From NCBI RefSeq assembly GCF_003402975.1, contig NZ_QURB01000008.1, positions 62,001 to 126,000 on the forward strand: a stretch of 64,000 nucleotides of DNA, written 5' to 3'. The number at the start of each line of letters is the position of its first letter. Position 1 is the first letter of the stretch. Source of the DNA: Brumimicrobium aurantiacum (GTDB taxonomy: Bacteria; Bacteroidota; Bacteroidia; Flavobacteriales_D; Crocinitomicaceae). Below the pieces are notes generated by a model that was not told the origin of the DNA, made no database searches, and saw only the letters and a program-made list of their open reading frames with translations. This document shows, one piece after another, positions 1 through 64,000 of this stretch. The position numbers and the translations under genes are program-made.

Positions 1-930
1 TTATTTAACATTATTGGTGTTACTTGGGCTGTATTATTATTCCCTTTTATATTGGATGGTATTGAATATTTTATGACTGCAATTGGGACAGGAAATCCAT
101 TTACTAACCCTAAAGAGCATGCCAATACTGGAATCGCAATTTTCCATACTACGTTTAACTTGTTGAATGTGTTTGTATTAATTTGGTTTGTGCCAAACTT
201 GGTTCGTGTTGCAGAAAGAACAGTGAAGTCTAAAGGAGGTCAAGATGAAGAGTTCCACTTGGATTACATTGGAGCAGGATATATGTCTACTCCTGATTTA
301 TCTATGCTGGAAGCGAAGAAGGAGATTGCTAAATTTGGTGAATTAACAAGTAGAATGTCAGGTTTTTCTCGTGAATTATTGTTCGAGAAGAGTAGAAAGA
401 ATCAACAAAAATTAATCGATCGTATTGCTAAATATGAAGAGATTACGGATAGAGTTGAAATCGAGGTAGCAAATTATCTAGGTAAAATTTCTGAAGGGGA
501 ATTGAGTGTAGATACTGCTGTGAGAATTCGTGGAATGAACAGTATCGTAAATGACCTTGAAAGAATTGGTGATGTTTTCTACCAAATTTCAAAAGGCTTG
601 GAAAGAAAAGCAGAGGATAAAATTTGGTTTACACCACAACAAAGAGAGCGTTTAGCAGAGTTGTTTGATTTAGTTGATGAAGCATTTGTAGTGATGATTG
701 AAAACCTTAACATGCATTCTGCAGATGTGAGTTTAGACGCAGCAATTGCAATTGAAGAGAAAATCAACGCTAAGCGTGATGAAATAAGAAGTGAATACCT
801 TGACGCACTTTCTAACGATGAAGAGGTTCACATGAAAGGAGGAATTATTTACAATGATATCTTTGCTTCACTAGAAAAAGTTGGAGATCATATTATCAAT
901 GTTTCTGAAGGAATTGTTGGTAAAGTGTAA
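1..930 (+). CDS. Na+/phosphate symporter with C-terminal PhoU-like domain (3' part)
   Basis: The reading frame is open from base 1, so the N-terminus lies outside the window. The visible part begins with a hydrophobic stretch (FNIIGVTWAVLLFPF), followed by the last membrane helix with LNVFVLIWFVPNL. About 220 mostly helical residues then resemble a PhoU domain (LTSRMSGFSRELLFEK, NDLERIGDVFYQISK, EKVGDHIINVSEGI). This is the architecture of NptA-type Na/Pi cotransporters fused to PhoU, which import inorganic phosphate across the inner membrane. Family knowledge says the PhoU part tunes uptake or phosphate signalling. A phosphate-selective porin and a PhoB/PhoR-like pair follow, which supports the call. 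A hairpin terminator follows the stop. Confidence 0.88.
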   Translation, partial: LFNIIGVTWAVLLFPFILDGIEYFMTAIGTGNPFTNPKEHANTGIAIFHTTFNLLNVFVLIWFVPNLVRVAERTVKSKGGQDEEFHLDYIGAGYMSTPDLSMLEAKKEIAKFGELTSRMSGFSRELLFEKSRKNQQKLIDRIAKYEEITDRVEIEVANYLGKISEGELSVDTAVRIRGMNSIVNDLERIGDVFYQISKGLERKAEDKIWFTPQQRERLAELFDLVDEAFVVMIENLNMHSADVSLDAAIAIEEKINAKRDEIRSEYLDALSNDEEVHMKGGIIYNDIFASLEKVGDHIINVSEGIVGKV

Positions 931-952
931 TTGATTTACATCATCTTTTTTG

Positions 953-988
953 AAAGGCTGTTTCGATTTATTCGGAGCAGCCTTTTTC
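953..988 (+). terminator. Rho-independent terminator after the phosphate symporter
   Basis: AAGGCTG and CAGCCTT form a 7-bp stem around a 17-base loop, followed by a T-rich run. It starts 23 bases after the symporter stop codon. Confidence 0.7.
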
Positions 989-1285
989 TTTATCCCCTTT
1001 ATATGTGCTTACTTCAAACGATTTTGTCACAGTGATTTTTTCCAAACATCTTCAATTATTAAATAAATGGTAAAGTTCAAGGTTTGCTTTTGATGCCACA
1101 CAAATCTATTTTAAACCAATTGCTTTGAAAAACAGTATTTTACTCTTGATTTGGCAATGACTAATTATGTAAACTTATGAGAAAAGCTCAATTAAAAACA
1201 GCAACTGTTTACTTCCGTTCATTTTCAAAAGGAAACTAAGTTGTTGAAGTAGTTACACCAAATTCGATTGGACATTCAAAACTAG
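989..1285. other. Non-coding stretch with upstream copy of an imperfect repeat
   Basis: I see no convincing gene here. The end of the stretch (1218-1292) is similar to 1742-1816, on the other side of the decayed gene. A short ATG frame near 1177 runs only about 20 codons before a stop. Confidence 0.5.
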
Positions 1286-1292
1286 TTGGGAT
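1218..1292 (+). repeat. Imperfect 75-bp direct repeat, copy A
   Basis: Bases 1218-1292 align without gaps to 1742-1816, with about 58 of 75 positions identical by hand count. Both copies share TTCATTTT at the left and GGAT at the right. The two copies bracket the decayed sialidase-like fragment. Neither copy is open in a long frame. Confidence 0.6.
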
Positions 1293-1711
1293 ATGATTCG
1301 ATTAACTCCTTTTTTTGTTTGTTATCAAATGTGGGTATGACTCAATTCAATTCAGTCTTTGAAATTCCGAGTAACTTCAGTGGTTTTGATACTAAGGCTT
1401 TTGAAACAAATGATAACGGTCAATTAATGATTGTTTCAGGACCATATGATGGAAATCCAACAACAGTTGTAAAGGTATATAATAGTGTAGATTATGGTCA
1501 ATCTTGGGATTCAACCTTATTTCTTAATCAATCTATGAAGCGAGATAATGCCTGTGTAGCTGAAGAGCGGAACTTGTGATTTGCCATACAAATCAATGTG
1601 TATTCAACAACCAATTTTCCAGACTATCAAAGAAAAGTACTACATTTAACTTTGGATAATGGTTTTATTTGGACAGAAAAAACCCATGACTCAATGCAAG
1701 GGTTTAATTAA
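1286..1711 (+). pseudogene. Decayed sialidase-like (BNR/Asp-box) secreted protein fragment
   Basis: The frame from 1286 encodes 97 residues, stops at TGA 1577-1579, and continues in the same frame to TAA 1709-1711 with plausible protein sequence (VYSTTNFPDYQRKVLHLT, LDNGFIWTEK). The first half has a good Asp-box, SVDYGQSW, and the second a weaker one, LDNGFIW. Asp-boxes are the loop motif of sialidase-type beta-propellers. An ATG at 1294 in another frame reads like a signal-peptide start (MIRLTPFFV) and passes through a T7 run, so a frameshift near the start is plausible. I read this as a broken remnant of a longer secreted propeller protein, with neither its true N-terminus nor a sorting domain left. 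Confidence 0.6.
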
Positions 1712-1741
1712 GTGAGGTCACTATCCAATTTCCTCAAAGCA

Positions 1742-1816
1742 TTCATTTTGAAAAAGAAGCTATGTTGTTAAAGTCGCTATAGCAAACCCGATTGAACATT
1801 TAAGAGTAGTAAGGAT
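1742..1816 (+). repeat. Imperfect 75-bp direct repeat, copy B
   Basis: Downstream partner of 1218-1292, at roughly three-quarters identity. It ends 12 bases before the stop of the porin gene on the other strand. Confidence 0.6.
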
Positions 1817-1828
1817 TTAATTTAGCAA

Positions 1829-3037
1829 TTAAAACCCAAACTCTACTTGAACTCTCCACATTAGCGCATCATCAGTAAATTGATTTTCATAATATCCTAA
1901 ATCTGTTTGAACTTTTAAACTATGTTCGCGGATATATTTAGAAACAGCAATGACATAATTATTTGTCTCAGTTCCTACGCTTAAGTTTTGAGGAGACAAG
2001 TAAGTGTACCTCCCAGCAAATTCAACATTGTTTTTGAGTAAATACCCTACTTGAATATTAAAAGCTTCTCCTGTATAATAAGTCCCAACCTGATTTCCAA
2101 GTTCGTCAAAAATACTAGGAGAATCATCATTTGTTTTACGATGAACATATTCTCCCATAACTGATAACCCTTTGTATTTAAACATGAAATCAGCAAAAAT
2201 TGTGGTTAAATCTTTTAATTCTGCATTTTCTGGGAAAAAACTTCCTTTGTTACTTCTCGAACGGATTACACCACTATTCAGATCATATGCTGCTGCAATA
2301 GCGAGTTTAGGTTTTTGTTCTCTTGATAAATCTCCTCCTTTATATGCTCCTTTACTCTTGAATTGACCAAAAGGCATGATTTCGGCTTTGAATGTAGTTT
2401 GATATCCACCAATGTTATCCGCGATTACATTTCTTCCTTCACCCTTGGAAACAGTAGCAGACAACATTAATTCAAATTGTTTTCCTATGGTTTTATCATA
2501 GAGCAGACTTGTTCCTAAACCACGATCGAGTGTAAATCTACTATTTAACAATGATCGATCTACAAATTGCATATTGGCAGAAGAAATTAAACGTTCTCTA
2601 TTCCCTTCTAATTTATATTGTCCACCTTTTATGGAAAAACCTTTGTAGAAATTCCATTTTAAAAACGCATCTAAAATCATGCTACCACCAGTACCGAAAT
2701 ATGCTGGACCTTGATTGTTAAGATCACGGTTTGAAACACCCAATTCTACTTTGTACTTCAACTTAGGGGTGTATGCAAAACCATCAAATTTTAATCGGGC
2801 TCTTCTTGTTAAGAAATTAGAGTTGTAATTTCCAATATTTGCAAGATCATCATTGTTAACATTCCATTCTCCAACAAACAAAGTTTGAAAACGAGCAGAG
2901 GCTTTAATATAAAAGCTAGAATCTTTTGCGGTATACCTTAAACCTTCTCCAAAAGTATAGTCTTTAAATTGTGCAACACTCGAAAAAGTGATCAAAAGAG
3001 CGCAAAAGGGCAATAGAATATATTTAATGTTAACCAT
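1829..3037 (-). CDS. Phosphate-selective porin (OprO/OprP-like) outer membrane protein
   Basis: The 402-residue product starts with a signal peptide (about residues 1-22, ending SSVAQ). The rest is typical of porin O/P proteins: alternating amphipathic strands, FLTRRARLKFDGFAY near residue 75, RGLGTSLLYDK near 170, and a C-terminal aromatic residue (VEFGF) as seen in outer membrane barrels. Family members form trimeric channels with a preference for phosphate or polyphosphate. The divergent PhoB/PhoR-like pair and the upstream Na/Pi symporter fit a phosphate role, but the sequence alone does not prove the substrate. Its promoter box lies at 3126-3133. Confidence 0.85.
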   Translation of the reverse strand: MVNIKYILLPFCALLITFSSVAQFKDYTFGEGLRYTAKDSSFYIKASARFQTLFVGEWNVNNDDLANIGNYNSNFLTRRARLKFDGFAYTPKLKYKVELGVSNRDLNNQGPAYFGTGGSMILDAFLKWNFYKGFSIKGGQYKLEGNRERLISSANMQFVDRSLLNSRFTLDRGLGTSLLYDKTIGKQFELMLSATVSKGEGRNVIADNIGGYQTTFKAEIMPFGQFKSKGAYKGGDLSREQKPKLAIAAAYDLNSGVIRSRSNKGSFFPENAELKDLTTIFADFMFKYKGLSVMGEYVHRKTNDDSPSIFDELGNQVGTYYTGEAFNIQVGYLLKNNVEFAGRYTYLSPQNLSVGTETNNYVIAVSKYIREHSLKVQTDLGYYENQFTDDALMWRVQVEFGF

Positions 3038-3125
3038 ATAATAAAAGATTATTAATTATTTAAAAGTCTTTATTTGTCAGTGTTTCAGAGCTTTTTGTGT
3101 TTAAATTTTTGCTCTTTAGCTGGTG

Positions 3126-3133
3126 CAAATATA
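3126..3133 (-). promoter_or_regulatory. Bacteroidota -7 box (TATATTTG) for the porin gene
   Basis: The minus strand reads TATATTTG, an exact TAnnTTTG match, 88 bases upstream of the porin ATG. A TTTA about 17 bases further upstream could serve as the -33 element. The 239-bp gap between the divergent porin and regulator genes is the natural place for a phosphate-response site, but I could not identify one. Confidence 0.5.
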
Positions 3134-3250
3134 GTGGATGCAGTTTGGATAAATATACCGTTAATAATAAATTAATATAGCCTTAATATTGGTGATGTTT
3201 TGTTAACCTAAGAGTAAAGTTGGAATGGTAATTCAATTGAATAAGCTGTA

Positions 3251-3258
3251 TAACTTTG
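3251..3258 (+). promoter_or_regulatory. -7 box (TAACTTTG) for the response regulator gene
   Basis: Exact TAnnTTTG match. It lies 6 bases before the ATG at 3265 and 18 bases before the ATG at 3277, which favours 3277 as the start, given the 20-base spacing seen at metF and asnS. No clear -33 element is visible. Confidence 0.45.
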
Positions 3259-3276
3259 TCAGAAATGATAAACAAA

Positions 3277-3954
3277 ATGAATAAAAAAGCAACAATTTTA
3301 TTTGCAGATGATGATCCAGATATCCTTGAAATGATCTCTTATAATTTAGAGAGAGAAGGATATACAATTCATACTGCTGTCAACGGAGAGGAAGCTGTTG
3401 AATTAAGTGAAAAAGTTAATCCAGACCTAATTCTCTTGGATGTAATGATGCCAAAAATGGATGGTGTTCAAGTTTGTGAAGCAATTCGTTCAAATGGAAA
3501 AGAAGTGCAGCCAATTATTGCGTTCTTAACTTCAAGAGCTGAAGATTATTCTCAAATTGCTGGATTTAACGCTGGAGGAGATGATTATATCAATAAACCA
3601 ATTCGTCCAAAAGTGTTAATTAGTAGAATCGAAGCCTTGTTGAGAAGAGCAGGGTCTAACATTGTAAAAGAAGAGGTGAATGAAGATTTAGTCTTAGATG
3701 TTAACCGATACTTACTATTGTTTAAAGGAGAAGAGTTATATTTACCAAAGAAAGAATTCGAATTGCTTTCATTTCTTATGAAAAAACCTGGAAATGTTTC
3801 AAACAGAGACCAGATTTTGGCGGAAGTTTGGGGTGACGATACCATTGTAGGTGAAAGAACTGTTGATGTACATATCCGAAAATTACGTGAGAAAATTGGA
3901 GATGAATACATTCGTACAATTAAAGGAGTTGGATATACTTTTAAAGCTTCATGA
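3277..3954 (+). CDS. PhoB-like response regulator (receiver + winged-helix DNA-binding domain)
   Basis: Receiver domain at about residues 5-120: acidic pocket DDD at 11-13, phospho-acceptor Asp55 in LLDVMMP, Thr/Ser at 85-86 and Lys107 in the NKP turn. An OmpR/PhoB-type winged helix follows (LPKKEFELLSFL, GERTVDVHIRKLREKIG). It is a two-component transcription regulator, and its kinase overlaps it by 4 bases. In-frame alternatives at TTG 3256 and ATG 3265 exist; 3277 is preferred because the product then begins MNKKATILFADDD and leaves room for a leader after the -7 box. The phosphate assignment rests on the neighbours (porin O/P, Na/Pi symporter). Confidence 0.88.
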   Translation: MNKKATILFADDDPDILEMISYNLEREGYTIHTAVNGEEAVELSEKVNPDLILLDVMMPKMDGVQVCEAIRSNGKEVQPIIAFLTSRAEDYSQIAGFNAGGDDYINKPIRPKVLISRIEALLRRAGSNIVKEEVNEDLVLDVNRYLLLFKGEELYLPKKEFELLSFLMKKPGNVSNRDQILAEVWGDDTIVGERTVDVHIRKLREKIGDEYIRTIKGVGYTFKAS

Positions 3955-5000
3955 AGAACATAAAACCAATTCATATTATATTTATTAGTACAGCATTGCA
4001 TGTTGGTATGCTTTTGCTGTTACTCGTATTATATCGACTTTTTATTGATTTTTTATCCTTAGAAATGATTTTAAGTATTACGCTTCTTGGAGGAGTGTTT
4101 TCTTTTATCATCATTTACTTTGTGTTTAAAAAGTTTATTCAAGAAAGGCTCGATTTGATTTTTCGTGTGATATCTAAAGGTTCTAATTTCAATGCAACTC
4201 AGCAAAGGGTAGATTTGAAGGAGGATGTGATTGGATCTGCGGTAAAAGCATCTCTTAGCTGGGCAAATGAAAGAAAAAGTGAAATCGCTAAACTGAAAGA
4301 ACAAGCAACTTTCAGAAGAGAGTTTTTAGGAAATCTTGCTCATGAATTGAAAACGCCTGTTTTTAGTATTCAAGGGTATATTTTAACTTTATTGGAAGGC
4401 GGTTTAGAGGATGAAAAAGTGAATCGAAAGTTTCTCGAACGTGCCGCTTTTTCTACTGAAAGAATGGCGGAAATTTTAGAAGATCTCGATCAAATTATGA
4501 ATTTGGAGGTGAATAATGTAACTATTAAGAATACATCTTTTAATATAGTAGAGTTAACAAAAGACATTATTCTTTCTCTAGAAGAGTCAAGCATAGAGAA
4601 AAAGGTTAAGGTTTCAATGGCAAAGAAATATGAGCCTATTTATGTCAATGCCGATAAGTCGAAAATTGCACAAGTTCTTACCAATCTAATTGCCAATTCA
4701 ATAAATTATTCTGTTGAAAACGGTTCAACAACAATTCGTTTTTACCCGATTAATGATACGATTATGACCGAAATTTCGGATGATGGAATTGGAATTGAGG
4801 AAAAAAACATTCCACGTCTTTTTGAAAGATTCTACAGGGTGGAGCAAAGTAGAAATAGAAATGAAGGAGGTTCAGGTTTGGGGCTTGCAATTTGTAAGCA
4901 TATCGTTGAAGCTCACGGTGAAAATATTAATGTTAAAAGTGAACTTGGAGTAGGAAGTACCTTTACTTTCTCGCTCAAAAAAAGCAATAAGCCTAAATAA
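3951..5000 (+). CDS. PhoR-like membrane sensor histidine kinase
   Basis: 349 residues with two membrane helices near the N-terminus (about 8-30 and 38-60) and almost no periplasmic segment between them. The kinase core holds the H-box HELKTP with His131, N-box Asn249 (LIANSINYS), G1 box DDGIG at 277-281, and GSGLGL at 307-312. It should phosphorylate the regulator encoded just upstream; the genes overlap by ATGA and are surely co-transcribed. The lack of a large sensor domain resembles PhoR kinases that sense through partner proteins, and PhoU-type input from the symporter is a possibility (inference). Confidence 0.87.
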   Translation: MKNIKPIHIIFISTALHVGMLLLLLVLYRLFIDFLSLEMILSITLLGGVFSFIIIYFVFKKFIQERLDLIFRVISKGSNFNATQQRVDLKEDVIGSAVKASLSWANERKSEIAKLKEQATFRREFLGNLAHELKTPVFSIQGYILTLLEGGLEDEKVNRKFLERAAFSTERMAEILEDLDQIMNLEVNNVTIKNTSFNIVELTKDIILSLEESSIEKKVKVSMAKKYEPIYVNADKSKIAQVLTNLIANSINYSVENGSTTIRFYPINDTIMTEISDDGIGIEEKNIPRLFERFYRVEQSRNRNEGGSGLGLAICKHIVEAHGENINVKSELGVGSTFTFSLKKSNKPK

Positions 5001-5090
5001 TTAATTCTATATGCTTACCTTCGCTTTGATCATTATGTGAGAAAAAGTTTTCAAAAATCACGTAACTTTCACTGGTCATAACATTGATTT

Positions 5091-6413
5091 ATGCTTTACA
5101 GACTATTGAAATTTATCATTGGCGTTGGTATACGATTGTATTACAAAGAAATAAAAGTAATTAATCGTTCACATTTGTCAGAAGGGAAAAATGGCCCTCT
5201 AATTATCATTGCTAATCATCCAAATACTTTAATGGATGCTTGGGTCATCGGAATGATTTGCAAGCAACCCATCCATTTTATGGCAAAAGCAACTTTGTTT
5301 GATTCCAAACTTAAGTTGAGACTATTGCGCAGTCTAAAAATGATTCCCATCAATAGAAAAGGAGAAGGAATTACTTCTGGAGTGGATAATAATGACTCTT
5401 TAAGTGAATGCTACAAAGTGTTAAGTGCAGGAAAAACACTGGTTATTTTTCCTGAAGGAACTTCTTATAAAGAAAAGGTTTTAAGAGAACTTAAAACAGG
5501 GACTGCCAGAATAGCTTTAGAAACTGAGAAAATTAATGGGGGAGAACTGGATTTGAAAGTTGTGGCAATTGGCATCAATTATTCAGAACCTGAAAAGTTT
5601 AGGAGTAGTATTTTGATCGACGTGGATCAGCCTAGAAATGTGATGGATCATTATGAAATGTACCTCACCGAAAAGAAGAAGGCAGTAAAACGATTAACTA
5701 ACCAGTTTAGAGAAAGACTAGAAAAAGTACTCGTTACAACAGAAACAAAAGATGAAGAAGAGCTGCTAGATGAGATTTTTAAGGTGATGAACACTAAGTA
5801 TATTCAAGCTGATGAAAAAGGAGTTCAACGTCAGGTAAAGGAGCAAAAAGTCATTAAGAATAAATTGGATGAATTAAAACTGGTTCAACCTTGGCGTATT
5901 GATGAAATAAGAAACAGTATTATAACAATGAATTGGAAACTCGATAAAATGCATATTCGAGCAGATTTCTTGGATCGAAAATTCCGTTCAACTTTATTCT
6001 TTCGTCAAATCTTAACTTCTCTTATTTTTATTGTGGTGGCATTACCCTTAGCTGTTTTTGGTTTAATTCATAATATCCTGCAGTATTTGTTTACGGATTG
6101 GTTGGTGCCAAAAATTTCAACAGACATTGAATACTATGCACCATTGGCCATTTTAGTTGGTTTTGTTACCTATCCTTTAACCTACGCAGCTTTTATTTAT
6201 TTTTCAATTACGCTTCTTGATTTTTCGTTTCTGATGAGTTTAGGATATTTCATTTTAATGCCCTTAACGGGGATTTTTACCTATTGGTTTTTTAAATACC
6301 TCAAACACATTAGTTATAAATGGCGTTATATGTTGTTAATGGTTGATCAGAAAGATACTTTAAAAGAATTGCAAGCCGAGAAGAAGAAAATCAGAGCCTT
6401 ACTCTTTGATTAA
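5091..6413 (+). CDS. 1-acyl-glycerol-3-phosphate acyltransferase-like protein with C-terminal membrane domain
   Basis: 440 residues. The PlsC-type catalytic block spans about residues 35-210, with NHPNTLMD (42-49) as the His-Asp motif and FPEGTS (120-125) as the phosphate-binding motif. The His and Asp are separated by five residues rather than the four of standard PlsC, a spacing I associate with the GPAT-like branch that includes yeast Gat1/Gat2. Residues about 300-400 hold three hydrophobic helices, and the tail is charged and coiled. Expected role: acylation of a glycerol-phosphate or related lipid at the inner membrane. It stands alone after the two-component pair; the exact acceptor is unknown. 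Confidence 0.8.
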   Translation: MLYRLLKFIIGVGIRLYYKEIKVINRSHLSEGKNGPLIIIANHPNTLMDAWVIGMICKQPIHFMAKATLFDSKLKLRLLRSLKMIPINRKGEGITSGVDNNDSLSECYKVLSAGKTLVIFPEGTSYKEKVLRELKTGTARIALETEKINGGELDLKVVAIGINYSEPEKFRSSILIDVDQPRNVMDHYEMYLTEKKKAVKRLTNQFRERLEKVLVTTETKDEEELLDEIFKVMNTKYIQADEKGVQRQVKEQKVIKNKLDELKLVQPWRIDEIRNSIITMNWKLDKMHIRADFLDRKFRSTLFFRQILTSLIFIVVALPLAVFGLIHNILQYLFTDWLVPKISTDIEYYAPLAILVGFVTYPLTYAAFIYFSITLLDFSFLMSLGYFILMPLTGIFTYWFFKYLKHISYKWRYMLLMVDQKDTLKELQAEKKKIRALLFD

Positions 6414-6467
6414 AATTAGTTTCTTACGCAATACGCTTTTTCATTTATTTGATTCTAATAAATAACG

Positions 6468-6475
6468 TATTTTTG
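6468..6475 (+). promoter_or_regulatory. Promoter: TTTG (6448-6451) and TATTTTTG (6468-6475)
   Basis: An exact -7 box with a TTTG -33 element 16 bases upstream, 27 bases before the ATG of the lipoprotein gene at 6503. It probably drives the lipoprotein and dnaG together. Confidence 0.5.
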
Positions 6476-6502
6476 TTCTTTAAAACTCGAAATTTAAACA
6501 TT

Positions 6503-6916
6503 ATGGTAAAATACTTTTTCATTGGATTATTGACACTAATAATGATCGCTTGCGAGGAGGATAAAGCTCCTGAAAGGCCAAAACCTCAAAAAACAGAATA
6601 TCGTCCATTGATTTCAGAAGATAATAATGGGAAATATACAGAATGGTATCCTGGACACAAGCAAGTAAAGCTCACAGGAAGAAAAAATAAAGATGGTGAA
6701 CGTGTTGGAATATGGAAGTATTACTCTGATCGTGGAGTTGAACTATCGGTTACCGTTTACAGTAATGGAAAGAAAAATGGACATACAGTAGTGAAACATC
6801 CTAATGGAGCATTACATTATTCAGGAGAGTATGTTAACGATGAACCTGTTGGCATTTGGAAATTTTATGATGAACAAGGAAAACTGACCCAAACCAAAGA
6901 TTACTCAAAAAAATAA
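6503..6916 (+). CDS. Lipoprotein with YwqK/MORN-like repeats
   Basis: The start at 6503 gives MVKYFFIGLLTLIMIAC, a lipoprotein signal with lipobox cysteine at residue 17; the frame extends upstream to 6449, but that would bury the signal and overlap the promoter. The mature part has two or three short repeats of the form G.R..G.WKYY...G and G.Y.NDEPVGIWKFYDEQG, the pattern of the YwqK antitoxin / MORN-like family common in Bacteroidota. Despite the family name no toxin gene lies nearby, so an envelope role is as likely. It overlaps dnaG by one base (TAATG), indicating translational coupling. Confidence 0.75.
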   Translation: MVKYFFIGLLTLIMIACEEDKAPERPKPQKTEYRPLISEDNNGKYTEWYPGHKQVKLTGRKNKDGERVGIWKYYSDRGVELSVTVYSNGKKNGHTVVKHPNGALHYSGEYVNDEPVGIWKFYDEQGKLTQTKDYSKK

Positions 6917-8979
6917 TGTCAAGAATACCTTCGCATATCATTGATGAAATCATGAATACCGCTCGAATAGAGGAGGTCATTGGTGAATATGTGCAATTGA
7001 AAAAATCTGGCTCAAATTATAAAGGAATGAGTCCGTTCACCGAAGAAAAGACCCCTTCTTTTATGGTGAGTCCGGCCAAGCAGATTTTTAAATGTTTTTC
7101 TACAGGAAAAGGAGGAACTGCGGTTTCTTTTTTAATGGAGCTAGAGCAGTTTAGCTACCCGGAAGCGTTGCGTTGGTTGGCGGATCGTTATAATATTCAA
7201 CTTCCAGAGGAAAAACCATTGACGCCTGAGGAGCAGCAAAAGTTATCTGAACGCGAAAGTTTACAAATCATCAACACTTTTGCGAGAGACTTTTTTGCTA
7301 ATAGCATAAAGAATTCAACGGAAGGGAAGAATATTGGTCTATCCTACTTTAAAGAAAGAGGGTTTACAGAAGCAACAATTGATAAATTTCAATTGGGGTA
7401 TTGTCCAAGAAGCGAAAAGTCTTTTACAGAAACCGCGATCGAAAAAGGGTATAAACAAGAGTACCTTGAGCAACTTGGACTAACTAAAACTAAAAACGAT
7501 AGAAGATTCGACTTTTTTAGTGGGAGGGTGATGTTTCCTATTCATTCTGTTTCAGGAAAAGTTTTAGGTTTTGGAGGAAGAACCCTTCAAACTGATAAGA
7601 AAGTAGCGAAGTATTTCAACTCACCGGAGAGTGTGCTCTATGATAAGAGTAGTGTGCTTTACGGTATTAATTTCGCTAAAAATGAAATCATTAAACAAGA
7701 CAATTGTTTTTTGGTGGAGGGATATACTGATGTTATCAGTATGTCACAGTCTGGTGTGGAAAATGTTGTTTCAAGTTCAGGAACGTCATTAACCAAAGGA
7801 CAAATCAAATTGATTCAGCGGTATACGCAAAATATCACTGTTCTTTATGATAGTGATCCAGCAGGAATTAAAGCTTCGTTTCGCGGGATAGATTTATTGC
7901 TAGAGGAAGGAATGACTGTTAAAGTTTGCTTGTTTCCTGAAGGAGAAGATCCTGATTCTTTTGCAAAGAGTGTTGGGACAGATGAACTCAAAAAATACCT
8001 GGCAGATAATCAAAAAGATTTTGTTGGTTTTAAAACGGATATCCTCCTTGAAGGAACCGAAAATGATCCCATTAAGCGTGCTGGGTTAATCAAGGAAATT
8101 GTTGGTTCTATTGCACTGATTCCCGACAGTATTACGCGTTCGGTTTATATTAAACAAACGGCTTCTCAATTCGATTTCAAAGAGCAAACTTTGCTGAATG
8201 AGATGAATGTGATTCGTCGTAAGGCATTAAATAATCCACGAAAATCACAAACAACTCCACGTAAACCACAAGGAGGTCAACGAAAACCTCAAGTAAGTAA
8301 TCAACCCGCTCCTTCACCTTCTCCTGCTCCACCAAATTATGAGGATGAAGGAGATATTCCTTTGGAAGCTTTTGGTGAATTTCCAACTCCGGAGGTAGAA
8401 AAAGTGGATCCCAATAAACGGGATTTTTATGATCAAGAGTTCGATTTAATACGCATATTGGTTTTACATGGGAGTAGGGCAATTGAAATCGAAAAACCTG
8501 AAGAAAATCAAGAAGGCTCGAATGATGTGAGTGTCGCTGAACTAATCATTTTTGAGCTTAATAGAGACGAGTTAGGATTCAAAAATAAATTATTCCAGAA
8601 GATTTTCGAGTTGTGTAGACAAGGTTTGGATGAAGATGTATTCTATGAACCTGCTAGGTTTTTACGTCATGAAGATCCTGAAATAGTTAAGTTCGTTTCC
8701 GATATTTTGTCTCCTAGATATGAACTAAGTCGCCAATGGTTGAACACTTTCAATATTGAAACAACAGAAGAGATTCATCGATTGGCCCAAGCAGTAAAAG
8801 AATCATTATATGCTTTTAAAAATGCGGTAATTATGATGAGGATTCAAGATATTCAAGAAGAACTAAAAAATATTGATCATAACAACACTGAAAGGCTCTC
8901 AGAGTTAATAAAGGAACAAATGTCACTTGAGAAAATTAAAAGTGTGTTCTCAAGTCAATTGGGCAGAATAATCGTTTAA
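6916..8979 (+). CDS. dnaG: DNA primase DnaG with altered zinc-binding domain
   Basis: 687 residues, slightly longer than most DnaG. The N-terminal CHC2-type region (1-95) keeps EKTPSF and GKGG, but three of the four zinc ligands are changed: the usual CPFH reads SPFT (39-42) and CFGC reads CFST (60-63). The TOPRIM catalytic core has Glu268 in EGYTDV and Asp312/Asp314 in DSDPAG, so RNA-primer synthesis should be intact. A basic, proline-rich linker at about 440-480 leads to a C-terminal domain expected to bind the replicative helicase. It follows the lipoprotein gene by a TAATG overlap, and mscS begins 9 bases after its stop. Confidence 0.95.
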   Translation: MSRIPSHIIDEIMNTARIEEVIGEYVQLKKSGSNYKGMSPFTEEKTPSFMVSPAKQIFKCFSTGKGGTAVSFLMELEQFSYPEALRWLADRYNIQLPEEKPLTPEEQQKLSERESLQIINTFARDFFANSIKNSTEGKNIGLSYFKERGFTEATIDKFQLGYCPRSEKSFTETAIEKGYKQEYLEQLGLTKTKNDRRFDFFSGRVMFPIHSVSGKVLGFGGRTLQTDKKVAKYFNSPESVLYDKSSVLYGINFAKNEIIKQDNCFLVEGYTDVISMSQSGVENVVSSSGTSLTKGQIKLIQRYTQNITVLYDSDPAGIKASFRGIDLLLEEGMTVKVCLFPEGEDPDSFAKSVGTDELKKYLADNQKDFVGFKTDILLEGTENDPIKRAGLIKEIVGSIALIPDSITRSVYIKQTASQFDFKEQTLLNEMNVIRRKALNNPRKSQTTPRKPQGGQRKPQVSNQPAPSPSPAPPNYEDEGDIPLEAFGEFPTPEVEKVDPNKRDFYDQEFDLIRILVLHGSRAIEIEKPEENQEGSNDVSVAELIIFELNRDELGFKNKLFQKIFELCRQGLDEDVFYEPARFLRHEDPEIVKFVSDILSPRYELSRQWLNTFNIETTEEIHRLAQAVKESLYAFKNAVIMMRIQDIQEELKNIDHNNTERLSELIKEQMSLEKIKSVFSSQLGRIIV

Positions 8980-8988
8980 TTTTGTATT

Positions 8989-10143
8989 ATGTTTTCATCG
9001 TTATTGTCATTTGATATAGGCCCATATAAAGCAAGTATTTGGATTGTGATGATTTGGGTACTTATCGTTATTTTAACGGTAGTCTTAAATCGATTCATAA
9101 AACGCTTACTCAAGCGTTACCTTAAACGACCAAATATTAAAATTAAAGGAACGAGAATCACTTTGCTAAAAGTATTGAATCAGATGCTTTTTCTTTTTGC
9201 GTTCTACATTTGCTTTCAGGTTTTTAGATTGGAAAATGAACAGATATCAATAGGCGAATTTCTTAGTTACGACGTTATTCCTAAAATGGGAGATGGAAAA
9301 TTTCATTTAAGCATGATGGATGTCATCACCATTGCGATTCTATTTATTTTCTCTCGATTTGCAATCAATATTTTTAGGATTTATATTGATAGAAGATTTA
9401 AAGATAACGATGATTTTGATGAAGGAACACGATTCGTTTACATTCAATTTGCCAAGTATATCGTTTACACTTTTGCTGTTATTCTCTCCCTACAATTCTT
9501 GTTTACAGATTTAAGCGTTCTCTTGGCGGGTTCTGCTGCAATATTCGCAGCTTTAGCCCTTGGTTTGCAAGGCATGTTCCGCGATATGGTTTCTGGAATT
9601 GTTTTGCTTTTCGAAGGTACCATCAAAGTAGGTGATATCATCAAACTATATAGTCCTGTAACTGGTGAAGAAATCATTGGACGTGTTTTGAAAATTAACG
9701 TTCGTACAGCTAAGGTAGAAACCAGAGATGGAAACACGATGGTGATTCCAAATTCATTATTAACCCAAGATCAAGTCGAGAATTGGACATTCAATGCTGA
9801 GTATACACGTTTTAAAATCGAGGTACGTGTGGCTTATGGGACAGATACAGAATTGGTTAAAAAATTATTAAAACAAGCCGCTTTAAGTCATCCTGAAGTG
9901 AGTAGTAAAAAACCAGTGACCGTACGAATTTTAAACTTTGGAGAATACGCCTTAGAATTGGATATCCTTTTTTGGGCACAACAAAAATGGTTTGCCGAAT
10001 ACTACAAGTCTGAAATTAGATTTGAAATTGACAGGCTTTTCAGACAACACGGAATTATTATTCCATTCCCTCAAAGAACCATTCACATGGCCAATGAAGA
10101 AAGACCTGGATATGTGAAAACGGAAAAGAAGGTTGAGAAGTAG
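8989..10143 (+). CDS. MscS-family mechanosensitive ion channel
   Basis: 384 residues with about four N-terminal membrane helices (starting near 17, 64, 103 and 158). The pore helix region carries LLAGSAAIFAALALGLQG, the glycine/alanine-packed TM3 of MscS. The cytoplasmic beta domain follows with FEGTIKVGDIIKL and VIPNSLLTQDQVENWT. It should open under membrane tension and release solutes during osmotic downshock. A TAATTTTG box (8977-8984) overlaps the dnaG stop and sits 4 bases before this ATG, so it may have its own promoter, but co-transcription with dnaG is equally possible. Confidence 0.9.
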   Translation: MFSSLLSFDIGPYKASIWIVMIWVLIVILTVVLNRFIKRLLKRYLKRPNIKIKGTRITLLKVLNQMLFLFAFYICFQVFRLENEQISIGEFLSYDVIPKMGDGKFHLSMMDVITIAILFIFSRFAINIFRIYIDRRFKDNDDFDEGTRFVYIQFAKYIVYTFAVILSLQFLFTDLSVLLAGSAAIFAALALGLQGMFRDMVSGIVLLFEGTIKVGDIIKLYSPVTGEEIIGRVLKINVRTAKVETRDGNTMVIPNSLLTQDQVENWTFNAEYTRFKIEVRVAYGTDTELVKKLLKQAALSHPEVSSKKPVTVRILNFGEYALELDILFWAQQKWFAEYYKSEIRFEIDRLFRQHGIIIPFPQRTIHMANEERPGYVKTEKKVEK

Positions 10144-10175
10144 TATCAAATAAATCAGTTTCCTTTATATTATAT

Positions 10176-11057
10176 ATGCTAAGTATTCTAAATAAACCAT
10201 ACCCATTTCTTTTTAATACTAAACGAAATGTTCTTATTGCATTTATAGTGGGAGTCATGGTTTTCTCAGTTAATTGGTGGGCTAAAAACGAAAATTTTGC
10301 TCAAACAAACTTTATTGTTGGGAAGAATGCATTGAGTTTGTTTGCTGGTTTAACGACTGTTATAGGTATACTTTCAACTATTGAACTTATACCAAGGTTG
10401 TTTTTTAATATTAATGTAAAAGATTCTTGGACTATTGGGAAAGAATTTCTGATGGTTGTTTTATTACTCTTTACAATTACTATACTAAATTATTTACTGA
10501 TCATTTTTCTTTCAAAATCTTCGTTTTATACCAATGATTTGTATCTCTTTTTGAATGCATTTTTATATGTTTTGATTATAGGATTTACCCCAACTATTAT
10601 GGTGGTATGGGTAAATTATACCATTATTCTAAAGAGAAATTTAAAACGTGTAGAAGAATATAATAATATACTAGAAAAACGCATTAAAGAAGAAGGGTCT
10701 GGAGAAGTGCTTCATATCCAAACGAATAATAAAAATGAAATTCTTCATCTTGATGTTAAGTTGTTTTTATATGCAAAGGCAGAAGGGAATTACCTCGATG
10801 TTTATATTAAAAGAGGGGAGGATATAGAGTGCTCAACATACCGTTTTACTGTTCAAAGTCTATTGAATCATTTAGAAGATTACGATCATATTGTTTCAAC
10901 TCATCGCTCCTATGTAGTTAATTTAAATCAGATTACATCGACCTCTGGCAATGCTAGGAACTTTAAAATCAAATTTGATAATGTTGATGGTGATGTACCT
11001 GTTTCTCGCAGTAGATTTCAGGCATTCAAAGAAGCTCTAAATGTAGAAAAGGAATAA
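10176..11057 (+). CDS. Membrane-bound LytTR-family transcriptional regulator
   Basis: 293 residues. Four hydrophobic helices fill about residues 18-155, followed by a short coiled segment (LKRVEEYNNILEKRIKEE). A LytTR DNA-binding domain spans about 180-285 (FLYAKAEGNYLDVYIK, HRSYVVNLNQIT, VPVSRSRFQAFKEAL). No receiver domain is present, so this is a one-component regulator that would bind DNA while anchored in the inner membrane. It lies 32 bases after mscS. Targets are not known; the convergent secreted-protein genes downstream are not obviously connected. Confidence 0.85.
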   Translation: MLSILNKPYPFLFNTKRNVLIAFIVGVMVFSVNWWAKNENFAQTNFIVGKNALSLFAGLTTVIGILSTIELIPRLFFNINVKDSWTIGKEFLMVVLLLFTITILNYLLIIFLSKSSFYTNDLYLFLNAFLYVLIIGFTPTIMVVWVNYTIILKRNLKRVEEYNNILEKRIKEEGSGEVLHIQTNNKNEILHLDVKLFLYAKAEGNYLDVYIKRGEDIECSTYRFTVQSLLNHLEDYDHIVSTHRSYVVNLNQITSTSGNARNFKIKFDNVDGDVPVSRSRFQAFKEALNVEKE

Positions 11058-11097
11058 GCGTAATGCCTATTCCTCTAATATTTATGAAAGGGAAGGA

Positions 11098-11718
11098 TTA
11101 TAAGGTATATCCTATTCCTAAACCTATAAAAAATCGAGAATCAAAATCAGCTGGTCTTTTTCTTCCATTGTCCCACAATCCATTTAATGACAACCAAGAT
11201 GTTGCAAATAAATTGAAGCTGCCAATTTTATATCCAATGTTTTGACTGACTCCATAATTAAAGTAGATGTAGCTGTTGTTAAAACTCTGTGTCATGGTGT
11301 ATTGTGGGAGATTTAAAATACCTTCTGTTTTTAGTTGAGTAGCGCCAATAAATGGTTCTGCTGAAATGTATAGATTTCTTCGGTTAAATGGATAATACTT
11401 TAATTCGGCAATAGCCATAAAGCTTTTGTCTTTCGTACTTCCATCCAAATTTTCAGTATAGACGTTTTGGTTTTCTTTAATCTTGTGACTTTGAAGCATA
11501 ATTCCATAGCTAAAGGTGAAATGTTTTGGCCTCCAAAATTCTCGCTTTGCTTTCAGAGAAATACCATAATTTCTTCCATAACTTCGATTGAAAAGATCAT
11601 AATTATGAGCAGATTCAAAAAGCCATGTTTTTTCAAGATTTGTTGATTTAACTTCTTCTTTTTGGGCAGAAATTGTAAAAGACAAGCAAGTGATGAGTAT
11701 GAGTGTTATGTTTTTCAT
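11098..11718 (-). CDS. Predicted outer membrane beta-barrel protein
   Basis: 206 residues: a signal peptide (MKNITLILITCLSFTISAQ), then alternating aromatic strands and a terminal IGLGIGYTL typical of a small outer membrane barrel. I do not recognise a named family. It is 11 bases downstream of the esterase lipoprotein gene on the same strand, so the two probably form an operon. It ends 40 bases from the convergent LytTR gene. Confidence 0.6.
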   Translation of the reverse strand: MKNITLILITCLSFTISAQKEEVKSTNLEKTWLFESAHNYDLFNRSYGRNYGISLKAKREFWRPKHFTFSYGIMLQSHKIKENQNVYTENLDGSTKDKSFMAIAELKYYPFNRRNLYISAEPFIGATQLKTEGILNLPQYTMTQSFNNSYIYFNYGVSQNIGYKIGSFNLFATSWLSLNGLWDNGRKRPADFDSRFFIGLGIGYTL

Positions 11719-11729
11719 TGTTCTTTATT

Positions 11730-12539
11730 TTAAAATAATTCTAATATTCCTTTTTCTATTCCAACTATTGGACTGTTGCGATGAGAGGTGTTGTTGAGTC
11801 GTTGGTGGGAGAGCTCAAAATCAAAATAAGAATGTTTTTGAAGCTGATCTAAAAAAGCTTGATAATGAGTGTTTATAGCAGCACCTTCTAAATCCCCAAC
11901 GGATAGAAATAACTTTGCTGGTAATGCATTAAATTGATCAGAATATAATTGCTCTAGTTCAAATATATATGCATCAGACCACATAAAGTTTGCACTTATC
12001 GAGATGTAGTTGTCAAACATTCTAGGTTCTTCTTGTTGTAGCATGTAATACAGTGCATAAAACCCACCTAAAGAATGACCATAAAGTGTCATATCAATGC
12101 TGTTTAATTGTAAACTGTTTTCTATGTAAGGGATTAGCTCATTGTTCAAGAATTTTGTAAAGTTCTTACCTCCACCACTCATTCCAGAAATATTTGTGTC
12201 TTCAGGGTAAGACAAGTCCCTTCCACGTTCATTTTTATTGGTGTATCCAATGGCGATTAGTACAATGTTTTGATATTTATTTTCTTTAATCATTGATGCT
12301 GCCTCATAGAAATACTCGTCTCCATCCAACATATAAATTGAATGATACTTCTTTTGTTCATCATAGTCTTCAGGAAATAATACATTGATGTCGTAACTGT
12401 CATGTGTTTCTTCTGAAAGAATCGAAAATTCATAATATTCTTCTTGCGATAGACTAAGGTCTTTTTTACAACTGTTTAAACTGATTATGCTCAAGGAAAG
12501 GACCAGAAGCATGAATACAAAATGTGTTCTTTTTTTCAT
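11730..12539 (-). CDS. Esterase lipoprotein of the alpha/beta hydrolase (esterase D / IroE-like) family
   Basis: The start at 12539 gives MKKRTHFVFMLLVLSLSII followed by SLNSC, a lipoprotein signal with lipobox cysteine; a longer in-frame start at 12581 would lie across the promoter box. The mature protein has an N-terminal strand domain with INVLFPEDYDEQ, the nucleophile elbow GHSLGG, FLSVGDLEG near the acid residue, and a late His in NNTSHRNS. This matches secreted esterases related to siderophore esterases, but no siderophore genes are nearby, so the substrate is open. It precedes the small barrel-protein gene. Confidence 0.75.
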   Translation of the reverse strand: MKKRTHFVFMLLVLSLSIISLNSCKKDLSLSQEEYYEFSILSEETHDSYDINVLFPEDYDEQKKYHSIYMLDGDEYFYEAASMIKENKYQNIVLIAIGYTNKNERGRDLSYPEDTNISGMSGGGKNFTKFLNNELIPYIENSLQLNSIDMTLYGHSLGGFYALYYMLQQEEPRMFDNYISISANFMWSDAYIFELEQLYSDQFNALPAKLFLSVGDLEGAAINTHYQAFLDQLQKHSYFDFELSHQRLNNTSHRNSPIVGIEKGILELF

Positions 12540-12562
12540 GTTATAATTTTTGATTTGAGCTG

Positions 12563-12570
12563 CAAAATTA
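12563..12570 (-). promoter_or_regulatory. -7 box (TAATTTTG) for the esterase gene
   Basis: Exact TAnnTTTG on the minus strand, 23 bases before the ATG at 12539, with a TTG (12593-12595) 22 bases further upstream as a possible -33 element. The rest of 12600-12773 shows nothing recognisable. Confidence 0.5.
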
Positions 12571-12773
12571 TTTGAGACCACATTTAAACCTCCAATATAA
12601 CCTGGGCTAGGGATGAAATGTCAATGCTTGTGATAGAATGGCAGAAGTGCTAAATCAAGTTTTTTGATAGCCCGTATTAGGGATGAGTTGACCACAAGAC
12701 AGTTGCTTTGATTAACTCAAATAAATAATTGCTTTACTAATCCAATTGCTATGCTGAAATGTTAAGTTGAAGT

Positions 12774-14504
12774 TTAAAGATGAGGTCTTATATCTTTCAC
12801 CATAAACTGCGGAGTAGTCCTACCTCGAAAATTGTTTTCATCTAAAGTGAAAACCATATCAAAAGCTCCATTTTTAACAATTTCCAATGCTTCAGGGCAT
12901 TTAAAGAAAATGGCATCAATATGTTTTTGGAAATCGGGTTGAAAAACCTTCATTTTTAAATGTTCTTCTTTCAAGAGTTTTGCATCGTGAGCATAAACAT
13001 TCTTTGCTAAGAATAAAGGTTTCATGTTTTGTGGTCCGTGTGGTTCAAATTGTTTTAATACCCGCATCAAACGTGGAACTTCGTATATAGACTCACCTAA
13101 ATTAAAGATTTGGTTAAAGTGAATCTCTTTTTCAATAATTTGCTCTGGAATTAAATTTTCTGCTCCAATTACTTTACGAACCTCTTCTTCAAATCGTAGT
13201 TTAAAGTTCGATAACTGCTCATTTTTCAAGGTCATTCCGGCAGCAAAATAATGTCCACCAAACTGCAATAATGTATCGCTACAGTTTTCAAGAATATCAT
13301 AAATATTCACGCCTTTAATGCTTCGAGCAGAACCCGTCAATGTTTCTCCATCTTCAGATTGCGTTAACACAATTGTAGGACGATAATAATTCTCAATTAA
13401 TCGAGAAGCGACAATTCCAATTACTCCTTTGTGCCATGTTTCGTGGTAAACAACAGTGGTACATTTTTGATCATAATCAGAATCATTTTCAACGATGGAT
13501 AAAGCGTGTTCAGTAATCTCTTTATCCAAGCCTCTTCTTTCCTCATTGAAATCATGAATGGATTGAGCAATACTTCTTAATTCTTTTTCATCTTGTGAAG
13601 TCAAAAGAACTACAGCTTTTTTAGCATCATCGATTCTACCTGCAGCATTAATCCTTGGAGCAATGGTAAACACAACATCAGTTAAAGTAAGCGGTTTTTC
13701 TTTCTTCGCCAGATTCAGCATTATATCAATTCCAGGTCGGGTTTTTTCGTTCAGTTGCTTCAGTCCATATTGCGCCAATAATCTATTTTCACCTGTAGCT
13801 GGAACGATATCTGCGGCGATACTGATGGCCAATAAATCTAAATTTTCAAACAGAATTTTTTCATCCCAACCATTCGTTGTTGCAAGTGCCTGTATTAGTT
13901 TAAAACCCACACCAGCACCAGATAATTCTTTGTATGGATAATTACAATCTTCTCTTTTAGGATCCAAAACAATACAATCAGGTAATTCTTTTCCTGGCGT
14001 GTGGTGATCACAAATAATCATATCGATGCCCAAAGAATTTGCCAATTCAACTTTTTCATTGGCTTTTATTCCACAATCTAAAGTAATAATCAAGGAAAAA
14101 CCATTTTCATGTGCATCTCGAATTCCTTTTTCACTCACTCCATATCCTTCAGAATATCGGTCTGGAATATAATATGCGATAGTATCGGTGAGTTGAGAAA
14201 GATAGCCATAAACTATCGAAATCGCGGTTGTTCCATCAACATCATAATCTCCATATATTAATATCTTCTGACCTTCTTCCAATGCAATATTCACACGTTC
14301 TACTGCGCGTTCCATATCTTTCATTAAAAAAGGATCATGTAATTCTTTAAGTGTTCCACGGAAAAAGGATTTCGCACTATCAAAAGTTGTAATACCTCGT
14401 TGGACGAGCATATAAGCCACAACTTCGGAAACATTCATTTCTTTTTTGAGTTGCTCCACTTGTTGTAAATTAGGAGCGTCTTTAATCAACCATTTTGAAT
14501 TCAT
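12774..14504 (-). CDS. recJ: Single-stranded-DNA-specific exonuclease RecJ
   Basis: 576 residues, the standard length. The DHH phosphoesterase motifs are complete: YGDYDVDGT (84-92), LDCG near 142, and CDHHTPG (165-171). The DHHA1 part follows with GSARSIKGVNIYDIL and GGHYFAAGMTL, then an OB-like C-terminal domain. It degrades single-stranded DNA 5' to 3' during recombination and mismatch repair. The rnhA gene lies upstream on the same strand, separated by a 116-bp gap that holds an A/T-rich hairpin element. Confidence 0.95.
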   Translation of the reverse strand: MNSKWLIKDAPNLQQVEQLKKEMNVSEVVAYMLVQRGITTFDSAKSFFRGTLKELHDPFLMKDMERAVERVNIALEEGQKILIYGDYDVDGTTAISIVYGYLSQLTDTIAYYIPDRYSEGYGVSEKGIRDAHENGFSLIITLDCGIKANEKVELANSLGIDMIICDHHTPGKELPDCIVLDPKREDCNYPYKELSGAGVGFKLIQALATTNGWDEKILFENLDLLAISIAADIVPATGENRLLAQYGLKQLNEKTRPGIDIMLNLAKKEKPLTLTDVVFTIAPRINAAGRIDDAKKAVVLLTSQDEKELRSIAQSIHDFNEERRGLDKEITEHALSIVENDSDYDQKCTTVVYHETWHKGVIGIVASRLIENYYRPTIVLTQSEDGETLTGSARSIKGVNIYDILENCSDTLLQFGGHYFAAGMTLKNEQLSNFKLRFEEEVRKVIGAENLIPEQIIEKEIHFNQIFNLGESIYEVPRLMRVLKQFEPHGPQNMKPLFLAKNVYAHDAKLLKEEHLKMKVFQPDFQKHIDAIFFKCPEALEIVKNGAFDMVFTLDENNFRGRTTPQFMVKDIRPHL

Positions 14505-14564
14505 TCGGTATAGATTTTTTTGGTGGTCTTATTTAAGGTAGTGAAAATAAATGAATAATTAAAA

Positions 14565-14632
14565 ACTAAAAATGAAAAATGTGAGTTCTACGAAATTTTT
14601 CACTTTTCATTGATAATTTTTCATTTTCTAAT
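14565..14632. repeat. AT-rich hairpin element (AATGAAAAA type) between rnhA and recJ
   Basis: AATGAAAAATGTGA (from 14571) can pair, with a small bulge, with TCACTTTTCATT (14600-14611). The wording matches elements at 22101, 26229, 28737, 47489 and 49110, which all combine AATGAAAAA and TTTTTCATT arms at gene boundaries. It overlaps the last codons of rnhA. Confidence 0.5.
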
Positions 14633-15082
14633 ACTCTCCTCGTACCCTTCATCCACCAACAAGTTCTTCCCTTCTGCGGCATTCACTGCCAATTGGTCAC
14701 ATCTTTCATTTTCTGGATGACCAGCATGACCTTTTACCCAAACAAATTTTGGATTGTAGATAGGGTGGAGTTTTAGGTAACGTTGCCACAAATCGACATT
14801 CTTTTTCCCTTTAAAACCCTTTTTCTGCCAATTGAAAACCCAACCTTTTTCAACTGAATCCACAACATATTTGGAGTCTGAATAAATCACCACTTCATGT
14901 TTTGTTGTTTTAAGGGCCTCTAAAGCCACAATGATGGCAAGTAGTTCCATTCTGTTATTGGTGGTTAAGCGAAAGCCTTCAGATAACTCTTTTTCAAAAC
15001 CCATGAATTTGAGAATCACTCCATACCCTCCATTCCCTGGATTTCCTTTTGCCGATCCGTCTGTATAAATTAGAATTGCCAT
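14621..15082 (-). CDS. rnhA: Ribonuclease HI
   Basis: From the ATG at 15082 the product is 153 residues, normal for RNase HI: MAILIYTDGSAKGNPG, catalytic Asp8, Glu46 (NRMELLA), Asp69 (YSDSKY) and Asp129 (ERCDQLA), plus VKGHAGHPEN near 116-125. It cleaves the RNA strand of RNA:DNA hybrids. A longer frame to 15118 exists, but would put twelve atypical residues before the first strand. A TAACTTTG box (15088-15095) stands only 5 bases before this ATG, which would imply an almost leaderless transcript if real. Confidence 0.93.
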   Translation of the reverse strand: MAILIYTDGSAKGNPGNGGYGVILKFMGFEKELSEGFRLTTNNRMELLAIIVALEALKTTKHEVVIYSDSKYVVDSVEKGWVFNWQKKGFKGKKNVDLWQRYLKLHPIYNPKFVWVKGHAGHPENERCDQLAVNAAEGKNLLVDEGYEESIRK

Positions 15083-15259
15083 ATAAACAAAGTTAAGTTT
15101 TAACCCTAAAAATCCCATAAGTTTCCAAAGTATTATTTTTTAATCTTTGAAATAATTATTTTTAAATTGTTTAAAAAAGGTTGTAAATGGTTGTTGTTCA
15201 AGCTTAAAGGTTGTTGGTCGATGCTCTTCTAAAATGAGTAGATAAAAAAGTGTTAAAAA

Positions 15260-15291
15260 ATGGAAACTTTTAGAGGGTTAATAGTTTCCAT
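15260..15291. promoter_or_regulatory. Inverted repeat, candidate operator of the TetR regulator
   Basis: ATGGAAACT (15260-15268) and AGTTTCCAT (15283-15291) are perfect 9-bp arms around a 14-base spacer. The palindrome ends 14 bases before the -7 box of the tetR-led efflux operon, covering the expected -33 region. That is where an autorepressor would bind. Confidence 0.55.
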
Positions 15292-15305
15292 CGTTTTTAA
15301 TTCAC

Positions 15306-15313
15306 TACTTTTG
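15306..15313 (+). promoter_or_regulatory. -7 box (TACTTTTG) of the efflux operon
   Basis: Exact TAnnTTTG match, only 7 bases before the TetR ATG at 15321. The transcript would have little or no leader. Confidence 0.55.
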
Positions 15314-15320
15314 CGCCCAA

Positions 15321-15935
15321 ATGGAAGATAAGCGTAAAGAAATAATAGAAAAATCTGCAGCTGTGTTTTTACGACATGGTATACGTTCTGTGACGATGGA
15401 CGATTTGGCTAGGGAATTAAGTATGTCTAAAAAGACGATTTACAATTACTTTAAAGACAAAGATGACTTGATTCAGAGGATTGTAAGCACTTTAATTCAT
15501 CAAAATCAACAGGAAAGTGAATGCAGTAGAGAGCGCTCGGCTGATGCTATTGAGGCTTTAATGAGTATCAGTAATTTTGCCACAAGACTGTTCACTGAGA
15601 TTCATTCATCCGTTTTCTTTGACTTGCAAAAGTATTATCCTGAAGCCTGGGCAATTGTCCAAAATTATAGAAAGGAAATAATACATGGAAAAATATCTCA
15701 GAATATTCTCCGTGGACAAGAAGAAGGGGTATACCTCAAAGAATTGAATCCAAAAATTATGGCGGAAATTCACTTGTCAATGGTTACTGCATTAACTAAT
15801 GGGGCTATTTTTAATACAGATATAAACAAATTTGGGGAAGTATTAGAAGAAATTATTCTGTTCCAATTGCGTGGAATAGTAAACGATAAAGGAAGAGAAA
15901 TTTTAAATAAACACATGAAAAACAAAGTAAAGTAA
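15321..15935 (+). CDS. TetR/AcrR-family transcriptional regulator
   Basis: 204 residues. The N-terminal helix-turn-helix (about residues 8-50) reads FLRHGIRSVTMDDLARE and MSKKTIYNYFKDKDDLI, the classic TetR signature. The C-terminal ligand domain is family-specific and gives no ligand. The gene is first in an operon with tolC-, acrA- and acrB-like genes and overlaps the next gene by TAATG, so it is most likely the local repressor of the pump, acting at the palindrome 15260-15291. Confidence 0.9.
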   Translation: MEDKRKEIIEKSAAVFLRHGIRSVTMDDLARELSMSKKTIYNYFKDKDDLIQRIVSTLIHQNQQESECSRERSADAIEALMSISNFATRLFTEIHSSVFFDLQKYYPEAWAIVQNYRKEIIHGKISQNILRGQEEGVYLKELNPKIMAEIHLSMVTALTNGAIFNTDINKFGEVLEEIILFQLRGIVNDKGREILNKHMKNKVK

Positions 15936-17260
15936 TGAATAGGTTAAAAAAACTAATGATTGCAGTGGTTTTGTTGATTACACAATCAGCAATATCACAG
16001 GAGTTTTCGCTTTTTGAGGCGCAAACTTTTGCATTAGAAAATGCAGAGCAAATTCAACGATCTGAATTGGATCTTGAAACAGCGAAGAAACAAGTGGTAG
16101 AAACTAGAGCAACAGGTTTGCCACAAATCAACTCAGAAACAACTTTTCAACAGTTTCTTAATTTGCCAACTCAAGTTGTAGATGGTGCATTGATGGGGCA
16201 ACCTGGAACAACAGTTGAGTTTACAGCAGGACAAGAGTTCAATACAAATGCAGGTATTTCTGCAAACCAGTTGATCTTTAATGGATCTTATATCGTGGCA
16301 CTTCAAGTCTCAAAGTTTTACACTGAGTTTGTAGCAACGAACATTAAGAAGTCTGAACAAGATGTTTTGTCGAATGTGACGCAAGCTTATCAAATGGCTT
16401 TAATCAGTAAACGAAACAAACAATTTGTTGACACCTTGGTAGAAGTGACTGAGAACTTAATCAACAAGCAAAAGGAATTGTTTGAAGTAGGTTTTATCAC
16501 ACAAGAAGAAGTAGATCAAACGGAGTTTTCATTGTTATCTACAAAAGCAAACCTTACAGCTGCTGAAACAGCCTACGAAAACGCTTTGTTAATGTTGAAA
16601 ATGACAATGGCTTATCCTTTAAACAAGGAAATAACTTTAACTGAAGACCTAGACAAAATGTTGTTGACCCAAGAAAAAGATATTTCAGGATCGTATCAAA
16701 ATAATTTGGAGCTAGACATTTTGAAGAAACAAAGACAGATTTCAGAGTACGATTTGAAAAATGTGAAAATGAGTAACTACCCTCAATTGTCTGCTTTCTT
16801 TAATCATCAATATCAAGCCTACAGAAATGAATTTAACTTTTTCAATCCAGATGAAAGATGGTACAATCAAACAGTTTGGGGTATTAAATTAACGATTCCA
16901 ATTTTTGCTGGAGGAGAAAGATGGGCAAAAATTCAAAAAGCGAAAATTAAAGTGAAACAAGATGAATTGAATATTCAAGAATTTGAACGTTCGCTTTCAA
17001 TGCAAGAAACGCAACTTAGAAATGAATTAAATAGTGCTCGAATTAACTTGCAATTACAAAAGAAAAATGTTGAATTGGCAAGTAAAATACATGACAACTC
17101 AATGATCAAAGCTGAAATTGGAAAAGAGAATAGTATTGTGGTAACACAAAAGTACAATCAACTTGTACAAGCTCAATCTAACTATGTTAACGCGATGGTT
17201 GAGGTATTCAACAAGAAATTAGAGTTGGATAAATTATACAATAAATTAATTAGAAAATAA
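15935..17260 (+). CDS. TolC-family outer membrane efflux protein
   Basis: 441 residues with a signal peptide (MNRLKKLMIAVVLLITQSAIS). Two long alpha-helical hairpins with heptad character alternate with short strand regions (about 90-130 and 270-320), as in TolC/OEP channels; FEVGFITQEEVDQTE is the conserved helix-turn region. It forms the outer membrane exit duct of the pump encoded by the two following genes and starts inside the tetR stop (TAATG). Confidence 0.9.
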   Translation: MNRLKKLMIAVVLLITQSAISQEFSLFEAQTFALENAEQIQRSELDLETAKKQVVETRATGLPQINSETTFQQFLNLPTQVVDGALMGQPGTTVEFTAGQEFNTNAGISANQLIFNGSYIVALQVSKFYTEFVATNIKKSEQDVLSNVTQAYQMALISKRNKQFVDTLVEVTENLINKQKELFEVGFITQEEVDQTEFSLLSTKANLTAAETAYENALLMLKMTMAYPLNKEITLTEDLDKMLLTQEKDISGSYQNNLELDILKKQRQISEYDLKNVKMSNYPQLSAFFNHQYQAYRNEFNFFNPDERWYNQTVWGIKLTIPIFAGGERWAKIQKAKIKVKQDELNIQEFERSLSMQETQLRNELNSARINLQLQKKNVELASKIHDNSMIKAEIGKENSIVVTQKYNQLVQAQSNYVNAMVEVFNKKLELDKLYNKLIRK

Positions 17261-17274
17261 TAGTAACAGAACCG

Positions 17275-18402
17275 ATGAGAAAATACTTTAAATCACTGAT
17301 CGTATTAGGAATAATAACATCAGTAGTTGCATGTAGTCCAAACGCCAAGTTGGATAAATTAAAAGAGAAAAGAGCAGAACTTAAAGTTGAGTTAGCCGAG
17401 TTAGATACTCAAATTAAGAGTATGGATACTGCAAAAGTAGTGATGCTTCCTTATGTGGAAAGTGGAAAGGCTGAGTTTGGACAGTTTAAACATAAGATTA
17501 CTATTCAAGGTGATATAGAAACAGATAAACAAGCAATGATTATTGCCGAAGCAAATGGTTTGATAAAATCAATTAACGTTGTTGAAGGTCAATCAGTTTC
17601 TAAAGGTCAGATTTTAGCAAGAATTGATACTGAAATATTAGCCAGTAACATTAAAGAGTTGGAAACTCAATTAGAATTTGCTGAATATAATTTGGAAAAG
17701 CAACAACAATTGTTTGACCGAGGAGTAGGAACAGAGTTTGAATTAAAACAAGCAAAAAACCAAAAGCAGTCGTTGAGTTCTCAATTGAATACAATAAAAA
17801 CACAATCTTCTAAATCCGTAGTAAGAGCTCCTTATGCTGGAGTTGTTGATGAAATTGTAACCCACGAGGGAGAGATGGCTAGTGCTCAATCTCCAATATT
17901 AAGATTGGTAAACAATAAAGATATGTATGTGTCTGGTAACATTTCAGAACACTACTATAAAACAATTAAAGAAGGAACTGATGTTGAGGTATACGTACCA
18001 ACATTAGAAGATACTTTTGTTCTTCAAGTTTCTTCTATCGGTAATTACATTCACCCAACAAATAGAACTTTCAAAGTGAAAGCAGACATTAAGGATGAAA
18101 CACAATTATTGCCAAATATGCTTGCTGAAATGAACATTACTGATTTGGTTGTTGATAGCGCCTTAATTGTTCCTTCGGTAGCTTTATTGAAAACGCAACA
18201 AAACGAAGATTATATTTTCATCCTAGAGAAATCTGGAGAAAACTATATAGCGAAACAAGTGATGGTTAACATCGTGAGTCAATTCGAAGGAAAAGCTGCT
18301 ATTGATGTTGAAAACGAAGTGATCAAAAAAGGAGATCGTGTAGTTTCTGCTGGAGCGCGTGGAATTACAGATGGTGATATTGTTCGAATAGAGAAAAGAT
18401 AG
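17275..18402 (+). CDS. RND efflux periplasmic adaptor lipoprotein
   Basis: 375 residues with a lipoprotein signal (IITSVVAC, Cys20), an immediate coiled coil (residues 25-55), then a biotinyl-lipoyl-like half (IKSINVVEGQSVSKGQIL), a helical hairpin, the second lipoyl half (SVVRAPYAGVVDEI) and beta-barrel domains. This is the AcrA/MexA-type membrane fusion protein that links the inner membrane pump to TolC. It lies 14 bases after tolC and 4 bases before the pump gene. Confidence 0.9.
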   Translation: MRKYFKSLIVLGIITSVVACSPNAKLDKLKEKRAELKVELAELDTQIKSMDTAKVVMLPYVESGKAEFGQFKHKITIQGDIETDKQAMIIAEANGLIKSINVVEGQSVSKGQILARIDTEILASNIKELETQLEFAEYNLEKQQQLFDRGVGTEFELKQAKNQKQSLSSQLNTIKTQSSKSVVRAPYAGVVDEIVTHEGEMASAQSPILRLVNNKDMYVSGNISEHYYKTIKEGTDVEVYVPTLEDTFVLQVSSIGNYIHPTNRTFKVKADIKDETQLLPNMLAEMNITDLVVDSALIVPSVALLKTQQNEDYIFILEKSGENYIAKQVMVNIVSQFEGKAAIDVENEVIKKGDRVVSAGARGITDGDIVRIEKR

Positions 18403-18406
18403 AGTA

Positions 18407-21400
18407 ATGGAAGAGAAAAAAACAACAAAACTTTTTGGAATATCGAACTGGTCGGTAAACAACTCCAAAACAGTTTTCTTAATTATTGCTGTCCTTTTTA
18501 TTGGTGGGATGATTTCCTACCAATCGATGCCAAAAGAAAACTTTCCGGAGTTACAAATCCCTGAAATTTATATTGGGATTGCAAAACCAGGTTCATCTCC
18601 AGAATATATGTCTGAGAAAATTGCTGAGGCCATTGAGAAAAAGGTGAAAACCATCAAAAAGGTGGATGAAATTACTTCAGATTCACAACATGGTTATGCC
18701 ACAATTCGTGTAGCTTTCGAGTTTGGGATTGATGTCAACGATGGACTAAATAAAGTAAAGGATGCTGTTGATCAAGCCCGTGCGGAAACAGATTTCCCAG
18801 AACTTCCAGTAGAGCCAAACATCTTTGAGATAAATCCGAGTGATTTCCCTATTCTGAACATTAACTTAAGTGGTGAAAGTCCAGAAGTATTGAAGGATAT
18901 TGCTGAGGATTTAAAAGATATGGTGGAAGACTTATCGGAAATCAATGAAGTAAATATCCGAGGAATTCAAGAAGAAGAAATGCGTATCGATGTTGACCGT
19001 TTAAAAGCGGAAGCTGTACAAGTTTCTTTAACAGATATCGAAAACGCTGTAGCTGCAGAACACGCAACAATTTCTGGTGGTGAAATCTTAATGAACGGAA
19101 TGCGTAAAACCATTATGATTGATGGTGAATTTGAAAATGCCGAAGAATTAGGTGAAATCATCGTAAAACAACAGGATTATATGCCTGTGAAGCTAAAGGA
19201 TATCGCTGATGTTTATTTTGGAAATGGAGATACAACTTCTTTCGCTAGAGAATTTGGCGCCCCAGTTGTAATGCTTGATGTGATTAAACAAGGTGGTGAA
19301 AACCTATTGGATGCCGCCGATAAAATTGAAGCATTAATTCAACAAGCTAGAGATGAAAATATTATTCCAAAAGGAGTGAGTGTTTCATTAACAAATGACC
19401 AATCAGACCAAACACGTGACATGGTATCTAACCTTGAAAACTCAATTATTTTTGGGGTAATCTTGGTAACGCTTGTCTTGTTATTTTTCTTAGGTGGACG
19501 TAACGCAATGTTTGTTGGGGTGGCAATTCCACTTTCTATGTTAATGTCATTTATGATTTTGCAAACGATGGGAGTTACCCTGAATACAATGGTGTTGTTT
19601 GCACTTGTATTGGCATTGGGAATGTTAGTAGATAACGGAATTGTGGTAGTGGAGAATATCTACCGTTTTATGGATGAAGAGAAATTTCCTCCGTTCAAAG
19701 CTGCAATTCATGGTGTAAGTGAGGTAGCTTGGCCGATTATCGCATCAACTGCAACTACTTTAGCGGCCTTTGTTCCGTTGGCAATTTGGCCGGGTATCTT
19801 TGGTGAATTCATGAAATACCTTCCAATTACCTTAATTATCGTTTTAGGATCATCTTTATTCGTTGCTTTGGTTATCAATCCTGTATTAACAGCATTATAC
19901 ATGACTGTTGAGCAAGCGAAGCCTAAAAAAGGAAAATCGATCACTTATGGTGCTATATTTATTGGTGCTGGATTCTTATTGGTGATGATTGATGCAGTAT
20001 TGTTTGGGAATATTTTAATTCTAATCGGTGGGTTAAACCTTCTGAATACTTTTGTTTTCTATCCAGGAACAATCGTATTCCAAGAAAAGTTGTTGCCTGT
20101 TTTAGAACGTTGGTATAGAAATTTCTTGACATTCGCCATGAAAGGTTCAAGACCAATTTGGTTTATTATCGGAACTTTTGTGATGCTGATTTTATCAGTC
20201 GTAGTATTTGCGGTAAATCAACCAAAAGTCGAATTCTTCCCTTCAAATCAAGCGAAGTATGTGAACGTGTTTATCACCCATCCTATTGGGACAGACATTA
20301 TGGAAACAAACAAGTCTACTTTGATTATTGAAGAGAAAATCAATGAGATTTTAGCGCCTTATACCAAAGGTGCAGATCGTAGTAATGTTCAGGATGCAGA
20401 TCTTGTACAGTCTATTATTGCACAGGTTGGTAAAGGGACTAGTGAGCAAGGAATGGATATGGGAGATACGCCGCATAAGGCGAGAATCACAATTGACTTT
20501 ACCGAGTTCCAATATAGAGATTCTATCAACACTACTGGTTTTATCTTGACAAAATTACAAGATGAATTGAAAGGTGTATTGCCAGCAGATGTTCAGATTT
20601 CTGTAAAGAAAAATTCAATGGGACCACCACAAGAGGCTCCAATTAACATTGAGTTGGTGAACACGAAGAAAAATGCCGATTATAAGGAATTGATTCTTGT
20701 CGCTACTGATGTTAAAAATCACTTAGACCGTTTATCGGTAGAAGGTGTTGACGAATTGAAGTTGAGCGTTGAGGCAACAAGACCAGAGATTCCAATTGAA
20801 GTTGATCGTGACCAAGTGAGAAAATTGAGCGCTTCCACTACGCAAGTAGGTATGGCGATTCGAAAAGCATTATTAGGTCAAGACATCGCAACATATACGA
20901 AAGATGAGGAAAACTACGATATGGTTGTACGTTTTAAAGAGAATTCTCGTTATGATTTGGATGCTTTATTGGATCAAAAGCTGATGTTTAGAAATAACAC
21001 CGGTCAACTCTTAAATATTCCTATTCGAAGTGTAGTAAAAGATCCAGAAGAGAATATTTCTTATACAGGAGTTTCTCGTGAAGATCAAACTTCAAAAGTG
21101 ATTATTTCCTCGGATGTTTCAGAAGGTTACAACGCCAATGAAGTAGTGGAGGTTTTGAAAGAGAAAATGATGGATTATGTGAGTAGTGGAGAACTACCAA
21201 ATGATGTAGAATATAAATTCTCTGGTCAACAAGATGAACAAGCAGAAGAAATGGCCTTTCTAACAAATGCATTACTTATTGCAGTGTTCCTTATTCTCTT
21301 GATTATCGTAGCGCAGTTTAACTCCTTCTCTACACCTGCAATTATTTTGTTCTCAGTTATACTTTCTTTTATCGGAGTATTCTTAGGATTGGCATTAAGT

Positions 21401-21886
21401 GGTCAAACATTCGTGATTATGATGACGATGATTGGTATTATTTCCCTTGCGGGTGTCGTGGTAAATAACTCTATCGTACTGATAGATTATACCAACTTAA
21501 TCCGAAGAGAAAATCGTGAGAAAGCAGGTCTTGAAGAAACAGAGTTAGAGCCAGATGAAGAAGTTGTGGCTGCTACAATTCGAGGAGGTGAAGTACGTTT
21601 GCGTCCGGTATTGCTAACAGCAATTACAACTGTACTTGGTTTACTTCCTTTAGCGATTGGTTTGAATATCGATTTCGTAGGATTGCTAACAGAGTACAAG
21701 CCAAATATCTTCATTGGTGGAGACAACAATATGTTCTTCTCTCCGATGGCTTGGACAATTATTTATGGATTAACATTCGCAACATTCCTAACTTTAGTAA
21801 TTGTTCCTGCAATGTATTTAACATTGTACAGATTCAAAGTTTGGGTGTATAAAAAGCTTAATTGGACGTTGAAAACCAATGTCTAG
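18407..21886 (+). CDS. RND-family efflux transporter permease
   Basis: 1159 residues, longer than AcrB (1049). TM1 lies near residues 20-38, followed by the first periplasmic loop, a helix cluster with LALGMLVDNGIVVVEN (TM4; one Asp where AcrB has two), a second periplasmic loop and the final helix cluster (GIISLAGVVVNNSIVLIDY). About 60 extra residues with hydrophobic helices lie between the two halves (region 500-560). It uses proton flux to export drugs, lipids or other compounds; the substrate cannot be read from sequence. Last gene of the tetR operon, with a terminator after it. Confidence 0.92.
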   Translation: MEEKKTTKLFGISNWSVNNSKTVFLIIAVLFIGGMISYQSMPKENFPELQIPEIYIGIAKPGSSPEYMSEKIAEAIEKKVKTIKKVDEITSDSQHGYATIRVAFEFGIDVNDGLNKVKDAVDQARAETDFPELPVEPNIFEINPSDFPILNINLSGESPEVLKDIAEDLKDMVEDLSEINEVNIRGIQEEEMRIDVDRLKAEAVQVSLTDIENAVAAEHATISGGEILMNGMRKTIMIDGEFENAEELGEIIVKQQDYMPVKLKDIADVYFGNGDTTSFAREFGAPVVMLDVIKQGGENLLDAADKIEALIQQARDENIIPKGVSVSLTNDQSDQTRDMVSNLENSIIFGVILVTLVLLFFLGGRNAMFVGVAIPLSMLMSFMILQTMGVTLNTMVLFALVLALGMLVDNGIVVVENIYRFMDEEKFPPFKAAIHGVSEVAWPIIASTATTLAAFVPLAIWPGIFGEFMKYLPITLIIVLGSSLFVALVINPVLTALYMTVEQAKPKKGKSITYGAIFIGAGFLLVMIDAVLFGNILILIGGLNLLNTFVFYPGTIVFQEKLLPVLERWYRNFLTFAMKGSRPIWFIIGTFVMLILSVVVFAVNQPKVEFFPSNQAKYVNVFITHPIGTDIMETNKSTLIIEEKINEILAPYTKGADRSNVQDADLVQSIIAQVGKGTSEQGMDMGDTPHKARITIDFTEFQYRDSINTTGFILTKLQDELKGVLPADVQISVKKNSMGPPQEAPINIELVNTKKNADYKELILVATDVKNHLDRLSVEGVDELKLSVEATRPEIPIEVDRDQVRKLSASTTQVGMAIRKALLGQDIATYTKDEENYDMVVRFKENSRYDLDALLDQKLMFRNNTGQLLNIPIRSVVKDPEENISYTGVSREDQTSKVIISSDVSEGYNANEVVEVLKEKMMDYVSSGELPNDVEYKFSGQQDEQAEEMAFLTNALLIAVFLILLIIVAQFNSFSTPAIILFSVILSFIGVFLGLALSGQTFVIMMTMIGIISLAGVVVNNSIVLIDYTNLIRRENREKAGLEETELEPDEEVVAATIRGGEVRLRPVLLTAITTVLGLLPLAIGLNIDFVGLLTEYKPNIFIGGDNNMFFSPMAWTIIYGLTFATFLTLVIVPAMYLTLYRFKVWVYKKLNWTLKTNV

Positions 21887-21914
21887 TTTTTATTTGTAAA
21901 TAAATTATACTAGG

Positions 21915-21951
21915 AAAAGCGGTGCTTCGATAAGGAGTACCGCTTTTTTTT
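21915..21951 (+). terminator. Terminator of the efflux operon
   Basis: AAAAGCGGT and ACCGCTTTT form a 9-bp stem, with eight Ts in the tail. It starts 28 bases after the pump stop codon. Confidence 0.85.
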
Positions 21952-22100
21952 GATTGTTTTTTAGGATGTTTCCGCGAAAAGGTGGTTGAGCTTGTCTAAA
22001 TTCAACTCGTTATCGTCCTGATTGGTTTTTATGGGTTTAAAAAAGAATAAATGAATAATTAAATTATACCGAATTCTTCATTCTTCGTTCCTCATTTTTC

Positions 22101-22133
22101 ATCCGATACCTATCGGATTTTAGTTTTTCATTT
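22101..22133. repeat. Dispersed repeat containing ATCCGATACCTATCGGAT
   Basis: ATCCGATA and TATCGGAT form a short hairpin, followed by TTTAGTTTTTCATTT. The 32-base wording recurs at 26244-26275 with one difference. The element runs into the 3' end of the glycosyltransferase gene and encodes its last residues and stop codon. Confidence 0.6.
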
Positions 22134-23256
22134 TTCGTTCCTCATTCATCATTCTCAAAATCGCCTTCCACAAATCCCTCGCAGTATAATCCCAAGAGAA
22201 ATCTTCTGATCTTCTTAAGCCTTTTTCGATTAAGGAAATCCTTAGGTTTTCATCTGTTAAAATCATTTCAAGTTTTTCTGCAATGTCGTCAACAGAAAAT
22301 GGATCGCAATAAAGTGCCGCATCGCCACCAATTTCAGGAAGAGAGGTTTTATTTCCTGCCAATACTGGAACACCCGATTGCATTGCTTCAATCAATGGAA
22401 TTCCAAAACCTTCAAAATAACTCACAAATGCCAAACAAGAAGCACTTCCCATAATGTTGGCCAATTCGACTAACGCCACATGTCCAGTGAAATGGACAAA
22501 CTTTTCTAAGGATTGATCAACGTTTACGGCTTGACTATTCCACATCGGTTCTCCAACGATCAATAATTGATGGTCAGTTCTTCCTTTAGATTTTAAACTG
22601 GAATATGCTTCAATCAATCGTTGAACATTTTTACGCTTGTGAATCGCTCCAACGAAAAGAATAAATGGCTTTCCTTTTGTATATTGATCTCGAATTTTTT
22701 GACCTTGACTTTCTTCTATCTGTTTAAAAACAGGTGAAACACCGTTGTAGGTAACATCAATTTTTTCTTCTGGAATTCCGTAAGTTTTTACAATATCCTT
22801 CTTTGAAAACTCAGAAACAGTGCATATTCTTGCTGCTTTTTTTGCGAATATTGGAAATCTTTTTTTGAAAAATTTTAATACCGATTTTGGAACATCCTGT
22901 GGATTATGTTCAAAATTTAAATCGTGAATTACTGCCAATTGTGGAATTTCCGTTTTTAGTGAAATATAACCATCAGGTGAGACAAAAAGATCACATTTGT
23001 GTTTTTTTAATGCTTTCGTGATGGAGTAATCAAACCAAATTCGTTGTAAAATAGGGTGTCTAGCTGGTGGTGGAACAACAACTGGAGTAATATTGTCTGC
23101 AAAGACAAATCGGTCATCAAAAGGTCTGTCGAAAAAGAAAACAAATTCATGTTCAGGGTGTTGCTGAGTTATTCTCAACATTGTTTCGTAGGTATACCAC
23201 CCAAAACCCTCCATTTTGTTTTTCAACAAAAACCTTGTATTTACGCCAATTCTCAT
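22120..23256 (-). CDS. GT4-type glycosyltransferase
   Basis: 378 residues starting MRIGVNTRFLLKNKMEGFG. The N-terminal Rossmann domain has VSPDGYISL and LAVIHDLNF; the C-terminal domain has LFVGAIHKRKNVQRLIEAY, LSFVSYFEGFGIPLIEAM-type sugar-nucleotide binding sequence (EGFGIPLIEAM) and a final helix. It transfers a sugar from a nucleotide donor, probably for surface polysaccharide or glycan assembly, though no other glycan genes adjoin it. The last residues (MNEERKMKN) are encoded by a dispersed AT-rich repeat, so the natural C-terminus may have been replaced. Confidence 0.87.
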   Translation of the reverse strand: MRIGVNTRFLLKNKMEGFGWYTYETMLRITQQHPEHEFVFFFDRPFDDRFVFADNITPVVVPPPARHPILQRIWFDYSITKALKKHKCDLFVSPDGYISLKTEIPQLAVIHDLNFEHNPQDVPKSVLKFFKKRFPIFAKKAARICTVSEFSKKDIVKTYGIPEEKIDVTYNGVSPVFKQIEESQGQKIRDQYTKGKPFILFVGAIHKRKNVQRLIEAYSSLKSKGRTDHQLLIVGEPMWNSQAVNVDQSLEKFVHFTGHVALVELANIMGSASCLAFVSYFEGFGIPLIEAMQSGVPVLAGNKTSLPEIGGDAALYCDPFSVDDIAEKLEMILTDENLRISLIEKGLRRSEDFSWDYTARDLWKAILRMMNEERKMKN

Positions 23257-23268
23257 AAGTTAAGTGCG

Positions 23269-23276
23269 CAAAGATA
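23269..23276 (-). promoter_or_regulatory. -7 box (TATCTTTG) for the glycosyltransferase gene
   Basis: Exact TAnnTTTG on the minus strand, 12 bases before the ATG at 23256. Confidence 0.45.
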
Positions 23277-23482
23277 TTAAAATAAGTGATTTTAAGAGCC
23301 TGAGCGTTTGATATGCGTTGACAATAATTAAAGAACAATAGGGGGAATATTTACAAGATAAAAAATAGGGGGCTACAGAACTTTTTTTATTGATAACTTT
23401 TGTCAAAAATGATCTACTTGTCCTTAACGTTAATTTAAGTTCTTATCCTCAGTTCACTCATCCAACTTCCAACTAAAAAGCG

Positions 23483-23490
23483 TATTTTTG
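23483..23490 (+). promoter_or_regulatory. -7 box (TATTTTTG) for the PLP decarboxylase gene
   Basis: Exact TAnnTTTG, 65 bases before the ATG at 23556. No other feature is visible in the 299-bp divergent gap. Confidence 0.45.
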
Positions 23491-23555
23491 TGCTTTGATT
23501 TTTAAGGGAACATGCTAACTAAAATTTTCAATGTTCTCTAATACAGTTTAAAACT

Positions 23556-24956
23556 ATGGAAAAAGCATTAGCCGATTTTCAATCTCTTGCAAAGCAACTA
23601 TTGGCCGACGAAAAAGTGAATCCAATGGCAGAATTTATTCCTGCTGAAGAATTGTTTGATCGTTTAGACTTATCATTAAATGAGGAAGGAATAGATGATG
23701 AAACGCATTTAGAAAAGTTAAAGGAATTGATTATTGCTACTCCTAGAACAGCTACGAATGCTTTTTTTAACCAACTCTATGGAGGAAGAAATGAAAAAGC
23801 TGTTCTCGGTGAATTGCTGGCTGTACTTTTAAACAACAGCATGTACACTTATAAAGCTGCTGGACCACAAATAGGTGTGGAAAAGGCAGTAATTCAAAAG
23901 GTAGTTGACATTATTGGTTGGGGTGAGAATGCCGGAGGAGCCTTTGCTACCGGTGGCTCAATGACAAATTTTATGTCTATGTTGATGGCGCGAGATGCTG
24001 CAAATGGCAAAATTAGATTTCAAGGCGTTCAACAAAAAATGACTGTTTACACTTCGATAGAATCACATTACAGTATTCCAAAGAATGCTTCCTTTTCAGG
24101 AATAGGTCGAGATAATGTACGGTATATTCCAGTGAATAAAGTAGGGGAGATGAACCCTGAAGATTTAGATAAAGCAATCGCAAAAGATATAAATGATGGA
24201 TTTACCCCAGTTTTGGTAAATGCAACGGCTGGAACAACTGTGCTTGGAGCATTTGATAACGTAGAGCAAATTAGTGCTGTTTGTCAAAAATATAATGTTT
24301 GGATGCACGTAGATGGAGCATATTGTGGTTCTGTCATTTTTAGTGAAAAATATAAACACTTCCTAAAAGGCTTAGAACACGTGAATTCATTTAGTTTCAA
24401 TGCCCACAAAATGATCGGAACACCATTGACGTGTTCAATGATCTTTGTAAAAGATAAAAAGCATTTACGCGATTCTTTTGCCAATGAAGCCGAATACCTT
24501 TTCCAAACGGATGAGGATGAATTTAATTTAGGTAAAACCTCGCTCCAATGTGGTAGAAGAAACGATGCCCTAAAGTTCTGGACATTTTGGAAAAGCGTTG
24601 GAACAAAAGGTCTAGAAAAACTTGTAGATCATCAATTTGCATTAGCAGATACAGCGCGTGACTATATTAAAAATCATCCCGATTATACATTTTATAGTTT
24701 TGACGATTCTATTTCAGTGTGCTTCAATTACAAAAAAGTTTCGCCTCAAAAATTGTGTACCGCGCTTTATGAAAAGGAAAAATTAATGGTAAGTCACGGT
24801 ACTTTTCAAGAAAATGACTTTGTAAGGTTTGTTACCATCAATGGTCAAAATAAACATGAAGATATCCTTGCCTTTTTCAAAACTTTGGAAGCCTTTGTTG
24901 ATGAGAACTACAATGAGTTGGTGGCGTCAAAGTCTATCGGAGAAACATGTGAATAA
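23556..24956 (+). CDS. Pyridoxal-phosphate-dependent group II amino acid decarboxylase
   Basis: 466 residues of the glutamate/aromatic amino acid decarboxylase fold. Visible elements: FNQLYGG near residue 68, FATGGSMTNFMSM where PLP phosphate binds, HVDGAYCGS with the Asp contacting the pyridine N, and the PLP lysine Lys285 in NAHKMIG. LGKTSLQCGRRNDALKFW matches glutamate/cysteine-sulfinate-type decarboxylases more than DOPA types. It should remove the alpha-carboxyl of an amino acid. Substrate not determined; no transporter or antiporter lies beside it, which weighs against an acid-resistance cassette. Confidence 0.85.
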   Translation: MEKALADFQSLAKQLLADEKVNPMAEFIPAEELFDRLDLSLNEEGIDDETHLEKLKELIIATPRTATNAFFNQLYGGRNEKAVLGELLAVLLNNSMYTYKAAGPQIGVEKAVIQKVVDIIGWGENAGGAFATGGSMTNFMSMLMARDAANGKIRFQGVQQKMTVYTSIESHYSIPKNASFSGIGRDNVRYIPVNKVGEMNPEDLDKAIAKDINDGFTPVLVNATAGTTVLGAFDNVEQISAVCQKYNVWMHVDGAYCGSVIFSEKYKHFLKGLEHVNSFSFNAHKMIGTPLTCSMIFVKDKKHLRDSFANEAEYLFQTDEDEFNLGKTSLQCGRRNDALKFWTFWKSVGTKGLEKLVDHQFALADTARDYIKNHPDYTFYSFDDSISVCFNYKKVSPQKLCTALYEKEKLMVSHGTFQENDFVRFVTINGQNKHEDILAFFKTLEAFVDENYNELVASKSIGETCE

Positions 24957-25052
24957 AATCGAGGTTTTCAAAAAGGTTTTCATGAAGCTAAAGTATTGAG
25001 TATTCTTCATTTTCATATTTAATTTGTAATTTCATCATGAAATTCCATTATC

Positions 25053-26183
25053 ATGAAACAAATACTTTTTTTTCTCTCCGTTTTAACTGCTGCGTTTTCA
25101 ATTGCACAGACGGGAACACAATCTACCTCTAGTATACAACATGATGGCAAAACGCGTGAATATATTTTATATGTTCCGCAGATGTATGACGGACAAACAG
25201 CTGTTCCGTTAGTGCTAAACTTACATGGATTAGGTTCATCGATGAATGAACAAATAATTTACGGAGAATTCCGTGAAATTGCTGATACTGCCAATTTTAT
25301 TTTGGTTACGCCGAATGGCTTACTTAACACTAGTAATCAAAGACATTGGAATTTTTTCGTTACAAATGGGGAAGATGATTTAGGATTTCTTTCGAAATTA
25401 ATCGATTCTATTGCTGGGCAATATGCTATTGATGAAGACCGTGTTTATTCTACTGGAATGAGTAATGGTGGTTTTATGAGTTACCATTTGGCCTGTGAAT
25501 TAGAAGATAAAATTACAGCCGTAGCTTCTGTTACTGGAACTATGATTGCAAATCAAGCGGCAGGCTGTAATCCAACAAAACCAATTCCAACGATGTTAAT
25601 TCATGGTACGAACGATCCAGTTGTGCCATATGGCGGAAATGGTATTTTCCTCCCGGTAGATGATGTTTTAAATCATTGGATTGGAATAGCTGGGGCTGAT
25701 GAAACTCCTATTATGACGCCAGTTCCGGATATTGACAACACGGATGGCTGCACCGCAGAACATTATCTTTATGCCAATGGAACCAATGGTGCAACAGTAG
25801 AACATTACAAGATTATCGGGGGTGGACATTCTTGGCCTGGAGCTTTAGTTGATGTCGATGTTACTAACCACGATTTCGATGCGAGCATTGAAATATGGAG
25901 GTTTTTTCGTCAGTACAATTCGGCAGATTTACTGTCAATTGCTGATGAAAATAAAATAGATAATACATTAAAGATATATCCAAATCCTTCAACAGGCGCA
26001 ATTCAAATTGAAACAGATCAAAAAGTTGATAAAATTGATGTCGTAAATACACAAGGAAAAACAGTTGCGACATTCAAAAATATTCAAAAATCACTCGAAA
26101 TTTCGAATTTGAATAATGGTGTTTATTTCGTGAAAATTCATTCTGAAGAAAAGGTAGTAACCAAAAAAGTAATTGTTCAATAA
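25053..26183 (+). CDS. Secreted PHB-depolymerase/feruloyl-esterase-like hydrolase with T9SS sorting domain
   Basis: 376 residues: a signal peptide (MKQILFFLSVLTAAFSIAQ), then an esterase domain at about 20-290 of the LpqC / poly(hydroxybutyrate) depolymerase type, with oxyanion region LNLHGLGSS, nucleophile GMSNGG, acid residue in HGTNDPVVPY and His in GGGHSWPG. The tail (about 305-376) is a T9SS type A sorting domain: IYPNPSTG, IDVVNTQGK, LNNGVYFVKI, ending KKVIVQ. The protein is therefore exported by T9SS to the surface or medium, where it would cleave ester polymers or plant-derived esters. Confidence 0.88.
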   Translation: MKQILFFLSVLTAAFSIAQTGTQSTSSIQHDGKTREYILYVPQMYDGQTAVPLVLNLHGLGSSMNEQIIYGEFREIADTANFILVTPNGLLNTSNQRHWNFFVTNGEDDLGFLSKLIDSIAGQYAIDEDRVYSTGMSNGGFMSYHLACELEDKITAVASVTGTMIANQAAGCNPTKPIPTMLIHGTNDPVVPYGGNGIFLPVDDVLNHWIGIAGADETPIMTPVPDIDNTDGCTAEHYLYANGTNGATVEHYKIIGGGHSWPGALVDVDVTNHDFDASIEIWRFFRQYNSADLLSIADENKIDNTLKIYPNPSTGAIQIETDQKVDKIDVVNTQGKTVATFKNIQKSLEISNLNNGVYFVKIHSEEKVVTKKVIVQ

Positions 26184-26228
26184 ATTTAAATTCGCCTCCT
26201 CGAATACCGAAGATAGCTGAATTCGATT

Positions 26229-26274
26229 AATGAAAAACTAAAATCCGATACCTAACGGATTTTAGTTTTTCATT
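26229..26274. repeat. Perfect 19-bp inverted repeat hairpin after the esterase gene
   Basis: AATGAAAAACTAAAATCCG (26229-26247) pairs perfectly with CGGATTTTAGTTTTTCATT (26256-26274) across an 8-base loop. The right half recurs at 22101-22133 and in part at 28788. It sits 45 bases after the esterase stop and could end transcription, although no T-run follows the stem. Confidence 0.8.
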
Positions 26275-26311
26275 TATATCTTCGTTAGAGAATCCGTACC
26301 CTCCAGGTTCC
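26261..26311 (+). repeat. 51-bp dispersed repeat, copy 1
   Basis: About 45 of 51 bases match 28788-28838 (hand alignment). It overlaps the right arm of the preceding hairpin and ends at CTCCAGGTTCC. The following bases to 26501 hold no gene and nothing else that I recognise. Confidence 0.7.
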
Positions 26312-26501
26312 ATCGCAACTTAAATATTCGTTAACCAGTAGTTATCGGATGAAGGTGTATCGAGAAGCAGTGCGATCCAATAAATTCCTACCTCGACTAT
26401 ATAATCTACGTATTAATGCAAGTGGATGACTTTTAACAACTTAAAATTTGGCTATTGCTAATTTATTCCTAATTTAGTACATAATTTTAACACTATTAAT
26501 T

Positions 26502-26974
26502 ATGAACTACGCACACACACACACAGCGCTAATGGAAAGTCGCTATTATTCTGGTTAATTTCATTAAACCTAATTTTTATGTTTTCTGTCAACCAACTTT
26601 TTGGTCAAAATCAGATTTATTTTTCTGAAAATTGGATGGAAGAAGGTGGCGAGGCTACACTATTTTACAAAAACACTACCGCAACTGATGGGTTGGGGCA
26701 TGTTTATATGGCAGGTTCGTCCATTATTTTAAGTGGAAATCACGATATTATTTTGCAAAAGTTTGATCCAGACGGAAATCTTCATTGGGAACAAACTTTT
26801 AATGGTGCAGCTAATATGGATGATTTTGCTGCTGATTTGTTTGTTGATGATGACAATAATGTTTTTGTAACAGATACGGCAATTGATGATATTTAAGAAT
26901 TAACGAATGGACTCTATTTCTGTAATTTTATTGATGGAAATGAACAAGTTACCAAAAAAATTATTAAACAATAA
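26502..26974 (+). pseudogene. Broken T9SS-secreted beta-propeller gene
   Basis: The ATG at 26502 (MNYAHTHTA...) soon stops, but the frame two bases away runs from before 26525 through a signal-peptide-like stretch (KSLLFWLISLNLIF) into NQLFGQNQIYF and SBBP-type propeller sequence (DGLGHVYMAGSS, LQKFDPDGNLHWEQTF). A (CA)7 tract at 26512-26525 lies between; removing one CA unit joins the two frames. The frame stops at TAA 26894-26896, then continues without shift as ELTNGLYFCNF...KKIIKQ to 26974, which is the end of a T9SS sorting domain. An internal deletion has apparently fused the N-terminal part to the last residues of the sorting domain. Confidence 0.7.
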
Positions 26975-26979
26975 AAGTT

Positions 26980-28014
26980 ATGAAATTATCTATTTATATA
27001 TTTTATTTTGCCATGATTGCAATTGTTTTTTTCTCTTGTAAAAAAGAAAAGCTAAATTCTGGATCATGTGGCGAAGCTGAAGTAGAATGGGTGGACACCT
27101 TAAAGTGTGAAGAGTATGCCTCGGATAGTATGACTATAATTTCTCATGGATGGGGAAGATACCAATATCGTACACCTTATTTTAATCCCAATAATTCAAA
27201 TGAGTTTATTTATAGTTTTTATGATTACGAAAACAATATTCAACAATTGATTAAATATAATATACTAACTAAGCAAAAGCTTGTTCTTGCTAATTTGGGT
27301 ATTTATAATCAACCAAAATGGAATGAAAATGGTTGGATTGCTTTTAGCAATATGCATCATGTCCATGTGGTAAAAGAGGATGGTAGTGATTATAGACAGG
27401 TTTCAACTTCAACCCAGAACACATTTCCTTTCTGGGTTGGAGACGATTTGTATTGGGACCATTCTCCGTCATCAAGTTCTGGATTTGAATTAAGACAAAA
27501 TATTAACCAACTTATTAATGATACAGTCGGTTTTAGCACAACAATATTTACTGCAGATGTTATAAATAATAAGATCCTAACTGTAACAAATATTGAATCT
27601 AGTGCTAATCCATCAACTTACTATGGGATATACGACCTAGATATTCTTCACTTCTTTAGTAGAGATAGTTTCAATGTTATAACAGAATTTTCAAAGTCGC
27701 TAACAGGACTCGCATGGCACCCATCAGGCGAGTACTTCTACTCAACAACTGGCTATCAAGGAAACAATGGAAATGGAGGTTTGTATAAAATAACTTTAAG
27801 CGGTCATGAGGAAAAAATAATGGACTTTTGTCAAAGTAAGCAATATTCAAATATTTCTTGTTCAGCTGATGGGAAGTACCTTATTGGAGAAAGAACAGCA
27901 GCTAAACTTGTCGAAATGGAATCTTGGCCAGGGGCTGGTAAAATTGTTCAGAACTCTACAATTTGGTTAATTAATACAGAGACTTTGGAAGAGACTAAAA
28001 TTAATTTGGAGTAG
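26980..28014 (+). CDS. Lipoprotein with TolB/WD40-like beta-propeller
   Basis: 344 residues. Lipoprotein signal with cysteine in VFFSCKKEK (Cys20). The mature part has repeated blades of the TolB-like type: NEFIYSFYDYENN, KWNENGWIAFSN, VVKEDGSDYRQVS, LAWHPSGEYFYSTTG, CSADGKYLIGER. Such proteins are exposed in the periplasm or on the outer membrane and usually bind partners rather than catalyse reactions. It follows the broken propeller gene by 5 bases and precedes a T9SS protein gene by 20 bases. Confidence 0.7.
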   Translation: MKLSIYIFYFAMIAIVFFSCKKEKLNSGSCGEAEVEWVDTLKCEEYASDSMTIISHGWGRYQYRTPYFNPNNSNEFIYSFYDYENNIQQLIKYNILTKQKLVLANLGIYNQPKWNENGWIAFSNMHHVHVVKEDGSDYRQVSTSTQNTFPFWVGDDLYWDHSPSSSSGFELRQNINQLINDTVGFSTTIFTADVINNKILTVTNIESSANPSTYYGIYDLDILHFFSRDSFNVITEFSKSLTGLAWHPSGEYFYSTTGYQGNNGNGGLYKITLSGHEEKIMDFCQSKQYSNISCSADGKYLIGERTAAKLVEMESWPGAGKIVQNSTIWLINTETLEETKINLE

Positions 28015-28034
28015 ATAATTTTTTAACAGTAATT

Positions 28035-28721
28035 ATGGGAAAACAGATAATAATATTTTGGTTAATACTTTTTACGTGTATTTTGATTAAAAATAATGTA
28101 ACTGCACAAAATATTCAATATCCATTAGTTGATAGTGTTAAAGTAATACCCGAATTTCCATCAGAATATGTGGATCAGTTAAAAGCAGTGGTCTATTCTA
28201 AAAACAAACGAACTAATTGCGAATTAGATAGCATATATTTTACTTTTTCACATTCAGGAAATTATATTTATTTACGCGCTAATTATTCAACAGAAAACAT
28301 AGAAATAGAATGTTTTAGAGTGGATACTATTCCTTTAATAGGGTTTCATAAAGGGGATCATACTTTGCACCTATTCGCTAGAACCTATTCTGATATTGAA
28401 ACATTAGTTGATACCACCCTTGTTGACTTCACTGTTTATGAAGACCTTAGTTTAAAAACAGAATCTTCTTTCTCAAATATAAATCTCTACCCCAACCCAA
28501 TTCAAAACCAGCTCAACTTCACAATAAGCACAAATGCATCAAAAATGGAAGTTGAAATTTATGACTTAAGTGGAAAGCGAATCTATAATCAGGAGTATAA
28601 TCATATCGGAGAAGGTAAGTTGCAAAATGTAATAGATGTTTCTACATTGCGAAAAGGGATTTACTTCTGTAAGTTTTCAAACGGAACAAAAGTGGTTATC
28701 AGAAAATTCGTGAAGGAATGA
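28035..28721 (+). CDS. T9SS type A sorting domain protein, function unknown
   Basis: 228 residues: a signal peptide (WLILFTCILIKNNVTAQ), about 115 residues of a strand-rich domain without recognised motifs (residues 30-145), and a T9SS sorting domain at about 155-228 (NLYPNPIQNQLNF, EIYDLSGKRIYN, LRKGIYFCKFSNG, ending RKFVKE). It is exported by T9SS. Probably in one transcription unit with the preceding lipoprotein. Confidence 0.75.
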   Translation: MGKQIIIFWLILFTCILIKNNVTAQNIQYPLVDSVKVIPEFPSEYVDQLKAVVYSKNKRTNCELDSIYFTFSHSGNYIYLRANYSTENIEIECFRVDTIPLIGFHKGDHTLHLFARTYSDIETLVDTTLVDFTVYEDLSLKTESSFSNINLYPNPIQNQLNFTISTNASKMEVEIYDLSGKRIYNQEYNHIGEGKLQNVIDVSTLRKGIYFCKFSNGTKVVIRKFVKE

Positions 28722-28736
28722 TTATTAATGAAAAAA

Positions 28737-28791
28737 TGAAAGTGAAAAGTGAAAAATTGAATTTTACCGAATTTTTCACTTTTCATTTTTA
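28737..28791. terminator. Long hairpin, probable bidirectional terminator
   Basis: Arms 28737-28758 and 28770-28791 pair over 22 positions with about two G-T wobbles; the inner 14 bp (AAAAGTGAAAAATT) are perfect. It lies between the convergent T9SS gene and the TonB receptor gene and belongs to the dispersed AATGAAAAA/TTTTTCATT family. Confidence 0.65.
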
Positions 28792-28838
28792 GTTTTTCAT
28801 TTATATCTTCGTAAGAGAGTCCGCATTCTCCAGGTCCC
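28788..28838 (+). repeat. 51-bp dispersed repeat, copy 2
   Basis: Partner of 26261-26311, with the same orientation and position relative to a hairpin, ending CTCCAGGTCCC. It stops 20 bases before the 3' end of the TonB receptor gene. Confidence 0.7.
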
Positions 28839-28857
28839 AAAACATGACAAAAATTCA

Positions 28858-31299
28858 TTATTTCCTTCTTTTAGATAAACTAAAATCAACCTTATAATAG
28901 AATATAGGTAAAAATCCGAGTTGATAACGTTCCGCTATTGGTTCAGCAGATGGATCTGTTAAACTTGGTGCATAGCTCAAGGCCAAAATATTCTCTGTAT
29001 TTAAAATGTTCACCAAATCCAATCCTATTTCATGGGTCAATTTATCCGTATTCAATACATAGGTAACTTTTAAATCTAAACGGAAGTAATCCTTAAACTG
29101 TCGGGTGTTGAACAATGAATCTTTAAACACCAATTCGTTGTTGATTTGTGTTTGTGCAACATCAACATATCCATATCTTCTTCCTCCAGCAGCAGTAACT
29201 TTAAATCCTGCCGAAATTTTGTTTCTGTCGTTGATTTTAATCTCTTTACCAGCTAAGAAATTTACAGCGTAATTTCCGTTAAAGTCAGTATTTCGCTCAA
29301 TTCCGTCACTTCCTTTATACTTTGATTCGAAAAGTGAACCCGTAGCCATAAAGTAGAATGACTTATTGAAGAATTTTTGCACGGTTAATTCCACACCGTA
29401 GTTTTCTCCTGTTCCTTCATTAACGAGTTCGTCTGGGAAAAAACGTTGGAAACCTGATCCTTGATTAATCAAACTGAACGAAGAAGAATAAATGTCAACT
29501 GGAATGTTGTATAAATACTGGTAATATACTTCTGATTTAATAGATAGGTTATTCTTGAAGCTTTTCTGATATCCAAGCGCACTATGGAAACTACGCGTAA
29601 AGTCCATGTCTTCATTAAATCGTTGCGTGTTTCCTGTTAAATCGGTTTGCTGATAAGTATATTGGTAGGTAGGTTGCATTTGTGAGTGCATTCCTGCTCC
29701 AGCGCTCACTTGATTTCCGTTTTTCATGCGCCATTGCCAACCAATTCGTGGTTCAGCATAACTCCAACTGTCGCTCATTGAGAAGTATTGACTGTGAATA
29801 CCAGCCGTGAAATCCATTTTCTCATTTACCCTCCATTTATATTGAACAAAAGGTTGAACAAGCATACTAAAACCTTCGTAATCATGACGGGTTTGAAATG
29901 CTGTGTGCGAAACATCCAAAGCAGAGTCATTATTTTTAATATAATATCCATCAAGGTTTATTCCCGCTCGAATAATGTTACGGGTATTAATTTTATGATT
30001 TAAACTCGCAAAAAGCGCTGTTTTATAGGTTTGAAATTTGTAACCCATCAATTGGTAGATCGAATCAGTTCTTATTTGAAACGTTTCCTCTCCATCTACA
30101 ACACTAGTGTCTAAGCTTCTTTCAAGGTAGTCATGTCTTGATTTTTGCTGATCAAAACTTTGTGCTAGCGTTGCTTTGAAAAATGTGCTTTTCGAAATTG
30201 GTTTTTTATAAGTTAAACCTACAGTTGCCATTGCTGTTCCAAAATATTGGTCTCTATCTCCTTCTCCAAAAGCTTCCTCGGAAACCTCTGTTTGTTCGGA
30301 GATTTTAATGGCAATATCTGAAGCACCGCCAATTCCAAAAACGCCTAAGTTTCCACCATTTTTTAATGGAAAAGAAAACTTAAATGCACCATCTCCATAG
30401 GTCGGAACGGCATCTGTTCCAATTGTGATATTCATGGCTTGGAAAATACTCAAGGTACTGTAACGTCCCATTACTAAGTAACTAGACCTTTTGTCTTTAT
30501 TGATTGGACCTTCTGCTAATACTTCTGTTCCTAAAAACCCAAATTGTCCTGTAAATTCATGCTTTTCTGTATTTCCATTTCTCAATTTTAAATCAAAAAC
30601 TCCTGAAATCGAATTACCATAATCAGCTGGAAATGCCGACATAAAAAAGTCTGAATTGGCTAATATTTTATTGTTTAGAATCGCCACCGGACCTCCTGTT
30701 GAACCCGATGTAGCAAAGTGATTTGGATTGGGTAAATCTATTCCTTCCACCTTCCATAACAATCCAATCGGAGAGTTTCCTCGTACAACAATGTCATTTC
30801 GTGAATCATCTGCTCCTTGAACTCCAGCAAAATTACTCGCCATACGCGCGGGATCACCTCGAGAACCTGCATATCGATTGGTTTCTTCAACGCTAAATTG
30901 ACGTGCTGAAATAGTGGCCATTTCATTGTTGATTCTTCCGGCTTTGTTTCCAACAATATTGACCTCTTCAGTAGTTTGAATATTCTCGTGAAGCTTAATG
31001 TTCACAATGCTTTCACGTCCTGAGTTTACAGTCACAGTCGTACTGCTTGTTTTATAAGAAGTATAAGTTGCTGTTAATTGATATTTTCCAATTGGCACAT
31101 CTTTAAAGCTAAATCTTCCATCAAGGTCAGTCATGTTTCTCAAAACAACTGTAGAGTCTGAAGAAACCAAAGAAAGTTTGGATCCTATTAATGGATATTG
31201 TGATTCAGAATCCACAACAGTTCCTTTAACTGTTTGAGATATTTGACTAAGTAGGGGCAATGAGATTAAACAAAAAACTAGACTTAAATACTTATACAT
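28858..31299 (-). CDS. TonB-dependent receptor with carboxypeptidase-like N-domain
   Basis: 813 residues. A signal peptide is followed by a carboxypeptidase regulatory-like domain (about 20-105: VKGTVVDSESQYPLIG, GRFSFKDVPIGKYQL), a plug domain (about 115-230) and a 22-strand-type barrel ending YYKVDFSLSKRRK. The plug starts with RINNEMATISARQFSVEET and has ADDSRNDIVVRGNSPIGLLW. It takes up an unknown large or chelated substrate using TonB energy. The C-terminus carries a few extra basic residues after the last strand. No SusD partner is adjacent, so it is not a SusCD pair. Confidence 0.88.
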   Translation of the reverse strand: MYKYLSLVFCLISLPLLSQISQTVKGTVVDSESQYPLIGSKLSLVSSDSTVVLRNMTDLDGRFSFKDVPIGKYQLTATYTSYKTSSTTVTVNSGRESIVNIKLHENIQTTEEVNIVGNKAGRINNEMATISARQFSVEETNRYAGSRGDPARMASNFAGVQGADDSRNDIVVRGNSPIGLLWKVEGIDLPNPNHFATSGSTGGPVAILNNKILANSDFFMSAFPADYGNSISGVFDLKLRNGNTEKHEFTGQFGFLGTEVLAEGPINKDKRSSYLVMGRYSTLSIFQAMNITIGTDAVPTYGDGAFKFSFPLKNGGNLGVFGIGGASDIAIKISEQTEVSEEAFGEGDRDQYFGTAMATVGLTYKKPISKSTFFKATLAQSFDQQKSRHDYLERSLDTSVVDGEETFQIRTDSIYQLMGYKFQTYKTALFASLNHKINTRNIIRAGINLDGYYIKNNDSALDVSHTAFQTRHDYEGFSMLVQPFVQYKWRVNEKMDFTAGIHSQYFSMSDSWSYAEPRIGWQWRMKNGNQVSAGAGMHSQMQPTYQYTYQQTDLTGNTQRFNEDMDFTRSFHSALGYQKSFKNNLSIKSEVYYQYLYNIPVDIYSSSFSLINQGSGFQRFFPDELVNEGTGENYGVELTVQKFFNKSFYFMATGSLFESKYKGSDGIERNTDFNGNYAVNFLAGKEIKINDRNKISAGFKVTAAGGRRYGYVDVAQTQINNELVFKDSLFNTRQFKDYFRLDLKVTYVLNTDKLTHEIGLDLVNILNTENILALSYAPSLTDPSAEPIAERYQLGFLPIFYYKVDFSLSKRRK

Positions 31300-31662
31300 A
31301 GCTTTATTTTAAATTCGCTTCGCTGAGACTTCGTGTTCAAAAATAGATAGAATTATGGTTTTTTAACTTTTTGGCGCTGTTTTTTTAAGAAACGGTGAAC
31401 ATGAGGTTTACAAAATGTTAAAAAAATCTACTTTTTGTATTTTAGTTATCGTATTTCTTTCTACTTAAAATTTCTAAAAATATTTTTGGTGTTTTTAAAA
31501 CAAAATAGCCCAAAGTACTGTATATTTTAAAGTTATTAGAAGGTCTCACCTATGAAATCATCTAATATTCAACAATAAAAACTGACAATACCAACTTGCT
31601 TGTGACTAAAATCAAGCAATCTGTAACTTAAAGGGCTAGGTTGCAGAGATAAACTGTATAGA
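31300..31662. other. 363-bp divergent intergenic region
   Basis: It separates the TonB receptor from the ABC export operon. It holds the receptor's -7 box (31338-31345) and a very AT-rich core. I see no clear promoter for the ABC operon and no RNA structure that I can name. Confidence 0.5.
31338..31345 (-). promoter_or_regulatory. -7 box (TATTTTTG) for the TonB receptor gene
   Basis: Exact TAnnTTTG on the minus strand, 38 bases before the ATG at 31299. Confidence 0.5.
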
Positions 31663-33369
31663 ATGAGTGAAAAACTATCAAAGACTGCGAGATTTTGGAG
31701 GCTGATTAAGTCGGATGCAAAGGAAATTCGAAATGTTTATTATTACTCCTTTTTTGTTGGTCTTATCGGACTTTCGTTGCCTTTAGGGATCCAGGCGATT
31801 ATCAATTTAATTCAAGGTGGGCGTATCAGCTCTGCTTGGGTAGTAATGGTGGTTGTGGTTGTGCTTGGAGTCGCATTTAGTGGTGTGTTACAAATTCTTC
31901 AATTGCGGGTGACTGAGAACATACAGCAACGTATTTTTACGCGAGCGGCTTTCGAATTTTCATACCGAATTCCTAAGGTGAAATTAGAAAAACTGTTTTA
32001 CAATTATGCACCTGAACTCATCAATCGTTTCTTTGATGTAATGACCATTCAAAAAGGATTGTCAAAATTGATTATTACAATCTCTACTGCTGGTATTCAG
32101 GTGATATTAGGGCTTTTACTACTTTCTTTATACCATCCTTTTTTTATCATCTTTAGTTTTGCCCTGATTCTTATACTATTCCTGATTTTTAAATTTACTG
32201 GAAAGAAGGGGTTGGATACAAGTATTAAAGAGTCTCATCATAAATATAAATTAGCACACTGGTTGGAAGAAATAGGGAGAGCAAGTATCTCTTTTAAATT
32301 GGCTGGGGATTCAATTTATAACCTTGACAGAACAAATATTCACGCCGATAACTATATCAATGCACGAGAAAAACACTTTAAGGTATTGATTTCACAATAC
32401 AGTTTATTGGTCATTTTTAAAATTCTAGTTGCTACAGGTTTGTTAGCTATCGGGGGAATGTTGGTGATGGAACAGCAGATGAATATTGGCCAATTTGTTG
32501 CAGCGGAAATCATAATTGTGATGATTATAAACTCAGTTGAAAAATTGATTCGAAATTTAGATGTCGTTTATGATGTGATCACAGCAGTTGAAAAGGTGGC
32601 TGAAGTTACAGATCTAGATTTAGAAAATACGGATGGACTTGATTTGGATGAAAGCTGTAATGGTAAAGGACTTATCGTCAAGATGAATGACGTTACTTTT
32701 AAATATCCGCATAGTAAATTTACTACCATTAATAACATTTCCTTGGATGTTAAGGAAAATCAGAGTGTGGTCATTACAGGAAGTAACGGTTCAGGTAAAA
32801 GTACCTTGTTACATTTAATTGCTGGGTTATACGACCTAGAACGTGGAACCATATCCTATAATAACTTACCATTAGGAAATTTAAATCTAGACTCCTTGAG
32901 AAATGTTATTGGAGCAAGTTTAAACAGTGAAGATTTGTTTTATGGAACCATTCAGGAGAACATTACAATGGGAAGAAGTAAAGCAAGCTTTGCTAATGTG
33001 GAATGGGTCATAGAAAAGGTTGGACTTTCTGATTTTATACAGCAATTACCAAATGGTTACAATACACTTATTTTCCCAAATGGGAAGACCTTACCTAAAA
33101 GTGTCGTTCAAAAACTATTAATTGCAAGAAGTATTGTTGATAAACCCAAGCTCCTGTTACTCGAATATTCACTTGAACATTTGAATTTTCCAGATAAAAT
33201 GAAAATTATGGATTTCATTTATGATAAATCAAACAATTGGACGGTTATAGCAATTTCGAAAGACCTTGAAGTAGCCAGAAAAAGTGACAATGTAATTATT
33301 ATGAATGAAGGTAGAATTACTGCTCAAGGAACTTATGACGAGTTGGAGGTAGAATTGAATAAATTATAA
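31663..33369 (+). CDS. ABC-type exporter half-transporter with degenerate ATPase motifs
   Basis: 568 residues: a type I exporter membrane domain (helices around 26-45, 57-76, 140-178 and 245-290), then a nucleotide-binding domain from about 336. Walker A is perfect (GSNGSGKST, 373-381). The rest is not: the Q-loop reads ASLNSED, the LSGGQ position reads TLPKSV (476-481), Walker B reads LLLLEY, with Glu501 for Asp and Tyr502 for the catalytic Glu, and the switch His is Lys533 (ISKDL). It may bind ATP without efficient hydrolysis. HlyD- and TolC-like genes follow within 6 and 1 bases, so it belongs to a tripartite export system. No peptidase domain is fused. Confidence 0.82.
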   Translation: MSEKLSKTARFWRLIKSDAKEIRNVYYYSFFVGLIGLSLPLGIQAIINLIQGGRISSAWVVMVVVVVLGVAFSGVLQILQLRVTENIQQRIFTRAAFEFSYRIPKVKLEKLFYNYAPELINRFFDVMTIQKGLSKLIITISTAGIQVILGLLLLSLYHPFFIIFSFALILILFLIFKFTGKKGLDTSIKESHHKYKLAHWLEEIGRASISFKLAGDSIYNLDRTNIHADNYINAREKHFKVLISQYSLLVIFKILVATGLLAIGGMLVMEQQMNIGQFVAAEIIIVMIINSVEKLIRNLDVVYDVITAVEKVAEVTDLDLENTDGLDLDESCNGKGLIVKMNDVTFKYPHSKFTTINNISLDVKENQSVVITGSNGSGKSTLLHLIAGLYDLERGTISYNNLPLGNLNLDSLRNVIGASLNSEDLFYGTIQENITMGRSKASFANVEWVIEKVGLSDFIQQLPNGYNTLIFPNGKTLPKSVVQKLLIARSIVDKPKLLLLEYSLEHLNFPDKMKIMDFIYDKSNNWTVIAISKDLEVARKSDNVIIMNEGRITAQGTYDELEVELNKL

Positions 33370-33375
33370 ACAAAT

Positions 33376-34743
33376 ATGCTGAACATTTCTAAAACAACAA
33401 TTTCTAGAAAAATTGATAAAGCTAAGTTTTCATCTTTAAAGAAAACTGAAGGGAGATTGGCGCATAAAATTTTACCTCGAATATTAATCTCACTTTTGAT
33501 TTTATTCATCATCTTTTTATTCGTTCCATGGACACAAAATATTAGAGCCACTGGAAAAGTAAATACACTTAATCCGGCTCAACGTCCGCAAATGTTGAAT
33601 TCTGTAATTCCAGGAAGGGTAGAAGAGTGGTATGTTCAAGAAGGCGAATTCGTTAAGAAAGGTGATACTATTTTAAAAATTTCAGAAGTTAAAAGCAATT
33701 ACTTTGACCCTGAGTTGTTAGATCGTGCAAAAGAACAGGTTTCTGCAAAAGAGGGAGCTGTGGAGGCCTATAAAGAAAAGGTTGAAGCCTTGGATAATCA
33801 GGCCAATGCTTTAAAAAATATGTTGCAATTGCGATTGGAGCAAGGACAAAATAAATTAAAACAAGCCCGACTGAAAGTGGCTAGTGACAGTATAGATTTG
33901 GTCGCATTTAAAATCAATCAGGAAACAGCCAAACAACAATTGGATCGTTTTGAAAAGTTGTATGATGAAGGATTGAAATCTAAAACAGATTTAGAAAATA
34001 GAAATCTTAAATATCAAGAAGCTTTAGCTAAAAAAGTAGCTGTAGAAAATAAGCTTTTAACGAGTCGAAATGAACTAATCAATGCTAAAATCGAATTGGC
34101 TAGCATTAGAACAGAATACGAAAACACTATTGCGAAAGTAAATGCAGACAAGTCTACAGCGCAATCAAATCAATTCGACGCAGAAGGTCAAGTAGCCAAG
34201 CTTCAAAACCAATACATGAATTATTCTGTTCGTCAAGGAATGTATTTCGTGACTGCACCTCAAGATGGATATGTGACACAAGCAACAACTTCTGGAATTG
34301 GAGAATTAATCAAAGAAGGTCAGCAAATTGTGAGTATAATGCCAGCAGATTATCAATTGGCTGTCGAAATGCTCGTTCGTCCACTTGATTTGCCCTTAAT
34401 CAAAAAAGGTCAGCCTGTAAGAATCCAATTTGATGGATGGCCTGCATTAGTGTTCTCTGGATGGCCAAATACAAGTTATGGAACTTATGCTGGAGAAGTT
34501 TTCGCTATCGATAACTTTGCAAACAATCAAGGACTCTTCAGAGTTTTAGTCATTCCAGATGATGATGGATATCCTTGGCCAGATGAAATTAGAGTTGGTG
34601 GTGGAGCAAACAGTATGTTGTTACTGAACGATGTTCCTGTTTGGTATGAGCTGTGGCGTCAGTTTAACGGATTCCCACCAGATTATTACAAAAGTCAAGC
34701 AACAAAAAATAAAGCAGGTACTTCTAATCAAAAAGCGAATTAA
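33376..34743 (+). CDS. HlyD-family membrane fusion protein
   Basis: 455 residues. A cytoplasmic N-terminus is followed by one membrane helix (ILISLLILFIIFLFVPW, about 37-53), a lipoyl half (VPGRVEEWYVQEGEFVKKGD-type; IPGRVEEWYVQEGE visible), a long coiled-coil hairpin (about 105-285), the second lipoyl half (VTAPQDGYVTQATT) and a beta-barrel domain. It connects the inner membrane ABC protein to the TolC-like channel encoded next. The three genes are nearly contiguous, so this is one operon. Confidence 0.88.
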   Translation: MLNISKTTISRKIDKAKFSSLKKTEGRLAHKILPRILISLLILFIIFLFVPWTQNIRATGKVNTLNPAQRPQMLNSVIPGRVEEWYVQEGEFVKKGDTILKISEVKSNYFDPELLDRAKEQVSAKEGAVEAYKEKVEALDNQANALKNMLQLRLEQGQNKLKQARLKVASDSIDLVAFKINQETAKQQLDRFEKLYDEGLKSKTDLENRNLKYQEALAKKVAVENKLLTSRNELINAKIELASIRTEYENTIAKVNADKSTAQSNQFDAEGQVAKLQNQYMNYSVRQGMYFVTAPQDGYVTQATTSGIGELIKEGQQIVSIMPADYQLAVEMLVRPLDLPLIKKGQPVRIQFDGWPALVFSGWPNTSYGTYAGEVFAIDNFANNQGLFRVLVIPDDDGYPWPDEIRVGGGANSMLLLNDVPVWYELWRQFNGFPPDYYKSQATKNKAGTSNQKAN

Positions 34744-34744
34744 T

Positions 34745-36151
34745 ATGAGTGCAATTTTAAAACTTCTCTTATTGATGAAACTGTGTTGTTCATTTCCTTT
34801 TTTGTTTGCTCAAGACAGTCTTCAATCATTTGGTTTTGATGATTACTTGACGATCGTGAAAAAGTTTCACCCTTTGGCAAAACAAGCAGAATTACAAACG
34901 GAACTTGGTGCTGCAGAACTAATGTATTCCAAAGGAGGATTCGATCCAAAAGCATTTGGTGATATCAACCAAAAATATTTTGATGACAAACAGTATTATA
35001 GTTTAATTGATGCTGGATTGAAAATACCCACTTGGTTTGGTGTTGAAGTTTATTCAGGATATGAACAAGGAGAAGGTGTAAATATTAATCCGCAGCGCTA
35101 TACTCCAGATGAAGGTTTGGTTTACGCTGGTGTTTCAGTTTCCTTGGGGAAAGGCTTGTTTATGGATGAGAGGAGGGCACAGCTCAAAAAAGCAAAGATT
35201 TATAATGAACTTACATTGGAAGAAAGAAGATTGTTAGTAAATGATCTCTTACTAGACGCTTCAAATGTTTATTGGAGTTGGTATGCAGCGGCCCAAAAAA
35301 TAAAAGTAGTTGAAAAATCAATTGAATTGGCAAAAGTTAGGTTCAAAGGAATTAAAAGTAGTGCTCTGATGGGAGAATCACCAACTATCGATACTTTAGA
35401 AGCTTTAATTCAATTGCAGAATAGAGAAATCCTTCTTCAAAATGCCGTTTTAGAATACGAAAATGCTAAAGAAGCACTTAATGTTTATCTCTGGGATGAA
35501 AATCAAGTTCCTTTAGAAATTTCTGATCGAATAGAACCACCTTCAAATGAAGAGTTGTTTTCGAAAATTAATGTGCTACAACAAGAGGGGAAAATGGATT
35601 CATTGATTCATAATCATCCGTATTTGAAGAAAAATCAACTTTACATTAATCAGTTGGAAATCGAGAGAAGATTGAAGTTAGAACAAATAAAGCCACAAGT
35701 TGATTTAAAATACAATGCCATCAACGAACCAGTAAACGGAGATGTTTTTAACGCATATTCCATCAATAATTATAAATGGGGATTAACTTTTTCAATGCCT
35801 TTGTTTTTGCGTAAAGGACGAGCTGCGGTAAAAAAAGCTGATGTGAAAATTCAAGATCAAAAATTGGAATTAGAGTACTTGCAAGCAAAATTGAAATCAA
35901 GCGTAAATTCTGCTGTGAATACTTGGGAAACAACCCAAACTCAAATCAATATTTATAATCAAACAGTAGTGAATGTTGAAAAACTTGTTGAAGGAGAGCA
36001 AAAACGTTTTGATGTGGGTGAAAGTTCATTGTTCTTGGTCAATCAAAGAGAAATGAGTTTAATCAAAGCACAAATAGATTTTATAAAGATGATTGCCAAA
36101 AACCAACAGGCCTTCATTAAAGTACAATACAGTTTAGGTGTCCTAGATTAA
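34745..36151 (+). CDS. TolC-family outer membrane channel
   Basis: The start at 34745 gives a clean signal peptide (MSAILKLLLLMKLCCSFPFLFAQ); the frame is open back to 34631, but that part overlaps the HlyD gene. 468 residues with two helical hairpin repeats (LYASN-type segment LLLDASNVYWSWYAAAQKI; GEQKRFDVGESSLFLVNQRE). It is the outer membrane duct of the ABC/HlyD exporter. The stop overlaps the stop region of the convergent peptide-binding lipoprotein gene by 4 bases. Confidence 0.87.
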   Translation: MSAILKLLLLMKLCCSFPFLFAQDSLQSFGFDDYLTIVKKFHPLAKQAELQTELGAAELMYSKGGFDPKAFGDINQKYFDDKQYYSLIDAGLKIPTWFGVEVYSGYEQGEGVNINPQRYTPDEGLVYAGVSVSLGKGLFMDERRAQLKKAKIYNELTLEERRLLVNDLLLDASNVYWSWYAAAQKIKVVEKSIELAKVRFKGIKSSALMGESPTIDTLEALIQLQNREILLQNAVLEYENAKEALNVYLWDENQVPLEISDRIEPPSNEELFSKINVLQQEGKMDSLIHNHPYLKKNQLYINQLEIERRLKLEQIKPQVDLKYNAINEPVNGDVFNAYSINNYKWGLTFSMPLFLRKGRAAVKKADVKIQDQKLELEYLQAKLKSSVNSAVNTWETTQTQINIYNQTVVNVEKLVEGEQKRFDVGESSLFLVNQREMSLIKAQIDFIKMIAKNQQAFIKVQYSLGVLD

Positions 36152-37854
36152 TCTTTTTTCTGCTGTTGCCATTCCTCAGCTGTCCATTCTTTTATGTAAA
36201 CCTTTTTGAAATTCGGTCTTTCTAATTCATTTATTTCAAAGTTACGTAGGGCTGAAGATTGTATCTTAATCTTTTTATTATGCCATAAAATAATGTAAGG
36301 AGGGTTTTTCATTAACTCAGATTCCGCAGCTTCAAAAGCATCATAGCGAGCAACTATATCCTTACTTTTCCTTCCTTTTGAAAGTAACATATCATATTTT
36401 TCATTGCTGTATTTCGAAAAATTAATCAATGAAGTAACGCGAGAGTCTTCAGGGATTTTATGACTATTGGCAGTTGTAAGATAACTCTCTGGACTCTTGT
36501 TTTTTATGATTTGTGGTGCTTGTGCAATGACATGACTTGTGTCAGATGGATTAGTTTTGACTTCAACCTCAATGTTTAAGGTTTGTGCAAGTTGTTCCGC
36601 AATTTTCTGCGCCACCATAAAGTTGGTACTTCCTTTTCTTGGTGAGATAACGATTGTTGGAAATTTATCAATTTTTACGCTTTCCACCCTTCTAAAAAAT
36701 TGTTTGGCTTTTTGAGCGTCATACACATAATTGTTTTTCGAGGCAATTTCAGTATTGTATCCATTAAATATACCATTTGGAATTAAACCTGAATCATCAA
36801 TGTCGATGGCTTGGTTATTTAATACCGTTGAAATAATTTCATCGCGGTTGATGGCCAGATTAATCGCTTTTCTGAGGTTGATGTCATGGAATAACGAATC
36901 ATTAAAGTCGAAATAATAATATTGAGTTGAATACAATGGTTCTCTTGTGAGAAGGTACTTAGGTGGAATACCATTGAATTTTTCTATATTCTCTTCACCC
37001 AACATTGCTGACATTTCATGTGGAGGAATGTTTTCAATTAAATGTAGTTTTCCTGACTTAAACATTTTCAATTGTTCAAGTTTGTCTGGTATTAAATGAA
37101 AAACAATTGAATCCAAATACGGAAGAGTATTTCCTTCCTGATCAACTTCATGGTAGTTTTCGTTGCGAACTAAAATATATTTTTCCTGATCGTCTTTTTC
37201 TTGTGAATTATACTGAAATGGTCCTGTTCCTATAAGTTCTTTTTGATCTTCAAAAGCTTCTTTTGAAACAATACTTGCCATGGGAAGTGATAATTTTGGA
37301 AGGAAATTTACATCTCGCTCAAGTAATTCAAGTTGAATAGAATTACCGCTAGCTTTCAGCCCTGTTATATGATCATTGACCTTGTTATAGAAATCATTCG
37401 CACCTTTTAACTTGTCTTTAAAGATTAAAAAATAGGCTGTATTTTGATTTTTATCTGTTTTTGTACACGATTGTTCAATTGAAAAAACAACATCCTCTGC
37501 CGTGAAAGGAATTTTTTCCTTTTGCTTATTGTTTTGATGGAAGTAAACACTGTCTTTTAGGATGAAAGTAATGAATTTACCATCGGGTGAAATCTGCCAT
37601 TCTTCCGCTAATCCAGGTTTTGTTTTTAGGGTTTTAGGATCAAGAGCTACAAGTCCTTCGAAAATTTGGCTGTATAATAAAGCTGAATTTAGGCGGTATG
37701 AAGATCTTAGATCATCAGTAAATGGCGCTCTATCAATGGCGTAATTTAGTGTTCCACCTTCGAATTTAAACTCTTCCTTGTTTTCGCTTGTACATGCAAA
37801 TAAAATGCTGAACAGTAAAAAAGTAAGTAATTTTCCTAACGCTGTGTGCCCCAT
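36148..37854 (-). CDS. Peptide ABC transporter substrate-binding lipoprotein (SBP_bac_5)
   Basis: 568 residues. Lipoprotein signal MGHTALGKLLTFLLFSILFAC with Cys21. The mature protein has family-5 solute-binding features: YSQIFEGLVALDPKTLK, LAEEWQISPDGKFITFILK, FTAEDVVFSIEQ, IGTGPFQ, ININLA-type helix LRKAINLAINRDEI. Family members bind oligopeptides, nickel or dipeptides outside the inner membrane. No permease or ATPase genes of an Opp system adjoin it, so it is an orphan here. Its stop overlaps that of the TolC-like gene. Confidence 0.85.
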   Translation of the reverse strand: MGHTALGKLLTFLLFSILFACTSENKEEFKFEGGTLNYAIDRAPFTDDLRSSYRLNSALLYSQIFEGLVALDPKTLKTKPGLAEEWQISPDGKFITFILKDSVYFHQNNKQKEKIPFTAEDVVFSIEQSCTKTDKNQNTAYFLIFKDKLKGANDFYNKVNDHITGLKASGNSIQLELLERDVNFLPKLSLPMASIVSKEAFEDQKELIGTGPFQYNSQEKDDQEKYILVRNENYHEVDQEGNTLPYLDSIVFHLIPDKLEQLKMFKSGKLHLIENIPPHEMSAMLGEENIEKFNGIPPKYLLTREPLYSTQYYYFDFNDSLFHDINLRKAINLAINRDEIISTVLNNQAIDIDDSGLIPNGIFNGYNTEIASKNNYVYDAQKAKQFFRRVESVKIDKFPTIVISPRKGSTNFMVAQKIAEQLAQTLNIEVEVKTNPSDTSHVIAQAPQIIKNKSPESYLTTANSHKIPEDSRVTSLINFSKYSNEKYDMLLSKGRKSKDIVARYDAFEAAESELMKNPPYIILWHNKKIKIQSSALRNFEINELERPNFKKVYIKEWTAEEWQQQKKD

Positions 37855-38046
37855 GTTTCGATGTGTAAAAATAATCTGATGAAGTGATGTTTCCCTCTAA
37901 TTTAAGAACAATAAATTGATTTCATGTTCTTGAGATGTAATTAAAATCAACTTTTGAATATCTTTTTTTGGATAAAATGTTTTGAAAAACTCCGCGCTAA
38001 AATCAGATTAATCCTTAATTTCGAGATTGAAAAATAGAGAATAAAG

Positions 38047-38451
38047 ATGAATAAAATAGAACATATAGGAATTGCAGTAAAAGATATGGATAGCGCTATT
38101 TCCATTTATGAAAAAATGCTCAATACTGAATGCTACAAAGTAGAAGAAGTGAAGTCTGAAGGAGTTAAAACCGCATTTTTTAAAGTAGGAGAATCTAAAA
38201 TTGAACTTCTAGAAGCTACAAATCCAGAAAGTCCTATTGCTAAATTTATCGAAAAACGTGGAGTAGGAATGCATCACATTGCATTTGATGTTACAAATAT
38301 TGAAGAAGAAATCGAACGTCTATTAAACGAAGACTTTCAATTGATTCAAAAAACACCAAAAAACGGAGCAGACAATAAGAAAATTGCCTTTTTACATCCA
38401 AAATCAACAGCTGGTTTATTGGTTGAACTTTGCCAAGAGCGAACGGACTAG
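38047..38451 (+). CDS. mce: Methylmalonyl-CoA epimerase
   Basis: 134 residues of the VOC/glyoxalase fold: IEHIGIAVKDMDSAISIYEK at the N-terminus (metal His), GVGMHHIAFDVTNIEEE in the middle, and a metal-ligand Glu in LVELCQE. Length and motifs match bacterial methylmalonyl-CoA epimerase, which interconverts the (R) and (S) forms between propionyl-CoA carboxylase and methylmalonyl-CoA mutase. The last 36 bases overlap the convergent HAD gene. Confidence 0.88.
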   Translation: MNKIEHIGIAVKDMDSAISIYEKMLNTECYKVEEVKSEGVKTAFFKVGESKIELLEATNPESPIAKFIEKRGVGMHHIAFDVTNIEEEIERLLNEDFQLIQKTPKNGADNKKIAFLHPKSTAGLLVELCQERTD

Positions 38452-39054
38452 TTGAATTACGTCTGTTTTCTTAACATCTAATAAGTGGGCGTTGATACCT
38501 ATTGCTTTTGCTCCTTCAACATGTTGAATTGAATCATCAATGAATAAGGTTTCTTCTGGAGTGAAGTTTTCCTTTTTGCATACTTCCTCAAAGATTTCTG
38601 AGTCTGGTTTTCTCATGCCCATGTCACAGCTAAAATACACATGATCAAAATAATCATCTAAGGATTCTATTCCATGCTTCTCCTTTAAATCTTTGTGAAA
38701 ATAATCAAGGTGAATAGTGTTGGTATTGCTTAGTAAAACAACATTGTAATTTGTTTTTAACTTTTTAAGAAAGGCTAATCTTTCAGCTGGAAAGTTAAGT
38801 AACATGGCATTCCATGCATTGGTCACATCTTCTGTAGAAGTGTTCTTAGGTAAAAAAGACATCAGGCCTTTAATGAAATCTCCATCTTTAATCTCTCCTT
38901 TTTCAATTTGATTAAATATATCTGTTTGATTGGCTTGGGTGTATAAACTTTGAAAATCTTTTATGCCTAAAGCGGTAAAAGCATCAATTGTCAGTTGATA
39001 ATTAAGGTTGAGTAAAACTCCACCAAGGTCAAGAATGATGTTTTTAATTTTCAT
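38416..39054 (-). CDS. HAD-IA family phosphatase (YihX-like)
   Basis: From the ATG at 39054: MKIKNIILDLGGVLLNLN, nucleophile Asp9. Further motifs: LLSNTNTIH (motif II), a Lys in RKPDSEIFE (motif III), and FIDDSIQHVEGAKAIG (motif IV). Residue 11 is Gly where classical HADs have Asp, as in YihX-type glucose-1-phosphatases. It probably removes phosphate from a small sugar phosphate or nucleotide. An upstream in-frame ATG (39084) would add ten residues before the first strand. Tail-to-tail overlap of 36 bases with mce. Confidence 0.82.
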   Translation of the reverse strand: MKIKNIILDLGGVLLNLNYQLTIDAFTALGIKDFQSLYTQANQTDIFNQIEKGEIKDGDFIKGLMSFLPKNTSTEDVTNAWNAMLLNFPAERLAFLKKLKTNYNVVLLSNTNTIHLDYFHKDLKEKHGIESLDDYFDHVYFSCDMGMRKPDSEIFEEVCKKENFTPEETLFIDDSIQHVEGAKAIGINAHLLDVKKTDVIQLVRSLLAKFNQ

Positions 39055-39070
39055 TATTAATGGGATAAAA

Positions 39071-39111
39071 AAAAGGCTATTCAATTCCTTTTATCGGATA
39101 AATAGCCTTTT
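39071..39111 (-). terminator. Terminator of the YceI-like gene
   Basis: AAAAGGCTATT and AATAGCCTTTT form an 11-bp perfect stem; read on the minus strand it is followed by a run of eight Ts in all. It lies 22 bases past the stop of the gene at 39134. Confidence 0.85.
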
Positions 39112-39133
39112 GGTAAATATTGTTTTAAAGGGA

Positions 39134-39784
39134 TTATACCTTTCCTAAAACAGCTTCTAGATCAAAGTGAATCTCGTTAGAAACTGAACCTTCCTCTGGT
39201 TTCTCAGGATTTGGTTGCATTCCTTTCATTTCTGCTTTTGTAAAGTCAATAGTGAAATCACCTTTAATTGTCATTACATCCTCATCTGTATCGATGTTTA
39301 ATGGAATAGTTCTGTTGATTTCAACACCAGCAACATGTAAAACAATCTCTGCTTGGTCTTCAACGATGTTTAATAACTCTACTTTTGCTTCTCCATACTC
39401 TGATGTATTGAAAAAGTCTTCGTTTGATAAGTGACCTTCTAGTTTCCCTTTTCCACTTGTCTCATCCAAATCTTCTACACTGATAGAAGTCATATCAACC
39501 GTAAAGCCACCTTTGATATCATCTCCGTTTTGCTTCACTTCTCCAGTATTGAAAGATATTGTTCCGTGGTGTGATTTTCCATCGTTTTCACCACCAACCC
39601 ATGTTCCAGTCCAAGCGATTTTACTATCGTCTTTCTTTAATTGGTATTCAGCCTTAACAACCTCTTCAGTTTCCTCTGCGTTCACCTCCGTATTGTTTGT
39701 TTCTGTTTCAGCTTCTTCAGTTCCTCCACAAGAAGTCAATGATAATGCTGCAAATGCGAAAATTCCGTAAATTACTTTTTTCAT
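39134..39784 (-). CDS. YceI-domain lipoprotein
   Basis: 216 residues. Lipoprotein signal with Cys19 (AALSLTSCGG), then an acidic linker of Glu/Thr/Asn repeats (20-45) and a YceI-like domain (about 46-216): SKIAWTGTWVGG, HHGTISFNTGEV, LEGHLSNEDFFNTSEYGEA, FTIDFTKAEMKG. YceI proteins are lipocalin-like barrels that bind isoprenoid or other amphiphilic molecules in the periplasm. A 9-bp hairpin (39800-39808 / 39812-39820) lies just upstream of the start and may affect its mRNA leader. Confidence 0.85.
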   Translation of the reverse strand: MKKVIYGIFAFAALSLTSCGGTEEAETETNNTEVNAEETEEVVKAEYQLKKDDSKIAWTGTWVGGENDGKSHHGTISFNTGEVKQNGDDIKGGFTVDMTSISVEDLDETSGKGKLEGHLSNEDFFNTSEYGEAKVELLNIVEDQAEIVLHVAGVEINRTIPLNIDTDEDVMTIKGDFTIDFTKAEMKGMQPNPEKPEEGSVSNEIHFDLEAVLGKV

Positions 39785-39799
39785 TTTAGTATTTTTTAT

Positions 39800-39820
39800 T
39801 TTTTGCTAAAATAGCAAAAA
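39800..39820 (-). promoter_or_regulatory. Short hairpin in the leader of the YceI-like gene
   Basis: TTTTTGCTA and TAGCAAAAA pair perfectly around AAA, ending 15 bases before the start codon. It could shape the mRNA leader or be a regulator site; no promoter box is clear around it. Confidence 0.35.
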
Positions 39821-40021
39821 AATATGTACCAAGGTATGTAGTCGATTAACAGATTGTGCTGAAGGAGTTAAAGAATTGTAAAATATGTGAAAACAGACAA
39901 TTAGTGGACTTGGTTCTGCGTTGTTTTCTCTCGTTTTAAAGGTTTTATTCCTTAAGTTATTTCGTTTTATACAATAGCAATATTAGATTATCAAAAAAAT
40001 CTTTCTAAATTCGTGCGTTAA

Positions 40022-40912
40022 ATGGGAAAGGATATTGAAAAATACGGTAGAAGAGGCTTGCAATCTGGCTATTTATCAGTAGTTGTAGGGATTTCATTGG
40101 TGCTTTTTATGCTCGGTCTTGTGCTGGGTGCATACTTCGGGTTGGAGCATACTCAAAATGCTGCTAAAGAAGATATTGAAATCGATTTGTTCTTTAATCC
40201 TGATTTGAATGATTCTGATATCAAACTTATCGAACAAGAATTGAAAAGTTGGGAGAATATCAAGTCAGTTTGGTTTGTATCTCCGGAAAGAGCTTTAGAG
40301 GTTTTTCAATCGAATGAAGAGGAGGCCAACGAAATTAAAGCAATTTTCAATGACCAAAGTCCATTTCCTCCTTCTGTTTCATTTAATCCCATTGGAAATA
40401 TCGTAAACAAACAAGGCTTGTTGGAAATTAAGCAGAAAATTCTGTCTACCTATCCTGATCAAGTGGCAGAAGTGAATTACGATGAAAACAGAGTTGAGCA
40501 AGTAAACCTAGGATTCCTTCAATGGATTTATTTGTTCGTAGCTATTGGGATTTTGTTGGCTATTATTGCCTTTGCAATGATCAATAATACAATACGTCTT
40601 GCGCTTTATTCTAAAAGATTTACAATAAAAACAATGCAACTGGTAGGTGCAAAATCAGGATTCATTAGAAGACCATTTTTATGGAATTCAATTGTTCAAG
40701 GCTTATTGTCTGCCGTTGTCGGAATGTCTCTTCTTTTAGGTGTTTTTTATGCCTTAAAAAGTTACATGGAAATCGTAAGTTCAACTTACAATTTTGAAAC
40801 ATTCTTATTATTATTTGGTGTGTTAATTTGCTTGGGTGTATTGATTAGTCTGCTCTCAACTTGGTTTGCACTTAATAAGTATTTAAGGAAAAAATTAGAT
40901 AACTTATATTAG
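40022..40912 (+). CDS. ftsX: Cell division ABC transporter permease FtsX
   Basis: 296 residues. One N-terminal membrane helix (about 18-40), an extracytoplasmic domain (45-165: ALEVFQSNEE, PFPPSVSFNP), then three helices with MQLVGAKSGFIRRPF, the typical FtsX loop. FtsX with FtsE controls peptidoglycan hydrolases at division; ftsE is not in the window, as is usual in this phylum. First gene of a cluster with a DUF3098 gene and truB. Confidence 0.9.
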   Translation: MGKDIEKYGRRGLQSGYLSVVVGISLVLFMLGLVLGAYFGLEHTQNAAKEDIEIDLFFNPDLNDSDIKLIEQELKSWENIKSVWFVSPERALEVFQSNEEEANEIKAIFNDQSPFPPSVSFNPIGNIVNKQGLLEIKQKILSTYPDQVAEVNYDENRVEQVNLGFLQWIYLFVAIGILLAIIAFAMINNTIRLALYSKRFTIKTMQLVGAKSGFIRRPFLWNSIVQGLLSAVVGMSLLLGVFYALKSYMEIVSSTYNFETFLLLFGVLICLGVLISLLSTWFALNKYLRKKLDNLY

Positions 40913-40924
40913 AAAATATTCAAT

Positions 40925-41188
40925 ATGGAAAAAGAAAAAACAACATTCTTATTCAATAAATCGAACTATATCTTACTTATAGCTGGTGTATTGCTTAACG
41001 TTATCGGATTCTTATTAATGATTGGCGGTGCTGCGGAAGATCTAAACGAATTTAATGAAGAAGAATTATTCTCTCCTGTACGTCTTACTGTTGCTCCAAT
41101 CTTAATTATTTTGGGATATGCTGTAATTATTTATAGTATCATGAAGAAACCAAAAATCAGTGACGATACTAAAAAAATCGAGGAGTAA
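40925..41188 (+). CDS. DUF3098 small membrane protein
   Basis: 87 residues with two membrane helices (about 14-34 and 52-70) and LFNKSNYILLIAGV at the start, the hallmark of DUF3098. Function unknown. The family is found next to ftsX in Bacteroidota, which suggests an envelope or division role (inference from context). It starts 12 bases after ftsX and ends 15 bases before truB. Confidence 0.85.
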   Translation: MEKEKTTFLFNKSNYILLIAGVLLNVIGFLLMIGGAAEDLNEFNEEELFSPVRLTVAPILIILGYAVIIYSIMKKPKISDDTKKIEE

Positions 41189-41203
41189 TCGTAACATTTT
41201 TTT

Positions 41204-41926
41204 ATGGCTGATAAAATCTATCAATTTCGAAAAGGTGAAGTCTTATTGGTAGATAAGCCGCTGAACTGGACTTCTTTTGATGTGGTAAATAAACTACGTT
41301 GGAGACTCAGTAAAAAATACGGAATCAAAAGATTTAAAGTTGGTCATGCCGGAACTTTAGATCCTTTAGCCACTGGTTTGTTAATTATCTGTACAGGGAA
41401 GAGTACAAAAATAAGTCAAGAGCTTACTTCTGAAGATAAAACATATACTGGAACTTTTTTGTTGGGGAAAACAACGCCAAGCTACGATCTTGAAACAGAA
41501 TTTGATCAGGAATATCCGCTAGAACATATCACTTCCGAGGCCATAAATGAAGCGGCGGAATCTTTTCAAGGTGATCAAAAACAAACACCGCCTATTTTCT
41601 CAGCTAAGAAGGTGAATGGTAAGCGTGCCTATGAATCTGCGCGAAAAGGGATTGATGTCAAGTTAAAAGAAAATGATATCCATATTCATTCCTTTAAAAT
41701 CACAGCTATTCGTTTTCCTGAGGTAGATTTTGAAATTAAATGTTCGAAAGGAACATATATTCGCTCAATAGCAAATGATTTTGGTAAAGCGCTTGATTCT
41801 GGAGCTACTTTAATCGCTTTGAGAAGAACTCAGTCAGGTGAGTTTTTAATTCAAAATTCGAAATCCGTAGAGGAATGGATAGAGATTATTGACGCCAATG
41901 AAATGACTGATGAGTTAAGTCAATAG
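41204..41926 (+). CDS. truB: tRNA pseudouridine(55) synthase TruB
   Basis: 240 residues. Catalytic loop VGHAGTLDPLATGLL with the catalytic Asp, preceded by VDKPLNWTSFDVVNKL; later QTPPIFSAKKVNGKRAYE and GTYIRSIANDFG. It makes pseudouridine at position 55 of tRNA. The C-terminal PUA domain is short, as in other short TruB forms. It lies in the ftsX/DUF3098 unit; the undecaprenyl-diphosphatase gene often found between DUF3098 and truB in related genomes is absent. Confidence 0.93.
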   Translation: MADKIYQFRKGEVLLVDKPLNWTSFDVVNKLRWRLSKKYGIKRFKVGHAGTLDPLATGLLIICTGKSTKISQELTSEDKTYTGTFLLGKTTPSYDLETEFDQEYPLEHITSEAINEAAESFQGDQKQTPPIFSAKKVNGKRAYESARKGIDVKLKENDIHIHSFKITAIRFPEVDFEIKCSKGTYIRSIANDFGKALDSGATLIALRRTQSGEFLIQNSKSVEEWIEIIDANEMTDELSQ

Positions 41927-42070
41927 TTTGAATATTAATCCATTCTTCTTCATTCCTTCCTTATCTATTCTTATATTCGTTTGAGTTAATGCGAAAATTT
42001 TCTTTGCAATTACCGAATTGTGTTGTATTGCGCATTTCATTGTATGATTTTTTCGACTTAAAGTGAAAAC

Positions 42071-43960
42071 ATGGACTCAATTAAGAACGTTTATCTCCTT
42101 GCTGATCTCGAAGCACTGGAAAAAGAAAGTGACAAGGCTAAGGAGCATATTTATGAAAACTGTCCACATGTTGTCGATATCAAAGCATTCGACTTAAATA
42201 TCTTTGACAAAGAAACGCGTGTGCTTTTATTTATTAGTGATGATGAGGTAAAAAAGATAATGCCTGAGTTGGCTGCTACCAACTGTAAAATTGGTTTTTT
42301 GCCACATCCTGATGGAAAACAAACCATATCTGGGTATCAAGTTCCGAAAAATTTAATAGATGCTTTTGACGAACTAGTGGAAACTGAGCGCGTTATTCAA
42401 ACTGGAGTCCTTTGTTGTAATAACGAAGTCGTATTAAACTATGTGGTGATTGGTGAAATGGTTACTTTCTTAACCAAAAAATCGACAGAAAGAGGAATTA
42501 TTCATCGTTTACGTAGGTTTTACAGTTACCTAAAAAGGTTAGTAAAAATTAAAGCCCTGCCATTTACTTTTCAAACAGAAGATAAGGATCCGGTTGAAAC
42601 CGCAGCAACGGATGTGTTAATCGTACAATTTGCTCACAACTCCGTCGTTTCTCGTGTGTTCGCTTCCAATGAGTTTACAAGTGAAAAGCTCTTTCATACT
42701 TTTATATTCTCACCTAGAAGTGTTTTGCAATTAGTGAAATCTTATGTCATGAAAATGCTTCTAGGAACAGGGCAGAAAAACAGAGATTTTACTTTTCTTA
42801 GTCGATTGAAAACAGAGGATTTATGTATTTCATCTAATCAGAAATTTCGTTGCCATATCGATGGAAGAATTTCAAGACAATCACAATTGAATTTCTCTTT
42901 TGTTGAAGATTTTAATCATATTCCAAGCGAATCAATAGTTTATGATTTGGAAACAAAGGACCAAAGTGGCGCCAAAAGTTTTCAAACAAAACATTTACCT
43001 AAAGGTGGACTGAAAAAAGAAATGGTGCGTAAACATCTACCTTTTATTTCGCATGCTTCAGCAGATGAATACAAAGAGCTTTTTAAACAGCTTAGGGAAA
43101 ATGCAAGACCTTCTCAAAACTATGTTGTTTTAATGATTTTGTCGGTCATATTAGCTACTCTTGGTGTATTTGCAGATTCTTCTCCTGTGATTATTGGTGC
43201 GATGATTTTAGCGCCGCTTATGTCACCTATCATTTCATTTTCGATGGGTGTTTTAAGGCAGGATCGGGAACTCATGAAAAATAGTTTTATTACAATTTTA
43301 GTAGGAATTGGGGTAGGATATTTGTTTGCTATTATTTTTACCTTAATTACGCCTTTAACACAACTTAATGGGGAAATCACCTCAAGGATAAAACCCAATA
43401 TTATTGATTTAGGTATAGCTGTGATTTCTGGAGCTGCAGGAGCATACGCCTATTCGAAAGAAGAAATAGCCAAAACATTGGCCGGAGTAGCGATTGCTGT
43501 TGCGTTAGTGCCGCCACTAGCTGTTTCGGGAATAGGTGTTGCATGGTTGAATTTTGATGTGTTTTTCGGAGCTTTTTTACTTTTGATTACCAATTTAACT
43601 GGGATGGTCTTGGCGGCTTCTCTCGTGTTTTTACTCACAGGGTATAGTCCTTTTCAATTGGCTAGAAAAGGTATTTTGATATCATTATTTGTTGTTTTGT
43701 CTATCAGTATTCCATTGGGTTATGGATTTTTTAAGGTCGTTGAAGAAAATAAAATTATTCGATCGCTGAACGAAACCGAAATTAATGGAATGGTACTTGA
43801 AAAAGTTGTAATGGAAACCAGAAGTCCGATGGTTATTTCGTTAGATGTTGTCTCAGATCATGTGCCTGAGGAGGAGGAAATTGATAAGATAAAATATAAA
43901 ATAGAGAAAATGATTGGTGAAGAAGTTCTGTTGAAAGCTGCTGTCAGAGTAAAAAGATAG
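42071..43960 (+). CDS. DUF389 / TIGR00341-family membrane protein with N-terminal DAGK-like domain
   Basis: 629 residues. The C-terminal half (about 350-560) is a DUF389 membrane domain with several helices and its conserved IIGAMILAPLMSPII and GVAIAVALVPPLAVSGI. The N-terminal half (1-335) looks like a lipid-kinase fold of the YegS/diacylglycerol-kinase type: an IGFLPHPDGKQ stretch near 75, and a late beta segment, LCISSNQKFRCHIDGRIS, resembling the DAGK C-domain. The usual GGDGT motif is not seen, so kinase activity is doubtful. A soluble tail (about 565-629) follows. It sits between truB and queA, 144 bases after truB. Function unknown. Confidence 0.7.
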   Translation: MDSIKNVYLLADLEALEKESDKAKEHIYENCPHVVDIKAFDLNIFDKETRVLLFISDDEVKKIMPELAATNCKIGFLPHPDGKQTISGYQVPKNLIDAFDELVETERVIQTGVLCCNNEVVLNYVVIGEMVTFLTKKSTERGIIHRLRRFYSYLKRLVKIKALPFTFQTEDKDPVETAATDVLIVQFAHNSVVSRVFASNEFTSEKLFHTFIFSPRSVLQLVKSYVMKMLLGTGQKNRDFTFLSRLKTEDLCISSNQKFRCHIDGRISRQSQLNFSFVEDFNHIPSESIVYDLETKDQSGAKSFQTKHLPKGGLKKEMVRKHLPFISHASADEYKELFKQLRENARPSQNYVVLMILSVILATLGVFADSSPVIIGAMILAPLMSPIISFSMGVLRQDRELMKNSFITILVGIGVGYLFAIIFTLITPLTQLNGEITSRIKPNIIDLGIAVISGAAGAYAYSKEEIAKTLAGVAIAVALVPPLAVSGIGVAWLNFDVFFGAFLLLITNLTGMVLAASLVFLLTGYSPFQLARKGILISLFVVLSISIPLGYGFFKVVEENKIIRSLNETEINGMVLEKVVMETRSPMVISLDVVSDHVPEEEEIDKIKYKIEKMIGEEVLLKAAVRVKR

Positions 43961-44045
43961 CCATCGTTTTGATTTAAAACCATTCCACTTGGTCTGCCTT
44001 TTTACATTTGATGGTACTTTAATGTATATTCACATTTATATTTAT

Positions 44046-44053
44046 TACATTTG
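44046..44053 (+). promoter_or_regulatory. -7 box (TACATTTG) for queA
   Basis: Exact TAnnTTTG, 34 bases before the ATG at 44088. It shows that queA can be transcribed apart from the DUF389 gene. Confidence 0.5.
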
Positions 44054-44087
44054 TAACCCTTAAAAAAAAGAGTACGATTTGAATAAA

Positions 44088-45137
44088 ATGAAACTTTCTG
44101 AGTTTGACTTCGAATTGCCCGAAGAGCTCATCGCTAAACACCCTGTTGAAAATAGAGACGAGTCTCGCATGATGGTTATTCATCGTGAAACAGGTGAAAT
44201 TGAACATCGATTATTTAAAGACGTCATCAATTATTTTGATGAAGGTGATGTAATGGTACGTAATAATACTAAAGTATTTCCTGCACGTTTATACGGTAAT
44301 AAAGAAAAAACTGGAGCCAAAATCGAAGTATTCTTGCTGAGAGAACTCAACAGAGAATCTTTGTTATGGGATGTTTTGGTAGATCCTGCTAGAAAAATTC
44401 GTATCGGAAATAAATTGTATTTTGGAGAAGATGAATCATTGGTTGCTGAGGTAATCGATAATACAACTTCAAGAGGACGTACCTTACGTTTTTTATACGA
44501 CGGAACTTACGAAGAATTCAAAAACAAGATTGATGAATTAGGAGAGACTCCACTTCCAAAATATATTGATCGTGAAGTTGAACCAGAAGATGCTGAGCGT
44601 TTTCAAACAATTTACGCCAAAGAAGAGGGAGCTGTAGCGGCGCCAACTGCAGGGATGCACTTCTCAAAGCAACTACTGAAAAGGTTAGAGCTTAAAGGTA
44701 TTAGTTTCTCAGAAATCACTTTACATGTTGGGTTAGGGACTTTTAGACCTGTTGAGGTTGAAGATTTAACGAAGCATAAAATGGATTCAGAACAAGCTGA
44801 AATCACTCAGGAAGCAGCTGATATTGTGAATAAAGCAAAGAAAAATAAAAAGCGTGTTTGTGCTGTTGGAACAACTTCGATGCGTACAATCGAAACATCT
44901 GTTTCTACGGACGGTATGCTAAAACCATACGAAGGTTGGACAAATAAATTTATTTTTCCTCCTTATGACTTTAGTATCGCTGATTCAATGATTACAAACT
45001 TTCACACGCCTTCTTCTACATTGTTGATGATGGTGTCTGCATTTTTAGGTCACGAGTTGATGTTGAAAGCATATCAAGAAGCAATAAAAGAGAAGTACAG
45101 ATTCTATTCTTACGGTGACGTGATGTTGATCCTCTAA
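44088..45137 (+). CDS. queA: S-adenosylmethionine:tRNA ribosyltransferase-isomerase QueA
   Basis: 349 residues from the ATG at 44088 (a TTG at 44079 gives three extra residues). Motifs: [60 protein letters not shown] and [16 protein letters not shown]. It transfers the ribose of SAM to the preQ1 base in tRNA to make epoxyqueuosine. A terminator follows. Confidence 0.95.
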
Positions 45138-45165
45138 TCGAAAGATAATCTTATACAAAAATATT

Positions 45166-45204
45166 AAGTCGTTATTCAGTTTTGAATAGCGACTTTTCTT
45201 TTAA
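45166..45204 (+). terminator. Terminator after queA
   Basis: AAGTCGTTATTCA (45166-45178) and TGAATAGCGACTT (45183-45195) pair over 13 positions with one G-T wobble and a 4-base loop, followed by a T-rich tail. It ends just before the ispD start. Confidence 0.85.
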
Positions 45205-45213
45205 CTTCGTTTT

Positions 45214-45876
45214 ATGAAAAAATCTGTAATTATAACTGCCGGTGGAATTGGAAAACGAATGGGAAGTGATTTGCCAAAACAATATCTGGAAGTCTGTGGA
45301 TTGCCCATTTTGATGCATACCATTAATCGGTTTTATGATTACGATAAGACTTTTGAAATAATTATATCCTTGCCTTCTTCATTCATTGGGTTTTGGAAAG
45401 AACTTTGTCAAAAGCATGGTTTTGAAATCCCACACTCAATTGTTGAAGGAGGAAAAGAGCGCTATCATTCAATTCAAAATGCTTTGAAAAATGCAACAGG
45501 AGAGATTGTTTTAGTACATGATGCTGTTCGACCTTTAGTTAATGACTTCACAATTGAAAATGTAATTAATAAAGCGATTGAAGATGGTGCAGCAGTACCT
45601 GTTTTACCCATTAAAAGTACCTTGAGAAAAGGAACTAAAAATGAGAGTAAACATATTGATCGCGCAAATTATTGGGAAGTTCAAACACCTCAAGCCTTTC
45701 GTGCTGAAATCCTTCGAGAAGCCTATTTGATAGAATTCTCTTCGAAAGTTACTGATGATGCAAGTTTAGTAGAGGCTTCAGGAAAAAAAGTACAGCTAAC
45801 CGAAGGAAATGAAGAGAACATTAAGATTACGACACCTTTTGATTTGAAGTTGGTTGAGTTTTTTATGAAAAAATAA
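45214..45876 (+). CDS. ispD: 2-C-methyl-D-erythritol 4-phosphate cytidylyltransferase IspD
   Basis: 220 residues: the nucleotide-binding signature TAGGIGKRMGSDLPKQYLE at the N-terminus, VHDAVRPLV in the middle, IDRANYWEVQTPQAFR and VTDDASLVE later. All are standard IspD motifs. It is the third step of the MEP isoprenoid pathway, joining CTP to MEP. It sits right after the queA terminator and has no obvious promoter box of its own. Confidence 0.94.
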   Translation: MKKSVIITAGGIGKRMGSDLPKQYLEVCGLPILMHTINRFYDYDKTFEIIISLPSSFIGFWKELCQKHGFEIPHSIVEGGKERYHSIQNALKNATGEIVLVHDAVRPLVNDFTIENVINKAIEDGAAVPVLPIKSTLRKGTKNESKHIDRANYWEVQTPQAFRAEILREAYLIEFSSKVTDDASLVEASGKKVQLTEGNEENIKITTPFDLKLVEFFMKK

Positions 45877-45919
45877 TAGGATTGATTGATTTTTAGATCT
45901 TAAATCTAAAGGCTATTCT

Positions 45920-45927
45920 TACTTTTG
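45920..45927 (+). promoter_or_regulatory. -7 box (TACTTTTG) for metF
   Basis: Exact TAnnTTTG, 20 bases before the ATG at 45948. It argues against the TTG at 45930 as start codon. Confidence 0.5.
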
Positions 45928-45947
45928 TCTTGCTAAAACTAAATTCA

Positions 45948-46898
45948 ATGAAGGTAATAGATCATATAAACGAAGCAAAGGATACGCTCTTCTCCTTTGA
46001 AATTCTTCCTCCGTTAAAAGGGAAGAGTATTCAGTCAATCTATAATGGTATAGATCCTTTAATGGAGTTTAAACCAAAGTTTATCAATGTTACATATCAC
46101 CGCGAGGAGTTTGTTTATAAAGAACGTGATAAAGGTTTACTCGAAAAGGTGTCCATTAGGAAAAGACCAGGAACAGTTGGAATCTGTGCTGCAATTATGA
46201 ATAAATACCACGTTGATGCGGTTCCTCATTTAATTTGTGGAGGATTTAGTAAAGAAGACACTGAGAATGCATTAATTGATTTACAATTTTTAGGTATTGA
46301 TAATGTTTTGGCGCTTCGAGGAGACCCTATCAAAACTGAGGTTACTTTCAAGCCAGCAGTAAAAGGACATAAATATGCCGTTGAGTTGATTGAACAAATT
46401 CAAAACATGAATAAGGGGCAATACACAATGGACGAAATTCAGTTAGAACCGACTGATTTTTGTGTTGGCGCTGCCGGTTATCCCGAAAAACATTTCGAGG
46501 CAATGAATATGGCAACAGATTTGCAATACTTAAAACAAAAAGTAGATATGGGTGCTGATTATATCGTAACTCAATTGTTTTATGATAACCAAAAGTACTT
46601 TGATTTTGTAAAGAAATGTCGTGAGGTTGGTATTAATGTTCCAATTATTCCAGGTTTAAAACCAATTTCTAATTTAAGACATATTTCTTTCTTGCCGAAA
46701 TTCTTCCATATTGATTTACCGACAGAATTGTCTTCAGAATTGCTGAAATGTAAAACGAATGAAGAAGTTAAACAGGTGGGGATTGAATGGGGAATTCAGC
46801 AATCAAAAGAGTTGAAAGCAGCTGGCGTACCGTGTATCCATTATTATACGATGACTAATTCATCTGAGGTGAAACAAATTGCTTCAGAATTATTTTAA
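45948..46898 (+). CDS. metF: Methylenetetrahydrofolate reductase MetF
   Basis: 316 residues from the ATG at 45948. TIM-barrel FAD enzyme: FSFEILPPLKG at the N-terminus, VLALRGDP, CVGAAGYPEKHFEA, QLFYDNQKYFDFV, and a late IHYYTMTNSSEV segment. It reduces 5,10-methylene-THF to 5-methyl-THF for methionine synthesis, linking to the SAM cycle enzyme AhcY encoded further on. The next gene starts 13 bases after its stop. Confidence 0.94.
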   Translation: MKVIDHINEAKDTLFSFEILPPLKGKSIQSIYNGIDPLMEFKPKFINVTYHREEFVYKERDKGLLEKVSIRKRPGTVGICAAIMNKYHVDAVPHLICGGFSKEDTENALIDLQFLGIDNVLALRGDPIKTEVTFKPAVKGHKYAVELIEQIQNMNKGQYTMDEIQLEPTDFCVGAAGYPEKHFEAMNMATDLQYLKQKVDMGADYIVTQLFYDNQKYFDFVKKCREVGINVPIIPGLKPISNLRHISFLPKFFHIDLPTELSSELLKCKTNEEVKQVGIEWGIQQSKELKAAGVPCIHYYTMTNSSEVKQIASELF

Positions 46899-46911
46899 AA
46901 TATTAAACAAC

Positions 46912-47457
46912 ATGAAAAATCTATTTTTAACACTTAGCTCTGTTTTATTGATCTCTTGTTTTTCTTTCGCTCAAAATGTGGAAGATTTAAACTTGAAGAA
47001 CGTTTTGGTGGTTGGACAGCAAGATGAATTGTCTGATCAATATACTTTAGAAGTCGGTTTGCTTCAATTATTTAATCAGTATGGTATAAAATCAAAAGCA
47101 TCTTTAAATGTTGTGAAACAAAGAGGTTCTGATACAACTTTGGTGCAAGATTCAATTCGAAAAGCACTTGAAGAAGAAGGTTTCGATACTTACTTACTTG
47201 TTTCTATTCGTGGATATAATAACCGATTTAGACCTTCAGAGAATATTAAATCAATTAAAGAAGAGTTAAGTGCTGGGCATTTATATCCTTTATATAGAGA
47301 AAGTGCTGCAAATGTGACTTTCACTTTTACTTTTTACAGAGATATGAAGCCAGTTCATTATGAAATGATCCGCACAGGAACCGTAGGTTCAAAAGATGCC
47401 GTAATGAAGAAGCTACTGAAGAAAGTGGAGAAACGCTTGAAGAAGGATTGGATGTAG
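46912..47457 (+). CDS. Small secreted or lipid-anchored protein, function unknown
   Basis: 181 residues from the ATG at 46912. N-terminus MKNLFLTLSSVLLISCFSF followed by AQ: a signal peptide whose cleavage could be at ISC (lipobox) or after FAQ. The mature part alternates strands and helices (VLVVGQQDELSDQYTLEVGL, ALEEEGFDTYLLVSIRGYN, ANVTFTFTFYRD) and ends in a basic helix (MKKLLKKVEKRLKKDW). I do not recognise a family; the shape resembles small periplasmic proteins that have an N-terminal LVV-type strand (DUF4136-like), but I cannot confirm it. Possibly co-transcribed with metF. Confidence 0.6.
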   Translation: MKNLFLTLSSVLLISCFSFAQNVEDLNLKNVLVVGQQDELSDQYTLEVGLLQLFNQYGIKSKASLNVVKQRGSDTTLVQDSIRKALEEEGFDTYLLVSIRGYNNRFRPSENIKSIKEELSAGHLYPLYRESAANVTFTFTFYRDMKPVHYEMIRTGTVGSKDAVMKKLLKKVEKRLKKDWM

Positions 47458-47488
47458 GTTAAATGGGATTAATGAAAAATGATCAATG

Positions 47489-47527
47489 AAAAATGCAAAA
47501 TTCGCTTGAACTGAATTTTGCATTTTT
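47489..47527. terminator. Strong hairpin terminator after the small secreted-protein gene
   Basis: AAAAATGCAAAATTC (47489-47503) and GAATTTTGCATTTTT (47513-47527) are perfect 15-bp arms around a 9-base loop, ending in T5. It directly abuts the 133-bp repeat that begins at 47526. Confidence 0.8.
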
Positions 47528-47658
47528 AGTTTTGCATTCAATCTGAAAACTTTCGAATCGTAATTAATTTTTGTTTAAGATTTCTCCAACATTTCGATGG
47601 AACGTAGTGACTGAGAAATCTGATTCCAATTCGAAAGTTAACTAATTCGTAATTATTT
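47526..47658 (+). repeat. 133-bp direct repeat, copy 1
   Basis: By reading the two strings base by base it is identical to 48939-49071. Inside are two nested inverted repeats: AACTTTCGAAT (47548-47558) with ATTCGAAAGTT (47629-47639), and AGATTTCTC (47578-47586) with GAGAAATCT (47613-47621). After its end, TTTCTCCAACATTTC reappears at 47662-47676, so a partial third copy may follow. The stretch 47677-47911 shows no gene. Confidence 0.9.
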
Positions 47659-47911
47659 AGCTTTCTCCAACATTTCATTTAGTTCTAAATCCGCGTTCCA
47701 TTACAGCGACAGTTTTGAGATATTAAGTATGCAAAAATAAAACCGAAGGTATCCGAATGAAGTACTGAAATCAATGCAATTATGTTTGAACTTGTATAAG
47801 AGAATGATTCTTAATTGTGAAAATCATGTCATTTTATTTTGACCTATATTATAAATGATTGATTTTTACAGGTAGTACAATTTTATATGTTTAATAAAAA
47901 ACGCAACTATT

Positions 47912-48883
47912 ATGAATACTAACAAAATATTAATTTGGATTTTAGCTATTATTAATGCGTTTTCAATCAGTGCACAAAGTGATAGTATTTTTACTAACCT
48001 CACAAGTTATAAAGCTGAAATTTGCACTCATGCATGGGATTTTGAAGGCCTTAATCAATTTGAACATTTAACAGTGTTTTCGGATGACCCTATCTCTGAT
48101 ACTTTAAGAGTAAAAGATGTAGCAGGGAATGTTTTCGCTAATTTATGGATAGATGGTCGAAAAACTTGGTTGAGAGTAAATTCAAATAATCTTACAATAG
48201 CCTCTCAATTTGTTTTCTTTCCTGATTTTAATAATCCTTCAGGTTATCCACTTGATGAATACTTTCTTTTATATGATTTTGATGTACTTGACACGGTTGT
48301 TGTTGGAGATACTGTCTCTTTTACGAATTCATCAAAAAATGTGACCTTTTCAATTGCTGAAATTGATACAATTCAAATTAACAATGTTGACAAGGTTAGG
48401 TATTCGATTCATCCTATGGATGACCAATGGATAGATTATCTAATAGAAGGAATAGGTGGATTGCATCCTTTTACTCCTATTTTATATTACGGTCTTTTCG
48501 GGCTTTGTCCTTGTGAATATGAAGCAACATATACTAGTCAAACAGATACGTTAATTTTAAGAGACACAATGGTTTTTGGGGGAGATTCTAATTCTCAATT
48601 TTGTCAAACAGCAAGTTTGATTAAAAATGAAAAAAATCCGAATATTAAAATTTATCCTAACCCCCTAACAGGAAATACTTTTACAATTCAAGCTGATGGA
48701 ATTGCGAGAATTGATGAAGTTAAACTTTATGATAATCTGGGTAAAGAAATAGAGGTAATGTATTCGATTATTGAAAACACAAAAAGTTGTACAGTTTCAA
48801 CACCTAATTTATCAAAAGGGTTTTATACTGTTGAAGTAGTCAGTGAAACGAAACATTACAGACAGAAAGTAATTGTTCGATAG
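47912..48883 (+). CDS. T9SS type A sorting domain protein, function unknown
   Basis: 323 residues: a signal peptide (ILIWILAIINAFSISAQ), an unrecognised strand-rich domain of about 200 residues (FEHLTVFSDDPISDTLRV, IDYLIEGIGGLHPF, LFGLCPCEYEATY), and a T9SS sorting domain at about 250-323 (IKIYPNPLTGNTF, VKLYDNLGKEIEV, LSKGFYTVEVVSE, ending QKVIVR). It is secreted by T9SS. The gene is bracketed on both sides by the exact 133-bp repeat. Confidence 0.8.
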   Translation: MNTNKILIWILAIINAFSISAQSDSIFTNLTSYKAEICTHAWDFEGLNQFEHLTVFSDDPISDTLRVKDVAGNVFANLWIDGRKTWLRVNSNNLTIASQFVFFPDFNNPSGYPLDEYFLLYDFDVLDTVVVGDTVSFTNSSKNVTFSIAEIDTIQINNVDKVRYSIHPMDDQWIDYLIEGIGGLHPFTPILYYGLFGLCPCEYEATYTSQTDTLILRDTMVFGGDSNSQFCQTASLIKNEKNPNIKIYPNPLTGNTFTIQADGIARIDEVKLYDNLGKEIEVMYSIIENTKSCTVSTPNLSKGFYTVEVVSETKHYRQKVIVR

Positions 48884-48907
48884 TTCTTAAACCAAAAATC
48901 AAATCTT

Positions 48908-48976
48908 ATGAAACTTACAATCTTTTTAATATCTGTAATTAGTTTTGCATTCAATCTGAAAACTTTCGAATCGTAA
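48908..48976 (+). pseudogene. Truncated signal-peptide start interrupted by the 133-bp repeat
   Basis: The ATG at 48908 begins MKLTIFLISVISFAF, a signal-peptide-like start, but at codon 11 the sequence passes into copy 2 of the 133-bp repeat and stops at 48974-48976. It looks like the 5' end of a secreted-protein gene, 24 bases after the preceding stop, that lost its body when the repeat arrived or recombined. Confidence 0.55.
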
Positions 48977-49071
48977 TTAATTTTTGTTTAAGATTTCTCC
49001 AACATTTCGATGGAACGTAGTGACTGAGAAATCTGATTCCAATTCGAAAGTTAACTAATTCGTAATTATTT
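48939..49071 (+). repeat. 133-bp direct repeat, copy 2
   Basis: Identical to 47526-47658, same orientation, 1413 bases apart. It carries the same nested inverted repeats, so its transcript could fold into a two-stem hairpin. It interrupts the truncated frame starting at 48908. Confidence 0.9.
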
Positions 49072-49109
49072 GTCCCGCATTTATTTCAGAGTGAGAAACA
49101 GGATGAGAA

Positions 49110-49165
49110 ATGAAGTGATGAAAACACCCAATTCAACTGAATTTTTCATTCTTCATTTATCATTT
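49110..49165. repeat. AT-rich GAATTTTTCATT element before the ribE stop
   Basis: Contains AACTGAATTTTTCATTCTTCATTTATCATTT-like wording (key words GAATTTTTCATT and TTCATTTATCAT), matching the right halves of the dispersed hairpins. The pairing left arm is weak here. It lies just downstream of the riboflavin synthase gene. Confidence 0.4.
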
Positions 49166-49169
49166 TTAT

Positions 49170-49754
49170 TTATTCTCTCCCTTTAAACATCTTCGCAATA
49201 TACTTTCCTAAAATGTCAAATTCTAAATTTACAAAATCACCTTCTTTCAAGCTGTGAAACTGTGTATGTTCGTATGTGTAAGGAATAATGTGAACTGAAA
49301 ATTGATTTTCTTGTGAGTTTACAACTGTTAGACTTGCGCCATTTACAGTAATCGATCCTTTTTCAACAGTGATGTCTTTTGAGTTGTATTGAAATGTAAA
49401 TATCCAACTACCATCTTTTTCTTCGATGCTTATACATTTTCCAGTAGTGTCAACATGGCCTTGAACAATGTGGCCGTCAAATCGTCCATGAGCTGGCATA
49501 CAACGTTCTAGGTTTACTTTGTCGCCTAATTCCCAGCTACCAAGATCTGTTTTCAAAAGGGTCTCATCAATTGCAGTTACTGTGTATTCGTCTCCTTCAA
49601 TTTTTACAACAGTAAGACAAACTCCATTATGGGCTAAACTTTGGTCGATTTTCAATTCGTCGGTAAAAGGGCATGATAAAGTGAAGTGAATGTTTGTTCC
49701 TTCTTTTTCAATGTTCTTTATTGTTCCTAGACCTTCAACTATACCAGTAAACAT
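49170..49754 (-). CDS. ribE: Riboflavin synthase alpha chain
   Basis: 194 residues with the two lumazine-binding repeats of riboflavin synthase: MFTGIVEGLGTI and NGVCLTVV in the first half, GHIVQGHVDTTG, GSITVNGASLTVV and a terminal VNLEFDILGKYI in the second. It dismutates two 6,7-dimethyl-8-ribityllumazine molecules to riboflavin. It lies 2 bases after panC on the same strand, so they form an operon; panD, often near panC in this phylum, is not here. Confidence 0.93.
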   Translation of the reverse strand: MFTGIVEGLGTIKNIEKEGTNIHFTLSCPFTDELKIDQSLAHNGVCLTVVKIEGDEYTVTAIDETLLKTDLGSWELGDKVNLERCMPAHGRFDGHIVQGHVDTTGKCISIEEKDGSWIFTFQYNSKDITVEKGSITVNGASLTVVNSQENQFSVHIIPYTYEHTQFHSLKEGDFVNLEFDILGKYIAKMFKGRE

Positions 49755-49756
49755 AA

Positions 49757-50614
49757 TTATTCGTTTTCATTATTTGGAACCAATTCCATATTGTCAATTA
49801 ATCTAACATTCCCGCAAAATGCAGCAATACATGCTGTTGCTCCGGGCACCCAGTATTGATTTAAATCATTGAGGGTTTCTGGGTGTACAATTTGAAGATA
49901 TTCAAGCTCAAGCTTACTTTCTTCAAAATACTGTTTCATCTTACTTAAGGTTGTGCTTGGGGCATAAGATTCTGACCAAGTTTTTCCTTTGTTTAAAACC
50001 TGCGCAATGATTAGTGCTTGTTCTAATTCTTCTTCATTGAGTCGCATGTTTCTGCTGCTCATAGCAAGTCCGTTCGGTCTTCTTTTCGTTTCAACAACTT
50101 CTATTTCTACAGCAAACTTAAGTTGTTTGACCATTGCTTTAATTACTGCAACCTGCTGAAAATCCTTTCTTCCGAAATATGCTTTGTGAGGCTTGATAAG
50201 ATCAAAGAATCTCGACACGATATTCACCACGCCATCGAAGTGTCCAGGTCGGTGTTTACCTTCCATGGTGTTTTCTAAAAGACTCAGATCAATCTTTTTT
50301 GGGACATAATTTGGTGGGTACATTTCCTCAACAGTCGGTAAAAAGACGAAATCACAATCATTTTCTTCTAAAAGCTGGATGTCTTGACGTTCAGTTCTTG
50401 GATAATTTTCAAGATCTGTTGGGTTGTTGAATTGCGTAGGATTAACAAATATGCTCACGATAACCACCTCGCATTCTGATTTAGCTTTGTGAATTAAAGA
50501 GATGTGTCCGTTATGAAGGGCGCCCATTGTAGGGACAAAACCTATTTTGTGACCAGTTTCCCTTAATTGATGAAGTTGAGCGTCAAGATCGTCTATGCTG
50601 TGTAATTGTATCAA
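49757..50614 (-). CDS. panC: Pantothenate synthetase PanC
   Basis: 285 residues: the HIGH-type motif in VPTMGALHNGHISLI, VSIFVNPTQFN, FGRKDFQQVAVI, RRPNGLAMSSRN. It joins pantoate and beta-alanine using ATP. The start is TTG at 50614: no ATG occurs in frame before the one inside the active-site motif (Met30), and the N-terminal strand would be lost there. A minus-strand TAGTTTTG box (50646-50653) fits this start. Confidence 0.93.
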   Translation of the reverse strand: MIQLHSIDDLDAQLHQLRETGHKIGFVPTMGALHNGHISLIHKAKSECEVVIVSIFVNPTQFNNPTDLENYPRTERQDIQLLEENDCDFVFLPTVEEMYPPNYVPKKIDLSLLENTMEGKHRPGHFDGVVNIVSRFFDLIKPHKAYFGRKDFQQVAVIKAMVKQLKFAVEIEVVETKRRPNGLAMSSRNMRLNEEELEQALIIAQVLNKGKTWSESYAPSTTLSKMKQYFEESKLELEYLQIVHPETLNDLNQYWVPGATACIAAFCGNVRLIDNMELVPNNENE

Positions 50615-50645
50615 TGTTTCTGAAACTAAATTTAAAGCAAAACAG

Positions 50646-50653
50646 CAAAACTA
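50646..50653 (-). promoter_or_regulatory. -7 box (TAGTTTTG) for panC-ribE
   Basis: Exact TAnnTTTG on the minus strand, 31 bases upstream of the panC TTG start. Confidence 0.45.
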
Positions 50654-50686
50654 TCTTTTTATGCTGAAAATCCGAATTTTTTTTTA

Positions 50687-50694
50687 TATTTTTG
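50687..50694 (+). promoter_or_regulatory. -7 box (TATTTTTG) for the glycogen synthase-like / DUF4270 / glmS genes
   Basis: Exact TAnnTTTG preceded by a T-rich run, 25 bases before the ATG at 50720. Confidence 0.5.
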
Positions 50695-50719
50695 TACACG
50701 TTTTACCAAAATACATTTC

Positions 50720-51544
50720 ATGGAGAAAAAGAAAATCCTTTTTGTTTCGCAAGAGATTAACCCGTTTTTACCAAAGTCAGAGGTTTCAGTTGCTGCCCGT
50801 AAACTTCCGCAAGGAGTTCAAGAGGGAGGTAAAGAGATCAGAGTTTTTATGCCTCGATTTGGGGTTATTAATGAAAGACGTCACCAATTACACGAAGTAA
50901 TTAGATTGTCAGGAATGAATCTTATTGTTGATGACATGGACCATCCCTTAATTATTAAAGTAGCATCAATTCCAACTGCACGTATGCAGGTGTATTTTAT
51001 TGATAATGATGAGTACTTTAAGCGTAAAGGAGTCTTCTCAAATGATAAAGAGGTGGAATTCGAAGATAATGATGAAAGATCAATGTTCTTCTGTAGAGGG
51101 GTTCTTGAAACAGTGAAAAAGTTAGGTTGGAAACCAGATATTATTCACTGTCATGGTTGGATGACGTCGCTTATGCCAATGTATGTAAAAGATATCTACA
51201 AGAATGATCCGCACTTCTCTGACACAAAAGTTGTATACTCTTTGTATAACAATGAGTTTAACAAAAATTGGGAGGGGAGGTTTGATGAAAAACTTAAATT
51301 TGAAGGCTTTAACGACGATATTGTAGAGTCGATAAAGGCAGGTGATTTTACCAGTTTAAACAAAGCTGCCATAGACTATTCTGATGGAGTAGTTATGGGT
51401 AGTGCTTCTATCAACGAAGATTTGCAAAAAGCCTTTGAAGATTCTGATAAGCTAAAGTTAGATTACGAATCAGAAGAAGTTCAACCAAAGGTAATGAGTG
51501 AATTCTTTGATAAAGTGATAGACGAAGAAGCATTGATTCAATGA
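50720..51544 (+). CDS. Short glycogen/starch synthase-like protein (GT5 N-terminal half only)
   Basis: 274 residues, against about 480 for a full GT5 synthase. It matches only the N-terminal Rossmann half: KILFVSQEINPFLPKSEVSV at the start (usual K.GGL.DV replaced by KSEVSVAA), EIRVFMPRFGVINER, DIIHCHGWMTSLMP, and VVYSLYNNEFN. The C-terminal nucleotide-sugar half is absent, so it may not make glycogen alone. The genes for DUF4270 (4-base overlap) and glmS follow, and panC is divergent: a recurrent arrangement in Bacteroidota. Role uncertain. Confidence 0.75.
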   Translation: MEKKKILFVSQEINPFLPKSEVSVAARKLPQGVQEGGKEIRVFMPRFGVINERRHQLHEVIRLSGMNLIVDDMDHPLIIKVASIPTARMQVYFIDNDEYFKRKGVFSNDKEVEFEDNDERSMFFCRGVLETVKKLGWKPDIIHCHGWMTSLMPMYVKDIYKNDPHFSDTKVVYSLYNNEFNKNWEGRFDEKLKFEGFNDDIVESIKAGDFTSLNKAAIDYSDGVVMGSASINEDLQKAFEDSDKLKLDYESEEVQPKVMSEFFDKVIDEEALIQ

Positions 51545-52860
51545 TGACAAGGATAAAAAATAATAAATTAAGAACGTGGCGAGAAATATCTATATTTTTC
51601 GCTGCTTTTTTTTGTTTGAGTATCGCATTTACTTCTTGTAAAAAGAAGAGAAGTGCTGTAGGTTCAGATGCATTGTCTTCTGAAACCTTAATGAATTCAA
51701 AAGGTGTAGATACTTTTCAGTTAAAAACCTCAACAGTTGAACAAGATTCTATTTTTTCAATGGATCCTGCCTTTAACTTAATAGGGAGTTATAACGATGA
51801 GGTTTTTGGAACGGTTGATGCCAACTTTTATACCCAATTAACCTTGTCTGGGTTTTCTCCAGATTTCGGGGATTTAACGCAAATTACCATAGATTCTGCG
51901 GTAATGGCTTTCGAATATGGAGGATATTACGGTGATTTAAATGAGCAATTGTTCGAAGTTTATGAAATTCAAGATGAATTGACTAGAGACTCAAGTTATT
52001 TGAGAACGTCAACTACAAATGTCTTTTCACAAAACTTAGTTCCGACTTTAAATAATGAAGGTCTAATTACCCCTGATACCGAAAGTATGACAGTGGTTGG
52101 AGATGACACTTTAGATCCTCAGTTAAGAATTCCATTGGACACCAATTTTGCCCGTGATTTACTTGGTTATGCTCAGAATGCCTCAACGGATGAAGACTTT
52201 CTTCAAAGCTTTAAAGGGCTTCATTTTAAAGTGAATAATTCAATGAATTCGCCTGGAGAAGGTTCTATCGTTTATTTGGCTTCCTCAGAAGCTGCCTCAA
52301 AATTAACGGTATACTATACTAAAAATGGAGAATCATCTTTTTACGATTTTATTATCAATGGTTCTGCTGTTGATTATAATCATGTAGATACAGATTTTAC
52401 AGGGACTAAAGTTGAACAAGTTATCAATGATCCAACACTTGGACAAACAGAATATTACGTTCAAGCCTTTTCTACATTGGCAAAAGTCGAGTTTAGTTCT
52501 ATAGACTCTTTACCAGATAATATTATTATTCACGAGGCAACATTGGAGCTTCCTGTGAATTATTATTTAGGGAGTAATTATTACCCAAGTACAACAATAA
52601 ATGTTAGTGCCGATGCACTTTCAGACGGGGATAAATACCTTATTAAAACAAGTGGAGTTCAGTATAATAGTTCTAGTAAATCATATCAGATAGATTTAAG
52701 AGATTATATCCAATTGGTTTTACAAGGTGATGTACCAAATACCGGTATTTTTATCTCACCAAGAAATTATATTACAACTGCCGAAAGAATTATTCTTAAC
52801 GGTGTAAATACAATGAATAAGAACAAACCTAAACTGAGTATTGTATATACGGTACTTTAA
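51541..52860 (+). CDS. DUF4270 family lipoprotein
   Basis: 439 residues. A long n-region, then a hydrophobic stretch (ISIFFAAFFCLSIAF) and lipobox cysteine in FTSCKKKRS, about residue 33. The rest is a strand-rich domain characteristic of DUF4270 (VGSDALSSE, LNLIGSYNDEVFGTVDANFY-type start: FNLIGSYNDEVFG; TITIDSAVMAFEYGG-type; late ISPRNYITTAERIILNG). Probably exposed on the outer membrane. Function unknown. It overlaps the upstream gene by ATGA and precedes glmS by 23 bases, so they are one operon. Confidence 0.82.
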   Translation: MMTRIKNNKLRTWREISIFFAAFFCLSIAFTSCKKKRSAVGSDALSSETLMNSKGVDTFQLKTSTVEQDSIFSMDPAFNLIGSYNDEVFGTVDANFYTQLTLSGFSPDFGDLTQITIDSAVMAFEYGGYYGDLNEQLFEVYEIQDELTRDSSYLRTSTTNVFSQNLVPTLNNEGLITPDTESMTVVGDDTLDPQLRIPLDTNFARDLLGYAQNASTDEDFLQSFKGLHFKVNNSMNSPGEGSIVYLASSEAASKLTVYYTKNGESSFYDFIINGSAVDYNHVDTDFTGTKVEQVINDPTLGQTEYYVQAFSTLAKVEFSSIDSLPDNIIIHEATLELPVNYYLGSNYYPSTTINVSADALSDGDKYLIKTSGVQYNSSSKSYQIDLRDYIQLVLQGDVPNTGIFISPRNYITTAERIILNGVNTMNKNKPKLSIVYTVL

Positions 52861-52883
52861 ACTAACTTAAAAACTTTAACATT

Positions 52884-54731
52884 ATGTGTGGAATTGTAGC
52901 TTATATTGGGAAAGAACAGGCTTTTCCAATTATTTTAAAAGGTCTTAAAAGGCTTGAGTATAGAGGTTATGATAGTGCTGGAATTGCAGTATTAAATGAT
53001 GATACCAACCTAAATAATTACAAACGTCAAGGGAAAGTTTCGGAATTGGAAAATTTCGCTGCTGATCATGATACGACGGGTACAATTGGAATTGGTCATA
53101 CGCGTTGGGCTACCCATGGTTTGCCAAATAACGTAAATGCACATCCACATGTTTCTTCCGATGGAGAAATGGCTTTGATTCACAATGGAATTATTGAAAA
53201 TTATGATTCTCTGAAGGAAGAATTAATTTCTAGAGGTTATGAATTCAAAAGTGAAACAGATACAGAAGTATTGATTCATTTGATTGATGATATCAAGAAA
53301 AAAGAAAATGTAAAAACGGCAGAAGCGGTTCGAATTGCGCTTAATAGTGTAATTGGTGCTTATGCTATTGTTGTTGTAAGTAAAGACAATCCAAATCAAT
53401 TGATCGCTGCACGTAAGTCTAGTCCATTGGTTGTTGGAATTGGTAAACAAGGCGATTTTTATTTGGCCTCAGATGCTACTCCAATCATTGAGTACACCAA
53501 TGAAGTAGTTTACATGGAGGATGAAGAAATCGCCATAGTAGATAGAAATGAAGGGTTGAGAATTTTTAGTATTCAAAATAAAGAAAAGACACCATATATT
53601 CAAAAGCTTGAAATGCAACTTGAAGCTATTGAGAAAGGTGGATATGAACACTTTATGTTGAAAGAAATTCACGAACAACCTCGATCTATTCAAGATTGTT
53701 TTAGAGGAAGATTGAACCTTGATGAAGGCTGGGTAGGTCTTGGAGGAATTAAAGATTACGAAAAACAATTGACCAAAGCCAAAAGAATTATCATGGTGGC
53801 ATGTGGAACATCATGGCACGCTGCATTGGTTGGTGAGTATTTGTTTGAAGACTTAACAAGAATTCCAGTAGAAGTAGAGTATGCATCTGAATTCAGATAT
53901 AGAAATCCAATCATTAATGAAGATGATATTGTTATCGCAATTTCGCAATCAGGTGAAACGGCTGATACCTTAGCTGCATTGGATTTAGCAAAATCTAAAG
54001 GAGCAACTATTTTAGGGATTTGTAATGTTGTTGGTTCTTCGATCTCTCGTGTAACAGATGCTGGATCATATACTCATGCTGGACCAGAGATTGGTGTTGC
54101 CTCTACAAAGGCATTTACTGCTCAGGTGACAGTTTTAACTTTAATGGCGTTGACAATAGCGCGTAAAAAAGGTACAATCATTGAATCTGAATTCCGTAAA
54201 ATCATTACAGAATTAGATTTAATACCAAATAAAGTTGCTAAAATTTTAGAAAAGGCTGATCAGTTGGAGGAGATTGCAGCAGCATATAAAGACGCTTCAA
54301 ACGCGTTATATCTTGGTAGAGGAAACTCTTTCCCTGTAGCATTAGAAGGGGCATTGAAACTTAAAGAGATATCTTACATTCACGCAGAAGGTTATCCAGC
54401 AGCAGAGATGAAACATGGTCCTATTGCATTGATTGATGAGGAAATGCCTGTATTCGTTATTGCAACTCAAGGTCCTTCTTATGAGAAGGTGGTAAGTAAT
54501 ATTCAAGAGGTTAAAGCACGAAAAGGAAAGATCATCGCTGTGATAACTGAAGGTGATGAGCAAGTTAAGGAAATGGCAGATCATTGTATTGAAATTCCAG
54601 ATACAGATGAGAATTTAACACCTTTATTGACAACCATTCCGCTTCAATTGATTTCATATTATGTTGCCGTAATGAGAGGGGCAAATGTTGATCAGCCAAG
54701 AAATTTAGCGAAATCAGTAACTGTAGAATAA
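52884..54731 (+). CDS. glmS: Glutamine--fructose-6-phosphate aminotransferase (isomerizing) GlmS
   Basis: 615 residues. The N-terminal nucleophile Cys follows Met1 (MCGIVAYIG), with RLEYRGYDSAG and HTRWATHG in the glutaminase domain; two SIS domains follow (VACGTSWHAALVGEYL, AISQSGETADT, LGRGNSFPVALEGALKLKE, EGYPAAEMKHGPIALI), and the C-terminus ends KSVTVE. It makes glucosamine-6-phosphate for peptidoglycan and LPS. No glmS ribozyme is visible in the 23-base gap upstream, as expected outside Firmicutes. Confidence 0.96.
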   Translation: MCGIVAYIGKEQAFPIILKGLKRLEYRGYDSAGIAVLNDDTNLNNYKRQGKVSELENFAADHDTTGTIGIGHTRWATHGLPNNVNAHPHVSSDGEMALIHNGIIENYDSLKEELISRGYEFKSETDTEVLIHLIDDIKKKENVKTAEAVRIALNSVIGAYAIVVVSKDNPNQLIAARKSSPLVVGIGKQGDFYLASDATPIIEYTNEVVYMEDEEIAIVDRNEGLRIFSIQNKEKTPYIQKLEMQLEAIEKGGYEHFMLKEIHEQPRSIQDCFRGRLNLDEGWVGLGGIKDYEKQLTKAKRIIMVACGTSWHAALVGEYLFEDLTRIPVEVEYASEFRYRNPIINEDDIVIAISQSGETADTLAALDLAKSKGATILGICNVVGSSISRVTDAGSYTHAGPEIGVASTKAFTAQVTVLTLMALTIARKKGTIIESEFRKIITELDLIPNKVAKILEKADQLEEIAAAYKDASNALYLGRGNSFPVALEGALKLKEISYIHAEGYPAAEMKHGPIALIDEEMPVFVIATQGPSYEKVVSNIQEVKARKGKIIAVITEGDEQVKEMADHCIEIPDTDENLTPLLTTIPLQLISYYVAVMRGANVDQPRNLAKSVTVE

Positions 54732-54737
54732 GTAGAT

Positions 54738-55520
54738 ATGAACATTGATTTAACAGGAAGACACGCAGTTGTTTGTGGTAGTACCCAAGGTATTGGAAAA
54801 GAATCAGCTTTAACTTTGTCTAAAATGGGAGCGTCAATTACTTTGATTGCTAGAAATGAAGATAAATTAAAATCAGTTCTTGCGGAATTGAATGAAAATG
54901 CTAAAAATGATTATATCGTTGCTGATTTTTCTAACCCAAAGGATTTAGAAAAGAAAATCAAAAACTGGGCGAGTGAAAACAAAGCTCATATCTTACTTAA
55001 CAATACAGGTGGGCCAAAAGGAGGGCTAATTAGAGAGGCAAAAGTGGAGGAGTTTATCTCTGCTTTTAATAATCACTTGGTATGTAATCATGTACTTGTT
55101 CAAGCGCTTTATCCTGGAATGAAAGAAGAAGGTTACGGAAGAATTGTAAATGTAATTTCTACATCTGTAAAACAACCATTAGATGGGTTAGGTGTTTCAA
55201 ATACCATTCGTGGAGCAGTTGCAAACTGGAGTAAAACATTGGCCAATGAGTTGGGACAATTTAATATTACTGTAAATAACGTATTGCCAGGTGCAACAAA
55301 TACGGTTCGATTACAATCTATTGCTGAGAATAAAGCGGCACAATCTGATGGAATCGATTATAAAGAGATACTGGACAATATGGCATCAATGTCTCCAATG
55401 AAACGAATTGCAGAACCTCAAGAAGTAGCGAATGCAGTGGCTTTTTTAGCAAGTCCGGCGGCAAGTTATATCAATGGAATTAATGTTCCAGTTGATGGTG
55501 GACGTACCAAGTCATTGTAA
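54738..55520 (+). CDS. SDR-family oxidoreductase with atypical active site
   Basis: 260 residues of the short-chain dehydrogenase fold. The coenzyme motif GSTQGIGK spans 14-21, NNTGGPKGG is in place of NNAG (88-96), STS at 141-143 supplies the catalytic Ser, and INGINVPVDGGRTKSL ends the chain. At the position of the usual YxxxK the sequence reads SNTIRGA (154-160), so the canonical Tyr and Lys are missing. Often annotated as 3-oxoacyl-ACP reductase, but that reaction is doubtful. It starts 6 bases after glmS and is probably co-transcribed. Confidence 0.8.
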   Translation: MNIDLTGRHAVVCGSTQGIGKESALTLSKMGASITLIARNEDKLKSVLAELNENAKNDYIVADFSNPKDLEKKIKNWASENKAHILLNNTGGPKGGLIREAKVEEFISAFNNHLVCNHVLVQALYPGMKEEGYGRIVNVISTSVKQPLDGLGVSNTIRGAVANWSKTLANELGQFNITVNNVLPGATNTVRLQSIAENKAAQSDGIDYKEILDNMASMSPMKRIAEPQEVANAVAFLASPAASYINGINVPVDGGRTKSL

Positions 55521-55543
55521 GATAATAAGTTTTTACATATTGA

Positions 55544-55575
55544 AATGAGTGTGCTTATAGTGCACTCATTTTTTT
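55544..55575 (+). terminator. Terminator after the glmS-SDR unit
   Basis: AATGAGTG (55544-55551) and CACTCATT (55563-55570) form an 8-bp stem, followed by a T-run. Confidence 0.8.
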
Positions 55576-55748
55576 GTGATTTTTTCTAAAAATTGGATCT
55601 AAAAGGATTTGCTTTTCTATTTCTAGTAGGCCCTCAAAACACGCGGAATCTAAATATCGCTAAACCCTTTTAAGTTTTCTTTAAGGTTAATTAGTTTACA
55701 GAGTTAGTTTTAAGAAATATTGACTTTAGGCAAAGAATTATTTTTCTT

Positions 55749-55756
55749 TATATTTG
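55749..55756 (+). promoter_or_regulatory. Promoter (TATATTTG) of the CotH-type gene
   Basis: Exact TAnnTTTG, 53 bases before the ATG at 55810; a TTTA (55725-55728) 20 bases upstream could be the -33 element. Confidence 0.55.
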
Positions 55757-55809
55757 CCATGTAAATAGTATTTTACATTACATTTTATAATATAAAATCA
55801 CCACCCAAA

Positions 55810-58800
55810 ATGAAAAGAATAAACTTTTTCAAATCACACCTAAAATCAATTGTATTTGCACTTTTTGTTGTGTCTCAAGTATCAGCACAAGATATCGCAA
55901 TCAATGAAGTCATGGCTTCTAACAATACGGTTATTGATGATGAGGACGGAGATTTCTCAGATTGGATAGAAATTTATAATTATGGTGGGACAGCCATTAA
56001 TTTAAACGGATATGGTCTTTCAGATGATATCACCCTTCCATTTAAATGGATGTTTCCAGCAGAAACTATTCAGCCAGGAGATTTTTTACTTGTGTACGCT
56101 TCAGGAAAAGACAGAAGTGTTGTTGGACAAGAATTACACACTAACTTCAGTATTAGTTCTGGAGGAGAAGACTTGCAATTGACAGAGCCTTCAGGAATGA
56201 TGATTGATCAAACGACTGGTGTGGCACTACAAGCAGATGTCTCTTACGGAAGACAACCAGACGGAACGGGAGCATGGAAGTATTTTTATTCGAGTACTCC
56301 TGGATCTTCCAATTTAGGAACAGGACTAAATGAGTTACTTCTCCCACCAACTTTTTCACATGAATCAGGACTGTTTACAGCAGGTTTTGACCTTACATTA
56401 ACTCATGCTAATCCAAATGCTACAATAGTGTATACAACAGATGGTTCAGAACCAAAGCTAAGTGATGTTGGTGGAGTAAATTATGAATATAAAAATGAAT
56501 ACCCTACACAAGTAAATGGAACACCAGGACCAATGCTGACAGATTCACATGAGTCCATTCAATATTCTTCTGTGATTAATGTTTACGATCGTTCCGTTGA
56601 TCCAGACGATATGGCTGCAAAAAATACGCGTCAACATGATATTTATGTTCCAATAAATCCGGTGAGAAAAGGGTTTGTAGTTCGTGCACGTGCTTATGTT
56701 AACGGAATAGCATCCACGGTTACATCTAAAACATTTTTTGTTTGGTCAGGAGGGAATCCATATAATATTCCATTAATTTCAATACAAACCAATGAGCGAA
56801 ATTTATTTGATTATGATGATGGAATCTATAATGCAGGTGTAGATTTTGATACATGGCGTGCAAATAATCCAAATAATAATCAGTATTACCGTCCGCAATG
56901 GAATAACTATTGGCGAAGTGGTAGTGCCTGGGAGTATCCTGCAAATATCGAAATCTTTGAATCTTCTGCGGCTTTATTAGACCCTGTGATTAATATTAAT
57001 GCAGGAATGCGAATTCACGGTAATAACTCAAGGTCGTTGGGAATTAAAAACCTTAGGTTGTATGCGCGAAGTGAATATGATACAAATAGTACATTTCAGC
57101 ATGATATTTTCAAAAAGGATATTTTTGATGCTCCGGTTCCCAACACAGAGTTTAAGCGATTAATGCTTAGAGGAGATGGTTCGGGTGGTTCAATTGCTTA
57201 CGATGTGGTTTTTAATACAGCAATGCAACCGATATATAGCGGAGCGACTCGTATTCAACCAGCTGTTCATTTCTTTAATGGGGAGTTCTGGGGATTAACA
57301 GCTTTTCGCGATAGGATAGATGACAGGTATTTTGAGTTTAATTATGACTTAAACGTTGACAATATTGCAATAATAGATTGTAAAGGGGCTAATTGTGGTT
57401 TGGATGAAGGGATTAGTTCAGATTTTACTGATTTTATAAGTATGCGTGACTTTATTCGCGATAATGATATGTCAAACCAAGCTCTTTATGATCAAGTTGA
57501 AGATATTCTGGATATGACAACTTTTATTGATCATGAAATAATGGAAATATTTTCAGCAAATAATAGTTTTGAAAGAAAGTTTTGGCGTGCGAGAGTTCCT
57601 GAAAACGGTGGTTATGGAGATGGAAAATGGCGTATTACAGTGCAAGATTTTGAAGCCGCTATGCAGCCTAATATCAATTGGCTTGAACATTATTTAGATA
57701 CAACAGGCTCTGATTATAGAAAGATGTTTGGTAATTTAATAGAGAATCAGGGTTTTAAAAATCAATTTATTAATCGATTTGCCGATGTGATGAATACAGT
57801 TTTGGGAACAACTTATTTCAACAATGTTGTAAATGATGTTTTTAATGAGGTTAATCCCTATTTACTTGAAGATGAAAACAGATTTCCACGTGTAGACTTT
57901 TACAAATCCTCGGAACAACAAGAATTATTAGATTGGGGAACAAATAGACCAGGAATTCAAAGAGATGAAGTTAAAAGTTACTTTTCCATCAATAGTATTG
58001 TAGATTTTGAATTGGATGTATCGAGTGATACCGAAGGTTTTATAAAAATCAATACCATTGATATTGAGGAATCAACACCTGGTGTGCCGCAAAACCCTTA
58101 CCCTTGGATAGGACAATACTTTCATAATATTCCAGTTAGGTTGGAAGCAAAAGCATTGCCAGGATATATGTTTTCACATTGGTCAGGTGATCAAACAGGA
58201 ACGAATCCTGTAATTACTGTTACAGCAACAAATGATCAACAAATACAAGCAAACTTTATTCCTATTTCTAACCCTCAAGAAATGGTTTACTTCTGGATGT
58301 TTGATGGAGAAACACCAAATGATACTCCATTTGAAAATGTTAATGTGTCGTATGCAGATAATAATCTTGCCGCATCAATTGAGTATAACTCTTGTTTGGC
58401 AGGTTATCCATTTACACCAACGCACCAAAGTTGGAGAAAGGCATCATTTGAAAGAAAAAATGAGCCTACTTCACTGAATTATTTTAGTGAAGCAAACAAT
58501 AATGTTCCTTACGCCAATGCTGATATTAAAGGGGTTCAAGTAAGACAACCTTTTAGATCAAATGGCTTAGAAAATCATCTGATTTTTAATGTGCCAACCA
58601 ATGATTTGCAAGATATAGCATTATCACTAGCTGTAATGTCTAATGGAGCCGCTGAAAGTATTCTTGTCGATTACTGGGATGGTTCACAATGGATTGATGA
58701 TGATATGACAAATCCTGTGATGGCAATTACTGGAGCTTATGAAGTCTTAACTTTTGATTTTACAAACGTAGCCTTGGCCAACAATAATCCGAATTTTAAA

Positions 58801-59145
58801 ATTAGAATGCGTTTTGATGGTAGTGATATGACTGCGGATAATAGCGATGAAGTAATCATGAATAATATTGCCTTATTGGGTGTTGAGTTACTTTCGATTC
58901 ATGATTTTGAAAAATCAGCTAAAATTAATGTTTATCCAAATCCTACGAATAAAATTGTTACCATCACTTCAGATCAGATTATTGAAGAAATTGAGATTTA
59001 TAACATCTATGGTCAAAGGGTGGGAGGAAGAAAAGTAAATAAGAAAGATATAGCTGTTGATTTAGAACGATATGAAACTGGAGTTTACTTGGTGAAAGTT
59101 GTTTCACAATTTGAAGAACAGACTGTTCGAGTGGTAAAACAGTAA
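55810..59145 (+). CDS. Large T9SS-secreted CotH-kinase protein with lamin-tail and chitobiase-like domains
   Basis: 1111 residues. A signal peptide (about 1-25), a lamin-tail domain (about 28-160: INEVMASNNTVIDDEDGDFS, DWIEIYNYGG, GYGLSDD), a chitobiase C-terminal-like domain (about 178-310, TIVYTTDGSEPKLSD), and a CotH kinase-like region (about 320-690: MRIHGNNSRSLGIKNLRLYA, FFNGEFWGLTAFRDRIDDRY). Later parts include a bacterial repeat GYMFSHWSGDQTGTNPVITV near 790 and a long beta domain, then a T9SS sorting domain (INVYPNPTNKIVTI ... VRVVKQ). It is a surface or secreted multidomain protein; CotH domains can phosphorylate proteins, but activity here is unproven. Confidence 0.85.
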   Translation: MKRINFFKSHLKSIVFALFVVSQVSAQDIAINEVMASNNTVIDDEDGDFSDWIEIYNYGGTAINLNGYGLSDDITLPFKWMFPAETIQPGDFLLVYASGKDRSVVGQELHTNFSISSGGEDLQLTEPSGMMIDQTTGVALQADVSYGRQPDGTGAWKYFYSSTPGSSNLGTGLNELLLPPTFSHESGLFTAGFDLTLTHANPNATIVYTTDGSEPKLSDVGGVNYEYKNEYPTQVNGTPGPMLTDSHESIQYSSVINVYDRSVDPDDMAAKNTRQHDIYVPINPVRKGFVVRARAYVNGIASTVTSKTFFVWSGGNPYNIPLISIQTNERNLFDYDDGIYNAGVDFDTWRANNPNNNQYYRPQWNNYWRSGSAWEYPANIEIFESSAALLDPVININAGMRIHGNNSRSLGIKNLRLYARSEYDTNSTFQHDIFKKDIFDAPVPNTEFKRLMLRGDGSGGSIAYDVVFNTAMQPIYSGATRIQPAVHFFNGEFWGLTAFRDRIDDRYFEFNYDLNVDNIAIIDCKGANCGLDEGISSDFTDFISMRDFIRDNDMSNQALYDQVEDILDMTTFIDHEIMEIFSANNSFERKFWRARVPENGGYGDGKWRITVQDFEAAMQPNINWLEHYLDTTGSDYRKMFGNLIENQGFKNQFINRFADVMNTVLGTTYFNNVVNDVFNEVNPYLLEDENRFPRVDFYKSSEQQELLDWGTNRPGIQRDEVKSYFSINSIVDFELDVSSDTEGFIKINTIDIEESTPGVPQNPYPWIGQYFHNIPVRLEAKALPGYMFSHWSGDQTGTNPVITVTATNDQQIQANFIPISNPQEMVYFWMFDGETPNDTPFENVNVSYADNNLAASIEYNSCLAGYPFTPTHQSWRKASFERKNEPTSLNYFSEANNNVPYANADIKGVQVRQPFRSNGLENHLIFNVPTNDLQDIALSLAVMSNGAAESILVDYWDGSQWIDDDMTNPVMAITGAYEVLTFDFTNVALANNNPNFKIRMRFDGSDMTADNSDEVIMNNIALLGVELLSIHDFEKSAKINVYPNPTNKIVTITSDQIIEEIEIYNIYGQRVGGRKVNKKDIAVDLERYETGVYLVKVVSQFEEQTVRVVKQ

Positions 59146-59237
59146 ACGATTTTAAGTTTTACTTCGCCTACTTAAGGATGGATATTTAATACGGCGATAA
59201 TTCGAAATAAATATAAAGTCAAGAAAATTGAAACAAA

Positions 59238-59268
59238 AAAAGAGCTATCTCAACGAGATAGCTCTTTT
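59238..59268. terminator. Bidirectional terminator between the CotH-type gene and ahcY
   Basis: AAAAGAGCTATCTC and GAGATAGCTCTTTT are perfect 14-bp arms around AAC, with A and T runs on either side. It serves the two convergent genes. Confidence 0.9.
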
Positions 59269-59304
59269 AGTTTTTAGGCACTTAAAATAAATGCACTAAG
59301 TATA

Positions 59305-60615
59305 TTAATAACGGTAATGTTCTGGTTTATATGGACCTTTTACATCTACTCCGATATAATCAGCTTGCTCTTTAGAAAGTTCTTCTAACTCAGCACCAAC
59401 TTTAGAAAGGTGTAACTCAGCAACTTTCTCATCAAGGTGTTTCGGCAACATGTAAACTTCATTTTCGTATTTATGAGAATTGTTCCAAAGCTCCATTTGC
59501 GCCAATGTTTGGTTTGCAAAAGAGTTAGACATTACAAATGAAGGGTGACCAGTTGCACAACCTAAGTTTACTAAGCGACCTTCAGCTAAAAGAATGATGT
59601 CTTTTCCGTCTAAGTCATAAAGATCAACCTGTGGTTTAATTTCATCTTTAGTTGTTGCGTTTGCGTTCAACCAAGCCACATCGATTTCGTTGTCGAAGTG
59701 TCCAATGTTACAAACGATTGTTTTGTCCTTCATTTTTTTGAAGTGACGATCAACAACGATGTCTTTGTTTCCTGTAGTTGTTACAACGATATCAACGTTA
59801 CCAACAACATTATCCAATTTTCTTACTTCAAAACCGTCCATTGCAGCTTGTAAAGCACAAATTGGGTCAATTTCAGTAACGATAACACGAGCTCCAGCTC
59901 CTCTTAATGAAGCAGCAGAACCTTTACCAACATCTCCGTAACCACAAACAACAGCAACTTTTCCAGCCATCATTGTATCTGTAGCACGTCGGATAGCATC
60001 TACTAGAGATTCTTTACATCCGTATTTGTTGTCAAATTTAGATTTAGTAACAGAATCATTAACGTTGATTGCTGGCATTACCAATGTTCCGTTTTTCATT
60101 CTTTCGTATAAACGGTGAACTCCTGTAGTTGTTTCTTCAGAAAGTCCTTTGATGTCTTTAGTTAACTCAGGAAAACGGTCAAAAACCATGTTCGTTAAGT
60201 CACCTCCATCATCCAAAATCATGTTTAATGGTTTTCCATCTTCAAATGCGTGTAATGTTTGTTCAATACACCAGTCAAATTCTTCCTCATTCATACCTTT
60301 CCAAGCAAAAACTGGAATTCCAGCTGCTGCGATTGCTGCTGCTGCATGGTCTTGAGTAGAGAAAATGTTACAAGATGACCAAGTAACATCTGCACCTAAT
60401 TCAACTAATGTTTCGATTAAAACTGCAGTTTGAATAGTCATGTGCAAACATCCTGCGATTCGTGCTCCTTTAAGTGGCTTTTGCGCACCAAATTCTTCAC
60501 GTAATGACATTAAACCTGGCATATCAGATTCAGCAAGTCTAATTTCTTTCCTTCCCCAATCTGCAAGGCTAATATCTTTCACCTTGTATTTCAATTGTTC
60601 TTTTGCTTCGCTCAT
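59305..60615 (-). CDS. ahcY: Adenosylhomocysteinase
   Basis: 436 residues. N-terminal [19 protein letters not shown] and [12 protein letters not shown], substrate region [13 protein letters not shown] and [19 protein letters not shown]-binding [15 protein letters not shown], and terminal [18 protein letters not shown] with PYKPEHYRY. It splits S-adenosylhomocysteine into adenosine and homocysteine, keeping SAM-dependent methylation going. It follows the metF/SAM-related theme of this region and has a promoter with both boxes (60654-60685). The DUF6909-like gene lies 210 bases upstream on the same strand. Confidence 0.96.
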
Positions 60616-60653
60616 TTATTTTATTTTTCTAAATGTTTTCTTAAAATCGTTTA

Positions 60654-60685
60654 CAAAAGTAAGCAAATTAAAAGTTAATATCAAA
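60654..60685 (-). promoter_or_regulatory. Promoter of ahcY with -33 and -7 boxes
   Basis: On the minus strand TTTG (60682-60685) is followed, 20 bases on, by TACTTTTG (60654-60661), the best match in the window to the Bacteroidota consensus TTTG-N19-TAnnTTTG. It lies 38 bases before the ahcY ATG. Confidence 0.65.
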
Positions 60686-60825
60686 ACGTATAGGTTTTTA
60701 AACTTTTAACTAACTGTTAGTTAATGTTAATTGTCAAGTTATCACCAAAAACTTTGTCAATTGATTGTTGAATTTTCTTTAGACTTGTCTTTAAGTGCAT
60801 TGTATTAACCTATTTTTTGATTGAA

Positions 60826-62502
60826 TTACTTCTTTTGAATAATCTGATTTAAAAATTTCTCTGTAATTAAGTAGGTTGGTTTTACCCCTGTTAACCCAAG
60901 TCCACCAGAGGCTAAAGTACTTCCCGTTTCCAATGGATTGTCTGATGCATAATACGCATACCTTACTTTTAGATCAGGACTCACACTTTTTCTAATTAAA
61001 GAAGCGGCTTGAATTGCTTTTTGATAATGTGCCCCTTCCATCTCAAGGCCTACCACATTCCAAGTTGACTTTTTAAAATAAGTCAACATTTCTTTATTCT
61101 GTAATGACGTTCCCAGAACAGTGATCATATGACCATCACTTGCTTCGATTTCTTCCTTTTCAAAATCAGCTAAAGTCAATTCATTCTCAAATGGATAGTT
61201 GTCCGTTGTGCCTTCAAAAATATGGGCTTGTGGAATCATTATATCTCCTTTGTTTCCTTTTAAGATCCCAGCTTTTCCCATAATTGAAACTGAATCAACA
61301 TCGAGTTTAACTGTTCCGTTTTTTCCTTTTTTATAGGGTTTCAATAACTCATCCATGGTCTCAAAGGCTTGTTCTCCAAAAGCGTAATCCATCACAATGA
61401 TTACGTCGTTACTTGATTCAGCAAGGTCGGAAAGGTAGCTTTTACTCAAGTCCATTTTCGATAAGTCAAAAATTTGAACATCTATATTTGTTCCAGAAAC
61501 ATCTTTGAGGTAGGTCATTCCTTGTTGAGCCGCTAGTTCACTAATTTGGTTCCTGTCCTCCCTATTTTGTGGCTGACTTAAACGTTCAAATACTTCAATT
61601 TTATTGAGTTTCTCCTTTTGATTCGTAATGGTTTGTTTACTGAATAAATAATTCATCACACTGTGCATATTCGCACTGATAATGTGAATTGGTCGGTCAA
61701 TAATATCTTGATCCTCAAGTTCTTTTTTGATCCGATTTGCCCAGCGTTCACCATGCATGTGATGGCCTGTTCTTTCGCGTAAAACCGGACTAAATAAAAT
61801 GATGCGTTTGTTGATTTCTAATACTTCTTCAATCGCTAATTTTCCAAGCCAATATATAACTTTTAATAAGCGGTTAGGCTTCTCCTTCGTCGCTAGGGCT
61901 TTATGTATTGCGAGAACTTCTTGGAATGTTCTTCCCAAAATATTTGCACAATGGAACATGGCAACTTCCAATTCATCATTAGAAATTTCTTCTTGTAGTA
62001 TCACCTTTTCAAATTTTAACCATTCGCTGGTCAATGATCCGGTATCATTGATTACTGCACGGTTTGCAATTTTATGTGATTCAATAAATAAGAAAGTAAG
62101 ATGGGTAAGAATATCATAAATATCCGATCGACCACGGGTAATTTCAACATTCATTTGGTCTTTATCAATTCGGTAACAGTTTCTTCTTCTTTTGGGAGGT
62201 ACAATGGGTTGAATGTTTGATAATTGATAACCTTCATCTCCCGTTAAATTGATAATTGGACATTCTTCAATGCCGTGTGGTAGTCGATCCAGCACATATA
62301 GAAGTCCGCTCAACTCAACTTTGTCTTCACCAATAGAGCCATATATTTCTGGTTGCAAAGCTAAAAGTCCTTCTCTTAAAGTGGTTCCTGAAATTCCCAT
62401 TGGTTTATAGAAACCGCGGTTAAATAAATGACGCATTGCAATATAAATACGTTCTATGGCTTGGGTTGCTTCTTGTGCTTTTGTGCGCTTTGTTTCATTC
62501 AT
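60826..62502 (-). CDS. DUF6909-like protein with nucleoside-phosphorylase-like C-terminal motifs
   Basis: 558 residues, soluble. I recognise it only tentatively as a DUF6909-type Bacteroidota protein. The N-terminal part (1-250) is helical with GISGTTLREGLLALQPEIYG and a LSGLLYVLDRLP segment. The C-terminal part (about 400-558) carries short motifs resembling the purine nucleoside phosphorylase / MTA-SAH nucleosidase fold: MGKAGILKGNKGDIMIP, VVGLEMEGAHYQ (484-495) and YAYYASDNP with Asp521. A middle region has IIVMDYAFGEQAFE. The neighbour ahcY makes adenosine, which fits a nucleoside link, but no activity is shown. Confidence 0.55.
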   Translation of the reverse strand: MNETKRTKAQEATQAIERIYIAMRHLFNRGFYKPMGISGTTLREGLLALQPEIYGSIGEDKVELSGLLYVLDRLPHGIEECPIINLTGDEGYQLSNIQPIVPPKRRRNCYRIDKDQMNVEITRGRSDIYDILTHLTFLFIESHKIANRAVINDTGSLTSEWLKFEKVILQEEISNDELEVAMFHCANILGRTFQEVLAIHKALATKEKPNRLLKVIYWLGKLAIEEVLEINKRIILFSPVLRERTGHHMHGERWANRIKKELEDQDIIDRPIHIISANMHSVMNYLFSKQTITNQKEKLNKIEVFERLSQPQNREDRNQISELAAQQGMTYLKDVSGTNIDVQIFDLSKMDLSKSYLSDLAESSNDVIIVMDYAFGEQAFETMDELLKPYKKGKNGTVKLDVDSVSIMGKAGILKGNKGDIMIPQAHIFEGTTDNYPFENELTLADFEKEEIEASDGHMITVLGTSLQNKEMLTYFKKSTWNVVGLEMEGAHYQKAIQAASLIRKSVSPDLKVRYAYYASDNPLETGSTLASGGLGLTGVKPTYLITEKFLNQIIQKK

Positions 62503-62898
62503 ATATTGTATATTTTTTTTGTTCTCAATTTAAGAATTGCTAACGAATATAATGAAAAGGCTGGTTTTTTGGATGTTAAGTTTGTATTAAGTTGGGTGGG
62601 GAAGGGAGGAAGTGTTAGATAATATGTTGGTGAATTATGAATAAAGAGTGTTCGCTCTTAAAACTCCTCAACAATTTTTTATCTATGCTACACCTATGTG
62701 CATCTCTGTGAAAAGATTCTTCTTCCTCTGTGTAAAAATAAGTGACACAGTCACAACACAATGTTGTACTTTAGAAGACTTATAAATATCGCTAAGGGAT
62801 TTAATAATGGCTTAGTATCATTCTTCTTAATAACCTTTACAAAACTCCTGCGAATCTTCATGTAATTTTCTATTTTTGCAGAAGTCAAAATTATATCA
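62503..62898. other. 396-bp divergent intergenic region before asnS
   Basis: It holds no gene. It contains a CTCTGTG-rich stretch (about 62703-62737) and GTGACACAGTCAC (62742-62754), a short imperfect palindrome, then the -7 box of asnS at 62871-62878. No promoter box for the DUF6909-like gene is clear. Confidence 0.5.
62871..62878 (+). promoter_or_regulatory. -7 box (TATTTTTG) for asnS
   Basis: Exact TAnnTTTG, 20 bases before the ATG at 62899. Confidence 0.5.
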
Positions 62899-64000
62899 AT
62901 GAAACATACAAAAATTAAAGCGTTATTGGAGTCGTCTGAAGTAGGCGAAAAGGTTATTGTTAAAGGTTGGGTAAGGGCTTTTCGAAGCAATCGTTTTATC
63001 CAAATTAATGATGGTTCAACAATCAATAATATCCAAGCAGTAATTGAATATGAAAATTTTGATGAAGCCATCTTAAAAAAGATTAGTACTGCTGCTGCTG
63101 TTGAAGTTCGTGGAACTTTAGTGGCCTCTCAAGGTAAAGGTCAAGCAGTAGAAGTTTCTGTTGAAGAAGTAGAGATTCTTGGAGAAGCAAATCCAGATGA
63201 TGTTCAAAAGACGGTAATGCAACCTAAAAAGCACAAATTAGAATTTTTACGTGAGCAAGCGCACTTGCGTTTCAGAACGAATACATTCGGGGCGGTGTTT
63301 AGAATTCGTCACGGATTAACATTCGCGATTCACAAATTCTTTAATGATAAAGGATTTTATAACTTACATACCCCAATTTTAACTTCTTCTGATGCAGAAG
63401 GTGCAGGAGAAATGTTCCGCGTAACAAACTTCGATTTAAATAATGTTCCTAAAACAGAAGATGGAAAAGTTGATTTTAGTCAGGACTTTTTCGACAAGCC
63501 TGTAAACTTAACTGTTTCTGGTCAGTTGGAAGCAGAACTTGGAGCTTTGGCTTTGGGTCAGGTTTATACATTTGGACCAACATTTAGAGCTGAAAACTCT
63601 AACACATCTCGTCACTTGGCCGAATTTTGGATGATTGAACCAGAGGTTGCTTTTAATGACTTGAAAGACAACATGGACTTGACGGAAGAATTCTTGAAGT
63701 ATTTGTCGAACTATGTTTTAGAGAATTATGTAGACGATGTTAAATTCTTAAATGACCGTGATGCTCAAGAACAAAAATCGAAACCAGAGAAGGACAGAAA
63801 TCCATTAACTTTAATTGAACGTTTAGAATTTGTTGCCAACAATGAATTTAAACGTATCACATATACTGAAGCAATTCAAATTCTTAGAAATTCTAAGCCA
63901 TTCAAAAAGAAGAAATTCAAGTTTGATGTAGAATGGGGAGTAGATTTGCACTCTGAGCACGAGCGTTATTTAGTAGAAAAAGAATTCAAGTGCCCTGTGA
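62899..64000 (+). CDS. asnS: Asparaginyl-tRNA synthetase (5' part)
   Basis: The frame is open from ATG 62899 to the window end, giving about 367 residues of roughly 480. The N-terminal anticodon-binding OB fold starts MKHTKIKALL, with VIVKGWVRAFRSNRF and FIQINDGS. The class II catalytic core follows with FRIRHGLTFAIHKFF, TPILTSSDAEGAGEMF and motif 2 in FGPTFRAENSNTSRHLAEFW. The SSDAEGAGEMF wording and the separate insert mark AsnRS rather than AspRS. It charges tRNA-Asn. Motif 3 would lie beyond the window. Confidence 0.95.
   Translation, partial: MKHTKIKALLESSEVGEKVIVKGWVRAFRSNRFIQINDGSTINNIQAVIEYENFDEAILKKISTAAAVEVRGTLVASQGKGQAVEVSVEEVEILGEANPDDVQKTVMQPKKHKLEFLREQAHLRFRTNTFGAVFRIRHGLTFAIHKFFNDKGFYNLHTPILTSSDAEGAGEMFRVTNFDLNNVPKTEDGKVDFSQDFFDKPVNLTVSGQLEAELGALALGQVYTFGPTFRAENSNTSRHLAEFWMIEPEVAFNDLKDNMDLTEEFLKYLSNYVLENYVDDVKFLNDRDAQEQKSKPEKDRNPLTLIERLEFVANNEFKRITYTEAIQILRNSKPFKKKKFKFDVEWGVDLHSEHERYLVEKEFKCPV

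Follow-up and report, generated by a model that had tools for sequence, protein, structure and literature searches.

An exact 133-bp repeat pair around a T9SS gene in Brumimicrobium aurantiacum probably reflects local copying of an intergenic segment with a REP-like core

The window analysed here, a 64-kb stretch of the Brumimicrobium aurantiacum genome, contains a gene for a T9SS-sorted protein with the same intergenic sequence on either side, which raises the question of how an exact repeat came to enclose a single gene. A preliminary description had reported this 133-bp repeat with diverging flanks, two nested inverted repeats (11 bp and 9 bp) in each copy and zero transposase genes inside the cassette. 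Both positions, the identity over 133 bp and the arms in both copies are confirmed, the flanks diverge on all four sides, and the cassette indeed encodes no transposase. The copies, spaced by 1413 nt, are the sole long exact repeat within the window. The locus is laid out as follows.

46879-47457, plus strand: orf192, the upstream neighbour, without a Pfam match and conserved in the genus
47526-47658, plus strand: copy 1 of the exact 133-bp direct repeat, between orf192 and the T9SS gene
47548-47558, plus strand: left outer 11-bp inverted-repeat arm of copy 1, AACTTTCGAAT, partner of 47629-47639
47629-47639, plus strand: right outer 11-bp inverted-repeat arm of copy 1, ATTCGAAAGTT, partner of 47548-47558
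47656-47676, plus strand: decayed third trace of the same element, abutting copy 1, 90% over 21 nt, repeat family D2
47912-48883, plus strand: the enclosed gene for a T9SS-sorted protein of 323 aa (Por_Secre_tail PF18962, E 2.1e-10)
48908-48961, plus strand: what remains of the start of a lost second gene (MKLTIFLISVISFAFNLK), homologous to the first part of a 190-aa ORF of B. oceani
48939-49071, plus strand: copy 2 of the exact 133-bp direct repeat, between the T9SS gene and the convergent ribE
49170-49754, minus strand: ribE, riboflavin synthase (Lum_binding), the convergent downstream neighbour

We favour, with a probability of about 0.72, the reading that the pair is an intergenic mosaic with a REP core that was copied once, locally, by template switching or conversion around a T9SS gene that was already there.

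Inside the outer arms of copy 1 lies a pair of 9-bp arms (AGATTTCTC at 47578-47586 and GAGAAATCT at 47613-47621), and copy 2 has identical nested 11-bp and 9-bp arms. These had been expected to fold into a double-stem hairpin. The arms exist in the sequence, but the predicted fold of the 133-mer does not exceed expectation either as RNA (z -1.6; 14 of 200 shuffles equally good) or as DNA (z -2.0), so that the hairpin is real as sequence and weak as structure. An Rfam search of 47400-49200 gave only chance miRNA matches with scores below gathering.

When the 133-mer was searched against the genome, we recovered the two copies together with dispersed partial matches, the best of which are to a 44-bp core. 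Thus it is the core alone, and not the entire 133-bp unit, that forms a repeated element; the proposal that the unit belongs to a dispersed family largely holds for the core, but the full 133-mer occurs only at its own locus. At the places found by this search the family elements are mostly exactly 127 bp long, with the layout AGATTTCTCCAGCAT..ATGCTG TTCGAAATG ... TCGTCGCGC nnn GCGCGACGA ... GTCATTTCGATGGAACGCAGTGACTGAGAAATCT. Each consists of two REP-like units (GTCATTTCGA...GAGAAATCT) placed head to head with a strong hairpin in the centre, where TCGTCGCGC/GCGCGACGA form the spacer stem. The self-complementarity of the 127-mer is strong and gives a long hairpin (z -5.5; 0 of 200 shuffles). 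A covariance model of the element (R1), trained on seven copies with those of the window left out, identifies nine copies of 102-127 nt in the B. aurantiacum genome and also both window cores; judging by the searches on which the counts rest, full or near-full 127-bp copies elsewhere in the genome number at least 9. The window cores are:

47578-47621, plus strand: 44-bp core of copy 1, a REP-like dimer with an 83-bp internal deletion (R1, E 2.1e-5)
48991-49034, plus strand: 44-bp core of copy 2, a REP-like dimer with an 83-bp internal deletion (R1, E 2.1e-5)

Once exactly 83 bp are removed from the full element, four full copies agree with the window core at 41-42 of 44 bases, and the junction lies in a CATT repeat. 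This identifies the core as a deletion form of the dimer; the genome yielded no other short form of this kind. Family members at the 16 places examined are intergenic, save for one overlap with a short ORF, and none of the 16 lies between divergent genes.

The preliminary description had likened the inner words of the repeat to intergenic hairpins of Bacteroidota, and this likeness proved sound in both the genome, where R1 finds dispersed copies, and the phylum. The half-unit GTCATTTCGA N5-22 GAGAAATCT is present in 76 genomes of a sample of 297 across the phylum Bacteroidota, with a maximum of 87 copies, and a reversed control pattern has zero matches in any genome listed from that sample. 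Within Brumimicrobium the window species has 16 half-units; two congeners have a single one each, and the other seven tested have none. At E<=1e-5, the 133-mer search over 40 genomes returned its own genome alone. A model of the full-length dimer gives weak matches only, in just 3 other genomes across the phylum, which indicates that the 127-bp form is species-specific and the single unit widespread. A literature search for the sequence words of the family yielded no relevant match among the 30 papers listed out of 539.

Among known repeats we compared the family with the CGTC REPs. As defined by Di Nocera, De Gregorio and Rocco (2013, PMC3733652), CGTC REPs carry a CGTC (or TGTC/CCTC) tetranucleotide at one end, have a stem of 8-9 bp, a loop of 4-5 nt and a short unpaired tail that is mostly CCA, form mostly head-to-head dimers, often with structured spacers, occur in Bacteroidetes among other phyla and are reported to have no association with transposases. 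The family is similar in that most units carry a CGTC or TGTC tag at one end (23 of 38 distinct units at the sampled loci of the B. aurantiacum genome), complementary AT residues open the stem (ATTTC...GAAAT), and the units occur mostly as head-to-head dimers with a structured spacer, here the 127-bp form. The family is likewise intergenic and without a dedicated transposase. Set against the same definition, it differs in its stems, which by inspection have 5 bp followed by mismatches, or 5+6 bp with an internal loop, and in its tail, which is CT followed by variable bases and not CCA. The two window cores have CAAC in place of the tag and, unlike the CGTC REPs defined there, have lost the spacer and half of the dimer as well. 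Because stem length, loop length and tail depart from the definition, we call the family CGTC-like, which is short of proven membership in the CGTC REPs.

RAYT proteins are thought to move GTAG REPs, and MITEs are moved by a cognate IS. Like GTAG REPs, BIMEs and REPINs, the family consists of short intergenic palindromes in inverted pairs and many copies; unlike them, it has no GTAG/GTGG foot and no adjoining RAYT, the RAYTs of this genome carrying a separate CTACCACGAGA..TCTCGCGGTAG repeat. Like MITEs, it is short and non-coding, with terminal inverted repeats (AGATTTCTC...GAGAAATCT) and internally deleted forms; unlike MITEs, its dispersed copies have no clear target-site duplication, and no cognate IS was found in a search of the Y1 family. 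An alternative that we consider unlikely is transposition of the 133-bp unit, or of its REP core, to the position of copy 1 by a transposase acting in trans (RAYT-like or MITE/IS). The family is dispersed and has expanded in a lineage-specific manner, and TTTAG at 47525-47529 and 47656-47660 is a possible 5-bp flanking duplication that brackets copy 1, with a chance probability of about 5%. Transposition predicts spread, however, and transposition of the whole 133-mer is disfavoured because the 133-mer occurs nowhere else; the edges of the unit also lie well outside the REP core, and by eye no target-site duplication is visible around the other, dispersed copies. The RAYT-type (TnpA-REP) association raised at the outset is not supported. 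The family motif lies within about 1.5 kb of only 2 of 48 Y1 loci, drawn from B. aurantiacum and 12 other motif-rich genomes, which we estimate to be about the chance rate, and the three Y1 transposases of B. aurantiacum itself carry other, unrelated repeats. On these results RAYT is rejected as the mover of the family. In not flanking tyrosine transposase genes beyond background, the family again resembles CGTC REPs as PMC3733652 presents them.

Two RAYT-like genes of this genome (C12:262599 and C12:273976) have their own REP-like flanks, CTACCACGAGA..TCTCGCGGTAG and GCCACGAGC..GCTCGCGGC. At C19:156872 an IS200-type transposase gene is followed by a long array of CAAATCCCGAAGGGATG repeats.

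Returning to local copying as the preferred reading, we identified comparable arrangements elsewhere in the genome. A pair of REP-bearing 98-bp segments (88%) surrounds a single 424-aa gene at C16:347-349 kb. At C1:349-351 kb a pair of 126-bp blocks (96%; positions 1154-1279 and 2023-2148 of the piece C1:348500-352500) and a REP block surround a 156-aa gene, and copy B there is without the central hairpin that copy A has. At C1:477 kb (1551-3395 of C1:475500-480500) a 99-aa GIY-YIG-like gene is present in two tandem copies interleaved with three REP-bearing segments, whose central hairpin, GAAACGAAAGC/GCTTTCGTTTC, is not of the TCGTCGCGC type; unequal recombination within a repeat-gene-repeat cassette would be expected to give this arrangement. 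There are also tandem REP-bearing duplications at C1:471, C12:237 and C1:76 kb. With direct repeats around one gene at two other loci and tandem versions at four, the window case is one of several.

The array at C1:477 kb is a true repeat-gene-repeat-gene-repeat structure in the same genome, and as such lends something to a somewhat less probable alternative, namely tandem duplication of 47659-49071 (gene plus repeat) followed by loss of the first gene copy. Such a history would require a further deletion whose end coincides exactly with the edge of the repeat, and no trace of a second T9SS gene copy is found upstream of copy 1.

The window has other recurring intergenic sequences. A 74-nt direct repeat (80%) at 26260-26333 and 28787-28860 spans three ORFs and shares part of the same AT-rich intergenic words. 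Terminator-like intergenic hairpins of another dispersed type, AATGAAAAATG..CATTTTTCATT, recur at 47478-47538, 14563-14626, 28739-28802 and 49109-49172.

The history of the locus can be read from its congeners. The orf192-ribE spacer is variable across the genus, from about 10-35 bp in most other congeners, through about 325 bp in B. glaciale and about 2.7 kb in B. mesophilum, up to 6.8 kb in B. oceani (C35:9000-22000). In B. oceani the first gene of the interval is an orthologue of the T9SS gene with 75% identity, followed by ORFs of 190, 281 and 1194 aa, and the locus lacks the 133-bp repeat; the B. mesophilum spacer holds an ORF of another kind and a 3' remnant that, on inspection, looks like that of the 1194-aa gene. 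Since the orthologue occupies the same place without repeats, the T9SS gene is older than the repeats, and a mobile gene cassette is rejected. Exact identity of the copies had been taken to imply recent duplication, gene conversion or mobility: it does point to a recent duplication or conversion, but mobility of the gene is not supported. The window species has kept the T9SS gene and, of the next gene, only the start, which ends in copy 2; copy 2 therefore lies on the scar left by the loss of a block of genes.

The congeners appear to have lost the 6.8-kb B. oceani cluster to differing extents. A paralogue of the T9SS gene (about 44-45%) lies at C5:13000-21000, on the reverse strand at about 3165-4600 of that piece, with part of the same REP-like element some 200 bp upstream of it and an apparent remnant of the same second gene downstream.

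An integration scar, in which gene and repeat came in as one and recombined with a repeat that was already present (a cassette-style gain), is very improbable: a Campbell-type insertion at such a repeat would leave repeat-gene-repeat, and the genus is variable at the orf192-ribE spacer, but the repeat-free gene at the same syntenic place in B. oceani largely refutes it, and part of the downstream cluster's first gene survives in the window. Least probable of all is an assembly artefact, for although the assembly is a draft (22 contigs) and the repeat short and exact, both copies are internal to a 206-kb contig, ordinary reads or read pairs would span 133 bp, and all four flanks are different from one another and sensibly anchored by synteny.

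Under local copying, the preferred reading, the parent is a 127-bp element made of a REP unit, a strong central hairpin and an inverted REP unit, from which 83 bp were deleted between short CATT repeats to leave the 44-bp core. A segment carrying this core would then have been duplicated once and locally, so that it came to lie on both sides of the T9SS gene; the most likely mechanism is a switch of replication template or a non-reciprocal conversion, helped by the palindromes and the AT-rich words. The T9SS gene was already in place by then, as part of a larger T9SS-cargo cluster of which the rest was lost in the window species. Neither repeat boundary has long microhomology. In an E. coli study, 90 novel rearrangement junctions were sequenced and 22 of them lay at REP sequences, which was ascribed to secondary structure and template switching (PMC3161906). 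That case is similar in that palindromic REP DNA is the site of rearrangement and template switching is proposed, and differs in that it concerns large amplifications obtained by experiment, against a 133-bp copy deduced here from sequence.

As for direction, copy 1 was probably made from copy 2. Copy 2 begins within the signal-peptide codons of the second gene's remnant; the start of that gene overlaps the first 23 bp of copy 2, and the anchored alignment of these 23 bp to B. oceani gene 2 (p about 0.002) favours copy 2 as the source. Unanchored local similarity between the left edge of copy 2 and the same gene is not significant (p 0.36). On the other hand, copy 1 is similar in its left part to the B. 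mesophilum spacer (p about 0.01-0.05), and this likeness, together with the chance level of the TTTAG repeat given above, makes the direction a lean and not a result.

The outcome is a 1.4-kb direct-repeat cassette, and it is plausible that homologous recombination between its repeats could remove the T9SS gene or give rise to a second copy of it. A wider and rather doubtful extension would be that REP-like dimers with three hairpins, the central one exchangeable, form a superfamily across the Bacteroidota that spreads by replication-linked local copying, with no transposase of its own, and has wrapped single genes in direct repeats many times over; if true, such wrapping creates gene-sized units open to deletion or amplification. 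The family is found in about a quarter of the sampled Bacteroidota genomes at up to tens of copies, with no mover enzyme found. The B. aurantiacum genome offers several recent local copying events, some of them around single genes, and between-strain comparison of such events could show whether palindrome-driven template switching suffices.
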